DNA of 64,000 bases, taken from positions 3,524,001 to 3,588,000 of the forward strand of contig NZ_LR134352.1 of NCBI RefSeq assembly GCF_900637185.1, in the 5' to 3' direction. A model generated the notes under the pieces. That model saw nothing but the letters and a program-made list of their open reading frames with translations. It ran no database searches and was not told the origin of the DNA. The position numbers were made by a program, and so were the translations under genes. This document shows positions 1 to 64,000 of the stretch, in pieces. The first letter of the stretch is position 1. Each line of letters begins with the position of its first letter. Source of the stretch: Nocardia asteroides. Its GTDB lineage: Bacteria; Actinomycetota; Actinomycetes; Mycobacteriales; Mycobacteriaceae.

Positions 1-231
1 ACCGCGCAGCTGGTCACCAATACCAAGGGCGGGGTGAGCACCCGGGTCGGCATGTCGATGGCGCCACCGCTGTGGATCGTGAACTTCGCGCTGATCTACG
101 TCCTGAATCCCACCCTCGCGGCGGGCATGCCCGCCTACTGGACGCCCATCCCGCCGCCGGTGGCCGACGCCATCGCGGCCAGCCCCACCGGTCAGGTGCC
201 GTACCGCGAGTACGCGGACTACTTCGGCTGA
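1..231 (+). CDS. C-terminal end of an unrecognised protein (partial)
   Basis: The reading frame is open from the first base and stops at a TGA at 229-231, so only the last 76 codons of a longer gene are present. The visible part has a hydrophobic stretch (around PLWIVNFALIYVLNP) that could be a membrane or buried segment, followed by a proline-rich tail ending in YADYFG. Codon use is typical for the region, which supports a real gene. I do not recognise the family from this tail. The gene runs convergently into the desaturase gene and overlaps its 3' end by 13 bp. Confidence 0.6.
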   Translation, partial: TAQLVTNTKGGVSTRVGMSMAPPLWIVNFALIYVLNPTLAAGMPAYWTPIPPPVADAIAASPTGQVPYREYADYFG

Positions 232-1271
232 GCGGCCGCGCGCAGCGGTGCGCCGACGTGATGCAGGTGCGTCAGCGCCTCGCGATAGGACGCGATCAGC
301 CCCGTCTCGTGGTACGGCACACCGATTTCCCGGCAATGGTCACGGACGATGACCTGGGCGTGGCGCAGGTTCGGCGTGGGCATGCTCGGGAACAGATGGT
401 GCTCGATCTGATAGTTCAGACCGCCCAGGGCGAGATCGATCATCGTGCCGCCGCGCACATTTCGCGAGGTCAGGACCTGGCGGCGGAGATAGTCGGGACG
501 GTCGTCGCCGGTCAGCGTCGGCATGCCCTTGTGGTTCGGGGCGAAGATGCAGCCCATGTACAGGCCGAACAGGCCCTGATGGACCGCGAAGAAGGCGAGG
601 GCCTTGCCCGCGGGCAGCACGGCGAACACAGCGGCCAGATACAGCGCGAAATGGCTGAACAGCAGCGCGCCTTCCCAGGCGCGATATTTCAGCTTCGCCT
701 GCCGCAGCGCGCGCACGCCGGCCACGTGCAGATTCAGGCCCTCCAGCAACAGCAGGGGAAAGAACAGGTATGCCTGAGCCTGTCCCAGCAGTCGCGGCAG
801 ACCACGGCTGGACCGTGCCTGCCGCTGGGACCAGAGCAGAATATCCGGGGCGACATCGGGATCGAGGTCCTCGTGATTCGGATTGGCGTGGTGGCGGGTG
901 TGCTTGTCCTGCCACCAGCCGTAGCCCAGACCGATCCCCCCGTTGCCGACCAGCCGTCCCACCAGTTCCGTCGGCCGGCGCAGCCGGAAGACCTGACGAT
1001 GGGCCACATCGTGCATGACCAGGGCGATCTGCGCGAAAGTGACCGCCAGGAACGCGGCGACCAGCAAGGTCCACCACGAATCGCCGACGACCACGAACGC
1101 CGCCCAGCCCGCCACGAACGCGGCCCCGACCAGGCCGAGCCGGACCGCGTAGTAACCGGGCCGCCGGTTCAGCAGTCCGGCGGCGGAGACCCGGCGCAAC
1201 AGGCGGGCGTAGTCACCGTCCGCGCCGCGCCGTGGCGGCGATGATTCGGGAACCAGGGAGGAAGTCGGCAT
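219..1271 (-). CDS. Membrane fatty acid desaturase (acyl-CoA/acyl-lipid type)
   Basis: This 350-residue protein is a di-iron membrane desaturase that introduces a double bond into a fatty acyl chain, probably of membrane lipids or acyl-CoA. The three histidine boxes are visible: HDVAH at residues 87-91, HTRHH at 124-128 and QIEHH at 288-292. The glutamine in the last box is typical of the front-end/linoleoyl-type branch. Hydrophobic segments lie around residues 42-82 and 160-245. There is no cytochrome b5 or ferredoxin domain, so electrons must come from a separate reductase. A purine-rich GGACGAG lies just upstream of the ATG at 1271. The family is certain; the double-bond position and substrate cannot be read from the sequence. 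Confidence 0.92.
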   Translation of the reverse strand: MPTSSLVPESSPPRRGADGDYARLLRRVSAAGLLNRRPGYYAVRLGLVGAAFVAGWAAFVVVGDSWWTLLVAAFLAVTFAQIALVMHDVAHRQVFRLRRPTELVGRLVGNGGIGLGYGWWQDKHTRHHANPNHEDLDPDVAPDILLWSQRQARSSRGLPRLLGQAQAYLFFPLLLLEGLNLHVAGVRALRQAKLKYRAWEGALLFSHFALYLAAVFAVLPAGKALAFFAVHQGLFGLYMGCIFAPNHKGMPTLTGDDRPDYLRRQVLTSRNVRGGTMIDLALGGLNYQIEHHLFPSMPTPNLRHAQVIVRDHCREIGVPYHETGLIASYREALTHLHHVGAPLRAAAQPK

Positions 1272-1456
1272 AGCTCGTCCTGACAGCGGAGGGGCGTGGT
1301 GTCGACATCCGACGCTAACGGCGGATTTCTCGTCGCTCGTAATCCTCTGGTATGACCCCGAATAGGACTGGGGTGTGGTTTTCGGCGTCCGCCGCCGTAT
1401 CGCGGAGTAAATTTGCAGACGGCACGCCCTTGTTCCCTCGATAGTGAGGTTCGATC

Positions 1457-1783
1457 ATGAGGACTCTCCGCACCACTCCCGCCGTGCTCGCCGCGCTCGT
1501 GTCGCTGGGTTTCGCCGCCGCCGGATGTTCGGTCTCGATCGGCACCGATACTGTCGACAAGGAGAAGGTGGCCGACCAGATCAGCACCCAGCTCGCCGCC
1601 CAAGTCGGGGAAACTCCCGACGAGGTCACCTGCCCCGAGGACCTGAAAGCCGAGCAGGGCGCCACCATCACCTGCACCCTGACCGAACAGGGCGCCACCT
1701 ACGACGTGAAGGTGACGGTCACCTCGGTCGACGACGACGACAATGTGAAATTCGATATCGAGGTCGCCGACGCGCCCAACTAG
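1457..1783 (+). CDS. DUF4333-type lipoprotein
   Basis: This is a 108-residue secreted lipoprotein. The N-terminus is a lipoprotein signal peptide with a lipobox ending in AAGC, so Cys24 should be lipidated and anchor the protein to the outer face of the cell membrane. The rest has the pattern of the DUF4333 family of actinobacteria: a small domain with two further cysteines (in VTCPEDL and ITCTLTEQG) probably forming a disulfide, and an acidic DDDD turn. The function of the family is unknown. A GAGG eight bases before the ATG supports the start. The neighbouring secreted protein lies convergently downstream. Confidence 0.85.
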   Translation: MRTLRTTPAVLAALVSLGFAAAGCSVSIGTDTVDKEKVADQISTQLAAQVGETPDEVTCPEDLKAEQGATITCTLTEQGATYDVKVTVTSVDDDDNVKFDIEVADAPN

Positions 1784-1797
1784 GACACCGCCACCGA

Positions 1798-2196
1798 TCA
1801 GCTTCCGGTCGCGCCCTGGGTGGCATTGCTGAATTGCGTCCTGGCGTCGTTGACGGCATTGCGCGGGGTGTAGAACGTCACCGTATTGCTGGTGTTTCCG
1901 CTCGCCAGCGGACATTCCACCCGCACCGCGTACGATCCCGGCGGAATCGACGGGATCACCAAGGCGGTGAACACCGCGGGCGCGGGATTCGCGTCGGGAT
2001 TGGGCACATTGTTCACGAACAGGGTGCAATTCATGGCCGGCGATCCGTCCCAGGAAATATTCCAGCTGTCGGAACCCTCCAGGGTGACCGAGATCGTCGG
2101 CGGTGTCGCGGCGACCGAAGGTCCGGCGCCCAGGCTGACACCTACCGCGACAAAGGGGGTGAGAACGGCGGCGATCCGCCCAGTACTCGCGTGCAT
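1798..2196 (-). CDS. Small secreted protein of unknown function
   Basis: This is a 132-residue protein with a clear signal peptide (MHASTGR followed by a long hydrophobic run and an AAT cleavage region near residue 31). The mature part is rich in Ser, Thr, Asn and Pro and contains two cysteines (MNCTLF and VECPLA), which suggests a small disulfide-bonded beta domain exported to the envelope or medium. I chose the ATG at 2196 because GGAGGA sits six bases upstream; the in-frame GTG at 2202 would overlap that site. The domain family is not recognised, and similar small secreted proteins are common in Nocardia. Confidence 0.7.
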   Translation of the reverse strand: MHASTGRIAAVLTPFVAVGVSLGAGPSVAATPPTISVTLEGSDSWNISWDGSPAMNCTLFVNNVPNPDANPAPAVFTALVIPSIPPGSYAVRVECPLASGNTSNTVTFYTPRNAVNDARTQFSNATQGATGS

Positions 2197-2418
2197 TGTC
2201 ACTCCTCCGGGAATGGGAATGGTGTGATGCTGCGCCCCGAAATCGGGCTGCGGTGTTTCGAACGCCGAATACCGGCATCAAGTGTCCGCTCCTCGGCCGA
2301 GCCGGTCAACACCGCGCACGATCGCGTGACGCGTCGCTGCGCGGGCGATACTGTTTAGAAACCGCGATCGGCGGTACCGCCACGAGAGAACGGACTTGCC
2401 GGAACAGAGGAGGACTTC

Positions 2419-2790
2419 ATGGGTTCGCAGGACATCATCGCGCAATTGCGGCAGGACATCACCACCGCGGGCGACGCCGGCGACGAAGCGACCGTGGCAC
2501 GGCTACGCGGGGAATTGGCGACCGCGCTGCGGGAAACCGGCGCCGGGTCGGCCGCGACCGTCACCGAGGACGACCTGCGGGCCCTGCTCGACGCCACCGC
2601 CGCCGACGCGCGACTGGTGCTGTCGGAAGGCAAGGTTGGCGTCCATTCCGGCACCGACTACGCCGGTGGCGGGCTGCTCGTCATCACCCGTGCCGACCTG
2701 CTCGACCGCGTCGGCTCACCGGCCGACGACCGCAAGCTCACCGAGACGGCGGCGTTGCTCGACACCGACATCCGCTTGCTCGGCGCCTGA
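2419..2790 (+). CDS. Hypothetical cytoplasmic protein
   Basis: This 123-residue protein has no signal peptide or membrane segment. The first half is predicted helical and charged (MGSQDIIAQLRQDITTAG onward); the second half contains a short beta-like stretch around GGGLLVITRADLLDRVGS. A strong ribosome-binding site (GAGGAGG) precedes the ATG at 2419. Codon use matches neighbouring genes, so it is probably real. I do not recognise its family and assign no function. It lies upstream of the NTF2-like gene, with 49 bp and a KstR-type operator between them. Confidence 0.65.
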   Translation: MGSQDIIAQLRQDITTAGDAGDEATVARLRGELATALRETGAGSAATVTEDDLRALLDATAADARLVLSEGKVGVHSGTDYAGGGLLVITRADLLDRVGSPADDRKLTETAALLDTDIRLLGA

Positions 2791-2815
2791 CCGGGCGGAA
2801 TAGCCCCACCGAATC

Positions 2816-2829
2816 TAGAACGCGTTCTA
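2816..2829. promoter_or_regulatory. KstR-type operator
   Basis: TAGAACGCGTTCTA is a perfect 14-bp palindrome that matches the TNNAACNNGTTNNA motif known for KstR, the TetR-family repressor of cholesterol catabolism in mycobacteria and rhodococci. It ends 10 bp before the start codon of the NTF2-like gene, a position suited to repression. A near match lies before the zinc-ribbon/thiolase genes at 33145-33158. The regulator itself is not in this window, so the assignment rests on the motif. Confidence 0.7.
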
Positions 2830-2839
2830 CACTGCGGCG

Positions 2840-3322
2840 ATGGACCTTGTCGCGATCGAGGAGATCAAGCGCCTCAAACATCGCTATTTCCGCACGCTCG
2901 ATCTGAAGCTGTGGGACGAGTTCGCGGACTGTCTCGCCGAGGACATCTCCGCGCGCTACGGCACCCAGGCCATGGACAAGCCGCTGCATTACGACAACCG
3001 CGCCGATGTCGTCGCGTTCATGGAGCAGAACCTCGGGTCCGGGATCGTCACGGTGCACATCGCCAACCATCCCGAGATCGAGGTCGACGGCGAGACCGCG
3101 ACCGGATCGTGGGCCTTCGAGGACACCGTGCTGGTCCCGGCCGCCCAGCTCCAGATCCGGGGTGGCGGATACTATTCCGACACCTATCGCCGGGACGCCG
3201 ACGGCGTGTGGCGCATCTCCTCGACCCGCTACGAGCGCATCTACGAAGCGGTGACCTCCCTGGCGGACACTCCGAGCTTCAAGCTGATCGCCAACCGCTG
3301 GGATCCCTCGCTCGCCCGCTGA
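2840..3322 (+). CDS. NTF2-like (SnoaL-type) protein, possible steroid-pathway isomerase or dehydratase
   Basis: This 160-residue protein has the layout of the NTF2/SnoaL-like superfamily: an N-terminal helix (DLVAIEEIKRLKHRYFRTLD), a WDEFADCLAEDI helix, then the curved beta-sheet with GSWAFEDTVLV, GGYYSDTYRRD and WRISSTRYERIY. The superfamily includes ketosteroid isomerase-like and bile-acid dehydratase-like enzymes and many proteins of unknown function. A KstR-type operator directly in front suggests expression with sterol catabolism genes; this is inferred from the motif, not from the protein. It sits alone, followed by a convergent TetR gene 19 bp away. Confidence 0.82.
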   Translation: MDLVAIEEIKRLKHRYFRTLDLKLWDEFADCLAEDISARYGTQAMDKPLHYDNRADVVAFMEQNLGSGIVTVHIANHPEIEVDGETATGSWAFEDTVLVPAAQLQIRGGGYYSDTYRRDADGVWRISSTRYERIYEAVTSLADTPSFKLIANRWDPSLAR

Positions 3323-3341
3323 CCGGCGCGTCCCGACACGG

Positions 3342-3947
3342 TCAGCCGTTGTGCCCGGCCTCGGCCGCGGGCGTCGGCAGATCGAGAATCGCGACGACCG
3401 TCGCGTGCACGCGGCGCTCGAGTTCGCCGGGCACGCTCGCGTCGAACTTTCCGTGCAGGTACAGGAAAGCCAGGCCGTGCACCATCGACCACAGCGCGGT
3501 GGCGAGAGCTTCTTCGTCGGAGTCCGGAAATGCTTTCCGCACAATCGATCTGACGTATTCGTGAATGGCGGTGGTGGCCGCCAGCCGGTCGGGGTCGGAC
3601 GGATCGCACGGTTCGGCGAACATGGCGCGGAACAGGCCCGGCCGGTTCAATGCGAAGCGCACGTAGGCGACGGCGATCGCCGTGAAATCCTCGGCAGTGG
3701 CCGGGGCGGTTCCCGCCGCCGCCAATTCCATGGCCAGGTCGCGGTATCCCACCGCGGCCACCGCCGACAGCAGCGCGTCGCGATCGGCGAAATGGCGGTA
3801 GGGCGCCGCGGTGGACACCCCCGCGCGCCGTGCGGCGGCACGCAGTGACAACTCGGTGGCGCCGTTCTCCTCGAGCAGCTCGATCGCCGCGCGGACCAGC
3901 GCGGTGGGGAGGTCGCCGTGGTGGTACGGCGTGTTCGTCGTTGCCAT
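3342..3947 (-). CDS. TetR/AcrR family regulator with WHG-type C-terminal domain
   Basis: This is a 201-residue transcriptional repressor. The N-terminus has the familiar YHHGDL opening, then the helix-turn-helix (LSLRAAARRAGVSTAAPYRH, roughly residues 33-52). The C-terminal ligand domain contains LWSMVHGLAFLYL, the Trp-His-Gly pattern of the WHG subgroup. A near-perfect palindrome lies directly upstream of the start, so autoregulation is likely. The target beyond itself is uncertain; the divergently placed region only holds a LysR remnant on the same strand. Confidence 0.9.
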   Translation of the reverse strand: MATTNTPYHHGDLPTALVRAAIELLEENGATELSLRAAARRAGVSTAAPYRHFADRDALLSAVAAVGYRDLAMELAAAGTAPATAEDFTAIAVAYVRFALNRPGLFRAMFAEPCDPSDPDRLAATTAIHEYVRSIVRKAFPDSDEEALATALWSMVHGLAFLYLHGKFDASVPGELERRVHATVVAILDLPTPAAEAGHNG

Positions 3948-3957
3948 GTCCCCAATT

Positions 3958-3979
3958 TAACAAGTGTCGACACTGCTTA
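3958..3979. promoter_or_regulatory. Probable TetR operator upstream of the 3342-3947 gene
   Basis: This 22-bp element is built on the perfect core AGTGTCGACACT (3963-3974) with TAA/TTA flanks; 18 of 22 positions are symmetric. It begins 11 bp upstream of the TetR start codon, as expected for an autoregulatory operator. Binding is inferred from symmetry and position only. Confidence 0.55.
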
Positions 3980-4018
3980 CATCGTGGGTAACTGCGGGTT
4001 CCTAGGTGGGGGCGTGGA

Positions 4019-4759
4019 TCAGTGGAGGACCGCCGGGGGATCGGTGAGCGCGGCGTCGAGGAACCGGCGAAGGGATCGAGAGGGTTCCGGCGTGCGCCGC
4101 CAGCCGAGATAAAGGGTCGACGGCGGGATGTCGGGAAGCCGCCGGTAGACGACGCCGGGATGGGGTGCGCGATGGGTGGCCAGCGCCGGAACCGCGCCGA
4201 TACCGCGGTCGGCGGCGACGAGCTCGATCCACTCGTCGAAGTTGCGGCAGGTGACCGTCTCCCGGTCCGGATCGGGATCCGGCCAGCAATCGGGGGTGGT
4301 GGTCCCCGATTCGGTGTTCACGACCAGCGGATAGTGCGCGAGGTCGGACCAGCGCAGCTCCGGGGATCGGGCGAGCTCGGAGCGGTTCGACACCGCCAGT
4401 ACCCGTTCCTCGGTCCCGATCGGCCGCCAGCGAATCGATCCGTCGGCGCGTCCGACGGTGCGGGCCACGGCGATGTCGATCACGCCGTTGCGCAGGTCCG
4501 TGGCCGGGTTGTCGCTGCGGACAAGGCTGACCTGGGCACCGGATCGCTCGTAGCGCGCCCGCGTGGCGGCGAACCAGTCGGTGGGTAGCAACCAGGAGAA
4601 CCCCACCCGCACCTGCGTCAGCGACCGCATCTCCGCCTGCAGTTCGGTCAGCTCGGTCAGGATGGCGCGGCTGCGCCGCAGGAACAGCTCGCCGTCGGCG
4701 GTGGGTGCGGCGCGTCGCGCGGAACGGTCGATGAGGGCGCAGTCGAGAATGCGGTGACC
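4019..4759 (-). pseudogene. LysR-type regulator lacking its DNA-binding domain
   Basis: About 246 codons of a LysR-family regulator are readable on the minus strand. They begin inside the last part of the helix-turn-helix domain (ILDCALIDRSARRAAPTADG), continue through the linker helix and the whole co-inducer domain (VRVGFSWLLPTDWF, IDIAVARTVGRAD, RGIGAVPALATH), and end with PPAVLH. A normal LysR protein is near 300 residues; the missing 45-50 are the DNA-binding helices. Upstream, the frame only continues as antisense of the MFS gene that begins at 4760. The gene therefore looks truncated by a deletion that joined it to the MFS start, and it can hardly work as a regulator. Confidence 0.75.
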
Positions 4760-5968
4760 ATGTCGTCTGCTTCCGCCTCCCGTCTCAGCGGGCCGCGTGT
4801 CGGCGTGGCCGCCGCGGCCGGCCTGGCGGCCGCGATGGGCGTCGGGCGGTTCGTCTTCACGCCGCTGTTGCCGATCATGACGGCGACGGCCGGGATCGGC
4901 GCGGCGGACGGAGCGGTCATCGCGACCGGCAACTACGCGGGCTATCTGGCCGGTGCGGTGCTGTTGACGAGAAGGCCGCACCTGAGCCGACGCGGCACCT
5001 TCCTGGCGTGGTCGCTGGTACTGGTCGTCAGCGAGGCGGCGATGGCGCTGTCGGCGCAGGTGATGATCCAGGCCGGATTGCGGTTCGTCGCGGGCGCGGC
5101 CAGTGCGGCGATCTTCATCGCCTGTGCCGCCACTGTCGCCCGGCACCGGCGTGACGGCGCGTCCTCGGGTGTGGCGTTCGCCGGTGTCGGCGTCGGTATC
5201 GCGATCAGCGGCGTGTTCACCCTGCTCGCCGGGAACTGGCTGTCCTGGCAGGGCATGTGGGTGGGATCGGCGATCGTGACCGCGCTGCTGCTGATTCCGG
5301 CCACGGCCCTCGACATCCGCGGCGAGACCACCGGCGGTGACCTGCCGCGAGACGGGGCGGGGCGCGATCGGCGGGTCCGGCGGGCCTGGGTGCTGCTGTC
5401 GGCCGCGTACTTCGCCGAGGGGCTCGGTTACATCATCGTCGGGACGTTCCTGGTCGCGGCGGTGGCCGGCGCCGGTGGCGGAGTGTCCACGGCCGGGTCG
5501 TCGCTGTGGATCCTGGTCGGCGTGGCCGCCGCGCCCGCGACGGTGCTCTGGCACCGGGTGGCCCGCCGCGTCGGTGCGGATCGGGCGCTCGTGGCGGCCC
5601 TGGTCGTGCAGTGCCTCGCGATCACGGCGCCGGCGCTGGACCGCGGTGTCCTCGCGGCGCTGATCGCCGCGACCGGCTTCGGGGCGACCTTCATGGCCAT
5701 CGTGATGCTCGCCGTCGAGGTGGGTGGCCGGTTGCCCGTCGCCCGGACCGCGGCGACGTTGACCGCGGTCTTCGCCGTGGGTCAGATGCTGGGACCGCTG
5801 GTGGTGGCGCCGGTGGTCGGGAAGTCCTATGCCACCGCGTTCGCGATCGCGGCCGGGATCGTCGCCGTGTCGGCGGTGCTCGCCGCGGCCGCGTCCGCGT
5901 CGCTGCGGGCGATTCCAGCGATGCCGGTCAGTCGCGCACCCCGGCGAACGCTGTCGCGATCGCGGTGA
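4760..5968 (+). CDS. YbfB/YjiJ-like MFS transporter
   Basis: This 402-residue membrane protein has about twelve transmembrane segments and the MFS signature near its N-terminus (AAAMGVGRFVFTPLLPIM), which is typical of the YbfB/YjiJ branch. It probably exports or imports a small molecule; the substrate is unknown. I start it at the ATG at 4760; a GTG two codons upstream is also possible. No ribosome-binding site is visible because the sequence before the start is coding sequence of the truncated LysR gene on the other strand. If a deletion removed the original divergent promoter, expression may be poor. The 3' end overlaps the convergent membrane-protein gene by 41 bp. Confidence 0.85.
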   Translation: MSSASASRLSGPRVGVAAAAGLAAAMGVGRFVFTPLLPIMTATAGIGAADGAVIATGNYAGYLAGAVLLTRRPHLSRRGTFLAWSLVLVVSEAAMALSAQVMIQAGLRFVAGAASAAIFIACAATVARHRRDGASSGVAFAGVGVGIAISGVFTLLAGNWLSWQGMWVGSAIVTALLLIPATALDIRGETTGGDLPRDGAGRDRRVRRAWVLLSAAYFAEGLGYIIVGTFLVAAVAGAGGGVSTAGSSLWILVGVAAAPATVLWHRVARRVGADRALVAALVVQCLAITAPALDRGVLAALIAATGFGATFMAIVMLAVEVGGRLPVARTAATLTAVFAVGQMLGPLVVAPVVGKSYATAFAIAAGIVAVSAVLAAAASASLRAIPAMPVSRAPRRTLSRSR

Positions 5969-6377
5969 CAACGGCCACGGTGATCGCGGCCAGGATCGTG
6001 ACGGCGCCGCCGGTGCTCAGATCGGCCCAGCCGACCATCATCAGGCCCAGTGCCGCGACGGTGAGGACCGCGTCGGCCAGTACCGCCGAGGTACCGAGCG
6101 AAACCCGGTCCATGATCGCGCGGGGGCGAACCGCCGTTGCCGCGCCGAGCAGCAGGAACGCCAGCCCCAGCACCGCCATGGCGGCGGCGGCCGAGCCGAC
6201 CGAGGCCCCGGCCACCGCGGACACCGCCAGGGCGACGCCCACCGCGGCCTGCGTGGCGCCGATTACGCGCAGGGTCCGGATCGGCGCGGAGTCGCCGCGC
6301 AGGAACCCCCCGCCGCGCGAACCGCCGCCGGTGCGGAAGGTGGTGGAAACGGTGTGGGTGGGAAGTGCGGTCGTCAT
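5928..6377 (-). CDS. Small integral membrane protein of unknown function
   Basis: This 149-residue protein has four probable membrane segments (around IGATQAAVGVALAVSAVAG, AAAMAVLGLAFLLLGAATAV, VLADAVLTVAALGLMMVGWA and VTILAAITVAVVTAIATAF). The short N-terminus is Thr- and Gly-rich and probably cytoplasmic. I use the ATG at 6377 because GAGGAG lies nine bases before it; the upstream ATG at 6386 directly abuts that site. Function is unknown. The upstream region (to 6480) contains the repeated half-site CAGTA on the minus strand, which may bind a regulator. Confidence 0.65.
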   Translation of the reverse strand: MTTALPTHTVSTTFRTGGGSRGGGFLRGDSAPIRTLRVIGATQAAVGVALAVSAVAGASVGSAAAAMAVLGLAFLLLGAATAVRPRAIMDRVSLGTSAVLADAVLTVAALGLMMVGWADLSTGGAVTILAAITVAVVTAIATAFAGVRD

Positions 6378-6536
6378 GGTGCCCATCTCCTCAAAGATTA
6401 CATCGCCATGCAGAATTACTGTCTACTGCAAAAATAGTCGATTCCTGCGGGGAGGCAACAGAGTCGGGGCATGAGAGCACTCACATCGGCGGAGGGCAGT
6501 GACGTGCGTTGCAGTGGGGCCGGAGGCGGCAGGAAA

Positions 6537-6569
6537 ACGCCGTCCGGCGGTGGGACTGCCGGACGGCGT
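6537..6569 (-). terminator. Rho-independent terminator of the esterase gene
   Basis: A perfect 12-bp stem (ACGCCGTCCGGC and its complement) encloses a 9-nt loop. On the minus strand it is followed by a TTTT run. It lies 13 bp after the stop codon of the esterase gene, so it most likely ends that transcript. Confidence 0.85.
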
Positions 6570-6581
6570 GGGGGAGCCTGA

Positions 6582-7535
6582 TCAGTGCAGGGCGTCGCGC
6601 AGGGTGTCCTGGGCCAGCTTGACGGCGGAGGTCGCGGCATGGGTCGAGCGCATCGAGTTGATCATCATGAAGTCGTGGATGATCCCGCCGTAGCGCACGT
6701 GGGTCACCGGGACACCCGCGGCGCGCAGTGCGGCCGCGTAGGCCTCGCCTTCGTCGCGCAGCACGTCGGCTTCGCCGGTGATCACCAGGGCGGGTGGCAG
6801 GCCCCGCAACTGCTCGGCCGTGGCGCGCAGCGGGGAGGCGTAGATCTCGGCCCGTTGCGCGTCGTTCTCGGTGTACTGGTCCCAGAACCACTTCATGCCC
6901 TCGCGCGTGAGGAAGTAGTGCTCGGCGAACTGGTGGTAGGAGCCGGTGTCGAAGTCGGCGTTCGTCACCGGGTACAGCAGCACCTGGTGGCTGATCCGGA
7001 CGTCGCCGCGGTCCTTGGCCATGAGGGCGAACACGGCGGACATGTTGCCGCCCACCGAATCGCCGGCGACCGCCAGCCGCGAGGCGTCCAGTCCCTTCTC
7101 GGCGCCGTGCGCCACCACCCACTGCGCCACGGCGTAGTTCTGTTCGATCGCGGTCGGGTACTTCGCCTCGGGCGACAGGGTGTACTCGGGGAACACCGCG
7201 GCCGCGCCCGCGCCCACGGCGAGTTCGCGCACCAGCCGGTCGTGGGTGTGGGCGTTGCCGAAGACCCAGCCTGCGCCGTGGATGTAGAACACCACCGGCA
7301 GCGGTCCGGTGGCCCCGGCGGGTTTGACGATGCGGACCGGCACGGTGCCCGTCGGCCCGCCCTCCACCGTGATCCACTCCTCGTCGACGTCCGGCATGTC
7401 GACGTCGCCGGACTGCACCTCGTCGACGGCCTTGCGGCCCTCTTCCGGGGGTAACTGGTAGAGGAACGGCGGGGTGTCGGTGGCCCGGCAGAACTCGGCG
7501 GCCTCAGGTTCGAGCACCGGCTCGATATCGGTCAT
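6582..7535 (-). CDS. Alpha/beta hydrolase, hormone-sensitive-lipase family esterase
   Basis: This 317-residue enzyme should hydrolyse carboxylic esters in the cytoplasm. It has the oxyanion motif HGAGW (86-90), the nucleophile elbow GDSVGG with Ser160, Asp257 in EADVLRDEGE and His287 in GGIIHDFMM, which form the full catalytic set of the HSL (family IV) esterases/lipases. The N-terminal cap helix region is present, so the length is normal. The gene is divergent from a TetR gene with 204 bp between them, containing a palindrome at 7563-7584; regulation by that TetR protein is likely. A strong terminator follows. Substrate unknown. Confidence 0.92.
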   Translation of the reverse strand: MTDIEPVLEPEAAEFCRATDTPPFLYQLPPEEGRKAVDEVQSGDVDMPDVDEEWITVEGGPTGTVPVRIVKPAGATGPLPVVFYIHGAGWVFGNAHTHDRLVRELAVGAGAAAVFPEYTLSPEAKYPTAIEQNYAVAQWVVAHGAEKGLDASRLAVAGDSVGGNMSAVFALMAKDRGDVRISHQVLLYPVTNADFDTGSYHQFAEHYFLTREGMKWFWDQYTENDAQRAEIYASPLRATAEQLRGLPPALVITGEADVLRDEGEAYAAALRAAGVPVTHVRYGGIIHDFMMINSMRSTHAATSAVKLAQDTLRDALH

Positions 7536-7562
7536 CGCAGTCTCCTTCGGTAGATGGAACTG

Positions 7563-7584
7563 GTGCCGGTCACGTGATCGGTAC
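7563..7584. promoter_or_regulatory. Candidate TetR operator between esterase and TetR genes
   Basis: A 22-bp sequence centred on the perfect 8-bp palindrome TCACGTGA (7570-7577) shows symmetry at 18 of 22 positions. It lies 28 bp upstream of the esterase start, in the divergent region shared with the TetR gene at 7740. Its role as operator is inferred. Confidence 0.5.
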
Positions 7585-7739
7585 TGCGGGGGACCGGCTT
7601 GTTCGGACGATCTGGCCCTCGGTCATGGCAGTGCGCTATTACCTGCATAGCACCGAAAATCGAGAACAAGCGTCCAGTCACGCCGTACCTGGAAAATTGC
7701 AGTCAAAGGTAAAAACGCCGCCGCTGGTAAGGTTGCCGG

Positions 7740-8309
7740 ATGACCGCGGGCAGTCTGAGGGAGCGCAGCAAGGCGCGGCGCCGGGAAGCGATCCTGGCCG
7801 CCGCCTACCAGCTGTTCGCCGAGCAGGGCTTCGACGCCACGAGCATCGCCGATATCGCCGAGGTCGCCGAGGTGTCGCCGCGGACGGTCACCCTGTACTT
7901 CCCGACCAAGCTCGAGCTGGCGATGACGCATTTCACCGAGTACGTCGACCAGTTCGCCGGCGTCCTGCATGCCAGGCCGGCGGGGCAGGGCATCCTCGAC
8001 ACGGTCGAGCAGTGGCTGCGCCGCAAACAGGCCGAGCGCGACAGCGTCGACGAGCTGTACAACCGCATGCTGCAGGCCAATCCGCAGCTCGAGGGATTGT
8101 GCCGGGGACGCCTCACCGACGTGATCCAGGACGGCGCGCGGCTGCTGGCCGAGGAACAGGGCTGGAATCCCGACGACCTCGCCCCGCGCATGCTGGCGGC
8201 GACCGTCGCCAGCGTGATCGTGGAACTGACCCACCAACCCGAGCCGGGGAACCTCGAGCTGGCGATGTCGTTCATCCGGGCGGCCGCCGCCACCCTGCCG
8301 ACGCGCTGA
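7740..8309 (+). CDS. TetR/AcrR family regulator
   Basis: This 189-residue repressor has an N-terminal helix-turn-helix (ILAAAYQLFAEQGFDATSI, then IAEVAEVSPRTVTLYFPTK) and an all-helical ligand domain. The wording MTAGSLRERSKARRREAIL is a common N-terminus for this family. It is divergent from the esterase gene, and the shared intergenic region carries a palindrome, so control of the esterase and of itself is the simplest reading. Only a weak ribosome-binding site precedes the ATG. Ligand unknown. Confidence 0.9.
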   Translation: MTAGSLRERSKARRREAILAAAYQLFAEQGFDATSIADIAEVAEVSPRTVTLYFPTKLELAMTHFTEYVDQFAGVLHARPAGQGILDTVEQWLRRKQAERDSVDELYNRMLQANPQLEGLCRGRLTDVIQDGARLLAEEQGWNPDDLAPRMLAATVASVIVELTHQPEPGNLELAMSFIRAAAATLPTR

Positions 8310-8448
8310 ACGTCCACGCGGCACTCCGGTGCGAATCGCGCCGCCGTCCGGGAAAGAACTACCGACTCGTCGGGACGTGCCGGACACCCCTTGCGGTGGC
8401 TTGATGCAGAATGGGCAGGTGGACGATAGACCTGGGACGGAGTTCGGA

Positions 8449-8499
8449 ATGCTGACCGCTGTGGGAACGATGGGTGTCGCGGCGCCTGTTCGCGGCTAG
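8449..8499 (+). CDS. Possible 16-residue leader peptide ORF
   Basis: A short reading frame (MLTAVGTMGVAAPVRG) begins with an ATG preceded by GGAG seven bases upstream and stops at a TAG four bases before the ATG of the next gene. The spacing suggests that translation of the peptide could couple to the downstream gene. There is no other support, so this is a weak call. Confidence 0.2.
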   Translation: MLTAVGTMGVAAPVRG

Positions 8500-8503
8500 T
8501 TCG

Positions 8504-8986
8504 ATGACGGATCAGGAAACCGGGCCGGGGTTCACGATGGGAGCGGACGACAGCAGATACGACGCGGTGAACCGGCTGCGCCGGCGCTGGGAAGAGGCGA
8601 AGGCCGCCGAGGCCGGTCCCGAGACGACCCCCGCCGGGCCGTCGAATGTGGTGCGGCTGCCGCGCCGCCCGCGACGCGGTCGCGAGAACGGCGACGCCCG
8701 CCCGCAGCCCTGGATGCCGGAGGGGGTGCACGATCCCGCGCCCACCCGCCCGGTCACCCGCGCGGAACTGCAGGGGGAATCCGGTTCGTGGCTGGTGAAC
8801 CCGCCGGAGTGGGCCGCGGCACCGGCCGCCGAGACCGCCGACCAGGAGAACAACGTCCTCGATCTGAGCGCGTCACGGCGCAAACGCGCAGGCGCGGAAG
8901 GCGCGCCCGCGCGGACCCGGCCGAAGGTGATGCCGCGGCGCGTCGGGCCCGGCGAGCACAAGCCGGGTGGCGATGCCAAGGCCTGA
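8504..8986 (+). CDS. Hypothetical Arg/Pro/Ala-rich soluble protein
   Basis: This is a 160-residue protein with no membrane segment or recognised domain. It begins with a charged helical region (DDSRYDAVNRLRRRWEEAKA), followed by low-complexity, arginine- and proline-rich sequence with basic clusters (LPRRPRRGREN, SASRRKRAG) that suggest a disordered protein that may bind nucleic acid or acidic partners. The start is uncertain: ATG 8504, ATG 8537 and GTG 8474 are in frame. I chose 8504 because a short upstream ORF ends just before it. It converges on the AmaP operon. Confidence 0.5.
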   Translation: MTDQETGPGFTMGADDSRYDAVNRLRRRWEEAKAAEAGPETTPAGPSNVVRLPRRPRRGRENGDARPQPWMPEGVHDPAPTRPVTRAELQGESGSWLVNPPEWAAAPAAETADQENNVLDLSASRRKRAGAEGAPARTRPKVMPRRVGPGEHKPGGDAKA

Positions 8987-9009
8987 TCGCCCGCGCCGGG
9001 GCTGAGCTC

Positions 9010-9585
9010 TCACCGCGTGCGCTGGGTGCGTCCGCGGTCGGCGATCCGGAACTCGACCGTCACCGGGATGGCGGCGAGCTCGAGTGCCGTCCGCAGGCGG
9101 GGGACGGCATGGGCCAGGATCCGCTGCCGCAGCGCGGGCAGATCCGCCGCCGGGTCGGTGTCGACGAGCAGGTGCAGGTCGGGGCCCAGTGCGCTGCCCG
9201 ACAGCCGCGCCGTCGCCGAACGCACGCCCTCGTAGGTCTCCACATCGGCGGCCACCGCGGTGGCCGCGATCTCGGAACCCAGGACGGTCCGGCCCTGCTC
9301 GCCGGTATCGTCGAGCAGCCAGCTGCTCGCCTTGGGCAGCCGGGTGAACTGCGCCGCCAGCCACCGCAGCGCGAGCAGTGCGAGGACCACCGCGCCGGCG
9401 ACGACGAGGTAGAACACCGGCCCCGGCGGATCCTCGGTGCCGGGAACCAGCGGCGCCCCGGCGTCGACGTGAAAGGCGCCGAAATGCGCCGCGATCAGCA
9501 ACCCGCCCGCCGTGGCCGTCAGCAGGCCGAGCAGGCCGAGGATGCCGCGATTGAGCCGGGCGGGCCGGTTGGCGGTGGTGCTCAT
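9010..9585 (-). CDS. amaP: AmaP-type alkaline shock response membrane anchor protein
   Basis: This 191-residue protein has two N-terminal membrane segments (about residues 15-36 and 57-80) and a cytoplasmic C-terminal domain (VETYEGVRSATARLSGSA, then DLHLLVDTDPAADL) of the Asp23-anchor type. In Firmicutes, AmaP tethers the Asp23 protein to the cell membrane; the same role here is inferred from family and context. It is the last gene of the operon and overlaps the DUF6286 gene by 4 bp, so the two are translationally coupled. The convergent gene at 8504 ends 23 bp away. Confidence 0.85.
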   Translation of the reverse strand: MSTTANRPARLNRGILGLLGLLTATAGGLLIAAHFGAFHVDAGAPLVPGTEDPPGPVFYLVVAGAVVLALLALRWLAAQFTRLPKASSWLLDDTGEQGRTVLGSEIAATAVAADVETYEGVRSATARLSGSALGPDLHLLVDTDPAADLPALRQRILAHAVPRLRTALELAAIPVTVEFRIADRGRTQRTR

Positions 9586-10118
9586 CGCGAACCTCGGTGG
9601 CCGATCGTGCGCAGGCTGGTGCGCAGACGGGGCACGGTGGCCGGCTTGATCCGGTCCAGCCGCTCGGCCACGGCCTGCCCGACCTCACGAGCGGTGTGTT
9701 CGGCCGTATGGTGGGTTCGGCCCTTGACGTGGATCTTCTTGCGGCGCAACGCCACCCGGGACTTGTCCAGCCCGTCGACGCGACCGGTCGCGTCGGTCAG
9801 CGCGTGCCGCAGACTGCGGCGGGTGATTCCCGCGTCCATCCCGTCGCCGGCTTCCAGGGCGAGCACGACCGGCTTGCCCGGCAGTGCCGCCACCGCCAGC
9901 AGCGCCACGCCGAGGACCGCCACGACGATGCCCGCGGCCAGCACCCAGGCGCTGCCCCAGGTGGTGTCGTGCAGCCGGGTGGCGAGGCTGTCGTAGGAGA
10001 CCCACTCCCGGGTTCCGGTGAGCCGCTGGATCAGCGACACCGCGACGAGAACGGCGGCGCCGCACAGGATCACGGCGGTGAGCACGGCCGGGATCACCCG
10101 GCGTGGACGGCGTGTCAT
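9582..10118 (-). CDS. DUF6286 membrane protein of the Asp23 operon
   Basis: This 178-residue protein has two membrane segments (VIPAVLTAVILCGAAVLVAV and AWVLAAGIVVAVLGVALLAV), then a soluble tail with the pattern of the DUF6286/AmaP-like family (LTDATGRVDGLDKSRVALRR). It probably acts as a second membrane anchor for Asp23-type proteins. The ATG at 10118 overlaps the stop of the upstream Asp23 gene (ATGA). A longer upstream frame exists, but it is antisense-like and lies inside the upstream gene. Function is inferred from the cluster. Confidence 0.75.
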   Translation of the reverse strand: MTRRPRRVIPAVLTAVILCGAAVLVAVSLIQRLTGTREWVSYDSLATRLHDTTWGSAWVLAAGIVVAVLGVALLAVAALPGKPVVLALEAGDGMDAGITRRSLRHALTDATGRVDGLDKSRVALRRKKIHVKGRTHHTAEHTAREVGQAVAERLDRIKPATVPRLRTSLRTIGHRGSR

Positions 10119-10432
10119 CGGACTCTCCTCTCCGGCGGTTCCGGCACCATCGCCGAGACCTCGATGTCGACCCGGGGCACAGTGAGGCCGGTCAGTTCCT
10201 CGGTCCGGGCGATCAGATGGGCGCGGCACTCGGCGGTGACCCGCCCGACCGGCTGCGGGTAGCGGACGGGCAGCCGGACGCGCAGGGTCGCGCCGGTCCC
10301 GACGACCTGCGCGTTCACCTGCGCGCCCGGCTCGACCCCGGCCACCTCGCGCGCGGCCCGCTCGGCGATCCGGCGGACCGCGCGCTCACCGACCGTGGTC
10401 GCGCCCGGCAGCTCGGCGGCGGAGCTGGTCAC
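10115..10432 (-). CDS. Asp23/Gls24 family protein
   Basis: This 105-residue protein has the compact Asp23 layout: a helix with AVRRIAERAAREVAGV, a beta strand (LRVRLPVRYPQPV) and the helix-strand end LTGLTVPRVDIEVSAMV. Asp23/Gls24 proteins form a membrane-associated network during alkaline or cell-wall stress in Firmicutes. Its start overlaps the end of the DUF2273-like gene by 4 bp and its end overlaps the DUF6286 gene by 4 bp, which ties all three into one operon. Confidence 0.8.
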   Translation of the reverse strand: MTSSAAELPGATTVGERAVRRIAERAAREVAGVEPGAQVNAQVVGTGATLRVRLPVRYPQPVGRVTAECRAHLIARTEELTGLTVPRVDIEVSAMVPEPPERRVR

Positions 10433-10617
10433 CGCCTGCCCCGATCCTGCGCCGAGCGCAGCAGCCCGGACAGGTCGACCTCACCGTCGAGCCAGCGCCC
10501 GATCAGCAGACCGAGGCCACCGAAGATCAGCACGACGGCGAACGCGCCCAGCCCGCCGAAGGCGGCGGCGAATCCCAGGGACAGACCCATGACGAGGCAG
10601 ATCGTGGTGGCGTTCAT
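10429..10617 (-). CDS. DUF2273-like small membrane protein
   Basis: This 62-residue peptide has a glycine-rich double hydrophobic stretch (residues about 5-40, including FGGLGAFAVVLIFGGLGLLI) and a short charged tail (GRWLDGEVDLSGLLRSAQD). Small proteins of this pattern (DUF2273) accompany Asp23 genes in Firmicutes and actinobacteria. It starts one base after the stop of the upstream Asp23 gene and overlaps the next Asp23 gene by 4 bp. It probably helps place Asp23-type proteins at the membrane. Confidence 0.75.
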   Translation of the reverse strand: MNATTICLVMGLSLGFAAAFGGLGAFAVVLIFGGLGLLIGRWLDGEVDLSGLLRSAQDRGRR

Positions 10618-10618
10618 G

Positions 10619-11089
10619 TCACTGCACCCGGTCGCGGGTGGGCTGCGGCTCGTCGGTGTCGTCCTCGATGAACACGTCGTTGACGTTGATGTTCACCTCG
10701 ACCACCTCGAGCCCGGTCATCTGCTCGATGGCCGTGATCACATTGCGGCGCACGGCGATCGCCAGTTCGGCGATGGCCACGCCGTATTCGACGACGAGCT
10801 CGAGATCGACCGCGGCCTGCTTCTCGCCGACCTCGACCGACACTCCCTGCCCGATGCTCGAGGACGCGCCCGGAATGCGGTCGCGCAGCGCGCCGATCGC
10901 GCGGGCGGTGCCGCCGCCGAGGTCGTGCACGCCGCGGACCTCGCGCGCGGCCAGTCCGGCGATCTTCTGGACGACGGTGTCGGCGATGGTGGTCGTGCCC
11001 TGGTCGGTCACCAGGGTGCTGGGCCGGTTGGCCCCGTCCCGGCCGGTCTTCTCCACTGCCTTGCTGTTCTCGGTGGTCGTGCCGGTCAT
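10619..11089 (-). CDS. Asp23/Gls24 family envelope stress response protein
   Basis: This 156-residue protein is the most typical Asp23 of the cluster: GTTTIADTVVQKIAGLAARE, then GVSVEVGEKQAAVDLELVVE and VITAIEQMTGLEVVEVNINV are hallmark segments. The N-terminal 28 residues are polar and flexible. It has its own strong ribosome-binding site (GGGAGG, four bases before the ATG) after a 73-bp gap from the upstream gene, so it may also have a separate promoter. It is cytoplasmic and probably membrane-associated through AmaP/DUF6286. Confidence 0.9.
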   Translation of the reverse strand: MTGTTTENSKAVEKTGRDGANRPSTLVTDQGTTTIADTVVQKIAGLAAREVRGVHDLGGGTARAIGALRDRIPGASSSIGQGVSVEVGEKQAAVDLELVVEYGVAIAELAIAVRRNVITAIEQMTGLEVVEVNINVNDVFIEDDTDEPQPTRDRVQ

Positions 11090-11162
11090 GGTTCCTCCCG
11101 ATTGTGTTGTGCTGCAGGGGTTGACGAACTGTCATAGGTAGGACACCGCGGTCCGCGGATCG

Positions 11163-11492
11163 TCACGGGCCCACGGTGTGATCTGGATCGCTGTCGAACG
11201 CGTCCACGTGCAGATCGACGACGTGCACGCGCAACCGCGCACCGTCCCACGGTGTCCCGGCCAGCGCGGGGCGCACCGCCGCGTCCAGCTTGTCGAGCAG
11301 GGGCGGCAGCGGCAGCGTGGTGGCGACCACCCGGATCTCCACCACCGACTCGCCGAAATCGACCGCGGCCCGCCCGGCGTTCCAGGGCAGCCAGCGGCTG
11401 TTGTGCAGACCCATCGGCACCGCGGGACGGGCGCCGTCCACGGCGTCGATCGCCGCGACGATCCGATCGGTCAGGTCCTCGTGCATGCTCAC
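11163..11492 (-). CDS. Small Asp23-like protein
   Basis: This 109-residue protein resembles a divergent Asp23 domain: an N-terminal helix (LTDRIVAAIDAVDGARPAV), a central strand (SVVEIRVVATTLPLPP), a helix (LLDKLDAAVRPALAG) and a final strand (LRVHVVDLHVDAF). The GTG at 11492 overlaps the upstream stop codon (GTGA), matching the coupling seen in the rest of the operon; an ATG at 11486 is an alternative. It ends 73 bp before the main Asp23 gene. Similarity is at pattern level, so the family call is less sure than for the other members. Confidence 0.65.
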   Translation of the reverse strand: MSMHEDLTDRIVAAIDAVDGARPAVPMGLHNSRWLPWNAGRAAVDFGESVVEIRVVATTLPLPPLLDKLDAAVRPALAGTPWDGARLRVHVVDLHVDAFDSDPDHTVGP

Positions 11493-11854
11493 GGTCGTCC
11501 CGGTTCGATATCGAGTACGAAGACCTGCACCGAGTCGACTTCGGTGCCGGTGGATTCGGCGACGGCGCCGGCCACCGCCGCCTGGACGGCCCGGCCGACC
11601 TCGGCGACATGGCCCGACGCCGAGAGCGCCAGATCGATCTGGATGTCGAGCAGACCGCCCGCGCGTCGCACCCGGACCCCGGCCGAGGCGGCCGGTTCCT
11701 GGCCGATCCACAGCTGACGTCCGGAGCGTGCCAGGTGCCCGACCAGTCCGAGCACGCCCGGTTCGAGCCGGGCGACGCCGGGAACGAGCAGGGCGGCTCT
11801 GGCGGCCACGCTCGCGATCACCGCGTCCCCGACGACCAGTTCGGTGCCCGTCAC
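11489..11854 (-). CDS. Asp23/Gls24 family protein
   Basis: This 121-residue protein has the Asp23 pattern: VVGDAVIASVAARAALLVPG at the N-terminus, a strand LLDIQIDLALSASGHVAEVG, and the end helix and strand VAESTGTEVDSVQVFVLDI. It starts at a GTG that shares bases with the stop codon of the anti-sigma hybrid gene (GTGA, 11851-11854), and it ends with another GTGA overlap. The tight coupling suggests equimolar production of the three proteins. Confidence 0.78.
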   Translation of the reverse strand: MTGTELVVGDAVIASVAARAALLVPGVARLEPGVLGLVGHLARSGRQLWIGQEPAASAGVRVRRAGGLLDIQIDLALSASGHVAEVGRAVQAAVAGAVAESTGTEVDSVQVFVLDIEPGRP

Positions 11855-12426
11855 CGCTCCTCCTCGAAGAGGTCGACGACGGTGATGTCGAGCCTGCCGA
11901 GGCGCACGCCGATGCGAGCGGTGGCGGCGGCGCGGGCCCGTTCCCGGACCGCGGCGACCAGCGTGTCGATGGCGTGCTCGTCGTGGCGCACGGCGATGGT
12001 CATCTCGACCGAGATCACCTGCTCGCCGTCGGCGCCCGGTTCGGTGCCGCGCACCCGGCAGCGGCGGGCGCGCACGCCGTCGACGGTGTCGGCCGCGAAC
12101 CGCAGGATCACGGCCACCGCCTGCTCGCTGACCTGGATCGATCCGGGATGCGGGGTGTCGAGGGTGAGGGTGCGGCCGCGACGCACGTCGGCGCGGACGG
12201 CGGACATGATGCGGCCGAACAGGTCGGGTGGTGGGGGATCGGGTTCGTCGATCAGCTCGCGGGTGGCGTTGCGCAGGGTCAGCAGGCTCTCCCTGGCCGC
12301 GGCGCAGTGCGGGCAGTCCGGGTCGTGGTCGCCGGTGGCCGGGTCGTCGAGCCGTTCCCACACCTGTTCCAGGCCTTGTCCGCAGGGAAGCAGGTAGTCG
12401 TTGTCGGTGCTGGGGGTCACCGCCAT
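11851..12426 (-). CDS. Hybrid protein: zinc-binding anti-sigma domain fused to an Asp23-like domain
   Basis: This is a 191-residue protein. The N-terminal part has the ZAS zinc-binding anti-sigma signature HxxxCxxC (His34, Cys38, Cys41) with an upstream Cys15. Residues about 95-191 follow the Asp23 pattern (SIQVSEQAVAVILRFAAD, then ISVEMTIAVRHDEHAIDTL and RLGRLDITVVDLF). No membrane segment is visible. It overlaps the ECF sigma gene by 10 bp, the usual place for an anti-sigma factor. The design suggests that the Asp23 part senses or joins the envelope-stress network and thereby releases the sigma factor; that mechanism is inference. Confidence 0.75.
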   Translation of the reverse strand: MAVTPSTDNDYLLPCGQGLEQVWERLDDPATGDHDPDCPHCAAARESLLTLRNATRELIDEPDPPPPDLFGRIMSAVRADVRRGRTLTLDTPHPGSIQVSEQAVAVILRFAADTVDGVRARRCRVRGTEPGADGEQVISVEMTIAVRHDEHAIDTLVAAVRERARAAATARIGVRLGRLDITVVDLFEEER

Positions 12427-12983
12427 GGCTTCATCACCTCTGCCAGTTGGGCGCGGGCGCGCGCGATCCGCCCGCGCACCGCTGTGCTGTTGGCGCCGAC
12501 GATCTCGGCGATCTCGTCATAGGACCGGCCGTGCACCTCGCGCAGCAGCCAGCAGGCGCGCTGTTCGGGCGTCAGCTGTTGCAGCGCGTCGGTGAGCGCG
12601 GCCATCTGGCTGCTCACCTCGGTGGCGTGCTCGGGCCTGGTGTCGGCGCGTGGTGACGCCGTCGTGTCCGGGTCGACGTCGGCGGGGATCCGCCGGGCGC
12701 GCAGGACGTTGAGGCAGCGGTTGGTCGTCATCCGGTACAGCCAGCCGGCGAAGGCGGCGTCGTCCTGCAGATGCCCGATCGTGCGCCAGGCCTTGAGGAA
12801 CACCTCCTGGGTGACGTCCTCGGCCTCGGCCCGATCCGCCAGCATCTTGGCGGCCAGCCGGAACATCGGTCCTTGATAGCGCAGCACCAGCTGCTCGTAT
12901 GCCCGGACATCGCCGTCACGCGCCCGACCGGCCAGGGTCGCGTCGTCCAGCGCTGTCTCGGGTGCGGGCGACGTCGTGGTCAC
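12417..12983 (-). CDS. ECF-type RNA polymerase sigma factor of the Asp23 operon
   Basis: This 188-residue sigma-70 family protein has region 2 (YEQLVLRYQGPMFRLAAKML, AEDVTQEVFLKAWRTI, WLYRMTTNRCLNVLRARR) and region 4 (LQQLTPEQRACWLLREVHG, SYDEIAEIVGANSTAVRGRI) and no other domain. It should direct RNA polymerase to the promoters of this operon and related envelope-stress genes. The GTG at 12983 was chosen because GGAGGAGG lies upstream; the long open frame extending to 13310 has no start with similar support. It is the first gene of the nine-gene unit and overlaps the anti-sigma gene. Confidence 0.92.
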   Translation of the reverse strand: MTTTSPAPETALDDATLAGRARDGDVRAYEQLVLRYQGPMFRLAAKMLADRAEAEDVTQEVFLKAWRTIGHLQDDAAFAGWLYRMTTNRCLNVLRARRIPADVDPDTTASPRADTRPEHATEVSSQMAALTDALQQLTPEQRACWLLREVHGRSYDEIAEIVGANSTAVRGRIARARAQLAEVMKPWR

Positions 12984-13111
12984 ACCGGCACCTCCTCCGC
13001 TGCTCCTGTGATGGACACCGATGCGCAGGAATTCGTCACGCAAACTATCAGTGATGGTCGTCTCATCCGGTCGTCCGCGAGGCGCGGGTGTGTCGCGGTG
13101 GGCGGACGGGA

Positions 13112-13990
13112 TCAGGCCAGGGCGCGATCGGTGCCGGGGAAGGCGGGGCGGCGGTCGGTGCCGGTGGCGACGATCAGGTCGGCGACGAGCAGGCCCTCCT
13201 CGTCGGGGCGCAGCGGCGTGGCGAGGTCGCGACCGTCCGGGCCCAGGATGCGGGCGACACCGCTGCCGCCGTGCAGGACCTCGGGGCGGCCCGCGTCGGC
13301 GGCCCGCCATCCGCGCACCGGCACCACCGCCGTCGGCGCGATCAGGTAGCTACGGGCGGCGCGGGCGTACCGGCGGCCTGCCGCGGTACTCAGCTCCGCA
13401 GCTTCGCTCTCGGTGTCCTGGCGGGCGAAGGTGAAGCCGGGCCAGGACGCCAGATGGATCTGCTCGCCTGCCTGGTGCATGGCATCGCAGACACCGGGCA
13501 GGAAATGGTCGGTGCCACCGAGGACACCGATCCGGCCGAGCGTGGTGTCGCGCACCAGCGGACGGCGGACCGCCGTGCCGAAGACGGTCCGTTCCAGCGC
13601 CGTGGGCAGGGCTTTGCGGGACACGGTGATGTCGCCCTGGTCGTCGATCAACGCCTGCGACATGAACACCTGCTGCCCGGCCCGCTCGGCGAACCCGAGG
13701 CCGACGTGGATGCCGCGGCGGCGCGCGGCGTAGCGGATCGCCCGCAGCTCCGGACCGTCGGCGGCCATCGCGTTGGCGCGGTACCTGGCCAGGATGTCGC
13801 CGTCCCACTGCACCGCGCGCAGCCACAGCCACCACGGGAAACCGGGAACGAACGTCTCGGGAAAGGCGACCAGCCGGGCGCCCTGCTCCGAGGCGGCCTC
13901 GATCAACGTGATGACCTGGTCGACGCCGGCCGACAGGTTCAGCCATCGGGGCTCGGCCTGCACCGCCGCCACTCGCACCCTGCTCGTCAT
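13112..13990 (-). CDS. Nitrilase-superfamily protein without the catalytic cysteine
   Basis: This 292-residue protein follows the nitrilase fold closely. Glu45 (in VAFPETFVPGFPWW) and Lys126 (in VSRKALPTALERTVFG) of the Glu-Lys-Cys triad are present, as are EQIHLASWPGFTF and the C-terminal strand end. The segment that should read like LNCWEH reads VLGGTDHFLP, so the cysteine position is Gly159 and the following Trp-Glu is Thr-Asp. It therefore probably cannot cleave nitriles or amides by the normal mechanism and may be a binding or regulatory pseudoenzyme. The ATG at 13990 (MTSRVRVAAVQAEP) fits family N-termini; the frame extends 15 codons upstream. Confidence 0.85.
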   Translation of the reverse strand: MTSRVRVAAVQAEPRWLNLSAGVDQVITLIEAASEQGARLVAFPETFVPGFPWWLWLRAVQWDGDILARYRANAMAADGPELRAIRYAARRRGIHVGLGFAERAGQQVFMSQALIDDQGDITVSRKALPTALERTVFGTAVRRPLVRDTTLGRIGVLGGTDHFLPGVCDAMHQAGEQIHLASWPGFTFARQDTESEAAELSTAAGRRYARAARSYLIAPTAVVPVRGWRAADAGRPEVLHGGSGVARILGPDGRDLATPLRPDEEGLLVADLIVATGTDRRPAFPGTDRALA

Positions 13991-14077
13991 CGTTCTCCTC
14001 GTTCCCAGCTGTGACACCTTGTACGAGGAAGACACCCGACATCCCCGGACCTCACGCGGCGAGGGCTGAGATGCCGA

Positions 14078-15403
14078 TCACTCGGGTGCCTCGGCGGCCC
14101 GGCGGGCCCGGATCGCGTTGGCACCGGCGAGCACGAGACCCGCGGCGACGAGCAGCAGTCCGCGCGCCCACACCTCGCGGTCGATCCGGGTGAACAGGAA
14201 CAGGCACGCGCCGAGGCCGAGGCAGGGCACCACGGCCGGGATCCGGAAGTGGCCGGGCTCGCCCTGCTCGCGGCGCAGGACCAGGACCGCGGCGTTGACG
14301 GCGGCGAACACGATCAGCAGCAACAGCACCAGGGTGGCGGCGAGCGAGTCGACTTCGGCGGTCAGCGCCAGGATCAGCGACAGGGCGGAGGTGGCGAGAA
14401 CGGCCACCCACGGCGTCCGGCGCCGGGGCAGGATCCGGCGCAGGGCCGCGGGCAACAGTCCGTCGCCTGCCATGCCGTAGGCCAGCCGCGACGACATGAT
14501 GCCGGTGAGCAGGGCGCCGTTGGCCACCGCCACCAGCGCGATCACGCTGAACAGACCGTCGGGCACGGTCCCCGCCGCGCGCACCACCTCGAGCAAGGGA
14601 CCGCTCGAGGTGGCCAGCTGTTCGGTCGGGACACACGCGCTCGCGACGATGCCGATCAGCACGTACACCACGCCCGCGGTGAACAGCGCGCCGAACAGCG
14701 CCGTGGGATAGGACCTGCGGGGATTCTCGACCTCCTCGGCCAGGTTCACCGAGGTCTCGAAGCCGACGAACGAGTAGAACGCGAGCACGGTGCCCGCGAG
14801 GACCGCCCCGACCGGGCCGTGCTCGGCGGTGCCCACCTGGGTGAGCCGGTCCAGGTCGGCGTCGCCGCGCAGCATCACCCACGCGCCGAGGCCGATGATC
14901 AGCACGAGACCGCCCAGTTCCACCACGGTCGCGGCGACATTGGCACCGAGGGATTCCTTGATACCCCGGATGTTGAGCGCCGCCAGCGCGACCAGGAAGA
15001 CCACGACGACGAGCACGGTCGGCACCGTCACCAGCGCCCGCAGATAGTCCCCGGCGAACGCGCGGGCCAGCGCCCCCACCGACACGATGCCCGCGGCGAG
15101 CATGCAGAAGCCGACGAACGACCCGGCCGCGGGACCGAACGCGGTGGTGACGTAGTGCGCCGAGCCGCCCGCGCGCGGGTACTTCGTGGCCATCTCCGCG
15201 TAGGAGCCCGCGGTGAGCGCGGCGAGGCCGAGCGCGGTCAGCAACGGCAGCCATACGGCACCGCCGGATTCCCGGGCGATATCGCCGACCAGGACATACA
15301 TCCCCGCCCCGAGCACGTCGCCGAGGATGAAGAAGTACAGCAGCGGCGTGGTCACCGCCCGCCGTAGAGTTCCCGCCTCCGGGGCGGACACCGAGCCGAT
15401 CAT
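14078..15403 (-). CDS. APC-family amino acid permease
   Basis: This 441-residue membrane transporter has about twelve transmembrane segments. The N-terminus carries the APC motif (LYFFILGDVLGAGMYVLVG, then AGSYAEMATKYPRAGGSAHY), and FYSFVGFETSVNLAEEVENP in the middle is a strong signature of amino acid/polyamine permeases. It should import an amino acid or amine by cation symport. I start at the ATG at 15403 (MIGSVSAPEAG) because the upstream extension is arginine- and proline-rich and lacks family features. It lies 87 bp downstream of the nitrilase-fold gene on the same strand... transcription enters from 15403, so the two may share a transcript in the order permease, nitrilase-like. Confidence 0.88.
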   Translation of the reverse strand: MIGSVSAPEAGTLRRAVTTPLLYFFILGDVLGAGMYVLVGDIARESGGAVWLPLLTALGLAALTAGSYAEMATKYPRAGGSAHYVTTAFGPAAGSFVGFCMLAAGIVSVGALARAFAGDYLRALVTVPTVLVVVVFLVALAALNIRGIKESLGANVAATVVELGGLVLIIGLGAWVMLRGDADLDRLTQVGTAEHGPVGAVLAGTVLAFYSFVGFETSVNLAEEVENPRRSYPTALFGALFTAGVVYVLIGIVASACVPTEQLATSSGPLLEVVRAAGTVPDGLFSVIALVAVANGALLTGIMSSRLAYGMAGDGLLPAALRRILPRRRTPWVAVLATSALSLILALTAEVDSLAATLVLLLLIVFAAVNAAVLVLRREQGEPGHFRIPAVVPCLGLGACLFLFTRIDREVWARGLLLVAAGLVLAGANAIRARRAAEAPE

Positions 15404-15539
15404 GATCGGTGCCCGGGTGGCGCGTCGCGCTGGTCGAGCCGATGTGACGTCACCGCAAGGACCTACCCGCCCTGCCGGCGTCGAATCACTCCGTGCCGCG
15501 CGCCGGGGCGGCGGCTGTTTGTTCCGCCGGGCGCCGGGC

Positions 15540-16256
15540 ATGTCCCGGGATATGGAGAATTCAGGACTGCCACTGACCGATATTCCCGCCGCCGTCGTGC
15601 GTGGCGTGTTCGAGACCGGTGCGCGGGTCCGGCACGCGCGGGTGTTCCATCCGCGCGGGATCCGGCTGGCCGGCCGGTTCCATGCCGCCGCCGACTACGT
15701 CCCGTGGTTCGGGCCGGGGGAGCGCGCGGTGATCGCCCGCCTGTCGAAGGGTTTCGGCGCGCCCGCCGGGTTGCCCGATGTGCTCGGCCTCGCCTTCCGG
15801 GTGCTCGACCGGGACGATCATCCCTGGGATTTCGCCCTGGCGACCACCGGACGCGGCACGCTGGGCCGGATGGTCGTGACGCCGGCGCGCAGCTGGGCCA
15901 CCGCCCGCTTCGGCTCGCTGCTGCCCTACCGTTTCGGGGACTCGGCGCCGACCTGGGTGCTGGCCGATCCGCTCGACACCGACGACATGCCCGGCACCGC
16001 GTCGCTGGCCGCGGTGGCCGACGCACTGGACGAGGACCGGGTGATCCGCTTCCGGCTCGTGGCCGACGCGGCGGGCGACGTCCACACCCTGGGCGAACTG
16101 GATCTGCGCCGGGCCGATCCGGGTGAGCACCGCACCGACTTCTTCGACCCGATGCTGAACCGGCCCGACGGCGTCGCGCTGCTCCCGGAAGCGGTGAGCC
16201 GCCTGCGCGAACTCGCGTACACGGGCAGCCGGCGCGGACGGCACGAGACCAGCTGA
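15540..16256 (+). CDS. Catalase-fold (heme-dependent catalase-like) protein of unknown function
   Basis: This 238-residue protein resembles the N-terminal half of catalases: [11 protein letters not shown] (with His37 at the position of the distal catalase histidine), [20 protein letters not shown] and [11 protein letters not shown] match the catalase substrate-channel strands in order. The protein is less than half the length of a catalase, and the C-terminal proximal tyrosine segment is not seen, so catalase activity is doubtful. Homologues in mycobacteria and nocardiae are, to my memory, often labelled phosphodiesterase without evidence. ATG 15540 or 15552 may be the start; neither has a strong ribosome-binding site. 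It precedes the SigK-linked genes on the same strand. Confidence 0.6.
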
Positions 16257-16265
16257 CGCGGGGAC

Positions 16266-16293
16266 CCATCCGGGCCGAGCGGCTGGCCGAACT
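16266..16293 (+). promoter_or_regulatory. SigK-type promoter of the fasciclin gene
   Basis: CCATCC (16266-16271) and CGAACT (16288-16293) are separated by 16 bp. This matches the -35 and -10 hexamers known for mycobacterial SigK promoters. The same arrangement with the same spacing precedes sigK in this window, which makes chance unlikely. It lies 58 bp upstream of the fasciclin start codon. Confidence 0.72.
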
Positions 16294-16351
16294 CCGTTGC
16301 GTTCATCTCAGCGCGGCCCCGTGCCGCCCTCCCGGAAGCGACGGAAAACCC

Positions 16352-17002
16352 ATGCGACCCTTGCGCACAACCCTCGTGGCGGCGGCCCTCCTCGGCTCGG
16401 TGCTCGGCGCCTCCGCCTGTTCCGACGACGAGTCGACCACCTCGGCCGCGACCTCGTCCGCCCCGATGACCTCGTCCGCCGCCCCCACCACGGGCACCGA
16501 CGCCGCCGCGGGCCTCGTCGGCGCCGGCTGCGCCGAATACGCGGCCCAGGTGCCCAGCGGTGCCGGCTCGGTCAGCGGCATGGCCCAGGACCCGGTGGCG
16601 GTGGCCGCGTCCAACAACCCGATGCTCACCACCCTCACCGCGGCGGTGTCGGGTCAGCTCAATCCGCAGGTCAACCTCGTCGACACCCTCAACGGCGGGC
16701 AGTTCACCGTGTTCGCGCCGGTCGACTCCGCGTTCGCGAAGATCGACCCGGCCACGATCGACTCGCTGAAGACCGACTCGGCCACCCTGACCAAGATCCT
16801 CACCTACCACGTGGTGCCCGGCCAGACCGCGCCGAAGGACATCCCCGGCGAGCACAAGACGGTCGAGGGCGCCACCGTGACGGTCACCGGATCCGGTGAC
16901 AACCTGAAGGTCAACGACGCCAAGGTGATCTGCGGCGGCGTGCGTACCGCGAACGCGACCGTGTACATGATCGACAGCGTGCTCATGCCGCCGGCGGCGT
17001 GA
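16352..17002 (+). CDS. Fasciclin-domain lipoprotein (MPT83/MPT70-like)
   Basis: This 216-residue surface protein has a lipoprotein signal ending GASAC, with Cys23 lipidated. A Ser/Thr/Ala-rich linker (residues about 25-55) leads to one fasciclin (FAS1) domain: [47 protein letters not shown] and the C-terminal YMIDSVLMP. This is the architecture of the mycobacterial antigen MPT83. FAS1 domains take part in adhesion and surface interactions. Its promoter matches the SigK consensus and sigK follows on the same strand, as expected because MPT70/MPT83 are the best-known SigK targets. Two cysteines (GCAEYA and VICGGV) may form a disulfide. Confidence 0.92.
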
Positions 17003-17063
17003 TGTCGACGATGGTTGCGCCGCCGCGGGCCGTAGAGTCGCGGGAGAAAGTTCTCGGCGGCGC

Positions 17064-17091
17064 CCATCCGAACCGTGGGCCTGGCCGAAAT
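17064..17091 (+). promoter_or_regulatory. SigK-type promoter of sigK (autoregulatory)
   Basis: CCATCC (17064-17069) and CGAAAT (17086-17091) are separated by 16 bp, as before the fasciclin gene. It lies 33 bp upstream of the sigK start codon, so SigK probably activates its own operon. Confidence 0.72.
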
Positions 17092-17124
17092 CCCTCTCAT
17101 GCCGATGCACGCAGGGACCACACG

Positions 17125-17772
17125 ATGACGAACTCGCCGGGCGCCGCACCGATCCGCCTGCGCGCGGTCGCCGACCCGGCTCCGGCCTGCCCGGCCACCG
17201 CCGGGCCCGATCGCGCCGTCCAGGCCCGGCTGGTGACACTGCTGGGCGAGGTCGCGAACGGCGACCGGACGGCGTTCGCCGAGTTCTACCGCGCGACCAG
17301 CCCCCGGGTGTTCGGGCTGGCGCTGCGGGTGGTGCGCAACCACGGCGCCGCCGAGGACATCACCCAGGAGGTGTTCCTGCAGGCCTGGTCACTGGCCGGC
17401 GACTACGACCCGGACAAGGCCAGCCCGATCGGCTGGCTGATGATGCTGACCCACCGGCGCGCGGTCGACCGGGTGCGCGCCGAGCAGTCCGCGACGAGCC
17501 GCGACCTGGTGTTCGGGCACACCCATCTGGGCCGTGACCACGACAGCGTGGCCGAGGAGGTCACCCAGCGGCTCGACGAACAGTCGGTGCAGGACTGTCT
17601 CGACACGATGACCGACCTGCAACGCGAGGCGGTGGCGCTGGCGTACTACAGCGGGCGCACCTACGTCGAGGTCTCCGAGACCCTGGCGGTGCCGTTGCCG
17701 ACGGTGAAGAGCCGGATCCGGGACGGCTTGAAACGACTCGAGAACTGTTTGACCGGAGGGAATTCCCGATGA
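17125..17772 (+). CDS. sigK: ECF RNA polymerase sigma factor SigK
   Basis: This 215-residue ECF sigma factor has region 2 (FAEFYRATSPRVFGLALRVV, AEDITQEVFLQAWSL, WLMMLTHRRAVDRVRAEQS) and region 4 (MTDLQREAVALAYYSGRTYV, LAVPLPTVKSRIRDGL). The wording AYYSGRTYVEVSETL and the following RskA gene identify it as SigK. The N-terminal 45 residues are a variable tail. The ATG at 17125 is chosen over upstream in-frame starts because those fall before the SigK-type promoter. It overlaps rskA by 4 bp (ATGA). It should drive its own operon and the fasciclin gene. Confidence 0.92.
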   Translation: MTNSPGAAPIRLRAVADPAPACPATAGPDRAVQARLVTLLGEVANGDRTAFAEFYRATSPRVFGLALRVVRNHGAAEDITQEVFLQAWSLAGDYDPDKASPIGWLMMLTHRRAVDRVRAEQSATSRDLVFGHTHLGRDHDSVAEEVTQRLDEQSVQDCLDTMTDLQREAVALAYYSGRTYVEVSETLAVPLPTVKSRIRDGLKRLENCLTGGNSR

Positions 17773-18500
17773 GCGAGACAGATCGGCGAACCCCCTGGTC
17801 GTGGTTCGACGAGGCCTATCCCTACGCCATGGACGCGCTGGACCCCGCGGCACGGCGCGCGATCGACGAGCGGCTCGCCGCCGCGGGCCCCGACCTGTCG
17901 GCGGAGTTCCACACCGCGGTGCGCCGCATCCAGGAGACCCTGGCTGCGCTGACCGTGTCCGACGCGGTGCCGCCGCCGGCCCGGCTGGAGACCGCGTTGA
18001 TGGCCGCGCTGGATCAGCTCGATCCCCAGGTGCGTCCGCTCGTCCGCCGCGACAGCACCGGCAAGTTGTGGCGGCTGCGCTGGTTGGCGGTCGCCGCGGC
18101 GGCGGTCGTCGCCGTCGGCGGTGTCGGGATCGCGGTGGTCCTGGATCGGGCGAACGAGAACCCGGGCGCGGTGACCGCTCAGCAGGTGGTCGACCAGCCC
18201 GACAGCCGGGAGGACTCCGTCGGGGTCACCGGAGGTGGCGCGATGACGGTGTACCAGTCGGCGTCGCTCGGCGCCGCGGCGGTGTCGATGCGGGATCTGC
18301 CCGCGTTGCCCGCGGATCGCGCGTACCAGCTGTGGGTGGTGCCCCAGGGCGGCACACCGCGATCGGTGGCCGTGATGGACGGCCGATCCACGGTCGTCAC
18401 GCCGGTGGTCGCCGCCGACACCCTCGCGGTGACGGTCGAACCCGCGGGTGGTTCCCCCGGGCCGACCACCCCGGCGATCGTCAGCATGACTGTCGGCTGA
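17769..18500 (+). CDS. rskA: Anti-sigma-K factor RskA
   Basis: This 243-residue single-pass membrane protein holds SigK at the membrane. Residues 1-100 form the cytoplasmic sigma-binding domain, a membrane segment lies at about 104-125 (WLAVAAAAVVAVGGVGIAVV), and the rest is the extracytoplasmic RskA domain with AYQLWVVPQGGTPRSVAVMD, typical of the family. There is no HxxxCxxC zinc motif, as in mycobacterial RskA, so release of SigK probably depends on regulated proteolysis. The start overlaps the sigK stop. Confidence 0.92.
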   Translation: MSETDRRTPWSWFDEAYPYAMDALDPAARRAIDERLAAAGPDLSAEFHTAVRRIQETLAALTVSDAVPPPARLETALMAALDQLDPQVRPLVRRDSTGKLWRLRWLAVAAAAVVAVGGVGIAVVLDRANENPGAVTAQQVVDQPDSREDSVGVTGGGAMTVYQSASLGAAAVSMRDLPALPADRAYQLWVVPQGGTPRSVAVMDGRSTVVTPVVAADTLAVTVEPAGGSPGPTTPAIVSMTVG

Positions 18501-18545
18501 CCCGCCCCGCGGCGGGCCGGCACTCGATATCCCAGGAGTGACACC

Positions 18546-20078
18546 ATGGCCCGCCGCATCCCCCGGCTGCCCGGCCGCACCACCGCCGTGCTCGCCATGA
18601 CCGCCGCCGCGGCGACGGTCCTCGGCGCCGGACACCTCGTCGCCGCGTTCCTCGATCCCGACGCGTCCTCGTTCTACGTGCTCGGCGCCACCGTGGTCGA
18701 CCACACACCGAAATGGTTGAAGGACAGCGCGATTCGCTGGTTCGGCACCAACGACAAACTGGCACTGGCGATCACGATGCTCGCGGTCATGGCGGTGGCG
18801 GCCGCGGTGCTCGGCCTGGTCGCGCGTCGCAGGCCGGCGCTCGGGGCGGGTGTGCTGGGCGCGCTCGGTGTCGTGGTGGCGGGTCTGGCGCTGCTGCGGC
18901 CTACCGCGGAGCTGTCCTTCGCCGTTCCGGCGCTGGTGGGGGCGGCGCTGGGTGTCGCGGTGGCCTGGTTGCTGTTCACGATTCCCGCCGCCGGCGGACC
19001 CGGGGCCGGGCTGTCCCGCCGCGGCTTCCTGCTGGCGGTGGCGGGTGTGGCGGCAGGCGCGGCGGCCGCGGGCGCCGCGGGGCGGGTCATCGGTGCCCGG
19101 CTGCGTGATATCGCCGCCGACCGTGCGGGTTTCGTGCTTCCGCGCGTCACGGCTCCCGCGTCACCGGTGCTGCCCGCCATGGACCTCGGCGTTCCGGGCC
19201 TGACCCGCCTGGTCACCCCGAACGCGGAGTTCTACCGCATCGACACGGCCTTGCAGTTGCCCGCGCTGACCCGTGCGCAGTGGCGCCTGCGGATCCACGG
19301 CATGGTGGCCCGGGACATCGAACTCGACTTCGACGCGCTCAGCTCGCGGCCCGCCGTCGAATCGCTGATCACGCTGACGTGCGTGTCGAACGAGGTCGGG
19401 GGCGGTCTCGCCGGGACGGCCACCTGGACCGGTTACCGCCTGGCGGACCTGCTGGCCGAGGCGGGCCCGGACCCCGACGCCGACATGATCCTGTCGCGCA
19501 GCGTCGACGGCTTCACCGCGGGCACCCCGCTCGACGCGGTCCTCGGTAACCCGGACGCCCTGCTGGCCGTCGCCATGAACGGCGAGGCGCTGCCCCAAGC
19601 CCACGGGTATCCGGTCCGGATGCTCGTGCCCGGCCTCTACGGGTACGTCTCGGCGACCAAATGGGTCGTCGACCTCGAACTCACCCGCTTCGACCGCGCC
19701 CGCGCGTATTGGACCGACCGCGGCTGGGCGCAGCGCGCGCCCATCAAGACCGCCTCGCGAATCGACGTTCCGGCCGCCTTCGCGACACTGGCGCCGGGAC
19801 CGGTGACGGTGGCGGGTGTCGCGTGGGCGCAAGGCCGTGGCATCACCGCCGTCGAGATCCAGGTCGACGACGGACCCTGGCAGCAGGCCACGCTCGCCGC
19901 GGCCTACTCCCTCGACACCTGGCGGCAGTGGACCTGGACCTGGGACGCGCTGCCCGGCAGCCACACGCTGCGGGTGCGCGCCGTCGACGGCTCCGGGACG
20001 GTGCAGACCGACGCGCGGGTCAGCCCGTTTCCCGACGGCGCCACCGGCAGGCACAGCCGGGTGGTGACCGTGCGCTGA
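18546..20078 (+). CDS. Membrane-anchored molybdopterin-dependent oxidoreductase (sulfite oxidase fold)
   Basis: This is a 510-residue protein. The N-terminal 180 residues contain four or five membrane segments, the last following an internal twin-arginine-like motif (SRRGFLLAVAG, residues 157-167). The C-terminal part is a sulfite oxidase-type molybdopterin domain: LTRLVTPNAEFYRID, then ITLTCVSNEVGG with the molybdenum-ligand Cys279, LPQAHGYPVRMLVPGLYGY and WVVDLELTRFD, followed by a dimerisation-type beta domain (VAGVAWAQGRGITAVEIQVD). It probably reduces or oxidises sulfoxide, sulfite or methionine-sulfoxide-like groups outside the membrane. It follows rskA by 45 bp and may belong to the SigK regulon. 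Confidence 0.88.
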   Translation: MARRIPRLPGRTTAVLAMTAAAATVLGAGHLVAAFLDPDASSFYVLGATVVDHTPKWLKDSAIRWFGTNDKLALAITMLAVMAVAAAVLGLVARRRPALGAGVLGALGVVVAGLALLRPTAELSFAVPALVGAALGVAVAWLLFTIPAAGGPGAGLSRRGFLLAVAGVAAGAAAAGAAGRVIGARLRDIAADRAGFVLPRVTAPASPVLPAMDLGVPGLTRLVTPNAEFYRIDTALQLPALTRAQWRLRIHGMVARDIELDFDALSSRPAVESLITLTCVSNEVGGGLAGTATWTGYRLADLLAEAGPDPDADMILSRSVDGFTAGTPLDAVLGNPDALLAVAMNGEALPQAHGYPVRMLVPGLYGYVSATKWVVDLELTRFDRARAYWTDRGWAQRAPIKTASRIDVPAAFATLAPGPVTVAGVAWAQGRGITAVEIQVDDGPWQQATLAAAYSLDTWRQWTWTWDALPGSHTLRVRAVDGSGTVQTDARVSPFPDGATGRHSRVVTVR

Positions 20079-20082
20079 CCGG

Positions 20083-20532
20083 CTAGCTCGGCGTGGCTTC
20101 GTGGCCGGGACGGCCGCGCGTGCGGCGGGCTTCCTTCATCTCGGCCTCGTACAGGTGGGTGCGGCCGCCGACGAGTTCGTCCCTGATCTCGCGTTCGGCG
20201 CGGCGGAAGTCGGCGTAGTAGCCCTCGTCGTACTCCTCCACGAGCTGGAAGGTCCAGCGGCCGGGGACGACATTGCGGCCGACCATCTCGGTCTCCAGCC
20301 GATCCGCCACGGCGTGATGGCCGGCGTCGCGCAGCAGTTGCACGGCTTCGCCCAGCGCCAGATCGGCTCCGCCGGTGAGCTGGTGGAAGTCGAAGAGGGC
20401 GCCGCGGGCGCGTTCGGTCGTCTCCAGGGCCTCGGACAGCTTGCCCACGGCCTCGACGGTCGCGTCGTCGACCCCGTCGGGCCGCCGATGCCGTTCGGCG
20501 GGGCGGTCGGGTACGGGCCGGTTCGCAGTCAC
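20083..20532 (-). CDS. Hypothetical soluble protein
   Basis: This 149-residue, highly charged protein starts with a GTG. The N-terminal 25 residues are polar and disordered; the rest looks helical (DDATVEAVGKLSEALETTER, LALGEAVQLLRDAGHHAVAD) and includes the aromatic segment EEYDEGYYADFRRAEREIRD. I recognise it only as a type common in actinobacteria without a known function. Its stop lies 4 bp from the convergent oxidoreductase gene. Confidence 0.65.
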   Translation of the reverse strand: MTANRPVPDRPAERHRRPDGVDDATVEAVGKLSEALETTERARGALFDFHQLTGGADLALGEAVQLLRDAGHHAVADRLETEMVGRNVVPGRWTFQLVEEYDEGYYADFRRAEREIRDELVGGRTHLYEAEMKEARRTRGRPGHEATPS

Positions 20533-20571
20533 AGTGTCGAGGCTAGCGCGGACCCGCCTGTGGCAGGCCCG

Positions 20572-20877
20572 CTATTTCCGCCTGTCACGAAGCTGGTCGC
20601 GTTCGGCGCGCAGCCGGGCGACGGTGTCTTCGAGCTCGAGGATGCGCGCGACCGCCGCGAGGTTGACGCCTTCCTCGGTGAGGGTGGTGATCCGGCGCAG
20701 ACGGGTCAGGTCGTCGCCGCTGTAGCGGCGGGTACCCCCCGCGCTGCGGGCGGGCGTGAGCAGCCCGTGCTGTTCGTACAGGCGCAGAGTCTGGACTCCG
20801 ATGCCCGCCAGTTCGGCGGCCACGGAGATCGCGTACACCGCCTGCGCTGCCGGCACCGCGTCGTGCGGGGAGACCAT
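20572..20877 (-). CDS. HspR-like MerR-family regulator
   Basis: This is a 101-residue regulator. The N-terminal winged helix (VYAISVAAELAGIGVQTLRL, YEQHGLLTPARSAGGTRRYS) and the following LTEEGVNLAAVARILELED strongly resemble HspR, the heat-shock repressor that acts with DnaK, although HspR itself is slightly longer. The short C-terminal coiled coil (VARLRAERDQLRDRRK) probably dimerises. ATG 20877 is preferred over GTG 20889 because GGTGAGG lies upstream at the right distance. There is no dnaK or hsp20 gene beside it in this window, so the targets are elsewhere or include the divergent PAS-ANTAR gene. Confidence 0.82.
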   Translation of the reverse strand: MVSPHDAVPAAQAVYAISVAAELAGIGVQTLRLYEQHGLLTPARSAGGTRRYSGDDLTRLRRITTLTEEGVNLAAVARILELEDTVARLRAERDQLRDRRK

Positions 20878-21077
20878 ATGCGTCCTCACCTCGGTTGCTC
20901 TGGATCCGTCTCAGATTACCTGCCGTCCGTACTTGCACTCATCTGGGTTGAGTGCTAAATAATATCTGCTTCACAGGGCATAGGTTATCTGGCAGGCATC
21001 CTATCGAGATCGGAGTGAGCCCTACGAACCGGCGTCCACTGCCGCTCCGAATACCTCGTAGGCGAAAGGATGGGGTC

Positions 21078-21770
21078 GTGACGGAATCGGAGGCCGTGGG
21101 CGGCGACGACGAGCGGTTCGCGCGCGCGTACCGGCCCGCCCAGGTCGGGCGTTTCACGTTCTGGTTCACCACCGGCCGCTGGGAATGGTCGCCGGAGGTG
21201 TACCGGATGCACGGCTACGCCCCCGGCGAGGTCGAGCCGACCACCGAGTTGCTGCTCTCGCACAAGCATCCCGACGACCGCGACGTGGTGGCCGGGCTGA
21301 TCCACCGCACCATCACCGAGGGTGCGCCCTTCTCCAGCAGGCATCGGTTCCTCGACACCGCCGGCCGGGTGCACACGGTGATGGTGGTCGCCGATCGCCT
21401 CCTCAACGACTACGGCGAGCCGGTCGCCACCACCGGCTACTACCTGGATCTCACCGGCACCGTCGACGCCGCGGCCGCCACCGCCGCGGGGGAGGCCGTC
21501 GACGAGGCCTTCGCCGGTGTCGTCGCCGCGCGCGCCGTCACCGAGCAGGCGAAGGGCGTGCTGATGCGCATGTACGGCATCGACGCCGAGCAGGCGTTCA
21601 AAGTGCTGGTGTGGCGGTCGCAGGAAGCCAACATCAAATTGCGCGACGTCGCCGCCCAGGTGATCGCGGACCTGAAACTGGTCCCGCCGCCGCCACCGGA
21701 GACCATCACTGCTTTCGATCACCTGCTGTTGACCAATCATGAGCGGATCAACCGGCAGCGCGATACGTGA
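21078..21770 (+). CDS. PAS-ANTAR domain signalling protein
   Basis: This 230-residue protein joins a sensory PAS domain (FTFWFTTGRWEWSPEVYRMH to TTGYYLDLTG, residues about 22-130) with a C-terminal ANTAR domain (VTEQAKGVLMRMYGIDAEQA, WRSQEANIKLRDVAAQVIAD). ANTAR domains bind paired hairpins in nascent RNA and prevent transcription termination, so the protein likely controls RNA read-through in response to a small ligand or redox signal. The GTG at 21078 is preceded by a GAAAGGA ribosome-binding site. It is divergent from the HspR-like gene. Confidence 0.9.
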   Translation: MTESEAVGGDDERFARAYRPAQVGRFTFWFTTGRWEWSPEVYRMHGYAPGEVEPTTELLLSHKHPDDRDVVAGLIHRTITEGAPFSSRHRFLDTAGRVHTVMVVADRLLNDYGEPVATTGYYLDLTGTVDAAAATAAGEAVDEAFAGVVAARAVTEQAKGVLMRMYGIDAEQAFKVLVWRSQEANIKLRDVAAQVIADLKLVPPPPPETITAFDHLLLTNHERINRQRDT

Positions 21771-21964
21771 TCGGCACGGCGGAATACCGATATCGGGAAT
21801 TCCTCGTTCCGTGCGCCGGAGCGGTCGCTGACGTCGAATGACGGACATTGCGGCATGGTTGCCGCGCGACCCTGATCCCGCGTGGCACCGACTCCGGATT
21901 CCTTGCGATCCAACAAATCTGGGCGGCCGTCCAAGGCAAATCAATGGTCAGCTGACCAAAATTA

Positions 21965-21980
21965 TGTGATCGGGATCACA
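21965..21980. promoter_or_regulatory. CRP/GlxR-type cAMP receptor binding site
   Basis: TGTGATCGGGATCACA is a perfect palindrome and matches the TGTGA-N6-TCACA consensus bound by CRP of Mycobacterium and GlxR of Corynebacterium. It lies 127 bp upstream of the fadE5 start codon. Control of this fatty acid oxidation gene by cAMP is inferred. Confidence 0.72.
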
Positions 21981-21999
21981 GAGCCCCTTTTGCTGGGTT

Positions 22000-22021
22000 C
22001 CTACGGTTTCGTTGCCGTAGG
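22000..22021. promoter_or_regulatory. Inverted repeat upstream of fadE5
   Basis: Perfect 7-bp arms (CCTACGG and CCGTAGG) are separated by 8 bp. The repeat lies between the CRP-type site and the gene, so it may be a second operator; the regulator is unknown. Confidence 0.35.
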
Positions 22022-22107
22022 TTTTCCGGGTTACGGTTGCGTAGATACCGGCGGGCCGTGCACCGTTTCCTCCGTAATTCGTCATCTGCTCGGATACGGA
22101 GGCGGCA

Positions 22108-23940
22108 ATGGGTCACTACATCGCGAATGTGCGCGATATCGAATTCAACTTGTTCGAAGTCCTGGGAGTGGATTCCGTCCTGAATTCCCGCGCATTCGGC
22201 GACCTGGACGCCGAGACGGCGCGGGTGATGCTGAGCGAGGCCGCCGCCCTGGCCGAAGGCCCGCTGGCCGAGTCGTTCGCCGCCGCCGACCGCAACCCGC
22301 CGGCCTTCCTGCCCGGCGAACACCGCATCGAGGTGCCCGAGGCGCTGGCGGCGACCGTGCGGGTGGCCAAGGACGCGCAGTGGTGGCGGCTGGGACTGGC
22401 CGAAGGCGCGGGCGGCCACACCGCGCCCGCCCCGCTCACCTGGGCGATCAACGAGATCCTGCACTGTGCCGACCCGTCGGCGGCCTTCTACTACAGCCTG
22501 GGCCCGGCCATGGCGAACGTGCTCTACGCGGTGGGCACCGAACAGCAGAAGCGCTGGGCCGCAGGCGGAATCGACCGGGGCTGGTCGGCGACGATGGTGC
22601 TGACCGAACCGGACGCCGGCTCCGACGTGGGCGCCGGACGCACCAGGGCGATCGAGCAGCCCGACGGCACCTGGCACATCGAGGGCGTCAAGCGGTTCAT
22701 CTCCGGCGGCGACGTCGGCGACACGGCCGAGAACATCTTCCACCTCGTGCTGGCCCGCCCCGAGGGAGCCGGCCCCGGCACCAAGGGCCTGAGCCTGTTC
22801 TATGTCCCGAACCACCTGTTCGATCCCGACACCCTCGAACTGCGCGCCCGCAACGGTGTCTTCGTGACCGGCGTCGAACACAAGATGGGCTTGAAATCCT
22901 CGCCGACCTGCGAGGTCACCTTCGGTGGCCACGGCATCCCGGCGGTGGGCTACCTGGTGGGTGACGTGCACGACGGCATCGCGCAGATGTTCAAGGTGAT
23001 CGAGAACGCGCGCATGACCGTCGGCGTGAAATCGGCGGGCACCCTGTCCACCGGCTACCTCAACGCGCTGGCCTACGCCAAACAGCGGGTGCAGGGCGCC
23101 GACATGACCGAAATGCAGGACAAGTCCGCACCGCGGGTGCCGATCATCGCCCACCCCGATGTGCGGCGCAGCCTGATGCGGCAGAAGGCCTACGCCGAGG
23201 GCTTGCGCGCCGTCTATCTCTACACGGCGGCACACCAGGACGAGATCGTCGCGCAGACGGTGTCCGGCGCGGGCCCGGAGCTGGCGCACCAGGTCCAGGA
23301 TCTGCTGCTGCCGGTCGTGAAAGGGGTGGGCTCCGAACGGGCCTACGAATTGCTGACCGAATCGCTGCAGACGCTGGGCGGCTCGGGTTTCCTCCAGGAC
23401 TATCCGATCGAGCAGTACATCCGCGACGCCAAGATCGACTCGCTGTACGAGGGCACCACCGCCATCCAATCCCTGGACTTCTTCTTCCGCAAGATCATTC
23501 GCGGACAGGGTGTGGCGCTGGCCCATCTGGCCGACCGGATCACGATCACCATCGACGGCGGGTGCGAGGCGGTGAAGTCGGATCTCGAGTCGCTGGCCAC
23601 CGCACTGGCCGATGTCCAGGGCATGGCGGCATCGCTGACCGGCTACCTGATGGCGGCACGGAACGATCCGCGGGAGCTGTACAAGGTGGGCCTCGGTTCG
23701 GTGCGCTTCCTGCTGGCCGTGGGCGATCTGCTGATCGGCTGGCGGCTACTGGCGCAGGCCGTCGTCGCCGACGCGGCGCTGGCCGCCGGTGCCGCCGGGC
23801 GCGACGCGGCGTTCTATCGCGGCAAACTCGCCGTGGCCGGATTCTTCGCCCGCACGGTGCTGCCGCAGCTGAGCGCCACCCGCGCTGTACTCCAGAATCT
23901 CGACGCCGACATCATGGATCTCGACGAATCCGCCTTCTGA
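22108..23940 (+). CDS. fadE5: Acyl-CoA dehydrogenase, FadE5-type
   Basis: This 610-residue flavoprotein catalyses the first step of fatty acid beta-oxidation and closely follows mycobacterial FadE5 (611 residues) along its whole length: the [20 protein letters not shown] start, [18 protein letters not shown], the FAD region [18 protein letters not shown], and LYEGTTAIQ with Glu448 as catalytic base. The C-terminal domain ([20 protein letters not shown] to the MDLDESAF end) is also conserved. FadE5 accepts a wide range of chain lengths. It is monocistronic here and has a CRP-type site upstream. Confidence in family is very high; in strict orthology high. Confidence 0.94.
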
Positions 23941-24067
23941 CCGGGATAGATGTCCTGGCCGCGCGCGCCCTGCCGCGCGACTACGGCGTGCTCGCCGGCA
24001 CGGGCTCACCACTGTCGGAGCTGTGCGCCGGCGACGAGGCGTCGGCACTCGGCAGCCGGAGCGGCGG

Positions 24068-25039
24068 CTACTCGATCAAGCCCTCGCCCTTCAACCAGTC
24101 GTAGGCCACATCCGCCGGATCCTCGCCGTCGATGTCCACGCGCCCGTTGAGTTCCTGCATCAGGTCGTCGGTGAGGCGTTCGGAGATGGTGCCGAGCAGG
24201 GCGCGCAGTTCGGGATGGTTCTCGATGACCACGCCGCGCACGACGGCGGCGCCGCTGTAGGGCAGGAAGAACTTCTGGTCGTCGTCGAGCACGGTCAGGT
24301 TCAGGTTCTTCACCCGGCCGTCGGTGGTGTAGACCATGCCGAAGTGGCACGGTGCGCTGTCGGCGGTCGCGGTGTAGACGACACCGGCGTCCATCCGGGT
24401 GACATTGCCCGCGGGCACCCCGTTCGGATCGTTGTAGGGGATACCGTATTTCTGCAGCATCGGCAGGAATCCGTCGGAGCGGCTGAAGAATTCGTCATCG
24501 ACGCAGAAGGTCCGCTCCGGCACCGGCAGGGCGGCGACGTCCGACAGCGAGGTCACGCCCAGCCGTTGCGCGGTCGGGCCCGCGGCGGCGAAGGCGTAGG
24601 TGTCGTTGAAGTTGGCCGGCGGCAACCACTCCAGGTCGTGGTCGCGCTTCTCGATGTCGTGCACGCGCTGCCACAGTTCCTGCGGGTCGGTGATCGTCTC
24701 GGTCTGGTTGTGATAGTTCACCCAGCCGGTGCCGGTGTACTCCCACAGCACGTCCGCGTCCCCGTTGAGCTGGGCCTGCCGTGAGGAGGCCGAGCCGGGT
24801 GCCCCGGTCAGGTCGGTCACCGACGCGCCCGCCGCGGCCAGGTAGGTGGCGGTGATCTTGCCCAGCAGCACGCCCTCGGTGAAGCTCTTGGACGTCACGA
24901 CCAGCGTGGCGCCGTCGAGCGGACGGTCACCGCCGGGCAGGGTCGCGTCGTGGAAGGTCCCCGACGAACTCACCAGCCCGCACCCGGCGACCAGCGCGGC
25001 GAGCAGGGCCAGCAGGGGGATCGACCGGGTCCGGCTCAT
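24068..25039 (-). CDS. Glycine betaine/choline-type ABC transporter substrate-binding lipoprotein
   Basis: This is a 323-residue lipoprotein with a lipobox AGC (Cys20), anchored outside the membrane. It has the OpuAC/ProX-type binding fold: LVVTSKSFTEGVLLGKITAT, then ADVLWEYTGTGWVNYHNQ with aromatic residues typical of quaternary-amine pockets, and VYTATADSAPCHFGMVYTTD. It delivers glycine betaine, carnitine, choline or a related compound to the permeases. It is the last of four genes whose ends each overlap by 4 bp, so all four are translated together. The precise ligand cannot be read. Confidence 0.88.
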   Translation of the reverse strand: MSRTRSIPLLALLAALVAGCGLVSSSGTFHDATLPGGDRPLDGATLVVTSKSFTEGVLLGKITATYLAAAGASVTDLTGAPGSASSRQAQLNGDADVLWEYTGTGWVNYHNQTETITDPQELWQRVHDIEKRDHDLEWLPPANFNDTYAFAAAGPTAQRLGVTSLSDVAALPVPERTFCVDDEFFSRSDGFLPMLQKYGIPYNDPNGVPAGNVTRMDAGVVYTATADSAPCHFGMVYTTDGRVKNLNLTVLDDDQKFFLPYSGAAVVRGVVIENHPELRALLGTISERLTDDLMQELNGRVDIDGEDPADVAYDWLKGEGLIE

Positions 25040-25773
25040 GAGACACCTCGGGGGGTCGCGGCCAGTTCGACGAGCCGGCCGAGCCAATCGATGATCAACG
25101 CCAGCAGCCCGACCAGAATGGCGCCGGACACGAGCAGCTTGGGCAGGAACAGCGTGACCCCGGTGGTGATCAGGGTGCCCAGGCTGGTCGCGCCGATGAA
25201 GGTGCTCAGCGTCGCGGTGCCGACCAGGATGACCAGCGCCGTGCGGACGCCGTTGAGGATCACCGGCACCGCCAGCGGCAACTCCACCTGCACGAGCGTG
25301 CGCGCCGCCGAGAAACCGATGCCGCGGGCCGCCTCGATCGTGCGCTGATCCACCTGGCGCAACCCGATGATGGTGTTCTGCAGGATCGGCAGGATCGCGT
25401 ACACGACCAGGCCCACGACGGCCGTCCGGAATCCGGTGCCCAGCCAGAACGTGAACAGCACGAGCAGACCCACCGCGGGCGCGGCCTGCCCGATATTGGC
25501 GATGTTGACCGCGATCGGCTCGAACCGTTTCAGCGCGGGCCGGGTCAGCGCGATGCCGAGCGGAATCGCCACCAGCACCACGATCGCGGTGGCGACCACG
25601 GTCAGCCGGATGTGCTCGAGAATGGTGGTCCGCAGGTTGTCCCAGCCGAGCGAGGCCTGCTCGGTCGCGGTGAACGTGGTCGACCGATACCAGAGGACAT
25701 AGCCCACCCCGATCACCACGATGATGATCGGTTCGAACCATACGTCGATGGGCGCGCGCCGCAGCCGGTTCAT
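25036..25773 (-). CDS. Glycine betaine-type ABC transporter permease
   Basis: This 245-residue integral membrane protein has about six segments and the permease signature (IEAARGIGFSAARTLVQVEL, facing the ATPase, then AVPVILNGVRTALVILVGTA). The N-terminal extension before the core domain (residues 1-45) is short. It forms the channel with the second permease at 27044-27688. Start and stop overlap the neighbouring genes by 4 bp each. Confidence 0.88.
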   Translation of the reverse strand: MNRLRRAPIDVWFEPIIIVVIGVGYVLWYRSTTFTATEQASLGWDNLRTTILEHIRLTVVATAIVVLVAIPLGIALTRPALKRFEPIAVNIANIGQAAPAVGLLVLFTFWLGTGFRTAVVGLVVYAILPILQNTIIGLRQVDQRTIEAARGIGFSAARTLVQVELPLAVPVILNGVRTALVILVGTATLSTFIGATSLGTLITTGVTLFLPKLLVSGAILVGLLALIIDWLGRLVELAATPRGVS

Positions 25774-27047
25774 GACGGATCGGCCGTCGCGGGCCCCTCG
25801 GCGGCCACCACCGGGGTCGGCGTGGGGTCGGAGCCGTCGACGTAGGTCTCGTAGGACGGTTCGGCGTCGGCGGCGTGCCCCTCGGCCAGCTTGGTCTGGA
25901 TCACGTCGGTCACCGACCCGATGCTCAGCGACCCGACGACCGCACCGCGACCGTCGGTGACCAGGGTGGCGCCCTGGCTGGCGGCCAGCATGGCGTCGAG
26001 AGCGTCGTTGAGCGTGGAGGATTGCGCGACCACGGGCAGCCTGCGGTCCAGGTAGTCGGAGACCTCCGGTTTGCTCGCCACCTCGGTCAGCGACGGCCAC
26101 GAACGCGGGCGCCCGGCCTCGTCGACGACCACCACCCAGGTGTGCCCGGCGGCCTTCGCCCGGCCGATCACCGTCTGCGCGGACTCCCCGATCCGCGCGG
26201 TGGTGACCGGGTCGACCTCCACATCGCGCACCCGCGAGACCGTGAGATAGGCCAGTTTCGCCCCGGATCCGACGAATTCCTCCACGAACGGCGTCGCCGG
26301 GTCGGTGAGGATCTCCTCCGGCCGCGCGTACTGCTCGATGTGCCCGCCCTCGGACAGGATCAGCACCTTGTCGCCGAGCTTGGTGGCCTCCTCGAAGTCG
26401 TGGGTGACGATCACGATGGTCTTGCCGAGTTCGTGCTGGATCGCGATCAGGCTGTCCTGCAGGCGAACCCGGGTGATCGGGTCCACCGCGCCGAACGGCT
26501 CGTCCATCAGCAGCACCGGCGGGTCGGCGGCCAGCGCCCTGGCCACGCCGACGCGCTGCTGCTGGCCGCCGGACATGTCCTTGGGCAGCCGGTCGGCGAA
26601 GGTGGCCGGGTCCAGCCCCACCAGGTCGAGCAGATACTCGGTGCGCTCGGCGATGCGCCGCTTGTCCCAGCCGAGTACCCGCGGAATCGCGCCGATGTTC
26701 TTGGCGACCGTCCAGTGCGGGAACAGCCCACCCGACTGGATGACGTAGCCGATCGACTGGCGCAGCTTGTCCGGGTCCTCCCGGGTGACGTCGCGGCCGC
26801 CGATGAAGATCCGGCCCTCGGTCGGCTCGATCAGCCGGTTGATCATCTTGAGCGTGGTGGTCTTGCCGCAGCCCGACGGGCCGACGAACGCGACGATGTC
26901 ACCGGCCTCGATCTCGAGGTCGAGCCGCCGCACGGCGGGCTCGTCCTGGCCCTTGTACCGCTTGACGACACCGTCGAGCGTGATGGACGCGCCGGTCACG
27001 GTGCGCTCCGGCGCGTCGGGCGCCGGCTGGCTGGTCACCTCGGTCAT
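25770..27047 (-). CDS. Glycine betaine-type ABC transporter ATP-binding protein with CBS domains
   Basis: This 425-residue ATPase powers uptake. It shows Walker A (GPSGCGKTT), signature MSGGQQQRVGVARAL, Walker B (VLLMDEPFGAVD) and the H-loop (IVIVTHDFEEA). After residue about 270 come two CBS-type repeats (VVDEAGRPRSWPSLTEVA and TLVTDGRGAVVGSLSIGSVT), as in OpuA/ProV ATPases, which sense ionic strength or nucleotides. This osmoregulatory architecture supports compatible-solute import. The long frame running upstream to 27680 is an antisense extension. Overlaps by 4 bp with genes on both sides. Confidence 0.9.
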   Translation of the reverse strand: MTEVTSQPAPDAPERTVTGASITLDGVVKRYKGQDEPAVRRLDLEIEAGDIVAFVGPSGCGKTTTLKMINRLIEPTEGRIFIGGRDVTREDPDKLRQSIGYVIQSGGLFPHWTVAKNIGAIPRVLGWDKRRIAERTEYLLDLVGLDPATFADRLPKDMSGGQQQRVGVARALAADPPVLLMDEPFGAVDPITRVRLQDSLIAIQHELGKTIVIVTHDFEEATKLGDKVLILSEGGHIEQYARPEEILTDPATPFVEEFVGSGAKLAYLTVSRVRDVEVDPVTTARIGESAQTVIGRAKAAGHTWVVVVDEAGRPRSWPSLTEVASKPEVSDYLDRRLPVVAQSSTLNDALDAMLAASQGATLVTDGRGAVVGSLSIGSVTDVIQTKLAEGHAADAEPSYETYVDGSDPTPTPVVAAEGPATADPS

Positions 27048-27688
27048 GTCAGTCCTTTGGCGATGGTGAGACGTCCGAGCAGGACGAGGAGGGCGTCGAA
27101 CACCAACGCGATGACGACGATGAGAATGGTGCCGGTGAGCGCCATTTCGAGTGCGTTGGCTCCGCCGAGGCGGGACAGGCCGTTGAAGATGAGCGAGCCG
27201 AGGCCGGGGCCGAGGACATAGGCCACGATGGCCGCGACGCCGACGATCATCTGGGTCGAGACCCGGATGCCGGTGAGGATCACCGGCCACGCGATCGGGA
27301 ATTCGACGGTCAGCAGGATCCGCCACCGCGACAGGCCGATTCCGCGCGCCGACTCGACCACCGAGGCCGGCACCGAGCGCAGTCCGACGATGGCGTTGCC
27401 GATCACCGGCAGGGCGGCGAAGAACGCCAGCATGATGAACGAGGGCACCACGCCGAGCCCGAACGGCACCAGCAGCAGCGCCAGCAGCGCCAGCGAGGGA
27501 ATCGTCAGCGCGACCCGGCTCGAGGTGAGCGTGAGCGCCGAGGCCAGCGGCAGCCGATAGACCGCCACCGCGACGAGCACGGCGACGACCGTGCCGACCA
27601 GCACGGTCTGAAAGGCCAGCGACGCATGCTGATACGTCAGGAACGCCAGCGTCTCGCCCCGCCCCTGGACATAGCTCCACAAGTTCAC
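27044..27688 (-). CDS. Glycine betaine-type ABC transporter permease (first gene of the operon)
   Basis: This 214-residue permease has about five or six membrane segments and the conserved coupling-helix sequence SVVESARGIGLSRWRILLTV. It is similar in layout to the permease at 25036 and forms a heterodimer with it. It is the first gene of the four-gene operon; its promoter should lie in the 140-bp gap to 27828, where I see no obvious operator. Confidence 0.88.
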   Translation of the reverse strand: MNLWSYVQGRGETLAFLTYQHASLAFQTVLVGTVVAVLVAVAVYRLPLASALTLTSSRVALTIPSLALLALLLVPFGLGVVPSFIMLAFFAALPVIGNAIVGLRSVPASVVESARGIGLSRWRILLTVEFPIAWPVILTGIRVSTQMIVGVAAIVAYVLGPGLGSLIFNGLSRLGGANALEMALTGTILIVVIALVFDALLVLLGRLTIAKGLT

Positions 27689-27828
27689 GGGAATCCCATC
27701 GTCGGGCCGGACCTGGCCGGACCTGTCAGCGCGTGATCACCGGTCGTACGTGTCGCCGAAGGGTAATCGATGCGGCGCGTCCGGCCGGGGACCCGCGGCG
27801 TCGCAGGCGTTGCGGTGGTGGTCACGGC

Positions 27829-28764
27829 CTAGGCCGCGCGCGTCAGCGGAGCGCTCGCGTACGGCGTGGCGTCGCCGGCGATCACCGTGCTGGTCGAGCC
27901 GTCGACCCCGACGGGGACAGCGCCCGCCAGCGTGATGCGGGTGAGCCTGCGGTGTTCGGCGCCGTCGTAGTCGTCGACGGCGTAGTGCTGGGTCGCGCGG
28001 TTGTCCCAGATGGCGACGTCGCCGAGCGACCAGTTCCAGCGTGTGGTGTGTTCGAGCCGGGTCACCCGGTCCTGGAAGATCCGGAACAGCGCCTGCGATT
28101 CGGCACTGGACAGCCCGACGATCTCCTTCACGAAGCAGCCGAGCAGCAGCGCGCGCTCGCCGGTCTCGGGATGGACCTCCACGACGGGATGCTCGGTCTC
28201 GAAGTAGGTGGACTCGAATTCGCGGCGGTAGGCGCGGTCGTTGTCGTCCGGGCGGTCCTCGATGTCGGCGGCGTAGTCGTAGCGATTGCTGTGTCGCGCG
28301 CGCAGGGTCTCGGCCAGTCGCCGCAACGGTTCGGGCAGTGCGTCGTAGGCGGCGACGGTGGAGGCCCAGGTGGTGGAACCGCCGTAGCTGGGCAGCGCCA
28401 CCGCGCGCAGGATCGAGGCGCTGGGGACCCGGTCGACGAAGGTGACGTCGGTGTGCCAGACATTCGAGCGGGTCTGGTGCGAGTCGATGGCCAGGGTCTT
28501 GGCGCCGGCCGAGGTGACGGTGGGGTGCGGGGTGGTCGGGGTGCCGAGCAGCCGCGCGAACTCGTACTGCCCGTCCTCGGTGAGGTGGTGCTGGCCCCGG
28601 AAGAAGATCACCTTGTGCTCGTGCAGCGCGGCCCGGATCGTGGCCACGGTGTGCGCGTCCAGCTCGCCGCCGAGGCGCACCCCGTCGACGCGCGCGCCGA
28701 TGTGCGCTCCCAGCTGGACCACGCGCGCACCGCCGGTGGGGACGGCTGCGTCATCGACGGACAT
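27829..28764 (-). CDS. TauD/TfdA-family Fe(II)/2-oxoglutarate dioxygenase
   Basis: This 311-residue enzyme uses iron and 2-oxoglutarate to hydroxylate a small molecule. The metal site is His104-x-Asp106 (VWHTDVTF) and His260 ([12 protein letters not shown]), and the 2-oxoglutarate-binding arginine is in the following [11 protein letters not shown]. TauD releases sulfite from taurine; relatives attack alkyl sulfates, herbicides or carnitine-like compounds. The neighbouring LLM flavin monooxygenase and the betaine-type transporter fit uptake and degradation of sulfonated or quaternary-amine compounds. The ATG at 28764 has AAAGG upstream. Confidence 0.9.
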
Positions 28765-28864
28765 ACGGTGGCCTTTCGTTCGGAGCGGGACGATCTCGTT
28801 TCCCCACGAAACCATCCGCCCGCCGCGCCGACCAGAATTGAACTCACCGCGAGCGCAACCGGCC

Positions 28865-29896
28865 TCACCCGGTGGGCGCCGGTTTCCAGCCCAGCTCGGG
28901 TGCGATCAGTTCCACCGTGTCGTGCAGGATCTGCTCGTAATCCGCGCGGTGGAACTCGTACGGGAGTTCCAGGCGGAGTTCGCCGGTCCGGGCCAGCACC
29001 GGGTCCGCCCGCAGCCGGTCCAGGATCTCCTCGGCGGTGCCGACGACATCCGGGGCGTAGAGAATCCGGCGCTCGCCCTGGGGGACGAGAGTGCGGGCGT
29101 GGCGGCTCGCGGCATAGGACCGGTAGCGTTCGCGGGTCGTGCGGTCGGCGCTGTCGAACGGGACGATCACCCGGCCGACCGCGAGGCGCGCGGGCCGCGC
29201 CGGATCGATCCGCGCGCGGTAGTCGTCGATCAGGCTCAGCTGGGCGGTGGCGAAGTCGTCGCTGCGGTCACCGAAGACGATATTGCCGGTGAGCAGGTTC
29301 AGCCCGGCCTCCGCGGCCCAGTGCACCGACCTGGGGCTGCCGCCGCCGTACCAGACGCGGTCGGCCAGGCCCGGGCTGTGCGGCTGGAGGCGGGGGCGCT
29401 GGGTGTTGCCGGGCGAGTGGATGACGGTGTCGGCCTCGCCCAGATACCCGCCGCGCAGATTCTCGAGCAGCCGGGAGACCCGGCCGTAGGACAGGTCGAA
29501 GGTGCGCCAGTCGCCGTCGAAGACAAGATCGCCGATCAGGTCGGCGTGCGGCGGGGTGCCCGCGCTGAATCCCGGTTGCAGGCGGCCGCGCGAGAGCACG
29601 TCGGCCAGCGAGAGGTCCTCGGCCAGCCGGAACGGGCTCTCGTAGCCGATCGGGATCACCGCGGCGCCCAGCTCCACCCGGCTCGTGCGCTGGGCGGCCG
29701 CGGCCAGGAAGACCGCCGCCGAACCCACCCCGTGTTCGAGGTGGCGCTGCCGGACCCACGCGCCGTCGAAGCCGAGCCGTTCCCCGTACTCGAACAGTTG
29801 CAGGGTGTCCTCGAGGCCGGTGTAGGGATCGTCGTCGAGGTAGTTGCCCGGGGTGAGGAAGGCCAGCGAGCTGATTCGCGGCGCGTCGGCGCTCAT
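28865..29896 (-). CDS. LLM-class flavin-dependent monooxygenase
   Basis: This is a 343-residue luciferase-like protein with the TIM-barrel order of the family: [20 protein letters not shown] at the start, [59 protein letters not shown] and [20 protein letters not shown]. It uses reduced FMN delivered by a separate reductase. The substrate is unknown; alkanesulfonates or related compounds are plausible given the TauD-type gene next to it. Both lie on the minus strand 100 bp apart and may be co-transcribed, with this gene first. Confidence 0.85.
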
Positions 29897-30041
29897 GCCC
29901 GGCGCTCGTACGGGATCTGCTCGCCGGCGATCTGTATCTGCGTAGTCATGTCGTCGATGACATCGGAGACGTTTCGGCCTGGCCAGGGTTGCGTTCAGCC
30001 CGAAGGTAATTCGAGATTCGGCGGCTGTCGGAGCCGACGAA

Positions 30042-31328
30042 CTACAAGGTCGGCACCGTGCGCGTCGAGCAACCTTGCGGCGCGGGCTGCCCCGACAGAC
30101 GCTCATCGATCCAGCGCAGAACCGCGGACGTCGCGGTGATCGCGAGGCTGACGTGCTCGCTCAACTGGTCCCGCGTGTAGGTGATCGGCGCACCCTCCGC
30201 GCACCACTGCGCCACCGCCTGGTCGGGCCCGGCGATCGTGACGATCTCGTCGTGCACGGCGTTGTAGAGGAACAGCGGCACAGTCGAAGTCACGGGGTTG
30301 AAGTTCAGCGCGTCGAACGACGGCCGCACCTCTTCGAGCAGTTGCGAAAAGGGGATCGTCAGGTAATCGTCCATGTGTAGGAACGCATGCTGAGCGACGT
30401 TCTGTGTCACGCATTTGCTGTCGCCCGCGGCCATCAGCGCGTGTCCGGCAGGTGTCAGATATTTGTCGAATGCCGCCGCCAGCACCGGATCGGAGCGCAG
30501 CATGCCAGGTAGCAGCGACGGCAGGAAGCCGGAGAAGGGGCCGCCGTCAAGCGTGGCCGCGTAGGGTCCGATGGGAACGGTCCAACCACCCATGGCGATA
30601 CCGACCAGCCGCAGTTCGGGGGCGTAGGTCGGTTGCATCTGCGCGACCCAGCTGGTCCCGAAGGACCCACCGGAGTAGCCCATCGCCGCGACTGGAGTAT
30701 CGGTACCCGACAGTCCGAGCGGCGTGAAGTCCTGGGCGGCGCGCATGCCGTCGAGCACGGCATAACCCGGCTGCCGCGGCGTGAACAGCGTTCCCTTCGG
30801 CCCTTCCCAATCGGGTACCGAAATGGCATGACCGGACGACAGCATCTGCTCGATCTGAATGAGATCCAGCGAGGAATCGTACTTGTCCGGCGCGCCCTGC
30901 CGGAGCACGAACGAGGGTGCGCACTGCGGGGCCGAGGCGTCGGTGGCAGGCTGATAACTGATCAAACCCTTGACCTGTCCGGTTCGTGGGCGCAGCACCG
31001 TCGTCACGGTAGCCATGGGCATGCCGCCGGTATCGGTTGTGCGATACAGCAACTGCCATGCGTCGGCGTCCTGTGTCTGCGGCGTCAGCGAGGCCACCTC
31101 GACTGGGCGCGAGTTCAGAATTGTGCCCGGTGCCTGCGAATCCCAGCCCAGGGGCGGGGTGTAGAACGGGTCGTGCTGCGGGGTGGGCAGCGGCTCCGCA
31201 TGGCCGACCGCCATGCTGGTGCCGGTCAAGCACAACACGGCGGCCAAGGCGATCAGCACTGAGCGCAGTCGACCGTGTTCGATCGTCGAACACGCTGCAT
31301 CCCAATCTGATACGAGACTACCTGCCAT
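30042..31328 (-). CDS. Secreted lipase (secretory lipase LIP family)
   Basis: This 428-residue exported protein has a signal peptide (RSVLIALAAVLCLTGTSMA, cleavage near GHAEP at residues 42-46). The mature enzyme has the alpha/beta-hydrolase nucleophile elbow GYSGG with Ser219, the acid in NAVHDEIV and a His in RDQLSEHVSL. Its layout matches the secretory lipase (LIP) family of nocardiae and mycobacteria, which hydrolyses triacylglycerols or other esters outside the cell. The ATG at 31328 was chosen because GGGAGG lies eight or nine bases upstream; upstream in-frame starts lack this. Codon use is slightly less GC-biased than in neighbouring genes. Confidence 0.87.
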   Translation of the reverse strand: MAGSLVSDWDAACSTIEHGRLRSVLIALAAVLCLTGTSMAVGHAEPLPTPQHDPFYTPPLGWDSQAPGTILNSRPVEVASLTPQTQDADAWQLLYRTTDTGGMPMATVTTVLRPRTGQVKGLISYQPATDASAPQCAPSFVLRQGAPDKYDSSLDLIQIEQMLSSGHAISVPDWEGPKGTLFTPRQPGYAVLDGMRAAQDFTPLGLSGTDTPVAAMGYSGGSFGTSWVAQMQPTYAPELRLVGIAMGGWTVPIGPYAATLDGGPFSGFLPSLLPGMLRSDPVLAAAFDKYLTPAGHALMAAGDSKCVTQNVAQHAFLHMDDYLTIPFSQLLEEVRPSFDALNFNPVTSTVPLFLYNAVHDEIVTIAGPDQAVAQWCAEGAPITYTRDQLSEHVSLAITATSAVLRWIDERLSGQPAPQGCSTRTVPTL

Positions 31329-31488
31329 TCGGACTTCCCTCCCAGTGGCGGCCATCCGCGAATGCTCGGACGGGACTCTGGATCGACCTACGCCGCGGCC
31401 GTTGACGACGTGGTACTCCGGCCCGGTGCGGGGCGCACGCGGGCGTGATGGCCACCGGGACCCGGTCCCGGCGGCCATCGTGTCCGGA

Positions 31489-32691
31489 TCAGCGGGTGGC
31501 GATGATGGCCGAACCGTGGCCGAACAGGCCCTGGTTCACCGCGATGCCCGCGCTCGCGTTCTCGACCTGACGGCCGTCGGCCTCCCCGCGCAACTGCCAG
31601 GTCAGCTCGCAGACCTGGGCGATCGCCTGCGCCGGGATCGCCTCACCGAAACAGGCCAGCCCACCGCTGGGGTTCACCGGCACGCTGCCACCCAGGGTGG
31701 TCGCGCCGCTGCGCAACAGCTTCTCCGCGCCGCCCACCTCGCACAGCCCGATGTCCTCGTACCAGTCCAGCTCGAGCGCGGTCGACAGGTCGTAGACCTC
31801 GGCGAAGGACATCTCCGACGGACCGAGCCCGGCTTCCTCGTAGGCGGCGTGCGCCACGGCGGAACGGAACTCGCGCGCCGGTGCCGGGACGGCCACGGCG
31901 GAGTCGGTCGCGAAATCCGGCAGGTCGAGCACCGTTTTCGGGAAGGTCGGCGTCACCGTCGACAGCGCCCGGATGCGGACCGGATCGGCGATGCCGTGCT
32001 TGCGCGCGTACTCCATCGAGGTCAGCACCACGGCGGCGCCGCCGTCGCTGGTGGCGCAGATGTCGAGCAGCCGCAGCGGGTCCGACACGATCGCCGACGC
32101 GGCGACCTCCTCGGCCGCCACCTCCTTGCGATAGCGCGCATACGGGTTGTTCAGGCCGTGCCGGGAGTTCTTCACCTTGACCGCGGCGAAGTCGTCGAGC
32201 GTGGCACCGTGCAACGCCATCCGCCTGCGGGCGTACAGCGCGAAGTAGATCGGGTTGGTCGCGCCGAGCAGGTGGAAGCGCAGCCAGTCCGGGTCGTCGC
32301 GGCGTTCGCCACCGACCGGCTGGAAGAAGCCCTTCGGGGTGGTGTCCGCGCCGACCACCAGCGCCACGTCGCACAGTCCGGCCAGGATCTGGGCGCGCGC
32401 GTTGGCGATGGCCTGGGCGCCCGAGGCACAGGCGGCGTAGCTGCTCGAGATCCGCGCGCCGGTCCAGCCGAGCGCCTGGGCGAAGGTGGCGCCCGTGACG
32501 AAACCGGGGTAGCCGTTGCGGATGGTGTCGGCGCCGGCGATGTAGCCGACGTCGCGGTGGTCGATCCCGGCGTCGGCCAGCGCCGCGCGGGCCGCGACCA
32601 GCCCGTATTCGACGAAGTTGCGGCCCCACTTGCCCCACGGGTGCATGCCCGCGCCGAGGACGGCGATATCGCGATTACTGCTCTCGGTCAT
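31489..32691 (-). CDS. Thiolase-family lipid-transfer protein (steroid/acyl-CoA aldolase-type)
   Basis: This 400-residue thiolase-fold protein has the nucleophile Cys88 in ISSSYAACASGAQAI and the C-terminal GGLACFGEAIPAQ and GSAIIATR segments. Sequence features (MHPWGKWGRNFVEYG, YRKEVAAEEVAASAIVSDPL) place it with the SCP-x/Ltp group rather than with acetyl-CoA acetyltransferases. Ltp proteins with a DUF35 partner perform retro-aldol cleavage of steroid side chains. The DUF35 gene directly upstream overlaps it by 17 bp, and a KstR-like operator lies before the pair, so a role in sterol or branched acyl-CoA breakdown is well supported but not proven. Confidence 0.88.
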   Translation of the reverse strand: MTESSNRDIAVLGAGMHPWGKWGRNFVEYGLVAARAALADAGIDHRDVGYIAGADTIRNGYPGFVTGATFAQALGWTGARISSSYAACASGAQAIANARAQILAGLCDVALVVGADTTPKGFFQPVGGERRDDPDWLRFHLLGATNPIYFALYARRRMALHGATLDDFAAVKVKNSRHGLNNPYARYRKEVAAEEVAASAIVSDPLRLLDICATSDGGAAVVLTSMEYARKHGIADPVRIRALSTVTPTFPKTVLDLPDFATDSAVAVPAPAREFRSAVAHAAYEEAGLGPSEMSFAEVYDLSTALELDWYEDIGLCEVGGAEKLLRSGATTLGGSVPVNPSGGLACFGEAIPAQAIAQVCELTWQLRGEADGRQVENASAGIAVNQGLFGHGSAIIATR

Positions 32692-33130
32692 CGACCGGCC
32701 TCCACATCCACACGGTGTGCTCGGTGTCCTCGTCCTCGTACAGCACGCCGAGGGTCAGCTCGACCGGCATGCCGACCGCGAGGTCGTCCACCGTCAGCCC
32801 CCGGACCACCTGGCCCAGAACCACCATCTGCTCCACCTCGAGTTCCACGGCCGCGACGATGTACGGCACGAACGGCTCGGGCGAGACGTAGGGCGGTGGC
32901 GGTTTGTACCTGGCATCGGCGTACGACCAGATCCGGCCGCGGGTGGAGAACAGGTATTCGGCGAGTTCGGAGCCGTCCTTGGGGCCGGTGCACTGCGGGT
33001 TCCGGCAGGCCAGGGTGTTCCGGGGGAAGTACGGCGTGCCGCAGGCAGTACAGCGACTTCCCTTCAGACGCACCGCGCCGTCGTCCGCGGTGAACCAGTC
33101 GTCCACGGCAGGGCGTTGTTCTTTCTGCAC
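32675..33130 (-). CDS. DUF35 zinc-ribbon/OB-fold partner protein
   Basis: This 151-residue protein has a zinc ribbon with Cys27-x2-Cys30 (SRCTACGTPYFP) and Cys42-x4-Cys47 (ACRNPQCTG), followed by an OB-fold (GRIWSYADARYKPPPPYVSP, MVVLGQVVRGLTVDDL). Proteins of this kind bind CoA-thioester substrates and form complexes with thiolase-like aldolases. The start GTG at 33130 follows the KstR-like operator by 14 bp, with no good ribosome-binding site, so the mRNA may be leaderless or nearly so. It is coupled to the thiolase gene (17-bp overlap). Confidence 0.85.
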   Translation of the reverse strand: MQKEQRPAVDDWFTADDGAVRLKGSRCTACGTPYFPRNTLACRNPQCTGPKDGSELAEYLFSTRGRIWSYADARYKPPPPYVSPEPFVPYIVAAVELEVEQMVVLGQVVRGLTVDDLAVGMPVELTLGVLYEDEDTEHTVWMWRPVDDREQ

Positions 33131-33144
33131 CTGCCCGACGGTAT

Positions 33145-33158
33145 AGGAACACGTTCTA
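33145..33158. promoter_or_regulatory. KstR-like operator before the DUF35/thiolase genes
   Basis: The + strand reads AGGAACACGTTCTA, which matches TNNAACNNGTTNNA at all fixed positions except the first base. It lies 14 bp upstream of the DUF35 start. With the perfect copy at 2816-2829 it suggests that two loci of this window belong to a sterol-catabolism regulon. Confidence 0.6.
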
Positions 33159-33262
33159 TTTTGGGGCCGGATTCCGCTTCCCCGGCGGCGAGGCGCGGGT
33201 ACGGTGGGACCGGATTGAGGATGCGCCGACATTCTCGAGTCGAGCTGGAGTACCACAACGCG

Positions 33263-34027
33263 ATGGACACCGAACTCTGTGAACCGCAGTCGATCCGCAA
33301 TGCCACGATCATCGGGGACCCGGAGGAGACCGCGCGGCTCGTCCGCCGCCTGACCCGCCGTGCCGCGGCCACCACCGCGGGCGCCGAGGTCACGCTCGCG
33401 TGGACGACGGATCACGCCGATCACACGATCCGCCTCACCGAGCTGTCGAGCCACGCGCCCCTCGCGACACTGGAGCGGGCCATCCGGCTGGCCGACGGAG
33501 TGGTCGTCGTCATGAGCGCCGCGGTGCCACGCGCGCCCCGGCTCGAGGCGATCCTGCGCGTCGCCGACGATCATCAGGTCGCCCGCCTGTGCCTGGTGAC
33601 CGGGCTCGAGCACCCCGGCGCCGACTTCGACCGCTGTGTCGGCACGATCGCGCACACCCACGGCGCGGTCCCGCTGACGGTGCAGATTCCGCACGGCCTC
33701 GGCGCCGAGTTCACCGGCGTCATCGATCTGGTCCCGATGTGGGCACTGGAACCGATGGCTGCCGAGTTCTACGGCCACCACTGGCCGATCGCCGAACAGC
33801 ACTACCGCGCCCTCGTGACCGCGGTGACGAATCAGGACGCCCCGCGCCGGCTCCCGCCCAGCCGGATGTACGACCGCGTCCGCCACCTCACCCACATCGG
33901 CGACGCCGCACCGGTCCTGTGCGACGCGGGCGGGCGTAACGACATCGCCCCGTTCCTGGACGCCGTCATCCGCTATCTACCGTCCCCGCTGCACGTCTGC
34001 CAGCCGGAACACGCCCTCGACTATTGA
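33263..34027 (+). CDS. Stand-alone degenerate EF-G G-domain protein
   Basis: This 254-residue protein aligns by eye with domain I of translation factor EF-G and nothing else. Matching segments in order are IRNATIIGDP near the start, LERAIRLADGVVVVM (EF-G VERSMRVLDGAVMV), VARLCLVTGLEHPGADFDRC (VPRIAFVNKMDRMGANF), GAEFTGVIDLVPMWAL (EEHFTGVVDLVKMKAI) and APVLCDAGGRNDIAPFLDAV with IRYLPSPL. The nucleotide-binding motifs are all lost: the P-loop position reads GDPEETA, DTPGH reads LTELSSHA and NKMD reads TGLE. Domains II-V are absent. It therefore cannot be a working GTPase. Start ATG 33263 has GGAG 12 bases upstream; ATG 33221 is an alternative. Role unknown. Confidence 0.8.
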   Translation: MDTELCEPQSIRNATIIGDPEETARLVRRLTRRAAATTAGAEVTLAWTTDHADHTIRLTELSSHAPLATLERAIRLADGVVVVMSAAVPRAPRLEAILRVADDHQVARLCLVTGLEHPGADFDRCVGTIAHTHGAVPLTVQIPHGLGAEFTGVIDLVPMWALEPMAAEFYGHHWPIAEQHYRALVTAVTNQDAPRRLPPSRMYDRVRHLTHIGDAAPVLCDAGGRNDIAPFLDAVIRYLPSPLHVCQPEHALDY

Positions 34028-34279
34028 CGAGCGTTGTCCGAGAGCCCTACTCGCCCTAAATAATTCGATGATCCGCCGGCCGTCGAGGGTCTCACGCAGC
34101 ATGTGGCCGAAGGCCGAATCCCGGACGCAGGCATCGCCTACCTCGGCGGCACGCCGCCACATACCGCGGGCGGACTCGGCACGGTGCAGGTCCACCAGCG
34201 GCGACAGCAGGTGCCCGATATGCGGAATCTCATTCCACCAGGTGGTTTTCGCGCCCAGCGAGATTCCCTCCCGCGGCAT
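33977..34279 (-). pseudogene. Possible small gene or gene remnant
   Basis: A 100-codon minus-strand frame (MPREGISLGAKTTWWNEIPH to ADVQRGR) has good codon use from 34279 down to about 34073 and then degenerates (TTA, TTT, AGG, AGT codons) before entering antisense sequence of the EF-G-like gene. The readable part resembles no family I know. It may be the remnant of a gene whose C-terminus was lost, or a small real gene. No ribosome-binding site is visible. The rest of the gap from 34028 to 34339 holds nothing clear. Confidence 0.25.
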
Positions 34280-34339
34280 CGATGTCGAACGCTGACCCGA
34301 TGATCCAAGAGTCGACCGGCGGCTACCCCTGGACCGCCG

Positions 34340-36818
34340 CTACACCGGGCGGGTGACGTCGTCCCCAGTATCCTCCTCGACCGATGCGGCGGGCCCGCCC
34401 ATCGTCTCGGCGACCCCGCCTCCGACCGGCGCGGCAGCGCCGACGGTCGGCGCCGGTGCCGGACCGGACGACGCCGCCAGTTTCCGAACGCAGGCGGCGG
34501 CCGTCTTGAACAGCGGTTGTTTCGACGCCGGGTCCCATTCGGTGCGCGTGAGCTCGTTCGCGGCCCGGTCATGGTCGCCGCCGGTGTCCCAATAGCCGTA
34601 GTGGAAGGGCAGGAACAGAACTCCCGGCCGGATACCGCTGATCCGGGCGTGGGCCCGCACCGCGCCCCGCCTGGTCTGGACTTCGAGCAGGTCGCCTTCG
34701 CCGATCGTCAGACGGTCCGCGTCGTCCTCGGACATCTCCACCCACACCTGCGGGGCGGCCGCGTCCAGCTGTGCCGCCCGGGCTGTCTTCGTCCGGGTGT
34801 GGAAGTGGTACAGGGTGCGCCCGGTGATCAGCGCGAACGGGAATTCGGTATCGGGCCTCTCGGACGCGGGCAGATAGTGGGCGGATTTCAGCATCGCCCG
34901 ACCGGCCGGATCGGTGCGGCGGTACGCGGCGGCATCGTACGGTTCGCCGGTGATCAGGTCCTTGCCGTAGGACTCGCAGTAGTCGGGGTCGCTCCAGAAA
35001 CGGCCGTCGGCGTACAGGCGTTCGGTGCCCGCGGGATGCTCTGCGGTGCACGGCCATTGGATTCCGGAACCGCCGCGCAACGCGGCGTAGGTGAGTCCGG
35101 TGTAGTCGCACGGGCGGCCCGCGGAACACCGCTTCCACGCCTCGAAGGCCCCCTCTGCGTCATCCCATGACACCAGCGGCGCGCCGTCCTTGTCGCGGAA
35201 GCCCATGCGATGCGCGAAGTCCAGGAAGATGTCGAGGTCGGGCCGGGCCGCACCCGGTGGCTCCACCGCTGTGTCCGAGAGATGGACGGTGCGATCGGCA
35301 TTGGTGAAACATCCGGTCTTCTCGCCCCACGCCGCCGCGGGCAGCACCACATCGGCCAGCGCGGTGGTCTCGGTGGGGAAGATGTCCTGCACCACCAGGA
35401 AAAGGCTGTCGCGGCCGAGGATCGAGCGGATCCGGCCCAGGTCCGGGAGCGACGCGGCCGGGTTGGTGGCGCTGACCCACAGCATCCGCAACGTGCCCTG
35501 TTCGGCGTTGTCGATCATCTGCATGGCATGGGTCGGCGCGCTGTCGTGTGTTATCCGCTCCCGCTCCACATTCCAGAGTTCGGCCAGCTGTGCGAGATGA
35601 GTGTCGTTGGCCCAGTTGCGGAAACCGGCGATGTCGCCGTCGGCACCGCACTCGCGGGTGTTCTGCGCCGTCGGCACCGTTCATCTGCAGCACACCGCAC
35701 CCCGGCCTGCCGAGCATGCCCCGGATCAACTGCAGATTGTTGACCTGCACGGCCGCGGCCGTGGCCTGATGTGACTGGTAGAAGCCCTGCAGCACGGTGG
35801 AGAGCAGGCGCTGGGCGCCGGCGAGGATCGCCCCGGCCGCGCGGATGTCGTCGGCGGCGACCCCACAGAGGGGTGCGACGACATCCGGTGCGTACCCGGC
35901 CACCGTGGCGCGCAAATCGTCGTAGCCCACCGTGTGCCGCGCGAGATAGTCCAGGTCGACGCCGCCACGGACGATGACCTCGTGCAGCAGCGCGTTCAGC
36001 AACGCGACATTGGTTCCCGGCAGCGGCGCCAGATGCACCGCGGCCCGTTCGGCCACCGCCGTCCGTCGCGGATCGACACAGAGGAGCAGGGGAGGATCCG
36101 TGCCCGCGAGCCGGTCCAGGATGCGGGCCCACAGGACGGTCTGGGTCTCGGCCACATTGTGTCCGAACAGGGCGATGACATCGGCGTGGTCGACATCGGT
36201 GTAGGAACCGGGCTGCCCGTCACAGCCGAAGGACTCCTTCAACGCCTCGGCCGCGGTGGCGGTGCACAGGCGCGTGTTCCCGTCGACATGGTTGGTGCCG
36301 ATGCCCGCCCGCGCGACGATCCCGAGCGTGTAGTACTCCTCGAGAAACAACTGGCCGGAGGTGTAGAACCCGATCGAGGACGGCCCCTCCGCCGCCAGCA
36401 GCGCCTTGGTGTGCTGGGTGATCCGGCGCATGGCGGTATCCCAGTCGGTCTCGACCAACGCACCGCCGCGCCGGATCAGGGGGCAGGCGAGGCGTTCCCG
36501 GGAATGATTGGCCTGCCAGCCGAACAGGTCCTTCGGGTCCAACCTGCCACGATTGACCCGGTCGGCCGCGCGGCCGCGCACCCCGACGATCCGGCCGTCG
36601 GCGACCGCGATGTCGAGCGCGTCGCCGTTGGAATGCAGCACCGAGGCCGACTGCACCCAGCGGTCGACGCCGGCGGGCTCGACCCCGTCGAGATATCTGT
36701 CGACCCGCACCGGCCATTCCTCGCCGGGCCCGTACGGCGTCCGCTTCCCCCACGGCTGTGCGATCCGGTCCCGTCGCTCCATATCGGCGACGTACCCCGG
36801 CGGGCGCGACCGAACCAT
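34340..36818 (-). pseudogene. Molybdopterin oxidoreductase (nitrate reductase/formate dehydrogenase-like) with a frameshift
   Basis: The gene is read in two frames. The first (36818 to about 35676) covers VDRYLDGVEPAGVDRWVQSA, GQLFLEEYYTLGIVARAGI, DGNTRLCTATAAEALKE, GHNVAETQTVLWAR and GRPGCGVLQMNG. The second (about 35674 to 34340) continues with PTAQNTRECGADGD and ends with the C-terminal molybdopterin-binding barrel (ALITGRTLYHFHTRTKTARA, FLPFHYGYWDTGG). The family continues MNG with QPTAQN, so two bases appear deleted at 35675. The N-terminal cysteines that hold an iron-sulfur cluster in related enzymes are Ser, His and Asp here (SASVLHSNGDALD). Start ATG 36818 or 36782. Either a broken gene or a sequence error. 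Confidence 0.85.
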
Positions 36819-36965
36819 GATCGACGCGCGCCGCCGTGGGTATCGCCGGACGGAGAAATCAGCGCCCGACCCATCCCGGGGTCATCGCTGCGCGAACTCC
36901 GTCCGCACTTCACGACGGCCGGGTTCGCCGGCCGATGGCCGCCCCACCATCCATCAGGAGGAACC

Positions 36966-37520
36966 GTGCACAGCGAACTGGGCGAAGTAGTCGTGGCGAG
37001 TACCGTCCGGGACGGTGACCGCGAGATCGGCATCGAGATCGCCGACCCCCGGCAGGACACCACGACACAGCTCTGGCACTGCACCTACCGTGTGGCGGGC
37101 GCACGAACCCATCGGGTGCGCGGAGCCGACCGGCTCTCCGCGCTGTACGCGGCCCTGCTGGATGTGCACAGCGCACCCTCCCGGTTCGCCGCTCAGGGCT
37201 CCGCATCCGGCCCCCGCGAACCCACCGCCGCCCGCTTCCCAGCGCACCGCGGTTCCCCACCGCGACCCCGCGAATTCGGCCAACCTCTGGGCGCCCGCAC
37301 CGTCGACACCGCGGCGGGCCCGGTGGTCGTCCTGCTCGGCCGCCCTCGCCGCGACCCCGAACGCCCCCACACCTGCCTGTGCCCGTTCCGCATCGGCGAC
37401 CGCACCGAGGCGTTCGGCCAGGGATTCGACGACGTCCACGCCCTGACCGCGGCCATCTCCGACGTAGCCGCCATCCTCGCCATCCCCCGAGACTGGCCCG
37501 CCCGCCCCACCAACCCCTAG
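36966..37520 (+). CDS. Hypothetical protein, possibly DUF6968-type
   Basis: This 184-residue soluble protein starts with a GTG behind a perfect AGGAGG four bases away. Its first part (HSELGEVVVASTVRDGDREI, GIEIADPRQDTTTQLWHCTY) reads like a small beta domain that is repeated in weaker form near the end (ERPHTCLCPFRIGDRTEAF, with GFDDVHALTAAISDVAAIL). It resembles the DUF6968 type in my memory, but I am unsure. A long upstream extension of the frame is antisense to the molybdo-oxidoreductase gene. Function unknown. Confidence 0.6.
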   Translation: MHSELGEVVVASTVRDGDREIGIEIADPRQDTTTQLWHCTYRVAGARTHRVRGADRLSALYAALLDVHSAPSRFAAQGSASGPREPTAARFPAHRGSPPRPREFGQPLGARTVDTAAGPVVVLLGRPRRDPERPHTCLCPFRIGDRTEAFGQGFDDVHALTAAISDVAAILAIPRDWPARPTNP

Positions 37521-37616
37521 CGTCCGAACATCATCCAGCTCAGGGCACGCGACGGGACAACGATCGGCCGGGGATCAGGGTTGAGAGTTGGGACACGATG
37601 CGGCTTTCCGAGGGGG

Positions 37617-37644
37617 AACCTTACCCTCCCGTAAGGGTAGAGTT
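37617..37644. promoter_or_regulatory. MerR-type operator/promoter of the SulP-MerR pair
   Basis: Eleven-bp arms at 37617-37627 and 37634-37644 match inversely at 9 positions (AACxxTACCCT and its complement) around a 6-bp centre. MerR regulators bind such spaced palindromes inside their target promoters. It lies 66 bp before the SulP start, and the MerR gene is second in the operon. Confidence 0.55.
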
Positions 37645-37709
37645 CGGGCCGCTGGAGGGCGGGTCGCCGTTCCGGCGAGTTCGCGTGTGGGTTGGGAGAT
37701 GGGGTTTTG

Positions 37710-39227
37710 ATGGTGTCGACGACGCAGCGACCGGTCGACGAGGGATCGGTGCTGGCGGCGCTGCGCAGTCCGAAACGACTGCGGACCGAGGTGCTGGCCG
37801 GTCTGGTGGTCGCGCTGGCGTTGATTCCGGAGGCGATCTCGTTCTCGATCATCGCCGGCGTCGACCCGAGCGTCGGGCTGTTCGCGTCGTTCACCATGGC
37901 GGTGACGATCGCCGTCGTCGGCGGTCGCCGGGCGATGATCTCGGCGGCGACCGGCGCTGTCGCCCTGGTTATCGCCCCGCTGGTCGCCGACCACGGGCTC
38001 GACTATCTGATCGCCACGGTCATCCTGGCCGGGGTGCTGCAGATCGTGCTCAGTGTGGTCGGGGTCGCGCGGCTCATGCGGTTCATCCCGCGCAGTGTCA
38101 TGGTCGGCTTCGTCAACGCCCTGGCGATCCTGGTCTTCAGCGCGCAGATCCCGCACCTGATCGGCGTGCCGTGGCTGGTGTACCCGATGGTCGTGACCGG
38201 CATCCTGGTGCTGGTGTTCCTGCCCAAGCTGACGACGGCCGTCCCGGCTCCGCTGGTGGCGATCGTGCTGCTGACCGCGGTCACCCTCGCCTTCTCGCTC
38301 GATGTGCCCGACGTCGGTGACGAGGGCGAGCTGCCGTCGAACCTGCCGGGCTGGCTGCTCCCGGACGTGCCCTTCACCCTGGACACGCTGCGTATCATCG
38401 CCCCCTACGCCCTCGCGATGGCACTGGTCGGGCTGCTCGAATCGCTGATGACCGCCAAGCTGGTCGACGACATCACCGACACGAGGTCCGACAAGACCCG
38501 CGAAGCGTGGGGCCAGGGCGTCGCCAACGTGGTGACCGGCTTCTTCGGCGGCATGGGTGGCTGCGCGATGATCGGGCAGACCATGATCAATGTGAAGACC
38601 TCCGGTGCCCGCACCCGCATCTCGACATTCCTCGCCGGCGCGTTCCTGCTGATCCTGGTGGTCGGCCTCGGTGACCTGGTCGCGCTCATCCCGATGGCGG
38701 CACTGGTCGCGGTGATGATCATGGTGTCGGTGGGCACCCTGGACTGGCACTCCGTCTCGCCGAAGACACTGCGGCGCATGCCCATCGCCGAGACCACGGT
38801 CATGGTCGTCACCGTCGTCGTCACGGTAGCCACCCACAATCTCGCCTACGGTGTGGTCGCCGGTGTGCTGACCGCGATGGTCGCGTTCGCGCACCGCGTC
38901 GCGCATTTCACCGAGGTGGACAAGGTCTCCGAGGCCGACACCGATCACGACGGCGCGATCGACACCCGCGTGTACAAGGTCCGCGGCGAATTGTTCTTCG
39001 CGTCGAGCAACGATCTGGTGTACCAGTTCGACTACGTGGGTGATCCGGCCAATATCGTGATCGACATGTCGGACGCACACATCTGGGACGCCTCCACCGT
39101 GGCCACCCTCGACGCCGTCACCACGAAGTACGCGGCGAAGGGCAAGACGGCGCGGATCGTCGGATTGAACGCGGCCTCACAGGCCCGCCACGGCCGGTTG
39201 TCCGGATTGCTGCCCGGTGCCCACTGA
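37710..39227 (+). CDS. SulP-family anion transporter with STAS domain
   Basis: This 505-residue protein has the SulP membrane domain (VLAGLVVALALIPEAISFSI, GLFASFTMAVTIAVVGGRRA, GFFGGMGGCAMIGQTMINVK) and a C-terminal STAS domain (YKVRGELFFASSNDLVYQFD, IVIDMSDAHIWDASTVATLD). SulP proteins transport sulfate, bicarbonate or other anions by symport or exchange; the ion is not determined. The ATG at 37710 has GGGG upstream; a TTG at 37692 is an alternative. The MerR gene that overlaps its 3' end by 11 bp probably controls it. Confidence 0.92.
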   Translation: MVSTTQRPVDEGSVLAALRSPKRLRTEVLAGLVVALALIPEAISFSIIAGVDPSVGLFASFTMAVTIAVVGGRRAMISAATGAVALVIAPLVADHGLDYLIATVILAGVLQIVLSVVGVARLMRFIPRSVMVGFVNALAILVFSAQIPHLIGVPWLVYPMVVTGILVLVFLPKLTTAVPAPLVAIVLLTAVTLAFSLDVPDVGDEGELPSNLPGWLLPDVPFTLDTLRIIAPYALAMALVGLLESLMTAKLVDDITDTRSDKTREAWGQGVANVVTGFFGGMGGCAMIGQTMINVKTSGARTRISTFLAGAFLLILVVGLGDLVALIPMAALVAVMIMVSVGTLDWHSVSPKTLRRMPIAETTVMVVTVVVTVATHNLAYGVVAGVLTAMVAFAHRVAHFTEVDKVSEADTDHDGAIDTRVYKVRGELFFASSNDLVYQFDYVGDPANIVIDMSDAHIWDASTVATLDAVTTKYAAKGKTARIVGLNAASQARHGRLSGLLPGAH

Positions 39228-39627
39228 TTCCGGCGGCTACCTGCAGATCGGGCAGGTGGCCGACCGTACCGCCCTGTCGCTCAAGACGATCCGGCACTAC
39301 GACGAGGTCGGGCTCGTGCAGCCCTCGGCCCGGTCGGCCGGCGGATTCCGGCTCTATACCGCCGCCGATGTCGACAGGTTGCTGGTCATCCGCCGGATGA
39401 AACCGCTCGGCTTCACTCTCGCGGAGATGAAAGAGCTGCTCGAGGCGATCGACGTGCTCGACGGCGATTCCGCCGGCACCGCACGCCGCGATCAGGCGCG
39501 AACGACGCTGCTGGCCTACCGCGACAAGGCCGCTGACAGTGCCGACAGATTGCGCCGTCAGCTCGCATACGCGACCGAATTCACCGAGCTGCTCACCGAG
39601 CGGACCTCGGCGACACCGCCTGTCTGA
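39217..39627 (+). CDS. MerR-family regulator of the SulP operon
   Basis: This 136-residue regulator has an N-terminal MerR winged helix (LQIGQVADRTALSLKTIRHY, DEVGLVQPSARSAGGFRLYT) and a long dimerisation helix (ARTTLLAYRDKAADSADRLR). It lacks a cysteine pattern for metal binding. It begins with a GTG inside the 3' end of the SulP gene, so both are made together, and a palindromic MerR-type site lies upstream of SulP. Signal unknown. Confidence 0.9.
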   Translation: MPTDSGGYLQIGQVADRTALSLKTIRHYDEVGLVQPSARSAGGFRLYTAADVDRLLVIRRMKPLGFTLAEMKELLEAIDVLDGDSAGTARRDQARTTLLAYRDKAADSADRLRRQLAYATEFTELLTERTSATPPV

Positions 39628-40158
39628 CCTCCCCCGGGAATCGCCGCCGCGCGCTGAGTTGATGTCCCAAGTTCGCCAAATACGCGGCGACGCCGGGCAA
39701 CTCGACACAGCACCCTCCGGAGACATAGACGATTCCGGCAATCAGCTCCGGCACCCTGTGCCCGACGACCGAGATCGTTGCGCCCCCACCACTTGTACCG
39801 ACCAAGACCACCGGCCCGAACTCGCGGACCTGGCGAATCGTCTCTATGACGTGAGTTGCGTTGTCTTCCAGAGTGATCGACGTGGGCGGCGAGGGCAATG
39901 CGGTCAAGGCGCCGAGTTTTTGGGGCGCTTGATAGGCGAGCGGGAAGTGGCCGTCGAGGCCGTGGCCGGGCGGTCGACCGCCAGTCCGCGGTGTCCGAGC
40001 AAGGCCGGCTCCCGGAGCGCAGCGGACCACGACGCGGAGCTGCCGTGCGCACCGTGGACGAGCACGAACGAGAATGGATCGGGAATCTGATCTGCTGCGA
40101 GCGGATCGGATCTCTTCAGACCGGGGCACCCGTCGACGATAGCCCGCCGGAAGATCAC
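39593..40158 (-). pseudogene. Alpha/beta hydrolase gene with a frameshift and truncated C-terminus
   Basis: The first frame (from ATG 40158) gives PFSFVLVHGAHGSSASW and GHRGLAVDRP, then loses sense; the second continues with PGHGLDGHFPLAYQAPQ, VVLVGTSGGGATISVVGH (nucleophile elbow GTSGG) and VAAYLANLGHQL. One missing G in the CGCCC run near 39965 accounts for the change. Relatives are roughly 300 or more residues, but here the frame stops soon after, at 39593, and lacks the C-terminal acid and histidine. It looks like a dead esterase-type gene. Its 3' end overlaps the MerR gene. Confidence 0.65.
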
Positions 40159-40207
40159 CTACGGTCAGCCGAAGTAGGGCCCGCACCCCCGTGCGCTGAC
40201 CTCTCCG

Positions 40208-40285
40208 TTCCGCTCCGGACCACGGCCGACGCACACGTCGACGCTCGCGGGCCGAGGCCCGGTCTCCTCGGGGTCCGGAGCGGAA
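40208..40285. repeat. Perfect 14-bp inverted repeat enclosing 50 bp
   Basis: TTCCGCTCCGGACC at 40208-40221 is repeated inversely at 40272-40285, just after the acetyltransferase stop codon (40289). The enclosed 50 bp are GC-rich with internal short repeats. It could form a long hairpin acting as a terminator, or be the trace of a small mobile element. It occurs once in the window as far as I can see. Confidence 0.5.
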
Positions 40286-40288
40286 AGG

Positions 40289-41095
40289 TCAGTTCGCGAG
40301 TTGGTAGAAGGCGATCGGTGAGTTCGGGGTGAAACCGATGCGCGGGTAGACGGGCGCGCCCGCGGCGGTGGCGTGCAGGGTGGCGCGGGTGAGACCGGTG
40401 GCGCGGATCCCTTCGAAGAGCGCCTTGCGGGTGACCGCCTCGCCGTAACCGTTGCGCTGCCAAGTGGGCGCGGTGGCGACCAGCACGACGAACAGCCGCC
40501 CCTGGGTGGCCACGGTCGCCGCGCAGGTCACCGGTTCGCCCGCCCGCAGCCCGAGCCAGGCGTGCACGCCGGACGTCCACAGTGCCGAACCCGCCAGCCC
40601 GTCACGCCCGTCGGCCAGGGGGAAGCCGTAGCCGGCGGAATTGAGATCGGCGTAGGCGCGCAGATGCTCCTCGGTGCCGACCCGGACGAAGGTCAGATCC
40701 GGATGCGTGGGCTCGGCGAGCCCCGCGAGCTCCGCCGACATCCCGGTGCCGGGAAACGCGTACTGCAACCCCGCGCGGTCGGCGGCAGCGGCGAGTCCGG
40801 CGCGTGCTTCGCCGTCGAGCAGGTCCTCGAACAGCCAGAGGAACCCCGGCTGCCGCTTGGCGCGCATGACGGCCGCGACCTCGCCCAGCCGCCGGTCGAG
40901 CAGCTGGGTGCCGATACCGGTCTCGGTGAGCGTCACCGCATTCCAGAACGCGAAGCGGCAGTCCGCCCAGCGGACCGCGACACCGTCGAGATCCCGGACA
41001 TCGGCCCCGGGATCACGATCGAGGACCAGCGCCCGCCAGGCCACGGTGAGTTGTTCGACCGATTCGACGGTCTCGATGAGATCTGTCAACGCCAC
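40289..41095 (-). CDS. GNAT-family N-acetyltransferase
   Basis: This 268-residue protein has a variable N-terminal half and a C-terminal GNAT domain: AWLGLRAGEPVTCAATVATQ, VVLVATAPTWQRNGYGEAVT (acetyl-CoA binding Q-R-N-G-Y-G), then TLHATAAGAPVYPRIGFTPN. It transfers an acetyl group from acetyl-CoA to an amine of unknown identity. The GTG at 41095 is the start. It stands alone on the minus strand. Confidence 0.85.
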   Translation of the reverse strand: MALTDLIETVESVEQLTVAWRALVLDRDPGADVRDLDGVAVRWADCRFAFWNAVTLTETGIGTQLLDRRLGEVAAVMRAKRQPGFLWLFEDLLDGEARAGLAAAADRAGLQYAFPGTGMSAELAGLAEPTHPDLTFVRVGTEEHLRAYADLNSAGYGFPLADGRDGLAGSALWTSGVHAWLGLRAGEPVTCAATVATQGRLFVVLVATAPTWQRNGYGEAVTRKALFEGIRATGLTRATLHATAAGAPVYPRIGFTPNSPIAFYQLAN

Positions 41096-41214
41096 TCCGA
41101 TCAGAGGGTGCGATGCCGTCGACGGCCGGACCGATCACCGGAACCGCCGTCGCCGCATCGGGTGCAGAATCAGATTCTCGCTGCCCACGCCCTCAGTCGG
41201 TAGCCGAACCTCGA

Positions 41215-41601
41215 TCAGGGCGTATCGAGCACACTCACCGGAACCCCGTACGGCAGAAAGCGCACGCGGCGCCTGCTGTCGGTGTTGTCGCGATGGGCGC
41301 GTAACGCCTCGAGCTCGCTCGGGAACACCTGGTCGACCGTGGCCTGACCGTCGTCGTCGATCGTGTAGGCCGCCCACACGCCGCTGCCGGTCTCGCCGGT
41401 GGTCGCGCCCTCGGGCGCCGTCGGCCGCGGTTGCTGCGTGAACTGGCCGAACAGGGACGTCAGCGCGCCGATGCCGCCCTGATCCACCCGCCCCAGATAC
41501 TCCCCGGCCCGGTCGAGCATGTCGCGCAGCTCGTTTCCGGTGTCCCGGAACGCGCGCTCGAAATCCTCCGGATCGATATCGAAAGGACCGAAATTCGCCA
41601 T
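41215..41601 (-). CDS. Hypothetical soluble protein
   Basis: This 128-residue acidic protein begins at an ATG with AGGAGG seven bases upstream; the open frame starts 9 codons earlier without such a site. Residues 1-55 look helical (FDIDPEDFERAFRDTGNELR, DMLDRAGEYLGRVDQGG), and the second half has beta character (GVWAAYTIDDDGQATVDQVF, RRRVRFLPYGVPVSVL). The family is unknown to me. It is divergent from the MarR gene. Confidence 0.65.
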   Translation of the reverse strand: MANFGPFDIDPEDFERAFRDTGNELRDMLDRAGEYLGRVDQGGIGALTSLFGQFTQQPRPTAPEGATTGETGSGVWAAYTIDDDGQATVDQVFPSELEALRAHRDNTDSRRRVRFLPYGVPVSVLDTP

Positions 41602-41687
41602 CCCAAATCCTCCTGGACGAGTGGGCACCCTACGTTCACAGTGTCCTCGCGAAACGAGGTCCGCGCCATGCCTCGCCGGCGCCGATA

Positions 41688-41704
41688 TGACAACTCAGGT
41701 GTCA
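41688..41704. promoter_or_regulatory. MarR operator copy 1
   Basis: TGACAACTCAGGTGTCA is a 17-bp near-palindrome ending 10 bp before the marR GTG start. Two further copies lie before the hydrolase gene. Autoregulation is likely. Confidence 0.68.
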
Positions 41705-41714
41705 TACTGGCGAG

Positions 41715-42209
41715 GTGGACGAGAAACTCACCCCCGATGACCTCGCGGGACGGCTGGTGGACGTGTTCGCGCAGGTCGGGATCCTGTACCGGCAGGTGTA
41801 TCGCAAGATCGAGCAGGACTCACTGCCCGTGGGGATCTCGGTCGGGGTGCGCGCTGTGCTCGAACTCCTGGCGGAGCGCGGGCCGATGACCGTGCCGGAG
41901 ATGGGTCGGGCGCAGGCGCTCAGCCGGCAATTCGTGCAGCGCATGGTCAACGATGCGATCGCGGCGGAGTTGGTCGAAGTTCGCCCCAATCCGCAGCATC
42001 GGCGTTCGGTGCTGATCGCGCTGAGCGCCCAGGGGCGAGCGGCGATCACCGCGGTGACTTCCCGGGAACTCGCGGTCTTGCGCGGTGTCGGCGGCGACCT
42101 GACCGCCGCGGATATCGACACCTGTCTGAAGGTCCTCCATCATCTCCGCGAGCCCTTCACGGGCGTGGAGTTCGATCACGAATCCGGGAGTGAGTCGGCG
42201 GGGGACTAG
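41715..42209 (+). CDS. MarR-family regulator
   Basis: This is a 164-residue regulator with the MarR winged helix: VRAVLELLAERGPMTVPEMG, RAQALSRQFVQRMVNDAIAA, ELVEVRPNPQHRRSVLIALS. It starts at a GTG only 10 bp after an operator copy and lacks a good ribosome-binding site, so its mRNA may be leaderless. The hydrolase gene begins 57 bp downstream with two more operator copies, so the regulator likely represses the hydrolase and itself and responds to a compound related to the hydrolase substrate. Confidence 0.9.
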   Translation: MDEKLTPDDLAGRLVDVFAQVGILYRQVYRKIEQDSLPVGISVGVRAVLELLAERGPMTVPEMGRAQALSRQFVQRMVNDAIAAELVEVRPNPQHRRSVLIALSAQGRAAITAVTSRELAVLRGVGGDLTAADIDTCLKVLHHLREPFTGVEFDHESGSESAGD

Positions 42210-42219
42210 CTCCCCTTAA

Positions 42220-42236
42220 TGACAACTTGGTTGTCA
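42220..42236. promoter_or_regulatory. MarR operator copy 2
   Basis: TGACAACTTGGTTGTCA is a perfect palindrome (7-bp arms, 3-bp centre) between the marR gene and the hydrolase gene. Confidence 0.68.
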
Positions 42237-42250
42237 AATGATGGCCACTA

Positions 42251-42267
42251 TGACACCTTAGTTGTCA
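42251..42267. promoter_or_regulatory. MarR operator copy 3
   Basis: TGACACCTTAGTTGTCA is the third copy; its last base is the first base of the hydrolase start codon. Copies 2 and 3 are 31 bp apart, which is about three helical turns, so two dimers would sit on the same face of the DNA. Confidence 0.65.
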
Positions 42268-43112
42268 TGAGGGATGAGATTCTTCGTTTCGAGAGCCCAG
42301 AGGGTGTTCTCGCCTATCGCGATACGGGCGGAACGGGGCAGCCGCTGGTCCTGCTGCATGCGGGATTCGTGGATTCCGGCATGTTCGCTCCCCAACTGTC
42401 GGTGCTGCGCCACCGATACCGCGTGATCGCACCCGATGCCCGCGGGCACGGCGAATCCGCCAATGCGACACAGCCTTTCCGCAAGGTCGACGATGTCGCC
42501 GCTCTGCTGCGGCACCTGCACCTGACCTCGGTCGTGGCGATCGGTGTGTCGATGGGTGCCATGACCGCCGTCGAATTCGCCCTCGAGTACCCCCATCTCG
42601 TGACAGGTCTGATCGTGAGCGGCCGCGGCATCGGCGAACCGGACTACCGCGAGGACTGGTCGCGAGCACTGATCCAGGCCCAGGCCGACGCCTTGGCGAG
42701 GCAGGACCTGAACGCCTGGCTGGACGCGTTCACGCGGTGGGCGGTCGGCCCGTATCGTCAACCGGCCGCCCTCGACAGTGCCCTGCTCTGCGACCTCCGC
42801 GCAATGGCGGCGCGCACCTTGGCGAAACACGCTGCGACGGAACCTGATTACTGCGTACCGGTCGCCGATGTGGCGCCGCGCGCACCGCTGATCACCGTGC
42901 CGGTACTCGCCGTCGACGGTGCGCTCGACTCGCCCGAACTGACCGCGACCGTGGACGCCCTGCTCGCAGCGGTGCCGCGCGGGCGCAGAACGACGATCGA
43001 CGAGGCCGGGCACTTCCCCAACATGGAACAGCCGACCGCCTACAACACGCTGGTGGAGGAATTCGTCGACCAGCTCGTCGCCGCCACACGACACCCACCG
43101 GAGATCCGATGA
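42267..43112 (+). CDS. Alpha/beta hydrolase controlled by the MarR regulator
   Basis: This 281-residue enzyme has the alpha/beta-hydrolase order: PLVLLHAGFVDSGMF (oxyanion region), APDARGHGESANATQPF, the nucleophile elbow VAIGVSMGAMTAVEF, VPVLAVDGALDSPEL and the histidine in DEAGHFPNMEQP. The ATG at 42267 (MRDEILRFESPEG) fits the family; the frame runs 16 codons upstream through the operators. The ATG overlapping an operator suggests a leaderless or very short leader. It is followed by a coupled NTF2-like remnant. Substrate unknown. Confidence 0.9.
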   Translation: MRDEILRFESPEGVLAYRDTGGTGQPLVLLHAGFVDSGMFAPQLSVLRHRYRVIAPDARGHGESANATQPFRKVDDVAALLRHLHLTSVVAIGVSMGAMTAVEFALEYPHLVTGLIVSGRGIGEPDYREDWSRALIQAQADALARQDLNAWLDAFTRWAVGPYRQPAALDSALLCDLRAMAARTLAKHAATEPDYCVPVADVAPRAPLITVPVLAVDGALDSPELTATVDALLAAVPRGRRTTIDEAGHFPNMEQPTAYNTLVEEFVDQLVAATRHPPEIR

Positions 43113-43237
43113 AAACCCCTGTCGCGCAGTGATCGGAAACCTGGAACCCGACCGATCCCGACGACGGGATCGCGGCAATCCAGCGCATGTTCACTCCGGA
43201 CGTCACCTATACCGATCCCCCTGGAGTCCCCGCCTGA
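43109..43237 (+). pseudogene. NTF2-like (SnoaL) gene remnant with an internal stop
   Basis: One frame reads MKTPVAQ, a TGA at 43130-43132, then SETWNPTDPDDGIAAIQRMF, TPDVTYTDPPGVPA and a second TGA at 43235. This is the N-terminal third of a SnoaL/NTF2-like protein, normally about 130 residues. The ATG overlaps the hydrolase stop codon (ATGA), so the intact ancestor was coupled to the hydrolase and belonged to the MarR-controlled unit. The remainder is missing. It is too short and broken to be functional. Confidence 0.65.
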
Positions 43238-43272
43238 CCCGCACACAGTCACGAGCGGTGTGCCCGGCGGGG

Positions 43273-44139
43273 TCAGCGGGCCGTTCGCCGGACGGTGCGC
43301 TTCGGGCCGCCGCTCGGCCCGGGCAACCACGGGGCGGCGGCCGCTCCCGCATCGATGTATCGGATGATCGGATCGGGATCGTCCAGCATCGGCACGCGGC
43401 CGTGCTCGAGCCGGTGATAGGCGCGTATGTGGGGGTCGGGGAACAGTTCCCGGGCGGACCGGTGCATCAGCCGATCCTGTCCGCCGGTGACGACCGTGGT
43501 CACCGGCGATGGCCCGGCCTCGGGCCGCCACCCCTCGGCGAATTCCGGCGAGCGCAGGATAGCGCGCGTCACCGTGCAGTGCGTGGGGGCCACGGTGGTG
43601 ATCAGGGCGCGGCTCCGGGTGGTCGGGCACAGATCGAGGAGCGCCGGCGCCGACCGGCCGGTGAGCGAGCGCAGGGCCGCACGTCGGGTCATCGCCCCGG
43701 CCACCGGATTGCGGACCAGCGCGAGAAACGGGCTGACCGCATGCCGCCGGGCCAGCTCGTGGGTGATCGACTCCGCCACCGACGGCGCGTCGTGCCACAA
43801 CCCGAGCGGCGCGACCAAGGTGACCGAACCGGCGCGGCCGCGCCGCGCCAGCTCCGCCGCGATCCACGCGCCGAAACCGTTGCCCACCAGATGCGCTCGC
43901 GCCAGCCCGGCATCGTCGAGCATCCGCTCCACGGCGTCCGTCATGGTCGACGGCGCGGCCGCCCCTTCGAACGCGGGTCCGCCCCAATGCCCGGGCAAGG
44001 TCGGCGCCCACACCGCGTACGCCCGTGTCAGCCCCTCCACACATCGTCCCCACGAATGCCAGCTCAGCCCCAGATCGTGCAGTAGCACCAGCGGTTCGCC
44101 ACGCCCGCCCTGTGCCGCCGGCTCGACGGAAACATCCAT
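43273..44139 (-). CDS. Alpha/beta hydrolase-fold pseudoenzyme
   Basis: This 288-residue protein has the full alpha/beta-hydrolase layout (LVLLHDLGLSWHSWG, WAPTLPGHWGG, VTTVVTGGQDRLMHR). The nucleophile elbow reads HLVGNGFGAWIA with Gly88 in place of serine, and the motif that normally reads GHVPM is GRVPM, so the catalytic histidine is Arg248. The aspartate in GGQDR remains. With two triad members lost and the frame fully intact, it is probably a non-catalytic binding protein or an early pseudogene. It converges on the NTF2-like remnant. Confidence 0.8.
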   Translation of the reverse strand: MDVSVEPAAQGGRGEPLVLLHDLGLSWHSWGRCVEGLTRAYAVWAPTLPGHWGGPAFEGAAAPSTMTDAVERMLDDAGLARAHLVGNGFGAWIAAELARRGRAGSVTLVAPLGLWHDAPSVAESITHELARRHAVSPFLALVRNPVAGAMTRRAALRSLTGRSAPALLDLCPTTRSRALITTVAPTHCTVTRAILRSPEFAEGWRPEAGPSPVTTVVTGGQDRLMHRSARELFPDPHIRAYHRLEHGRVPMLDDPDPIIRYIDAGAAAAPWLPGPSGGPKRTVRRTAR

Positions 44140-44319
44140 CTACCGCTGCCCTTTCCCTCGAGCGGCCTCCCGGCGAAACCGACGTGGCGAGTATCGAACG
44201 CCGCATCGGCGACTGTCACTGCACGCATCGAAGAACCGGCCGGACCCGATTTGTCCCCGGTGATGAACACGCATGTCCGGTGCAAGCCCGATGCAAGACA
44301 GGCTGGCGAAACTTCCCGC

Positions 44320-44796
44320 ATGAGTGAAACTTTCGAGCCAGGGACCGGCGACCGCGCGCAGATCGGTAGTTTGGTCGTTCGCTACTACAGCGCTGTCGAC
44401 GAGCAGCGGGTTGACCGAGCGCTGATCGACTCGGTGTTCACCGAGGACGGCCGCTGGATCGGTCCGACAGGGGCGGTCCGGGTGGGACGGGCGGTGATCG
44501 CCGAGCAGCAGGCCGCGGCAGTGCGCATGTTCCGGGCGACCCACCATGTCACCTCCGACTACCTGATCGACGTCGCGGGTGACACGGCCCGCCTGCGGGC
44601 GAACCTCACCGCCATGCACCTGTGGGGTGCGGGCAGCAGCGATCCGGCCGCGCTCGAATCGCACTTCCTGGCCGGGGGAGTGTTCGACGGAATCGCGGTG
44701 CGGACCGATGCCGGATGGCGGCTGTCGGAGTTGCGGTTGCGGATCGTGTGGCGCACGGGCGCGCTGCCGATCCATATCGATCCCGAATCCCTGTGA
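44320..44796 (+). CDS. NTF2-like (SnoaL-type) protein
   Basis: This 158-residue protein matches the SnoaL-like polyketide-cyclase/NTF2 fold: AQIGSLVVRYYSAVDEQRVD, SVFTEDGRWIGPTGAVRVGR, RATHHVTSDYLIDVAGDTAR and GIAVRTDAGWRLSELRLRIV. It may be an isomerase, dehydratase or binding protein; no substrate can be named. The ATG at 44320 (MSETFEPG) is chosen because it precedes the fold directly; GTG/ATG codons up to 44251 are in frame. It is divergent from the hydrolase-fold gene and convergent with the PucR gene. Confidence 0.78.
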   Translation: MSETFEPGTGDRAQIGSLVVRYYSAVDEQRVDRALIDSVFTEDGRWIGPTGAVRVGRAVIAEQQAAAVRMFRATHHVTSDYLIDVAGDTARLRANLTAMHLWGAGSSDPAALESHFLAGGVFDGIAVRTDAGWRLSELRLRIVWRTGALPIHIDPESL

Positions 44797-44847
44797 GCCG
44801 GCAGATCTCAGCTCCGGGACGCCGGCACCTGCGGCGGAGGCGGTGTC

Positions 44848-46041
44848 TCACGCCTGCGGGGCAGGTGTTTCGAGCAGGGTGATGGCGCCGAGGGCCAGAT
44901 ACAGTTCCGCGGATTGACGGGGGTCGGTGGTGTCGCGGCCGGTGAGGTCGCGGATCTTGCGGAGGCGGTAGCGGACGGTGTTGCGGTGGCAGTGCAAGGT
45001 TTCGGCCACGGCGGCCGCGGACCCACCGCAGCGGTACCAGGCGTCGAGGACGGCGATCAGATCGGCGCGCTCGGTCGGGGGCAGCATCAGGACCGGCCCC
45101 AGGATCTGGGTGGCGGCACGGCGGGCGGCGTCCGGAACCGTGACCAGCAGATGGGCGACCGGGCGTTCGCCGAAGCGGACCACACCGCCCGAACCGGGTG
45201 GAATCGAGCGACAGGCCTGCCGGGACTCGGCGACGGCGGCGGCGATGCCGTGCGGCGTGGTGAACGGCGTACTGAGACCGACCCGCTCGGCGACGATCGA
45301 GGACAGCACCTCGCCCGCGCGGTCCATCGTCGACGGGGCGGGCGCGACCATCAGCCCCACCACGCCGTCGATCCGCACATCCCATGCCGACCGGATACCA
45401 AGGGTGCGCAGCGCGCCGCTGAGGGTGGGCGTCGGCACCGCGGCGGGCTGGGCGTCGACGGTCACCACCGTGAAGGTGCCACCGTCGGGCAGGCCGAGGC
45501 CGCGCAAGACATCCAGGATCCGGCCGGGACTGTGCGAGTGGTCGTCGAAGAGGGTGCGGATCAGCCGGCTCTGGGCCTGTTCGTCGGCACGGGCCAGGTC
45601 CACCTCGGTCTCGCGGTAGGACTCCACCGCCGCGTCCGAGTAGAGGTCGATCACCTCCCACAGCCGGGTGGCCAGTTCGTGCAGGCGCACATCACCCGGT
45701 CCGGCGGAGCGCGCGGTCAGCTCCTCCCAGATGAGCCGGCCGCCCAGCCGGTAGGCGTGCAGGAGCGCGGCGACGGGAATGCCCTGCTCGGCTTTGATCC
45801 GCCCGGCCTCGCGCGCGGACTGCAACAGCAGCGGCTGCGTTCCGGACAGCAGTCCGACGATGGCGGTGAGATTGTCGAGGCAGGTGCTACGCAGCTGTTC
45901 CTCGGTGAGCAGGCCCGCCCCGGCGTAGGAAGGATCCGTGGCGATGATGCGCCGCACGAGCTCGACGGTCATCGGCTCGACCACCGTGGACAGCTGCGCG
46001 GCGAGCGAGGAGACCGAGGACGGCAACGAGGTGGCGTGCAT
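44848..46041 (-). CDS. PucR-family transcriptional regulator
   Basis: This 397-residue regulator has the PucR/CdaR order: an N-terminal helical domain (EEQLRSTCLDNLTAIVGLLS, IPVAALLHAYRLGGRLIWEE), a GGDEF-related middle domain (TFTVVTVDAQPAAVPTPTLS) and a C-terminal helix-turn-helix (VAETLHCHRNTVRYRLRKIR). It lies divergently from the aldehyde dehydrogenase-GMC operon and should control it, probably as an activator that senses the substrate. The ATG at 46041 is the likely start. Two inverted repeats lie between the genes. Confidence 0.88.
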   Translation of the reverse strand: MHATSLPSSVSSLAAQLSTVVEPMTVELVRRIIATDPSYAGAGLLTEEQLRSTCLDNLTAIVGLLSGTQPLLLQSAREAGRIKAEQGIPVAALLHAYRLGGRLIWEELTARSAGPGDVRLHELATRLWEVIDLYSDAAVESYRETEVDLARADEQAQSRLIRTLFDDHSHSPGRILDVLRGLGLPDGGTFTVVTVDAQPAAVPTPTLSGALRTLGIRSAWDVRIDGVVGLMVAPAPSTMDRAGEVLSSIVAERVGLSTPFTTPHGIAAAVAESRQACRSIPPGSGGVVRFGERPVAHLLVTVPDAARRAATQILGPVLMLPPTERADLIAVLDAWYRCGGSAAAVAETLHCHRNTVRYRLRKIRDLTGRDTTDPRQSAELYLALGAITLLETPAPQA

Positions 46042-46060
46042 GGGACCAGGGTAACCGGGC

Positions 46061-46099
46061 AAGTGGGCTGGACCACAGCCAACTTGTGCGCGAGCACAA
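46061..46099. promoter_or_regulatory. Two inverted repeats in the PucR/ALDH divergent promoter
   Basis: AAGTGGGCTG (46061-46070) and CAGCCAACTT (46076-46085) pair at 9 of 10 positions. Directly next to it, TTGTGCGCGAGCACAA (46084-46099) has perfect 6-bp arms around GCGA. Both are within 60 bp of the pucR start. They are good candidates for PucR operators; which one is used cannot be decided. Confidence 0.5.
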
Positions 46100-46210
46100 A
46101 ATCCGGGTGCGATTCGGCAACCCGCACACATTCCGTTCGGGCGTGAGCGAGGCCACACTCGATGGCACAGTCGGCCGACGAAGCCGGACCAGGTGAGTGG
46201 AGGGTGCGAA

Positions 46211-47923
46211 GTGCAGACAGAACAGGTTGCCGCCGAGACGGCCGTCGATGCCGCGTTGGCCGATCTCGCCGAGGGCGAGCTGGCCTGGGCTCGCCTGCCG
46301 CTGGCGGGCCGCCGCGCGCTGCTCGATCGCACCCTCGAACTCACCCGCGGCCACGCGGGGGAATGGGTGGAGACCGCGGCGGCGATCAAGGGTCTCGCGC
46401 CCGGGTCGCCACTGCTCGGCGAGGAGTGGATGTCGGGGCCCTATGCCCTGGCCTCCGCGCTGCGCGTGCTGTCGCACACGCTGGCCGAGCTCGAACAGGG
46501 CCGCAGCCCCCTCTCGAAGGCGAAGTTCGGTGCCGCCGGTGATCGGGTGACGGTCGGTGTGCTGCCCACCGGCGTCTTCGACGAGCTGCTGCTGAACGGC
46601 TTCAGCGCCGAGGTGTGGCTGCGGCGGGGCGTCAGCAGTGCCGCCGCCAAGGCCGAAGCCGGTCTGGCCCAACGGGATCCGTCCCGGACCGGCGGTATCG
46701 GCGCGGTCCTCGGCGCCGGCAACATCACGTCCATCGCCCCGCTGGACACCCTCTACGAACTGATCGCGCACAACCGGGTGGTGGCGCTCAAGCTCAACCC
46801 GGTCACCGATCCGCTGCGCCCGGTCCTGGAGAAGGTGCTCGCGCCGCTGATCGAGGCGGGCGTGGTTCGGGTGCTCACCGGCGGCCCCGAGGTCGGCGCC
46901 TACCTGGTGGCGCACGAGCGCGTCGCGCACGTCCACATGACCGGCAGCGCCGCCACCCACGACGCGATCGTCTGGGGCGTCGGCGCGGACGCCGAGACGC
47001 GCAAGAAGGCGGGAACGCCGCTGCTGGACAAGCCGATCAGCAGCGAACTCGGTGGTGTGTCGCCGACCATCGTGCTGCCCGGGGTATGGAGCAAGGCCGA
47101 CCTCGCCTACCAGGCCGAGCACATCGCGACCCAGCGCCTGCACAACGGCGGCTACAACTGTGTGGCCGCCCAGGCCGTGATCATCTCGGCGGACTGGCCG
47201 CAGAAGGCGGAGTTCCTCGCCGCCCTGCGCGCGGCGGTCGACCGGGCGCCCGCGCGACCGGCGTACTACCCGGGCAGCACGGACCGTTCCGCCGACGCCC
47301 GCGCCGGCTACCCCGCCGCCGAATCGCTCGGACCGGAAGGCGGACGGTTGCTGATCACGGGACTGACCACAGCGCCCGACGAGCAGCTGCTGACGCGAGA
47401 GTACTTCGCCCCGGTGCTCGGCGTGGTCGAGATCCCCGGCAGCGAAGCCGACTTCGCGCGCACCGCGGCCGACACCGCCAACGAGCGATTCATCGGGACG
47501 CTGGGTGCGAACATCGTCGCCCACCCGGCCACGATCGCCGCGCTCGGCGCCGAGTTCGACGACCTCGTCGCGCGACTGCGCTACGGAACCATCGCCGTCA
47601 ACGCGTGGACCGCGGTCGGCTACCTCACGCCCACCGCCGCCTGGGGCGCGTTCCCCGGCCACACCCTCGACGATGTGCAGAGCGGGATCGGCATCGTGCA
47701 CAACGCGTGGCTGATCGACCAGGTCGAGCGCACCGTGGTCCGTGGCCCGTTCCGTCCGGCCCCGCGCTCGCTGCTGCGCGGCGAATGGACTCTCGCGCCG
47801 AAACCGCCGTGGTTCGTCACCAACCGCACCGCCGCCACCACCGGCCGCCTGCTCACCGATTTCGCCGCCGAGCCCCGCTGGAGTGCCCTGCCCGCGATCT
47901 TCGCCTCCGCGCTGCGCGGCTGA
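46211..47923 (+). CDS. Aldehyde dehydrogenase-family protein
   Basis: This 570-residue enzyme oxidises an aldehyde to the acid with NAD(P)+. It has the substrate and cofactor motifs VVALKLNPVTDP (Lys194, Asn196), HVHMTGSAATHDAIVWG, SSELGGVSPTIVLP with Glu279, and GGYNCVAAQ with the nucleophile Cys317. It is about 70 residues longer than most family members, with extra sequence at both ends. The GTG at 46211 has GGAGGG six bases upstream. It is the first gene of an operon with the GMC oxidoreductase, so alcohol to aldehyde to acid conversion is the natural pathway; the alcohol is unknown. Confidence 0.9.
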   Translation: MQTEQVAAETAVDAALADLAEGELAWARLPLAGRRALLDRTLELTRGHAGEWVETAAAIKGLAPGSPLLGEEWMSGPYALASALRVLSHTLAELEQGRSPLSKAKFGAAGDRVTVGVLPTGVFDELLLNGFSAEVWLRRGVSSAAAKAEAGLAQRDPSRTGGIGAVLGAGNITSIAPLDTLYELIAHNRVVALKLNPVTDPLRPVLEKVLAPLIEAGVVRVLTGGPEVGAYLVAHERVAHVHMTGSAATHDAIVWGVGADAETRKKAGTPLLDKPISSELGGVSPTIVLPGVWSKADLAYQAEHIATQRLHNGGYNCVAAQAVIISADWPQKAEFLAALRAAVDRAPARPAYYPGSTDRSADARAGYPAAESLGPEGGRLLITGLTTAPDEQLLTREYFAPVLGVVEIPGSEADFARTAADTANERFIGTLGANIVAHPATIAALGAEFDDLVARLRYGTIAVNAWTAVGYLTPTAAWGAFPGHTLDDVQSGIGIVHNAWLIDQVERTVVRGPFRPAPRSLLRGEWTLAPKPPWFVTNRTAATTGRLLTDFAAEPRWSALPAIFASALRG

Positions 47924-47940
47924 CCCACCTGGAGACCTCG

Positions 47941-49539
47941 ATGAGTACCGAAACCATTCCGAGCACCACCGCCGACTACGTCGTGGTCGGGACCGGCTCG
48001 GCCGGCGCCGTCGTCGCCGCCCGCCTCAGCGAACGTTCCCGCGACCAGGTCGTCGCCCTGGAGGCCGGAGCCGCCGACCGCGTCAACTTCGCTCACATCC
48101 CCGCCGCCTTCTCCAAGCTGTTCCAGAGCGACTACGACTGGAACTACCTGACCACGCCGCAGGCCCAGCTCGGCAACCGGCGGATCTTCTATCCGCGTGG
48201 GAAGCTGCTGGGCGGTTCGTCGTCGATGAACGCGATGATGTGGGTGCGTGGCTTTGCCGCCGACTACGAGGAATGGGGCAGGCTGGCCGGTCCGGGCTGG
48301 TCCTGGGCGAACATCGTCGACTACTTCACCCGCATCGAGACCGTCGAGGATGCCACCGATCCCGCGCACGGCCGCGGTGGCCCGCTGCGCGTCTCCCGGC
48401 AGCGCAGCCCCCGATCCTGGACCTCGGACTTCCTGACCGCCGCCGAGCATGCCGGGTTCAAACAGGAACCGGCGAATTCGTCGCAGCCGGAAGGTTTCTC
48501 GCGCACGATGGTCACCCAGGACCGGGGCGCGCGTTGCAGCACCGCCGACGCCTACCTGAAGCCCGCGCGGAAACGGGCCAACCTGTCGGTGCTCACCGGC
48601 GCGCACGCCACCCGGGTGCTGTTCGAAGGTACCCGCGCGGTCGGCGTCGAGTACCGCACCGAGGCCGGCACCCGGATCGTGCGGGCCCGCAAGGAAGTCG
48701 TGCTGTGCGGCGGCGCGATCAACACGCCGCAGCTGCTCATGCTCTCGGGCATCGGTGACGAACGGCAGTTGCGGGACCGGGGCATCGCGGTGCAGCACCA
48801 CCTGCCCCAGGTCGGCCGCAACCTGACCGACCACCTGGTCTGCCTGCTCGGTTTCGCCGCCGACTCCGACACCCTCTTCGACGCGGAGAAGCCGCTGCAA
48901 CTGGCGAATTATCTGCTCCGCAGGCGCGGCATGCTCACGTCCAATGTCGGCGAGGCCTACGGTTTCGTGCGCAGCCGCCCCGATCTCGAGCTGCCCGATC
49001 TGGAGATCATCTTCGGCCCCGCGCCCTTCTACGACGAAGGCATCGGGACCGCACCCGGCCACGGCGTCGCGATCGGTCCCATCCTGCTGCGTCCCGAGAG
49101 CCGCGGCACCGTCACCCTGTCCTCGGCCAACCCGCTGGACAAGGCCTTCGTCGACCCGAACTACCTGTCCGACAGTCAGGGCGCGGACCGGGCCGCCATG
49201 CTCGCGGGACTGCGCGTCGCCCACCGCATCGCCACCGCCGAGCCGCTCGGCACCCGGCTGGGCGGCTTCCTCCAGCCGAAGCAGGCGCAGCCGACGGTCG
49301 AGGAAACCCTCGAGGAAGCTCTCACCTGGCACGCGCACACCCTCTACCACCCGGTCGGGACCTGCCGGATGGGCAACGACCCGGCCAGCGTGGTCACCCC
49401 CGAACTCCGCGTCCGCGGCGTCGCCAACCTCCGCGTCGCCGACGCCTCGGTCATGCCGTCGATCATCCGCGGCCACACCCACGCCCCCACGGTGGTCATC
49501 GGAGAAAAAGCCGCCGACGCCATCCTGACCGCGGGCTGA
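47941..49539 (+). CDS. GMC oxidoreductase (choline dehydrogenase-like)
   Basis: This 532-residue FAD enzyme oxidises an alcohol to an aldehyde. The FAD-binding motif GTGSAG (17-22) is followed by the GMC signatures RGKLLGGSSSMNAMMWVRG and GGAINTPQLLMLSGIG, and the C-terminal active site HPVGTCRMG with RGHTHAPTVVIGEKAA. It begins 17 bp after the aldehyde dehydrogenase stop, so the two enzymes work in sequence, for example on choline, polyethylene glycol or other primary alcohols. The operon is controlled by the divergent PucR protein. Confidence 0.92.
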   Translation: MSTETIPSTTADYVVVGTGSAGAVVAARLSERSRDQVVALEAGAADRVNFAHIPAAFSKLFQSDYDWNYLTTPQAQLGNRRIFYPRGKLLGGSSSMNAMMWVRGFAADYEEWGRLAGPGWSWANIVDYFTRIETVEDATDPAHGRGGPLRVSRQRSPRSWTSDFLTAAEHAGFKQEPANSSQPEGFSRTMVTQDRGARCSTADAYLKPARKRANLSVLTGAHATRVLFEGTRAVGVEYRTEAGTRIVRARKEVVLCGGAINTPQLLMLSGIGDERQLRDRGIAVQHHLPQVGRNLTDHLVCLLGFAADSDTLFDAEKPLQLANYLLRRRGMLTSNVGEAYGFVRSRPDLELPDLEIIFGPAPFYDEGIGTAPGHGVAIGPILLRPESRGTVTLSSANPLDKAFVDPNYLSDSQGADRAAMLAGLRVAHRIATAEPLGTRLGGFLQPKQAQPTVEETLEEALTWHAHTLYHPVGTCRMGNDPASVVTPELRVRGVANLRVADASVMPSIIRGHTHAPTVVIGEKAADAILTAG

Positions 49540-49606
49540 CCCATGGCCCTGTGCTGGAGTATCAAACCCGGTGGCGCTGACGGCCTGAATGCGCCAATAT
49601 CCGACG

Positions 49607-50131
49607 ATGCCGTCAGACAACTCAGTTCGTCACCTGGATCCCGGACCGGCGCTGTGGTCGTACGCGGAACTGATCCTGGTCGCCTGCCCGAAGTGTGGTG
49701 GGCGCGCGACGAATCTGCGTAGGCCCGGTCTTCCCGCGGCGCGGTATTGGAATCAGTACTACTACGAGCCGCGCAGACTGATCTGTGATCGATGCGGTGC
49801 CGTAGCCGACTGGTCCTCAGAGCACAACGGTTCGAGACAGCCCGGAGCGCGGCAGGATCCCCATTTCGGGCTGCCGCTGTGGTTGCAGACCCGGTGCTGT
49901 GGGCGTGTTCTGTGGGCCTACAATGCGGCACAGGTAGACGAGTTGTCGGCGTATGTCAGCGCGTTGCTGCGTGAACGGAGTCGTCGAAACTCGAGTATCT
50001 CTCTGGTGTCGCAGATGCCCTTGTGGATGAAGCGTGCCGATAATCGCGCCGAGGTGTCGGCCGGACTTGCCAGGCTCCGGACGCTCGCGGGGCGTTCGGA
50101 GCCTGCCGATCGTTCTGACGCTGCCTACTGA
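49607..50131 (+). CDS. TFIIB-type zinc-ribbon protein of unknown function
   Basis: This 174-residue protein has a zinc ribbon with two CxxC pairs (VACPKCGGRATN and LICDRCGAVADW), then a third cysteine pair in LQTRCCGRVLWAYN. The aromatic stretch ARYWNQYYYEPRRL is typical of an uncharacterised actinobacterial family I have seen in Streptomyces and relatives. ATG 49607 (MPSDNSVRHLD) fits that family's N-terminus; ATG 49589 is in frame. Function unknown; nucleic acid or protein binding is possible. Confidence 0.7.
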   Translation: MPSDNSVRHLDPGPALWSYAELILVACPKCGGRATNLRRPGLPAARYWNQYYYEPRRLICDRCGAVADWSSEHNGSRQPGARQDPHFGLPLWLQTRCCGRVLWAYNAAQVDELSAYVSALLRERSRRNSSISLVSQMPLWMKRADNRAEVSAGLARLRTLAGRSEPADRSDAAY

Positions 50132-50184
50132 TTCGAGCGGGAAAAGGCCTGCCGCAGTCGTCAGTGGTGCTCAGACATTGACCA

Positions 50185-50538
50185 CTAAGCGGCCGAGGCC
50201 TTCTCGTAGGCGGCGATGATGTCGGCGGAGATGCGGCCGCGGGTGGAGACGGCGTGGCCGTTCTCGCTGGCCCAGGCGCGGATGGCGCTCAGGTCGTTGC
50301 GGCGGGCCGCGGGCTTGGCGGGGGCCTTGGCCTCGGATCGGCGCGTGGAGTTCTTGGCTCGGCCGATCTTGCGGGCGTGCGCGATCCATTCGTCGAAGGA
50401 TTTGCGCAGTGCGGCGGCATTGGCGGAGGACAGGTCGATTTCGTAGGCGACGCCGTCGAATTCGAACGCGACGGTTTCCTCGGCGACCGAGGTGCCGTCG
50501 AAGTCGTCGATCAGTGTGACAACAACCTTGCGAGCCAT
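50185..50538 (-). CDS. lsr2: Nucleoid-associated protein Lsr2
   Basis: This 117-residue xenogeneic silencer binds AT-rich DNA and compacts the chromosome. The N-terminal dimerisation domain (KVVVTLIDDFDGTSVAEETV, FEFDGVAYEIDLS, ALRKSFDEWIAHARKIGR) and the C-terminal AT-hook-like domain (IRAWASENGHAVSTRGRISA with the RGR minor-groove motif) are both complete. It is monocistronic. Lsr2 probably represses the more AT-rich parts of this window. Confidence 0.96.
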   Translation of the reverse strand: MARKVVVTLIDDFDGTSVAEETVAFEFDGVAYEIDLSSANAAALRKSFDEWIAHARKIGRAKNSTRRSEAKAPAKPAARRNDLSAIRAWASENGHAVSTRGRISADIIAAYEKASAA

Positions 50539-50623
50539 CAGTGCATCCTGTTCGTCATCGGTCGATCGCGGTTGTTCGCGATACTAACGCCCCGCGCGAA
50601 GTGAGGCGAAATCCGATTCACGC

Positions 50624-51286
50624 TCAGGCCTGTCGCGTTCCGGTATTCGGTAAAGGCCGCGCGGAACCGCCGCCGAGGAACAGCGGTGGCATGAAGTGCA
50701 GCATCAGGGTGGACCAGGTCAGGTGCGCGATCAGCGAGGCCTGGATACCGCCGGTGTATCGCCGCTGTACGCCGAACAGGGTGCCCATGACCGCGGCGGC
50801 CAGCACCAGCGCGGGATTGCGGGTGGCGGTCGTGTTGAGGATGTACGCGCCGGTCGAGACGGCGACGGGCCAGCGGGGCGCGGCCTGATAGACAGCGCCC
50901 CGGAAGAACACTTCCTCGGCGGCGCCGTTGGCCAGCGCGGTCAGCAGCACCGCCGGTGTCCGCCCGCGATCCGCGTAGCGCATGAGTCGCGTGATCGCGT
51001 TGCGCAGCACCGGGATTCGACGCGCGACCAGGGCGCACCCGTAGAACACCCCGAACGCCGCGACTCCGGTCGCGGCCGGTGCGAGGACGCGCCGGTCGCG
51101 CGGCCCGGCCGACGGCGGCGTGGTGGCCAGCCCGCCGAGGGTGAAGGTGGCGGCGGTGGCGAAGGTGAGTCCGTAGAAGCGGTTGCTCGCGGGCGGTGCG
51201 GCCAGGGAAGCGCCCAGCAGTGCCGTGCCGGTCACACCGACGGCGGCGACCGCGCGGGCCTGACGCCGCTGAGCGCGGGCATTCAT
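50624..51286 (-). CDS. CPBP-family intramembrane metalloprotease/glutamic endopeptidase
   Basis: This is a 220-residue membrane protein with several hydrophobic segments and the CPBP motif EExxxR (Glu124, Glu125, Arg129 in GAAEEVFFRGAVYQ), and a later histidine motif (SLIAHLTWSTLML). It may cleave membrane-bound peptides or act without catalysis. The ATG at 51286 overlaps the stop of the upstream NAD-binding gene (51283-51286), so both are one operon. Confidence 0.85.
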   Translation of the reverse strand: MNARAQRRQARAVAAVGVTGTALLGASLAAPPASNRFYGLTFATAATFTLGGLATTPPSAGPRDRRVLAPAATGVAAFGVFYGCALVARRIPVLRNAITRLMRYADRGRTPAVLLTALANGAAEEVFFRGAVYQAAPRWPVAVSTGAYILNTTATRNPALVLAAAVMGTLFGVQRRYTGGIQASLIAHLTWSTLMLHFMPPLFLGGGSARPLPNTGTRQA

Positions 51287-52179
51287 GCGTCGTACCGCAG
51301 CCCGACGCGCTCGCCGAGCGCACGCAGGACGGCCTCGTCGTAGCCGATCGTCTCGAACGGCAGCAGCTCGCGAATCGCGGTGTCGTGCACCACGACCTCG
51401 TTGACCATCGAGTCGACCAGCGACCTGCCGGTCTGCACATCGACATCGGTGACCAGCGCGAGCCAGCGCGACGACAACCGTGGCGACAGCAACGGCACGG
51501 GCACGATCGGGGTCGGCCTGCCCTGGATCCGGGCCACCCGCCGCAGCATGTCGAGGTAGGCGAGGACGTCGGGGCCGCCGATCTCGTAGGTCCGGCCCGT
51601 GGCCCGCGGGTCGTCGAGGACACCGGCCAGATAGCGGATCACGTCGTCGACCGCGATCGGCTGGGTTCGGGTACGGACCCAGCGCGGGGTGATCATCGCG
51701 GGCAGATGCTCGACCAGCTGCCGGGTGATCTCCCAGGAGATGCCGCCGTGCCCGACGATGATCCCCGCGCGCAACGTCGTCACCGGGACACCCGCCTCGC
51801 CGAGCAACGTCTCGACCTGCCTGCGGCTGCGTAGATGCGCCGAGAGATGGTCCGAGTCGTCGCCGAGCCCGCCCAGGTAGATGATGCGCCGCACCCCGGC
51901 CCCCGCGGCGGCCTGCGCGAAGTTGCGGGCCGCCGCCGCGTCCCGGCGCTCGAAGTCGGCTTCGGCCAGCGAGTGCACGAGGTAGTAGGCGCTGTCGCAA
52001 CCGGACAGCGCGGCCTCGAGCGAGGCACGGTCGGCGACGTCGGCGCCGACGGGCGTGCCCGCGCCGCGATAGGTGTCGGGGTGTCTGGTCATCGCGCGCA
52101 CGGAATGCCCAGACTCCGCGAGCTGGGGGCAGAGCCGACGCCCGATGAACCCTGTCGAACCGGCGACCAGTACGTCCAC
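51283..52179 (-). CDS. NAD(P)-binding (NmrA-like/extended SDR) protein
   Basis: This 298-residue protein has the Rossmann motif VAGSTGFIGRRL at the N-terminus, the nucleotide-proximal VRAMTRHPDTY, the YYLVHSL pattern and RRIIYLGGLGDD, typical of atypical SDRs of the NmrA/complex-I-subunit kind. The catalytic YxxxK motif is not obvious, so it may sense rather than convert NAD(P)H. The GTG at 52179 has GAGGA six bases upstream. It is coupled to the CPBP gene. Confidence 0.82.
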   Translation of the reverse strand: MDVLVAGSTGFIGRRLCPQLAESGHSVRAMTRHPDTYRGAGTPVGADVADRASLEAALSGCDSAYYLVHSLAEADFERRDAAAARNFAQAAAGAGVRRIIYLGGLGDDSDHLSAHLRSRRQVETLLGEAGVPVTTLRAGIIVGHGGISWEITRQLVEHLPAMITPRWVRTRTQPIAVDDVIRYLAGVLDDPRATGRTYEIGGPDVLAYLDMLRRVARIQGRPTPIVPVPLLSPRLSSRWLALVTDVDVQTGRSLVDSMVNEVVVHDTAIRELLPFETIGYDEAVLRALGERVGLRYDA

Positions 52180-52394
52180 AACGCTTCCTCTCCACGCGGG
52201 CGGAAAACGGCCAGGACAGTGCAGTGTGCGCCAGGCTACCAACCGGAGCGCGCGCCCAGCTCAAACCACGGCACGCAGGGGAGCGGCCGACACGACGACC
52301 GACAGCCGCAGATTCGCCGATTTCCACGGCGGGCAACGATCAGTGGCGTGAGACGTTGTCGTACTGCCGTGGCATGGCTACCGGCATGCAGAAG

Positions 52395-52424
52395 GTCGGG
52401 TACCACCATTCAGTGGTACCCGAC
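52395..52424 (-). terminator. Terminator hairpin of the OmpA-like lipoprotein gene
   Basis: Perfect 12-bp arms (GTCGGGTACCAC and its complement) enclose a 6-nt loop, 21 bp after the stop codon of the lipoprotein gene. The T-tract is weak, so it may be a pause or stabilising hairpin rather than a strong terminator. Confidence 0.7.
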
Positions 52425-52445
52425 TCTTGTCGCTGTCGGCGCCGG

Positions 52446-52970
52446 CTACCCGTCGACCACCGTGATCTTGGCCTGGTCGGGATTCACCGACGAATCGGAG
52501 GGATTCGCGTCGGCCTTGACCGTGATACGCGACTCGTCGATACCGTCGGATTCGAGCTTGGCGGCGATATTGTCGCCGCGGGCCTGGGCCACGGACTTGG
52601 CGTCGGCGACATTGGAATCCTGGGCGTAGGTCGTGATCTCGATCTTGGTGTCGTTGCCCTGCAGGGCGGCCGCCACCGCCGTGAGGGTGGCGGTGTCGAC
52701 CGCGTCGAGGTCCGAACTGCCCGCGTCGAACGAGATCGGCGCGGCGGCCAGAATCTTGTTGATCGCATCCTGCACCGTCTGCTGCACGTTGTCGCGCACG
52801 GAACTCACCGCCGAGGACGCCGTCGCCACAATGCTGCTCTTCATGGTGCTGACCTGGGCCGTCGAGGTGGTCGCCGAGGTGGAGGAGTCGTCGTCGGACG
52901 TGCACGCGGCGGTCATCAGCAGAGCCACCGCGACCGAGGCGATGCCGATGACGCGATTGTCGAGTTTCAC
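52446..52970 (-). CDS. OmpA-like domain lipoprotein
   Basis: This 174-residue lipoprotein has a signal ending MTAAC (Cys23 lipidated), an acidic and Ser/Thr-rich linker, and an OmpA-type peptidoglycan-binding domain (ISFDAGSSDLDAVDTATLTA, KIEITTYAQDSNVADAKSVA, RGDNIAAKLESDGIDESRI). It resembles mycobacterial ArfA-type envelope proteins and likely links the membrane to the cell wall. The GTG at 52970 has GGAG five bases upstream. Confidence 0.85.
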   Translation of the reverse strand: MKLDNRVIGIASVAVALLMTAACTSDDDSSTSATTSTAQVSTMKSSIVATASSAVSSVRDNVQQTVQDAINKILAAAPISFDAGSSDLDAVDTATLTAVAAALQGNDTKIEITTYAQDSNVADAKSVAQARGDNIAAKLESDGIDESRITVKADANPSDSSVNPDQAKITVVDG

Positions 52971-53279
52971 GGAGTCTCCTGATCTGTGAAGGCCGGATGG
53001 GCGAATCGTGCGCCGACTCCGGTCCCCGCGCCTCACCCGAATCGGGTGAACCCAGCTCACCAGACCGCCCAGGTTCAATGTGGATACAGAGATATGCGCA
53101 TCACACCATCAATCTTGCTTCTCTCGAGACTCGGGTACTCACCTGACAATCAATCCTCATTCCGGCACAACGAGCACGGAGCTGACCGTCGGACTCACGC
53201 ATCGTCCGAACCCGTTGCAGCGTGCGCTGATTAGGCGTGCTCGGCGCACGGGCACCTGTCATCCAATCCTGCGTCCGCA
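52971..53279. other. Intergenic region between the lipoprotein and epoxide hydrolase genes
   Basis: No gene is supported in this 309-bp stretch, which is less GC-rich than the coding sequence around it. It contains a perfect 17-bp inverted repeat TCACCCGAATCGGGTGA at 53033-53049, about 63 bp before the lipoprotein start on the minus strand, which is a suitable place for an operator. The rest, which follows the epoxide hydrolase stop, shows nothing clear. Confidence 0.5.
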
Positions 53280-54473
53280 TCACCGCCACGATGCGGATTC
53301 CAGCCTGCGCTGAGTCAGGGCGGCCGTGAGGCCTTCTCGGAGATCGGCGACGAAGAAGTCGGGAACCTCGAGTGAGGGGAAATGGCCTCCGGATTCGGGG
53401 GTGCTCCATCGGACGATCTTCCGGTATCGCTGTTGGGCCAAGGGGCGGGGGCACTTCTCGGTGTCGCGGGGGTACATGGTGAGGGCGGACGGGACGTCGA
53501 CGCGGAGGTCGGGGTCCAGCGAGTTGTGGCTTTCGTAGTAGATGCGGGCCGCCGATGCGCCGGACCGGGTCAGCCAATACAGGGTGACGTCGTCGAGGAT
53601 GCGGTCGAGGGAGATGGTTTCGAACGGGCTGTCGTCGGTGTCGCTCCATTCGGCGAATTTGTCGAGGATCCAGGCGAGCAGGCCGACCGGGGAGTCGACG
53701 AGGGAATAGCCGATGGTCTGCGGCCGGGTCGCCTGCTGCTTCGCGTAGGCCGCGCGATGGCGCCAGAAATCGCGCGTTTCCTCGACCCAGGTGCGTTCGG
53801 CCGCCGTGAGATTCCCGACCGGCGCTCCGGGCGGAGCCTCGGCGAATGTCGTGTGGATGCCGAGAACGTGTCCTGGGAATCGGCCGCCGAGAACGGTGGT
53901 GATATTGCCGCCCCAGTCGCCACCGTGCGCCAGGAATGTCCCATAGCCGAGCCTTCCCATCAATTCCACCCAGGCGGCCGCGATCTTCTCGGTTCCCCAG
54001 CCGGTGGTGGCCGGCTTGTCGCTGTAGCCGAATCCCGGCAGGGACGGCACCACGACGTGGAATGCCTGCGCGCCATCAGTTTTCGGATTCGTCAGCTCGT
54101 CGATGATGTCGATGAACCGGACGATGCTGTCCGGCCAGCCGTGGGTCAGGAGCAGGGGAGTGGCGTCCGCGCGGGGAGAACGGCGGTGCAGGAAATGGAT
54201 ACCCAGTCCGTCGATGATCGTGCGGAATTGGCCGATGCGGTCGAGGCGTTCCTCGAACGCGCGCCAGTCGTATCCGGTGCGCCAGTAGTGCACGACCTCG
54301 ATGAGATCGGCGAGTGGCACACCCTGATCCCAGCGGCGCGGATCGGGGGCGGCGCGGTAGACCGTCTCGGCTTCCGGGAATCGCGCCGCGGCCAGTCGTG
54401 CGCGGAGATCGTCCAGCTCGGCGTCGGGCGTGTGGGCGGCGAAAGGAAGAACGTCGCTGGTCGGGTTGTACAC
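53280..54473 (-). CDS. Epoxide hydrolase (EHN-type alpha/beta hydrolase)
   Basis: This 397-residue enzyme opens epoxides with water. It has an N-terminal EHN domain (VLPFAAHTPDAELDDLRARL, VVHYWRTGYDWRAFEERLDR), oxyanion motif HGWPDS (111-116), the nucleophile Asp186 in AHGGDWGG, and the catalytic histidine in PESGGHFPSLEVP. The GTG at 54473 is preferred because AGGAGG lies four bases upstream. It is divergent from the CGNR gene with about 100 bp between, so that protein could regulate it. Possible substrates include epoxides of xenobiotics or lipids. Confidence 0.9.
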   Translation of the reverse strand: MYNPTSDVLPFAAHTPDAELDDLRARLAAARFPEAETVYRAAPDPRRWDQGVPLADLIEVVHYWRTGYDWRAFEERLDRIGQFRTIIDGLGIHFLHRRSPRADATPLLLTHGWPDSIVRFIDIIDELTNPKTDGAQAFHVVVPSLPGFGYSDKPATTGWGTEKIAAAWVELMGRLGYGTFLAHGGDWGGNITTVLGGRFPGHVLGIHTTFAEAPPGAPVGNLTAAERTWVEETRDFWRHRAAYAKQQATRPQTIGYSLVDSPVGLLAWILDKFAEWSDTDDSPFETISLDRILDDVTLYWLTRSGASAARIYYESHNSLDPDLRVDVPSALTMYPRDTEKCPRPLAQQRYRKIVRWSTPESGGHFPSLEVPDFFVADLREGLTAALTQRRLESASWR

Positions 54474-54574
54474 GAGACCTCCTGGCGATCGCGAAACCGG
54501 CACGCCGGTGGCGAACCGGCATAGATGGTTCTAACACGCGGTCCCGTCGAATGGCAACCGGCTATGGTGGTTCC

Positions 54575-55138
54575 ATGACGGCTGAGTTTCCCGACTTCCG
54601 CCTCGGTACCGTGCTGGCCACCAGCTTCACGGGGACACTGTCGGAGCGGCACGGCGATCCGGTGGAGCGCCTACCCACGCCACAGCGACTCGTCGACTGG
54701 CTGGCCGTCTACGGCCTGACCGTGGACTCCTGCACCGCGGCCCAGCTCGACCAGGCGAGGGAATTGCGGGAGTCGATCCACGCCGCCGCGACCGCCGCGG
54801 CGAGCCACGGCGTCCTGCCTGCGGCCGCCGTCCAGGTCGTCAACGACCACAGCGTTCGGGGCCGGGCCTCGGCCACGTTGACGACCGAGGGCAGCCGACG
54901 ATGGCTGCTCGGTGCGGCCACCGGCGTCGAGGATGCCCTGGGCGTGATCGCCGCCGACGCGATCAGCATCATCGCGGGCGAGCGCGACGGGCGCTTGGCC
55001 CTGTGCGCGGCGCCGACCTGCCGGGCCGCCTTCTTCGACACCAGCCGGAGTCGGACCCGCCGCTGGTGTGACATGAACACCTGCGGGAATCGGGAGAAGA
55101 AGGCGCGCTTCCACGCCGGCCGGCGCGCGACCGGCTGA
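54575..55138 (+). CDS. CGNR zinc-finger/ABATE-domain protein
   Basis: This 187-residue protein has an N-terminal ABATE-like ligand domain (EFPDFRLGTVLATSFTGTLS, DPVERLPTPQRLVDWLAVYG) and the C-terminal zinc finger with CAAPTC and CDMNTCGNREKKARFH. CGNR proteins are thought to be stress-induced transcription regulators. It is divergent from the epoxide hydrolase gene and ends 3 bp from the convergent P450 gene. Confidence 0.88.
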   Translation: MTAEFPDFRLGTVLATSFTGTLSERHGDPVERLPTPQRLVDWLAVYGLTVDSCTAAQLDQARELRESIHAAATAAASHGVLPAAAVQVVNDHSVRGRASATLTTEGSRRWLLGAATGVEDALGVIAADAISIIAGERDGRLALCAAPTCRAAFFDTSRSRTRRWCDMNTCGNREKKARFHAGRRATG

Positions 55139-55141
55139 CAC

Positions 55142-56485
55142 CTATCGCTGCTGCAGCGCCGCGGTGGTGATGGTGAAGTCCAGTCCGAAGTTGTTGTAGG
55201 TCAACGGAAGTGGCGCGGACGGATCGAGACCGGGGGTGGATCGCAGCTCGACATCGGAGGTGCGCAGCAGCTGGGCGAGCAGTGTACCGGTGGTGAACAG
55301 CACCAGGTCGCGGCCGGGGCAGGCGGCCGGGCCCGCGCTGAACGGGACCAGCTGCGGGGTGGTGCGCGCGCGACCGTCGAGCCAGATGTCGGGGACGAAG
55401 TCGTGCGCGAACGGCAGCGTCCGGTCGTCGCGATGGAACGCGACCGCCGCCACGAGCAGCGCGGCCCCCGCGTCGAGAGTGAACCGCTGGTCACCCTCGC
55501 CCCAGTCGGTGTCCTCGGTGGTCTCGCGCAGCATCAGCGGCGTGGTGGGCCACAGGCGAACCGACTCGAGCACGCAGGCGCGCAGATAGGGCAGTGTCGC
55601 GGGATCGGTCTGGTTCAGGGCCTCGGTCGTCGCCACACTGCGCTGGTCGGGGTGGGTGGCCAGCAACGCGAGGGCGCGGCTCAGCGCGATACCCGCCGCG
55701 TCGAAGGCGGACAGCCAATGCGGTACCTGCCCGATCGGGTCCGTGGCGCCGGTCGTGGGCGTGGCCAGCAGCGCGCCGAGCAGGCTGTCCGGATCCGGTG
55801 ACTCGGCGTGGTCGTAGAGGCGATCGAAGAACTTCTCGCGGGTGCGCCGGTGCCGCGGCGCCAGGAACGACCAGTTGCCCGCCGAGCGCAGCGTCCACAG
55901 CAGATCGGTGATCTCGTCGTCGTCGCGCGCGGCCGACCCGAGCGTCAGGCGCCGGACCAGCCGCCACCACGCGACCGTGAATCCGGCGGCGTCGAGGTGG
56001 CCCGCGGTGGTCGCCTCCGTGGTCAGGCGCGCGGCTTCGTCGGCGATCACCTCGGCGAACGGCGTGGCCAGCCGGTGCAGCGCGGCGCCGGTGTCCAGCG
56101 CGGCCTCGTTCAGCGCGCGGCGTTGTGCGCGGAGTTCACCGCGCGACACCAGGACGCCGTGCGGCTGGAACTGGCCGAGCGCGGCCCGCTTCTCCCGGTT
56201 GGCCGGATCGAACGGCGACGGAGCGTCCGCGAGCACCCGGCCGACATCGGCCGGATCGAGCACGACGATCACCCGCCGTCTCGGCAGCACCAACTCGACC
56301 GGGCCCGGACCGAATTCGTCGCGCAGCCGGTGGATTCGCGCCACCGCGCGCGCATCGGCACCGGTGCGTTCGAGCAGGCCCATCGTCCGGCGCCGGCGCG
56401 CGATCACCCCCGCGGCGAAGCCGGCGAGTCCCAGATCCGCGAGCGTCGCTACCGCACGAAAACCCGTCAGCCGAGGATGCGACAT
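55142..56485 (-). CDS. Cytochrome P450
   Basis: This 447-residue haem monooxygenase has ExxR at Glu307-Arg310 (LESVRLWP), the meander, and the haem-binding loop FSAGPAACPGRD with Cys389. The I-helix (WLSAFDAAGIALSRAL) lacks the usual threonine after AG, which may alter oxygen activation. The ATG at 56485 has AGGAGG four bases upstream. There is no ferredoxin next to it, so redox partners are elsewhere. The substrate is unknown. Confidence 0.9.
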   Translation of the reverse strand: MSHPRLTGFRAVATLADLGLAGFAAGVIARRRRTMGLLERTGADARAVARIHRLRDEFGPGPVELVLPRRRVIVVLDPADVGRVLADAPSPFDPANREKRAALGQFQPHGVLVSRGELRAQRRALNEAALDTGAALHRLATPFAEVIADEAARLTTEATTAGHLDAAGFTVAWWRLVRRLTLGSAARDDDEITDLLWTLRSAGNWSFLAPRHRRTREKFFDRLYDHAESPDPDSLLGALLATPTTGATDPIGQVPHWLSAFDAAGIALSRALALLATHPDQRSVATTEALNQTDPATLPYLRACVLESVRLWPTTPLMLRETTEDTDWGEGDQRFTLDAGAALLVAAVAFHRDDRTLPFAHDFVPDIWLDGRARTTPQLVPFSAGPAACPGRDLVLFTTGTLLAQLLRTSDVELRSTPGLDPSAPLPLTYNNFGLDFTITTAALQQR

Positions 56486-56572
56486 AGAACCTCCTGAATT
56501 CGTCGGTCGTTCGGCTCGGCCATTCCACCGATCGACAGCGCCAAACGCCGGATGCCGGTCGATCACCGTGGC

Positions 56573-56779
56573 TCAGCCCTCGTCGAGGATCGCGTCGATC
56601 TCGTCGAGGCGGGTCTGGACGAGCGCCTTCTCCTCCCGCGCCGCCACGTACTCCTCGCCCTGGGCCGGGCTGCCGACGCGCGCTACCCGCTCGATCGACC
56701 TCGCCAGTTCCGTGCGTGTGCGCTCCAGTTCCGCGCGCTCTTCGCGCAGTCGTGCGAGTTCTGCTCCGGTACGTGTCAT
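56573..56779 (-). CDS. Small coiled-coil protein
   Basis: This 68-residue protein is almost entirely charged helix (TGAELARLREERAELERTRT, ELARSIERVARVGSPAQGEE, KALVQTRLDEIDAILDEG), so it probably forms a coiled coil. AGGAGG lies five bases before its ATG, which makes it a real gene despite its size. It sits between the P450 and alcohol dehydrogenase genes on the same strand and may be co-transcribed with the latter, 29 bp upstream. Function unknown. Confidence 0.65.
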   Translation of the reverse strand: MTRTGAELARLREERAELERTRTELARSIERVARVGSPAQGEEYVAAREEKALVQTRLDEIDAILDEG

Positions 56780-56808
56780 CTGAACCTCCTGACAATCGGG
56801 ATCGGCCG

Positions 56809-58005
56809 TCAATTCGATCGCAGCACGGGGTCGAGCACGATCTTGATCGCGCCGTCGGCCTTGCGCTGGAACATCTCGTAGGCGCCGGGCGCGTCGGCCA
56901 GCGGGAGCCGGTGCGTGGCGAAACCGTCCACGCCGAGCGGGTCGTCGTCGCCGAGCAGCGGCAGGATGTCGTCGGCCCAGCGTTTGACATTGGCCTGGCC
57001 CATCCGCAGCTGGATCTGCTTGTCGAACAGGACTCTCATCGGCAGCGGGTCGAGCATGCCGCCGTAGACGCCCACCAGTGAGATCGTCCCGCCGCGGCGC
57101 ACGATGTCGACGGCCAGCTGCAACGCGGCCAGGCGATCCACGGCGGCGGTGTCGATGAGCTTCGCGGCCAGGGCGTCGGGGAGCAGTCCCGCCGCTCGCT
57201 GGGCGGCCGAGGCCAGCGGCGATCCGTGCGCCTCCATCCCGACCGCGTCGATGACGGCATCGGTGCCGCGGCCGTGCGTCGCGTCCTGGACGGTCTGCGC
57301 GACCGTTTCCGGTGACGCGTCCAGGTCGATCGTCTCCACGCCGCGTCCGGCGGCCCGCCGCAGCCGCTCGGGTACCCGGTCCACGCCGAACACCCGGAGT
57401 CCGCGGTTCATCGCGATCCGCGCGCACATGTCGCCGATCGGGCCGAGCCCCAGCACGGTCACCGACCCGCCCTCGGGCACCGCGGCGTACTCGACCGCCT
57501 GCCAGGCGGTCGGCAGCACGTCCGACAGGAAGAGGAACCGGGTGTCGTCCGGGCCGTGGGGAACTTTGATGTGGGTGAAATCCGCGTGCGGAACGCGCAG
57601 GTATTCCGCCTGCCCGCCGGGAACCTGCCCGTAGAGCTTCGAGTATCCGAACAGCGCGGCGCCACTACCTTGCTCCCGGACCTGTGTGGTCTCGCACTGC
57701 GTCATCAGGCCCCGCTCGCACATGAAACAGTGACCGCAGCTGATCTGGAACGGCACCACGACGCGGTCGCCGACGGACAGGTTGTCGACGCCCGGTCCGA
57801 CCTCCTCGACGATGCCGATGGGTTCGTGCCCGAGAATGTCGCCTTCGGTCATGAACGGCCCGAGCACCTCGTAGAGGTGCAAATCGGAGCCGCAGATCGC
57901 CGTCGACGTGACCCGCACGATCGCGTCGGTGGGGGATTCGACGACCGGGTCGGGGACGGTGTCGACCGACACCTTTCGTCTGCCTTGCCAGGTAACCGCT
58001 CGCAT
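56809..58005 (-). CDS. Zinc-dependent alcohol dehydrogenase (formaldehyde dehydrogenase-like)
   Basis: This 398-residue medium-chain dehydrogenase has the catalytic zinc ligands Cys38 (ICGSDLH) and His60 (LGHEPIG), the structural zinc cysteines 90, 93, 96 and 104 (CGHCFMCERGLMTQC), and the NAD-binding motif VLGLGPIGDMCA. The long insert ETTQVREQGSGAALFGYSKL resembles glutathione-independent formaldehyde dehydrogenases. It should oxidise an alcohol or hydroxymethyl adduct with NAD. It precedes the coiled-coil gene in transcription order. Confidence 0.9.
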   Translation of the reverse strand: MRAVTWQGRRKVSVDTVPDPVVESPTDAIVRVTSTAICGSDLHLYEVLGPFMTEGDILGHEPIGIVEEVGPGVDNLSVGDRVVVPFQISCGHCFMCERGLMTQCETTQVREQGSGAALFGYSKLYGQVPGGQAEYLRVPHADFTHIKVPHGPDDTRFLFLSDVLPTAWQAVEYAAVPEGGSVTVLGLGPIGDMCARIAMNRGLRVFGVDRVPERLRRAAGRGVETIDLDASPETVAQTVQDATHGRGTDAVIDAVGMEAHGSPLASAAQRAAGLLPDALAAKLIDTAAVDRLAALQLAVDIVRRGGTISLVGVYGGMLDPLPMRVLFDKQIQLRMGQANVKRWADDILPLLGDDDPLGVDGFATHRLPLADAPGAYEMFQRKADGAIKIVLDPVLRSN

Positions 58006-58146
58006 AGCTGCCTCTCTGGCGTGCCGAAGTTCGGCCGCGTACGGAGGCGACTACCCGCAATCGCGCGATGTACCCGGAGCGCACCCATTGCGATCCCGCT
58101 GCGCGCAACCGGTGAGTGCCGGGCCGCGCGGCGTCATGGTGAGGGC

Positions 58147-59367
58147 ATGACATCCACAGAGACGAAACGCGCGGCCGATTCCGAACTGGATGACGTCTTC
58201 GCCCCGATCTTCGCCCGGATCGCCGACGGCGCGGTCGCCAGGGAGACCGACCGCACCCTGACCCACGCCGAGGTCGACGCCCTGCGCGCGGCGCGCTTCG
58301 GCGCGCTGCGGGTGCCGGTGGAGCACGGCGGCTACGGCGCGAGCGTACGCCAGCTGTTCCGGCTGCTCATCGACCTCGCCGCCGCCGAATCCAACCTCCC
58401 GCAGGCCCTGCGTGTGCACTTCTCGTTCGTCGAGGACCAGCTGCTGGCGGCGCCGGGCGCGGCACGGGACGGGTGGCTGCGCGCGATCGGCGAGGGCACC
58501 CTCGTGGGCAACGCCATCACCGAACCGGGCGTGGGCGCCGTCGACCGCTACCGCACCCGGCTGACCCGCGACGGCGACCACTGGCGCCTGGACGGCACCA
58601 AGTACTACAGCACCGGCTCGCTCTACGCCGACCACATCCTGGTCGCGGCCGACCGCGACGGCGAGCGGGTGGGGGTGCTGGTCGGCGCGCGGGCCGACGG
58701 CGTGCGTCAGCACGACGACTGGGACGGCTTCGGTCAGCGGCTCACCGCCAGCGGCACCACCGAATTCACCGCCGTCCGGGTGACCGACGACCAGATCCTG
58801 GGCCCCGGCTACGGTGTCCCCGGCCCGACCTACGCGACCGCCTACCTGCAGCTCGTGCAGCTCGCGGTGCTGGCCGGAATCGCGCAGCGCGCGGAATCGG
58901 ATGTGCGCGAATGGGTTTCGCGGCGTACTCGCGGCTACACGCACTCCGCCGCCGACCTGCCCCGGCACGACCCGCTGGTGCAGCAGGTGATCGGCAAGCT
59001 GTCCGCGGCCGCGTTCGCCGCCCGCGCGACCGTGCTCGCGGTGGCCGAACTCCTCGACGCGGTGCTCGACGCCGGAGCGAGCGACGAGGACGCGCTCACC
59101 GCCGTCGAACTCGCCGCCGCGCAGGCCCAGCTCGCGGTGATCGATATCGTGCTGCCCGCGACGAGCCTGCTGTTCGAGGTCGGCGGCGCCTCCATCGTCT
59201 CCGAAGGACTGCGCCTGGACCGGCACTGGCGCAACGCGCGCACCATCTCCGTGCACAACCCGGCCATCCAGAAGGCCAGGGTGGTGGGCGACCATCTGCT
59301 CAACGGGACGGACCTGCCGTTCGGCTGGAGCGCGGGCGAGCGGGTTCCGGCCGCGGGGGAGGCCTGA
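58147..59367 (+). CDS. Acyl-CoA dehydrogenase-fold flavin monooxygenase (DszC/SfnB-like)
   Basis: This is a 406-residue protein with the acyl-CoA dehydrogenase fold (FGALRVPVEHGGYGASVRQL, GNAITEPGVGAVDRYRTRLT, EVGGASIVSEGLRLDRHWRN). It lacks the usual catalytic Glu region of true dehydrogenases, and its C-terminal RNARTISVHNPAIQKARVVG is typical of the DszC/SfnB/XiaF group, which uses reduced flavin to oxygenate sulfur compounds or aromatics. It starts 6 bp after GAGGG and overlaps the next gene by one base (TGATG), so the two act together. No flavin reductase is next to it. Confidence 0.85.
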   Translation: MTSTETKRAADSELDDVFAPIFARIADGAVARETDRTLTHAEVDALRAARFGALRVPVEHGGYGASVRQLFRLLIDLAAAESNLPQALRVHFSFVEDQLLAAPGAARDGWLRAIGEGTLVGNAITEPGVGAVDRYRTRLTRDGDHWRLDGTKYYSTGSLYADHILVAADRDGERVGVLVGARADGVRQHDDWDGFGQRLTASGTTEFTAVRVTDDQILGPGYGVPGPTYATAYLQLVQLAVLAGIAQRAESDVREWVSRRTRGYTHSAADLPRHDPLVQQVIGKLSAAAFAARATVLAVAELLDAVLDAGASDEDALTAVELAAAQAQLAVIDIVLPATSLLFEVGGASIVSEGLRLDRHWRNARTISVHNPAIQKARVVGDHLLNGTDLPFGWSAGERVPAAGEA

Positions 59368-60800
59368 TGGCCCGCCGCATCCGGTTCAACGCCTTCGACA
59401 TGAACTGTGTGGCGCACCAGTCGCCCGGGCTGTGGCGCCACCCCGAGGACCAGTCGCACCGCTACAAGGAGCTGAGCTACTGGACCGAGCTGGCCCAGCT
59501 GCTCGAACGCGGCCGCTTCGACGGCCTCTTCATCGCCGACGTCCTCGGCACCTACGACGTGTACGGCGGCAACGACATCGCCGCGCTGCGCCACGGCGCC
59601 CAGATCCCGGTGGCCGACCCGCTGCTGCTGGTGACGGCGATGGCCGCGGTCACCGAACACCTCGGCTTCGGCGTCACCACCGGGACCGGATTCGAGCATC
59701 CCTTCCCGTTCGCCCGGCGCCTGTCCACCCTCGACCACCTCACCGGCGGCCGCATCGGCTGGAACGTGGTCACCGGTTACCTGCCCTCGGCCGCCCGCAA
59801 TCTCGGCGCCGCCGACCAGCTCGACCACGATGCTCGCTACGACCAGGCCGACGAGTACCTCGAGGTGCTCTACAAGCTGTGGGAGGGGTCGTGGGAGGAC
59901 GACGCGGTGGTGCGCGACGCCACCAGCGGCGTCTATGTCGACCCGGCCAAAGTGCACCACATCGGCCATCGCGGGCGGCATTTCACCGTGCCGGGCATCC
60001 ACCTGTCCGAACCGTCGCCGCAGCGCACCCCGGTGATCTACCAGGCGGGCGCGTCCCCGCGCGGTGTGCGATTCGCCGCCGAGAACGCCGAGGCGATCTT
60101 CGTGGCCGCGCCGTCGAAACGGGTACTCGCCCAGACGGTGTCGCGCATCCGTGACGCGCTCGAGGCCGCCGGGCGGGATCGGTACGCGGCCCGGATCTAC
60201 GCGCTGGCGACCATCGTCACCGATGCCACCGACGCGGCCGCGCACGCCAAACACGAGGAGTACCTGTCCTACGCCAGCGTCGAGGGCGGCCTGGTGTTCA
60301 TGTCCGGCTGGCTGGGGATCGATCTGTCGCGCTACGACCTCGACGACCCCATCGGCGATGTCGAGAGCAACGCGATCCGTTCCGCCGTCGCCGCGTTCCA
60401 GGAATTCGACGACGACGGACGCGCCTGGACCGTGCGCGACATCGGCCGCTGGGCCGGGATCGGCGGCATGGGCCCGGTGTTCGTCGGATCGGGGGAGACG
60501 GTCGCCGACCGCCTCCAGGAATGGGTGGCCGAGACCGACCTGGACGGGTTCAACCTCGCCTACGCCATCACCCCGGGCAGTTTCGAGGACATCGTGCGCC
60601 ACGTGGTGCCCGTGCTGACCGCCCGCGGTGTCTACGCCCCGGAGTACGAGCCGGGAACGCTGCGGCACGCGCTGTTCGGCGCCGGTGACCGGCTGCCTGC
60701 GCAGCATCGCGGTGCGAGCTACCGGGTGGGCGGGGCCAATTCGACCGTGCTGCCGGAGGCGCAGTCGCGGCCGGGTGCCGTCGCGATCGATTCCCGCTGA
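59367..60800 (+). CDS. NtaA/DmoA/SnaA-type FMN-dependent monooxygenase
   Basis: This 477-residue LLM-type enzyme has the long-form pattern of the NtaA/DmoA/DszA group: IRFNAFDMNCVAHQSPGLWR, GLFIADVLGTYDVYGGND, GTGFEHPFPFARRLSTLDHL, GRIGWNVVTGYLPSAARN and PVIYQAGASPRGVRFAAENA. Relatives cleave nitrilotriacetate, dimethyl sulfide or dibenzothiophene sulfone. Translation is coupled to the DszC-like gene, and the pair resembles a sulfur-scavenging module. Substrate not determined. Confidence 0.9.
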   Translation: MARRIRFNAFDMNCVAHQSPGLWRHPEDQSHRYKELSYWTELAQLLERGRFDGLFIADVLGTYDVYGGNDIAALRHGAQIPVADPLLLVTAMAAVTEHLGFGVTTGTGFEHPFPFARRLSTLDHLTGGRIGWNVVTGYLPSAARNLGAADQLDHDARYDQADEYLEVLYKLWEGSWEDDAVVRDATSGVYVDPAKVHHIGHRGRHFTVPGIHLSEPSPQRTPVIYQAGASPRGVRFAAENAEAIFVAAPSKRVLAQTVSRIRDALEAAGRDRYAARIYALATIVTDATDAAAHAKHEEYLSYASVEGGLVFMSGWLGIDLSRYDLDDPIGDVESNAIRSAVAAFQEFDDDGRAWTVRDIGRWAGIGGMGPVFVGSGETVADRLQEWVAETDLDGFNLAYAITPGSFEDIVRHVVPVLTARGVYAPEYEPGTLRHALFGAGDRLPAQHRGASYRVGGANSTVLPEAQSRPGAVAIDSR

Positions 60801-60844
60801 TCCCAACCCTGCTGCGACGGAACCGAATCGAGCACCATACGGAT

Positions 60845-62230
60845 ATGACATCGCAGAATCCCGTTTCACGTTCCACGCGTTCGGCCGCGATCGTCGGCGC
60901 CGGACAGACCGGCGTCTCCGCGGCGCTAGGTCTGCTCGACGCCGGCTTCGAGGTCACGCTCTACAGCGACCGAGATCAGCGGGCACTCCGCGACGACGTG
61001 TCCGCCACCGGCACCGCCCTGGAATTCGGTGTGACGCAACAGGCCGAGCTCGCCCTCGGCCTGGACCCGTACACCGCCCGGGCGCCCCGCCACACCGGGC
61101 TCAGCGTCCGCATCGCCGATCCCGACCGCAACGAACTGATCGCCTTCGACGGCGTCTTCGACGGATACGTCGGCGTCGCGGTCGACACCCGGCTCAAGGC
61201 CGACGAACGGCTCAGCGCGTTCCTGGAACGCGGTGGGCGGTTCGTCGTCGAGCAGGTCACCCCGGAAAGCCTGGACGGCATCGCCGCCGGGCACGACCTC
61301 ACCCTGGTCGCGACCGGCCGCGGCGGGCTGTCCGACCTGTTCCCCGTCGACACCGCACGCACCGTCTACGACGCGCCGCAACGGTCGCTGCTCACCGTCA
61401 CGGTCACCGGCCTCGGCCACGGTCCCGACGTGTTCGCCCACCGCAGCCCCGCCGGTGGCGCGCACAGCGGCTTCTCCATCTTCGCCGACCAGGGCGAAGG
61501 CTGGTGGGGGCCCTACCTGCACAAGGACGCGGGTCCCAGCTGGGCGTTCCTGGGCTGGGCGCGCCCCGGCAGTGATTTCGAACGCCGTTTCGCCGCGGCC
61601 GACTCCGCCGCGTCGGCGCACCGCGTCGTCACCGAGCTCTACCGCGACTACGTCGACTGGGACCTGCCCGAGGTGCTGTCCACCGAGGTCATCGAGGACG
61701 ACCCGCATTCCTGGCTGAAGGGCGCCGTGCGGCCCGTGGTCCGCGCCGGGGTGGGCACGACCGCGAGCGGCCATCCGGTGGCCTCCCTCGGCGACACCTC
61801 CGTCGCCTACGACCCGATCGCGGGCCAGGGCGCCCAGAGCGGCCTGATCCAGGCGCAGCGTCTGGTCGCCGCGGCCGCCGTGCACGACGGTGCCTTCGAC
61901 GAGGCATGGATCGCCGCTCGCTACGCGGAATTCCTCGCCACCCGCAGCGACGCCGCCGCCAAGGTGACCCGCCTGTTCCTCAGCGACCCCGCCTTCGCCG
62001 ACATCGGCGGCCAGTTCTTCGCCACCGCCGCGGTCGACCCCCGTTTCGCGAGTGCCCTGGTCGGCCTGCTGCACCACCCGCAACCCTTCCTTCCCATCGA
62101 AACCCCCGACCAGGCCGCCGCGTACATCGAGGAGGTGACCGGCACTCCCGCAGCCGACCTGCTCGCCCGCTTCCAGCCCGCGGGCCGCTTCGCCCGCTCC
62201 GAGTACGGCGCGGCCCTCAGCAGGGCCTGA
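60845..62230 (+). CDS. FAD-dependent monooxygenase of the styrene/indole monooxygenase type
   Basis: This 461-residue flavoprotein has the FAD motif GAGQTG (around residues 18-23) at the N-terminus, then the StyA-like sequence VTLYSDRDQRALRDDVSATG and the C-terminal AYDPIAGQGAQSGLIQAQRL. Styrene and indole monooxygenases epoxidise aromatic alkenes with FADH2 from a separate reductase. It lies 44 bp after the NtaA-like gene on the same strand and likely belongs to the same catabolic unit. Confidence 0.87.
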   Translation: MTSQNPVSRSTRSAAIVGAGQTGVSAALGLLDAGFEVTLYSDRDQRALRDDVSATGTALEFGVTQQAELALGLDPYTARAPRHTGLSVRIADPDRNELIAFDGVFDGYVGVAVDTRLKADERLSAFLERGGRFVVEQVTPESLDGIAAGHDLTLVATGRGGLSDLFPVDTARTVYDAPQRSLLTVTVTGLGHGPDVFAHRSPAGGAHSGFSIFADQGEGWWGPYLHKDAGPSWAFLGWARPGSDFERRFAAADSAASAHRVVTELYRDYVDWDLPEVLSTEVIEDDPHSWLKGAVRPVVRAGVGTTASGHPVASLGDTSVAYDPIAGQGAQSGLIQAQRLVAAAAVHDGAFDEAWIAARYAEFLATRSDAAAKVTRLFLSDPAFADIGGQFFATAAVDPRFASALVGLLHHPQPFLPIETPDQAAAYIEEVTGTPAADLLARFQPAGRFARSEYGAALSRA

Positions 62231-62358
62231 CAGCACGTCCGGTCGCCGTCGTCGCCGTCGTCGCCTCGCCGCGCGACGACGGCGACCGATCACCTCGGTC
62301 GGTCCGCATCGCGAGAACGTCCCACTGAGCGCGCCGTGACTACGCCGACGGCCGAAAG

Positions 62359-63222
62359 GTGTGCGAGCATTCCGCCGTGGCTGGTGGAACCGATAATTGG
62401 CCGGTCGTCGACCTGGCCGACCTCCTCGACGTGCTCGATCTCGCCGAGATCGCGCCCGGACGATTCCGCGCGCGGAACGTGACATCGACGCTGCCGACGA
62501 CACTGGGCAGCCAGACGCTGGCGCAGGCCGTGGTGGCGGCCGAGCGCACCGTCCCGCACATGGCGGTGCAATCGCTGCACGGGGTGTTCCCGCGCGGTGG
62601 GTACGCCGACCGCACGGTCGAGGTGCACGTCGAGGTGGTCCAGTCGGGGCGCGCGCTGGCGACCGTGCAGGTGTCCTTCCGGCAGGACGAGCGCGAACAC
62701 GCCCGGGTGCTGGCCATGCTCAGCGTCGACGAACCGGACTTCCTCGACCATCACGCCGTACTGCCCGCCGACGTACCGGGACCCGGCGACTGCGCCGACC
62801 TGCCGTGCGCCCTGCTCCCGTGGGAGGTTCGGACGCCCGGCGGCGCCGACGCCCTGGCACTCGACCTGGCGGGACCACCCACGCTGGACGTGTGGATGCG
62901 TTGTGACAAGGCCCCCGACCTGCCGATGCTGTCGCGGGCACTGCTTGCCCATGGGAGCGAGGGTTTCCTGGGACCGGCCGCCCTGCGCCCGTACCCACAG
63001 GCCGAGATCGCGCGCCTCGGCGGCCGCGGCAGGTCGGCCATGCTCACCCAGACCATCACCTTCCACCGGCCCTTCACCGTGCACGACTGGCTGCTGCTGC
63101 GCTGCGAGAGCCCGTTCGCGGGCGCGGGCCGCATGTTCGCGCGGATCCAGATATTCACGGCCGGAGGCGAACTGGTGGCCTCCGTGGATTCGCACGGGCT
63201 GATGCGCGCGCAGGACCGCTAG
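62359..63222 (+). CDS. Acyl-CoA thioesterase II-like (double hotdog) protein
   Basis: This 287-residue protein has two hotdog-type halves: FRARNVTSTLPTTLGSQTLA, QAVVAAERTVPHMAVQSLHG, VFPRGGYADRTVEVHVEVVQ, then MLTQTITFHRPFTVHDWLLL and GRMFARIQIFTAGGELVASV. This is the TesB/acyl-CoA thioesterase layout; it cleaves CoA esters of lipids or steroid intermediates. GTG 62359 and GTG 62377 are both possible starts and neither has a good ribosome-binding site. It is convergent with the TetR gene (4-bp overlap). Confidence 0.85.
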   Translation: MCEHSAVAGGTDNWPVVDLADLLDVLDLAEIAPGRFRARNVTSTLPTTLGSQTLAQAVVAAERTVPHMAVQSLHGVFPRGGYADRTVEVHVEVVQSGRALATVQVSFRQDEREHARVLAMLSVDEPDFLDHHAVLPADVPGPGDCADLPCALLPWEVRTPGGADALALDLAGPPTLDVWMRCDKAPDLPMLSRALLAHGSEGFLGPAALRPYPQAEIARLGGRGRSAMLTQTITFHRPFTVHDWLLLRCESPFAGAGRMFARIQIFTAGGELVASVDSHGLMRAQDR

Positions 63223-63902
63223 CCGTCCGATCCCGCGCCTTCGCACAGGATCTTGGTGGTGAGCGCGCGCACCATGCCGCGCACCTTCGGTGGCGGTACC
63301 TCACCGGCGATGAGGTAGGGCCGCACGGCGGCGAGTGGCAGGTCGAAGAGCGCGAACAAGGTCTGATCCTTGGGCAGGCCGGTCTGCGCCGCGATCGTGG
63401 CCACCACGGCCTTGATCTCCCGCGTCTGCTCCTGCTGCAACTCCTCGTGCTCGCGCCGCGACTCGGCGGACCAGGATTCGGGCTCGAACGCGGGCGCGCC
63501 CGCTTGCATCACGGCCGCCGATGCCGGATTGCGGCGGCACCAGCTCACCATCCATTCCGCGGCGCGCACGCCGTCCGCCGGCGTGGGCGTCGCGCCGAGT
63601 GCCCGCCGATAGCCGTCGTGGAACTCCCGCACCGTGTGCAGCCAGACTGCGGCCAGCAGGGCGGGACGATCGGGAAACCGGTGGTACACAGACCCGCTCG
63701 GCGCGTTGGCCGTGCGGGCCACCGCCCGCATCGTGAGCGCTCGCGCCCCGCCGGAGGCGAACAATCCGACGGCGGCGGCGAGGAGCGCCTCGGTGGAATG
63801 AGTAGTGGTTAAGCAGGTCCTGGCGGCCCAGCCCTTCAACGACGTGGTGGGCGCGCGACTGGTCGCGTTCGGTGCGGGCGAAGCCGTCCTCGAGCTCGAC
63901 AT
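63219..63902 (-). CDS. TetR-family regulator with uncertain start
   Basis: This is a TetR protein of up to 227 residues: STEALLAAAVGLFASGGARA, LTMRAVARTANAPSGSVYHR (helix-turn-helix) and a C-terminal domain (GVRAAEWMVSWCRRNPASAA). The usual start should lie near the THSTEAL segment at about 63800, but the codon there is TTA; the only ATG is at 63902 and lies inside the divergently read thioesterase gene. TTG 63839 is a further candidate. Either the two genes overlap head to head or the original start was lost. It may repress the neighbouring thioesterases. Confidence 0.75.
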   Translation of the reverse strand: MSSSRTASPAPNATSRAPTTSLKGWAARTCLTTTHSTEALLAAAVGLFASGGARALTMRAVARTANAPSGSVYHRFPDRPALLAAVWLHTVREFHDGYRRALGATPTPADGVRAAEWMVSWCRRNPASAAVMQAGAPAFEPESWSAESRREHEELQQEQTREIKAVVATIAAQTGLPKDQTLFALFDLPLAAVRPYLIAGEVPPPKVRGMVRALTTKILCEGAGSDG

Positions 63903-64000
63903 CGCGGATCGGCACCGGCAGCAGTTCGGGCTGGTCCACGGGGGAGTCCTGGCCTACTGCGCCGACAACGCCCTCACCTTCGCGGCGGGCACCGTGCTCG
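63805..64000 (+). CDS. PaaI-type hotdog thioesterase (partial, 5' end)
   Basis: The frame from GTG 63805 reads VKQVLAAQPFNDVVGARLVA, FGAGEAVLELDIADRHRQQF, then GLVHGGVLAYCADNALTFAA and runs off the window. HGGVLAYCADN is the active-site segment of PaaI-type thioesterases, which hydrolyse acyl- or phenylacetyl-CoA derivatives. About half of the protein is present. Its 5' part overlaps the TetR reading frame on the other strand. The start has no clear ribosome-binding site, so it might be further upstream. Confidence 0.8.
   Translation, partial: MVKQVLAAQPFNDVVGARLVAFGAGEAVLELDIADRHRQQFGLVHGGVLAYCADNALTFAAGTVL

Follow-up and report, generated by a model that had tools for sequence, protein, structure and literature searches.

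Few proteins are as conserved as the translational GTPases. Elongation factor G (EF-G) contacts the ribosome through its P-loop, switch I and domains II to V, and the gamma subunit of the initiation factor aIF2 is a translational GTPase as well. According to the available part of PMC6996347, the DUF35 protein Trf acts on aIF2, and in the accessible portion of PMC12329534 DUF35 subunits are described as holding thiolase-fold enzymes, and two solved systems show a third protein held as well. The survey of bacterial translational GTPases in PMC1780047, as far as its available text goes, dropped by design short proteins and those without intact G1/G3/G4. Cases of the kind reported here may thus have been filtered out before.

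We analyzed a stretch of 64,000 nucleotides of the Nocardia asteroides genome (hereafter the window), in which one gene encodes a protein resembling domain I of EF-G. We refer to it as pseudo-EF-G (PEF).

An EF-G domain I protein without GTP motifs

The gene and the regions of its product discussed below are the following.

33263..34027, + strand: pseudo-EF-G gene (PEF), 254 aa, with the EF-G domain I fold and without P-loop or switch I (open reading frame, homology, model)
33302..33334, + strand: former P-loop region, residues 14-24, ATIIGDPEETA; the family consensus NVTIxGDPxET replaces the EF-G P-loop (residue numbers converted to DNA)
33563..33595, + strand: family signature ADDHQVARLCL, residues 101-111 (alignment of 100 rows)
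33977..34024, + strand: C-terminal signature LPSPxxVCQPEHxLD(Y), residues 239-254, stopping where domain II of EF-G would start (alignment)

The open reading frame at 33263-34027 is intact, and domains II to V are absent from its product, which ends after 254 residues at the stop codon 34025-34027. PEF is homologous to EF-G domain I (match to a PDB EF-G, E 2e-21) and is 36-37% identical to the two EF-Gs of its own genome. Its predicted model contains the whole domain I fold, G' included, and superposes on EF-G. The P-loop has been deleted, not just altered by mutation: strand 1 of the model ends at residue 18 and helix 1 starts at residue 20. Walker A ([AG]x4GK[ST]), DxPGH and NKxD were found in none of 120 family sequences (the PEF of the window and 119 others), compared to 35/35 EF-G controls. 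Among 100 aligned members picked at less than 90% mutual identity, D102, D103, Q105, A107, R108 and C110 were invariant in every row, and the LPSPxxVCQPEHxLD tail was invariant or nearly so. This tail aligns with the first strand of what we take to be domain II of EF-G, indicating that PEF stops at the border between domains I and II.

No Pfam or NCBIfam model matched by PEF reached its cut-off, with 21.9 versus 26.5 bits for Pfam GTP_EFTU and 66.1 versus 659.4 bits for the NCBIfam EF-G model, and a PADLOC defence search gave zero matches for PEF and the two proteins encoded next to it, a DUF35 protein and a thiolase. Most other family members among the matches listed carry a precomputed PF00009 tag, and database names for the family are 'GTP-binding protein', 'elongation factor G' or hypothetical; the first two mislead. 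It is close to certain that PEF is an EF-G-derived protein without GTP motifs. The original prediction, a stand-alone EF-G domain I protein that has lost these motifs, is thus confirmed as an observation, including the structural superposition. It also knew of no described family of this type, and our searches of open-access papers listed no description of it. With a G-domain fold, lost nucleotide motifs and a conserved protein, PEF would be a pseudo-GTPase, predicted from its sequence neither to bind GTP or GDP nor to hydrolyse GTP.

A search admitting proteins of 0.55-1.75 times the query length returned 178 matches at E <= 0.01; among the best 120 of these, the query's own included, all organism-bearing names were Nocardia, and many entries were nameless. 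PEF was present in 22 of 35 same-genus relatives (split by contig ends in one), in 27 of 401 genomes sampled across the family (1 genus of 31) and in 9 of 397 sampled across the order (1 genus of 85). A scan of species genomes gave at least 80 loci, of which 31 were Nocardia loci with PEF. The 49 others, from Streptomyces and other genera, matched at 33-36% over residues 37 to 245-249, and the five that we opened all encoded full-length EF-G (ORFs of 708-772 aa).

In a tree with 10 members, PEF formed a single, fully supported clade on a long branch. The data did not support descent of PEF from the second EF-G (724 aa) that Nocardia itself encodes, with which PEF does not nest. The PEF profile scored five Streptomyces/Actinomadura-type EF-Gs at 176-184 bits versus 139-152 bits for Nocardia EF-Gs, the five having come from the best scan matches and PEF having an atypical composition as well as a long branch. 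When single sequences were scored instead, the top PEF match within its own genome was the second EF-G (92.9 versus 80.9 bits). This 724-aa protein, 68% identical to the first EF-G, is encoded at 2232-4406 (- strand) of locus L060, with the first EF-G and an EF-Tu-like gene some 4 kb away. More than one EF-G was found in only some of the Nocardia searched.

The divergent operon and its control region

PEF lies next to two genes on the other strand, with the following elements in between.

31489..32691, - strand: lipid-transfer thiolase, 400 aa, NCBIfam NF004715 (PRK06059), 716 bits against a cut-off of 424 (profile match)
32675..33130, - strand: DUF35 protein (zf-ChsH2 and OB_ChsH2_C), 151 aa, divergent from PEF (domain matches)
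33145..33158, no strand assigned: KstR-type operator AGGAACACGTTCTA, other strand TAGAACGTGTTCCT (compared with Table 3 of PMC1995591)
33198..33205, + strand: -10-like element of PEF, GGTACGGT (GTAC(C/G)GT or a near variant)
33245..33250, + strand: Shine-Dalgarno-like CTGGAG (GGAG count across loci)

The thiolase and DUF35 genes overlap by 17 bases at the end of the DUF35 gene. We collected 73 PEF loci (67 distinct), one of them cut by a contig end. In all 72 with the region in view, the DUF35 gene is divergent from PEF, with 101-153 nt between match starts. In a first comparison of 22 loci (the window and 21 others), the thiolase and PEF clusters were present in 22/22 and the outer neighbours mostly differed; the simple gene caller used there picked the DUF35 gene in 18, and PEF was filtered out of one row. 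A first survey found PEF in 13/14 genomes with the thiolase and in 0/7 without it. In the family survey the same-genus figures were 27/32 versus 0/19 (p 9e-10, a value that treats species as independent, which they are not, and leaves out G024, which has a 65% paralogue only). No PEF was detected next to 14 more distant pairs of DUF35 and thiolase genes, namely 12 of other genera, whose thiolases are 67-74% identical, and two Nocardia paralogue pairs. Beyond PEF in the window, a molybdopterin oxidoreductase-like gene (named by eye) occupies 34340-36818 (- strand) in two overlapping frames, 35160-36818 and then 34340-35677, suggesting a frameshift near 35.68 kb, from a sequencing error or in a broken gene.

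A -10-like element of the GTAC(C/G)GT type precedes PEF in 66/66 distinct loci, compared to 0/7 Nocardia-type loci that lack PEF; the pattern, two variants included, was composed after inspecting the loci. GGAG occurs 4-16 nt ahead of the PEF start in 57 of the 66. In the nine others the -10-like element is near the ATG, an arrangement compatible with a leaderless message. A second KstR-like palindrome (A[AG]GAACACGTTCCA) occurs 23 nt downstream of the first in L045, L052, L062, L071, L073, L122, L127, L129 and L139, mostly the loci whose PEF message looks leaderless.

Every one of the 72 PEF loci that show the region carries the motif AGGAACNNGTTCTA, 31 or 32 nt away from the start of the DUF35 match. 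The operator 14-mer of the window is identical to the M. tuberculosis Rv3531c/Rv3532 site, TAGAACGTGTTCCT, which is EMSA positive in the part of PMC1995591 available to us (Table 3). The 14-mer deviates from TnnAACnnGTTnnA in one of eight core bases and therefore escapes a search with the strict pattern. Genome-wide, TnnAACnnGTTnnA gave 57 sites versus 15 for the reversed control. KstR itself is encoded in the genome (NF033703, 334.9 bits, cut-off 280), with TAGAACATGTTCTA between its gene and a divergent acyl-CoA dehydrogenase-like gene (matches below equivalog cut-offs only), and HsaA/HsaD adjoin another KstR-type palindrome. The window holds a perfect KstR-type palindrome, TAGAACGCGTTCTA, at 2816-2829. 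Elsewhere in the genome, AGGAACACGTTCTA recurs at 2609-2622 of L106 between short-chain dehydrogenase-like and alpha/beta hydrolase-like genes (named by eye), possibly another target of the same regulator.

A KstR-like motif was also found, at other positions within 230 nt upstream, in 9/14 of the more distant pairs (9/12 of other genera and 0/2 Nocardia paralogue pairs). One such pair (L094) adjoins a gene that by eye is polA. Rv1629 is presumably polA, and we take Rv1627c-Rv1628c to be orthologues of the DUF35-thiolase pair. Rv1627c has been described as predicted to be necessary on cholesterol, and the available Table 3 of PMC1995591 also lists a KstR site at Rv1628c/Rv1629 (EMSA not done).

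With operator and KstR gene both present, the PEF locus is predicted to belong to the KstR regulon, with KstR repressing PEF and sterols inducing it. The operator lies right at the DUF35 start, and it is retained in all seven PEF-less Nocardia-type loci; it may thus serve the thiolase side only. In a broad sense, the role of PEF is likely linked to this KstR-type divergon.

Selection, loss and remnants

By simple counting, uncorrected for high G+C, the 40 closest PEF pairs from 41 loci had dN/dS values of 0.15-0.48, and the median over 805 pairs was 0.43, compared to 0.07 for the adjacent thiolase. Selection on PEF is thus purifying but loose. None of the 65 distinct loci with a PEF match of at least 230 residues has a stop after the ATG, the single stop among them (in L065) lying upstream of it; the count took in near-full-length matches, and match-shortening frameshifts had no separate tally. 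Two further distinct loci, L062 and L134, have partial matches near contig ends. Because the frames are stop-free and dN/dS is well below 1, a decaying pseudogene is ruled out as the whole story. This is in agreement with the earlier view of a clean frame conserved as a protein, and orthologues with an intact frame are indeed present in related Nocardia.

The seven Nocardia-type DUF35-thiolase loci without PEF come from six same-genus genomes and from G073, which belongs to another genus. They are scattered in the tree and force at least six changes (the PEF-less label also covering two outgroup tips), and other genes lie upstream of their DUF35 gene. In two of them a short remnant of PEF persists in place, namely VADDHQVAR in L086 and VPVLCDAT in L083. 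These words occur in 73/120 and 6/120 PEF members, respectively, and in no other PEF-less record (1.6 Mb); DNA words of the L083 scar gave zero match to four relatives. No DUF35 position changes clearly with the loss of PEF, and two columns do so weakly. Most simply, PEF is older than the divergence of these Nocardia and was then lost several times while the enzyme was retained. Since several species lost PEF and kept the enzyme, PEF is an accessory.

Candidate roles and related systems

From the computed homology, fold, P-loop deletion, purifying selection, promoter-like element, divergent linkage and KstR-type operator, we tentatively propose that PEF, as a protein without GTPase function, partners the DUF35-thiolase enzyme rather than acting as a ribosome factor. 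An EF-G domain I, cut at the domain I/II border and having lost its nucleotide site, would have been kept in Nocardia as a protein-binding module. Presumably co-produced with the sterol-type acyl-CoA operon, PEF might act as a non-catalytic partner, either a third subunit or a regulator of assembly or activity. It could dock on the DUF35 subunit through its invariant ADDHQVARLC segment and C-terminal tail, as do the third proteins of the HMG-CoA synthase/DUF35/thiolase and PhlABC complexes. These complexes and the Trf precedent, together with gene order and the shared control region, make a DUF35-bound PEF a reasonable proposal.

Divergent linkage in 72/72 loci, phyletic dependence on the thiolase, the KstR context and the DUF35 precedents count in favour of such a partner. 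On the other side, a dN/dS of 0.43 against 0.07 for the thiolase is unusual for an obligate subunit, the DUF35 protein does not clearly respond to PEF loss, and shared inheritance of neighbour genes could yield co-occurrence without contact. The KstR context is itself weakened by an operator that possibly belongs to the thiolase side and by the motif-less pairs (both Nocardia paralogue pairs and 3/12 of other genera). The fast evolution and repeated loss of PEF are more in keeping with an accessory regulator than with a core subunit. They also keep room for a more modest history, in which an EF-G fragment settled in the divergon, is translated and persists through linkage or mild selection, its role being minor or dispensable. 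The low constraint relative to the thiolase, the scattered PEF-less loci and the coding scars in L086 and L083 all point that way; however, invariant positions in ADDHQVARLC and in the tail across 100 divergent rows, 65 loci without a stop and a promoter-like element in 66/66 argue against it, and we consider it unlikely.

The original prediction had further proposed a ribosome- or EF-G-binding protein or a decoy. While its conserved, intact domain I protein without a GTP site stands, we found no pointer to this function. A factor that uses kept EF-G surfaces to attach to the ribosomal stalk, to EF-G or to some other factor and tunes translation during sterol use would be in line with the G' region seen in alignment and model. 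But the P-loop, switch I and domains II to V are gone, and the gene is bound to a lipid-type operon under a KstR-type operator; the context lends the ribosome no support, and such a role seems improbable. We regard as least probable, and very unlikely, that the emptied G-domain cleft holds an acyl-CoA or steroid and relays its presence to the thiolase complex or KstR-type control. The KstR-type context would suit such a sensor, and fusidic acid, a known EF-G ligand, is steroid-like; however, it binds between domains of EF-G and with help from the ribosome, PEF lacks that site, and we identified no ligand site in PEF.

The proposed partnership with the DUF35-thiolase enzyme suggests that a piece of the translation machinery has been reused in metabolism. 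A more doubtful extension is that in Nocardia a sterol-type DUF35-thiolase enzyme has taken up the G domain of a translation factor, emptied of its nucleotide site, as a functional component, be it scaffold, regulator or ligand-reading subunit; in the boldest version of this, a steroid or acyl-CoA would be read in the old G-domain cleft.

Compared to known systems, PEF is closest to domain I of EF-G (TIGR00484) with G', which it resembles in sequence and in the whole domain fold. It differs in lacking P-loop, switch I, DxPGH, NKxD and domains II to V, in having its own signatures and in its separate long branch. Like the pseudoGTPases known from p190RhoGAP domains and degenerate septins, as described in the portions of the literature available to us, it has a G fold minus GTPase features, but those are eukaryotic and come from other GTPase families, whereas PEF is bacterial and derives from a translational GTPase. 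CysN (CysN/NodQ in the available text of PMC1780047) is likewise a case of a translation-factor type G domain put to use in metabolism; it retains GTPase activity, and PEF has no GTP motif. Ltp2-ChsH2, Sal-Shy, HMG-CoA synthase/thiolase and PhlABC are DUF35-thiolase enzymes, and the window likewise has DUF35 and thiolase genes. In two of those complexes DUF35 holds a third protein, and the accessible portion of PMC12329534 mentions no G-domain protein. What is new here is the context of PEF, a divergent DUF35-thiolase operon with a KstR-type operator in between. Trf, a DUF35 protein that in the available part of PMC6996347 works with the translation-factor complex aIF2, recalls the DUF35-PEF pairing; it is archaeal, releases mRNA from aIF2 and is presented there without mention of a thiolase partner, whereas the DUF35 gene of the window is paired with a thiolase. 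Overall, the PEF family suggests that EF-G domain I is open to reuse beyond translation, as a protein module, and, if our reading is true, would represent a bacterial EF-G-derived pseudo-GTPase serving catabolism.
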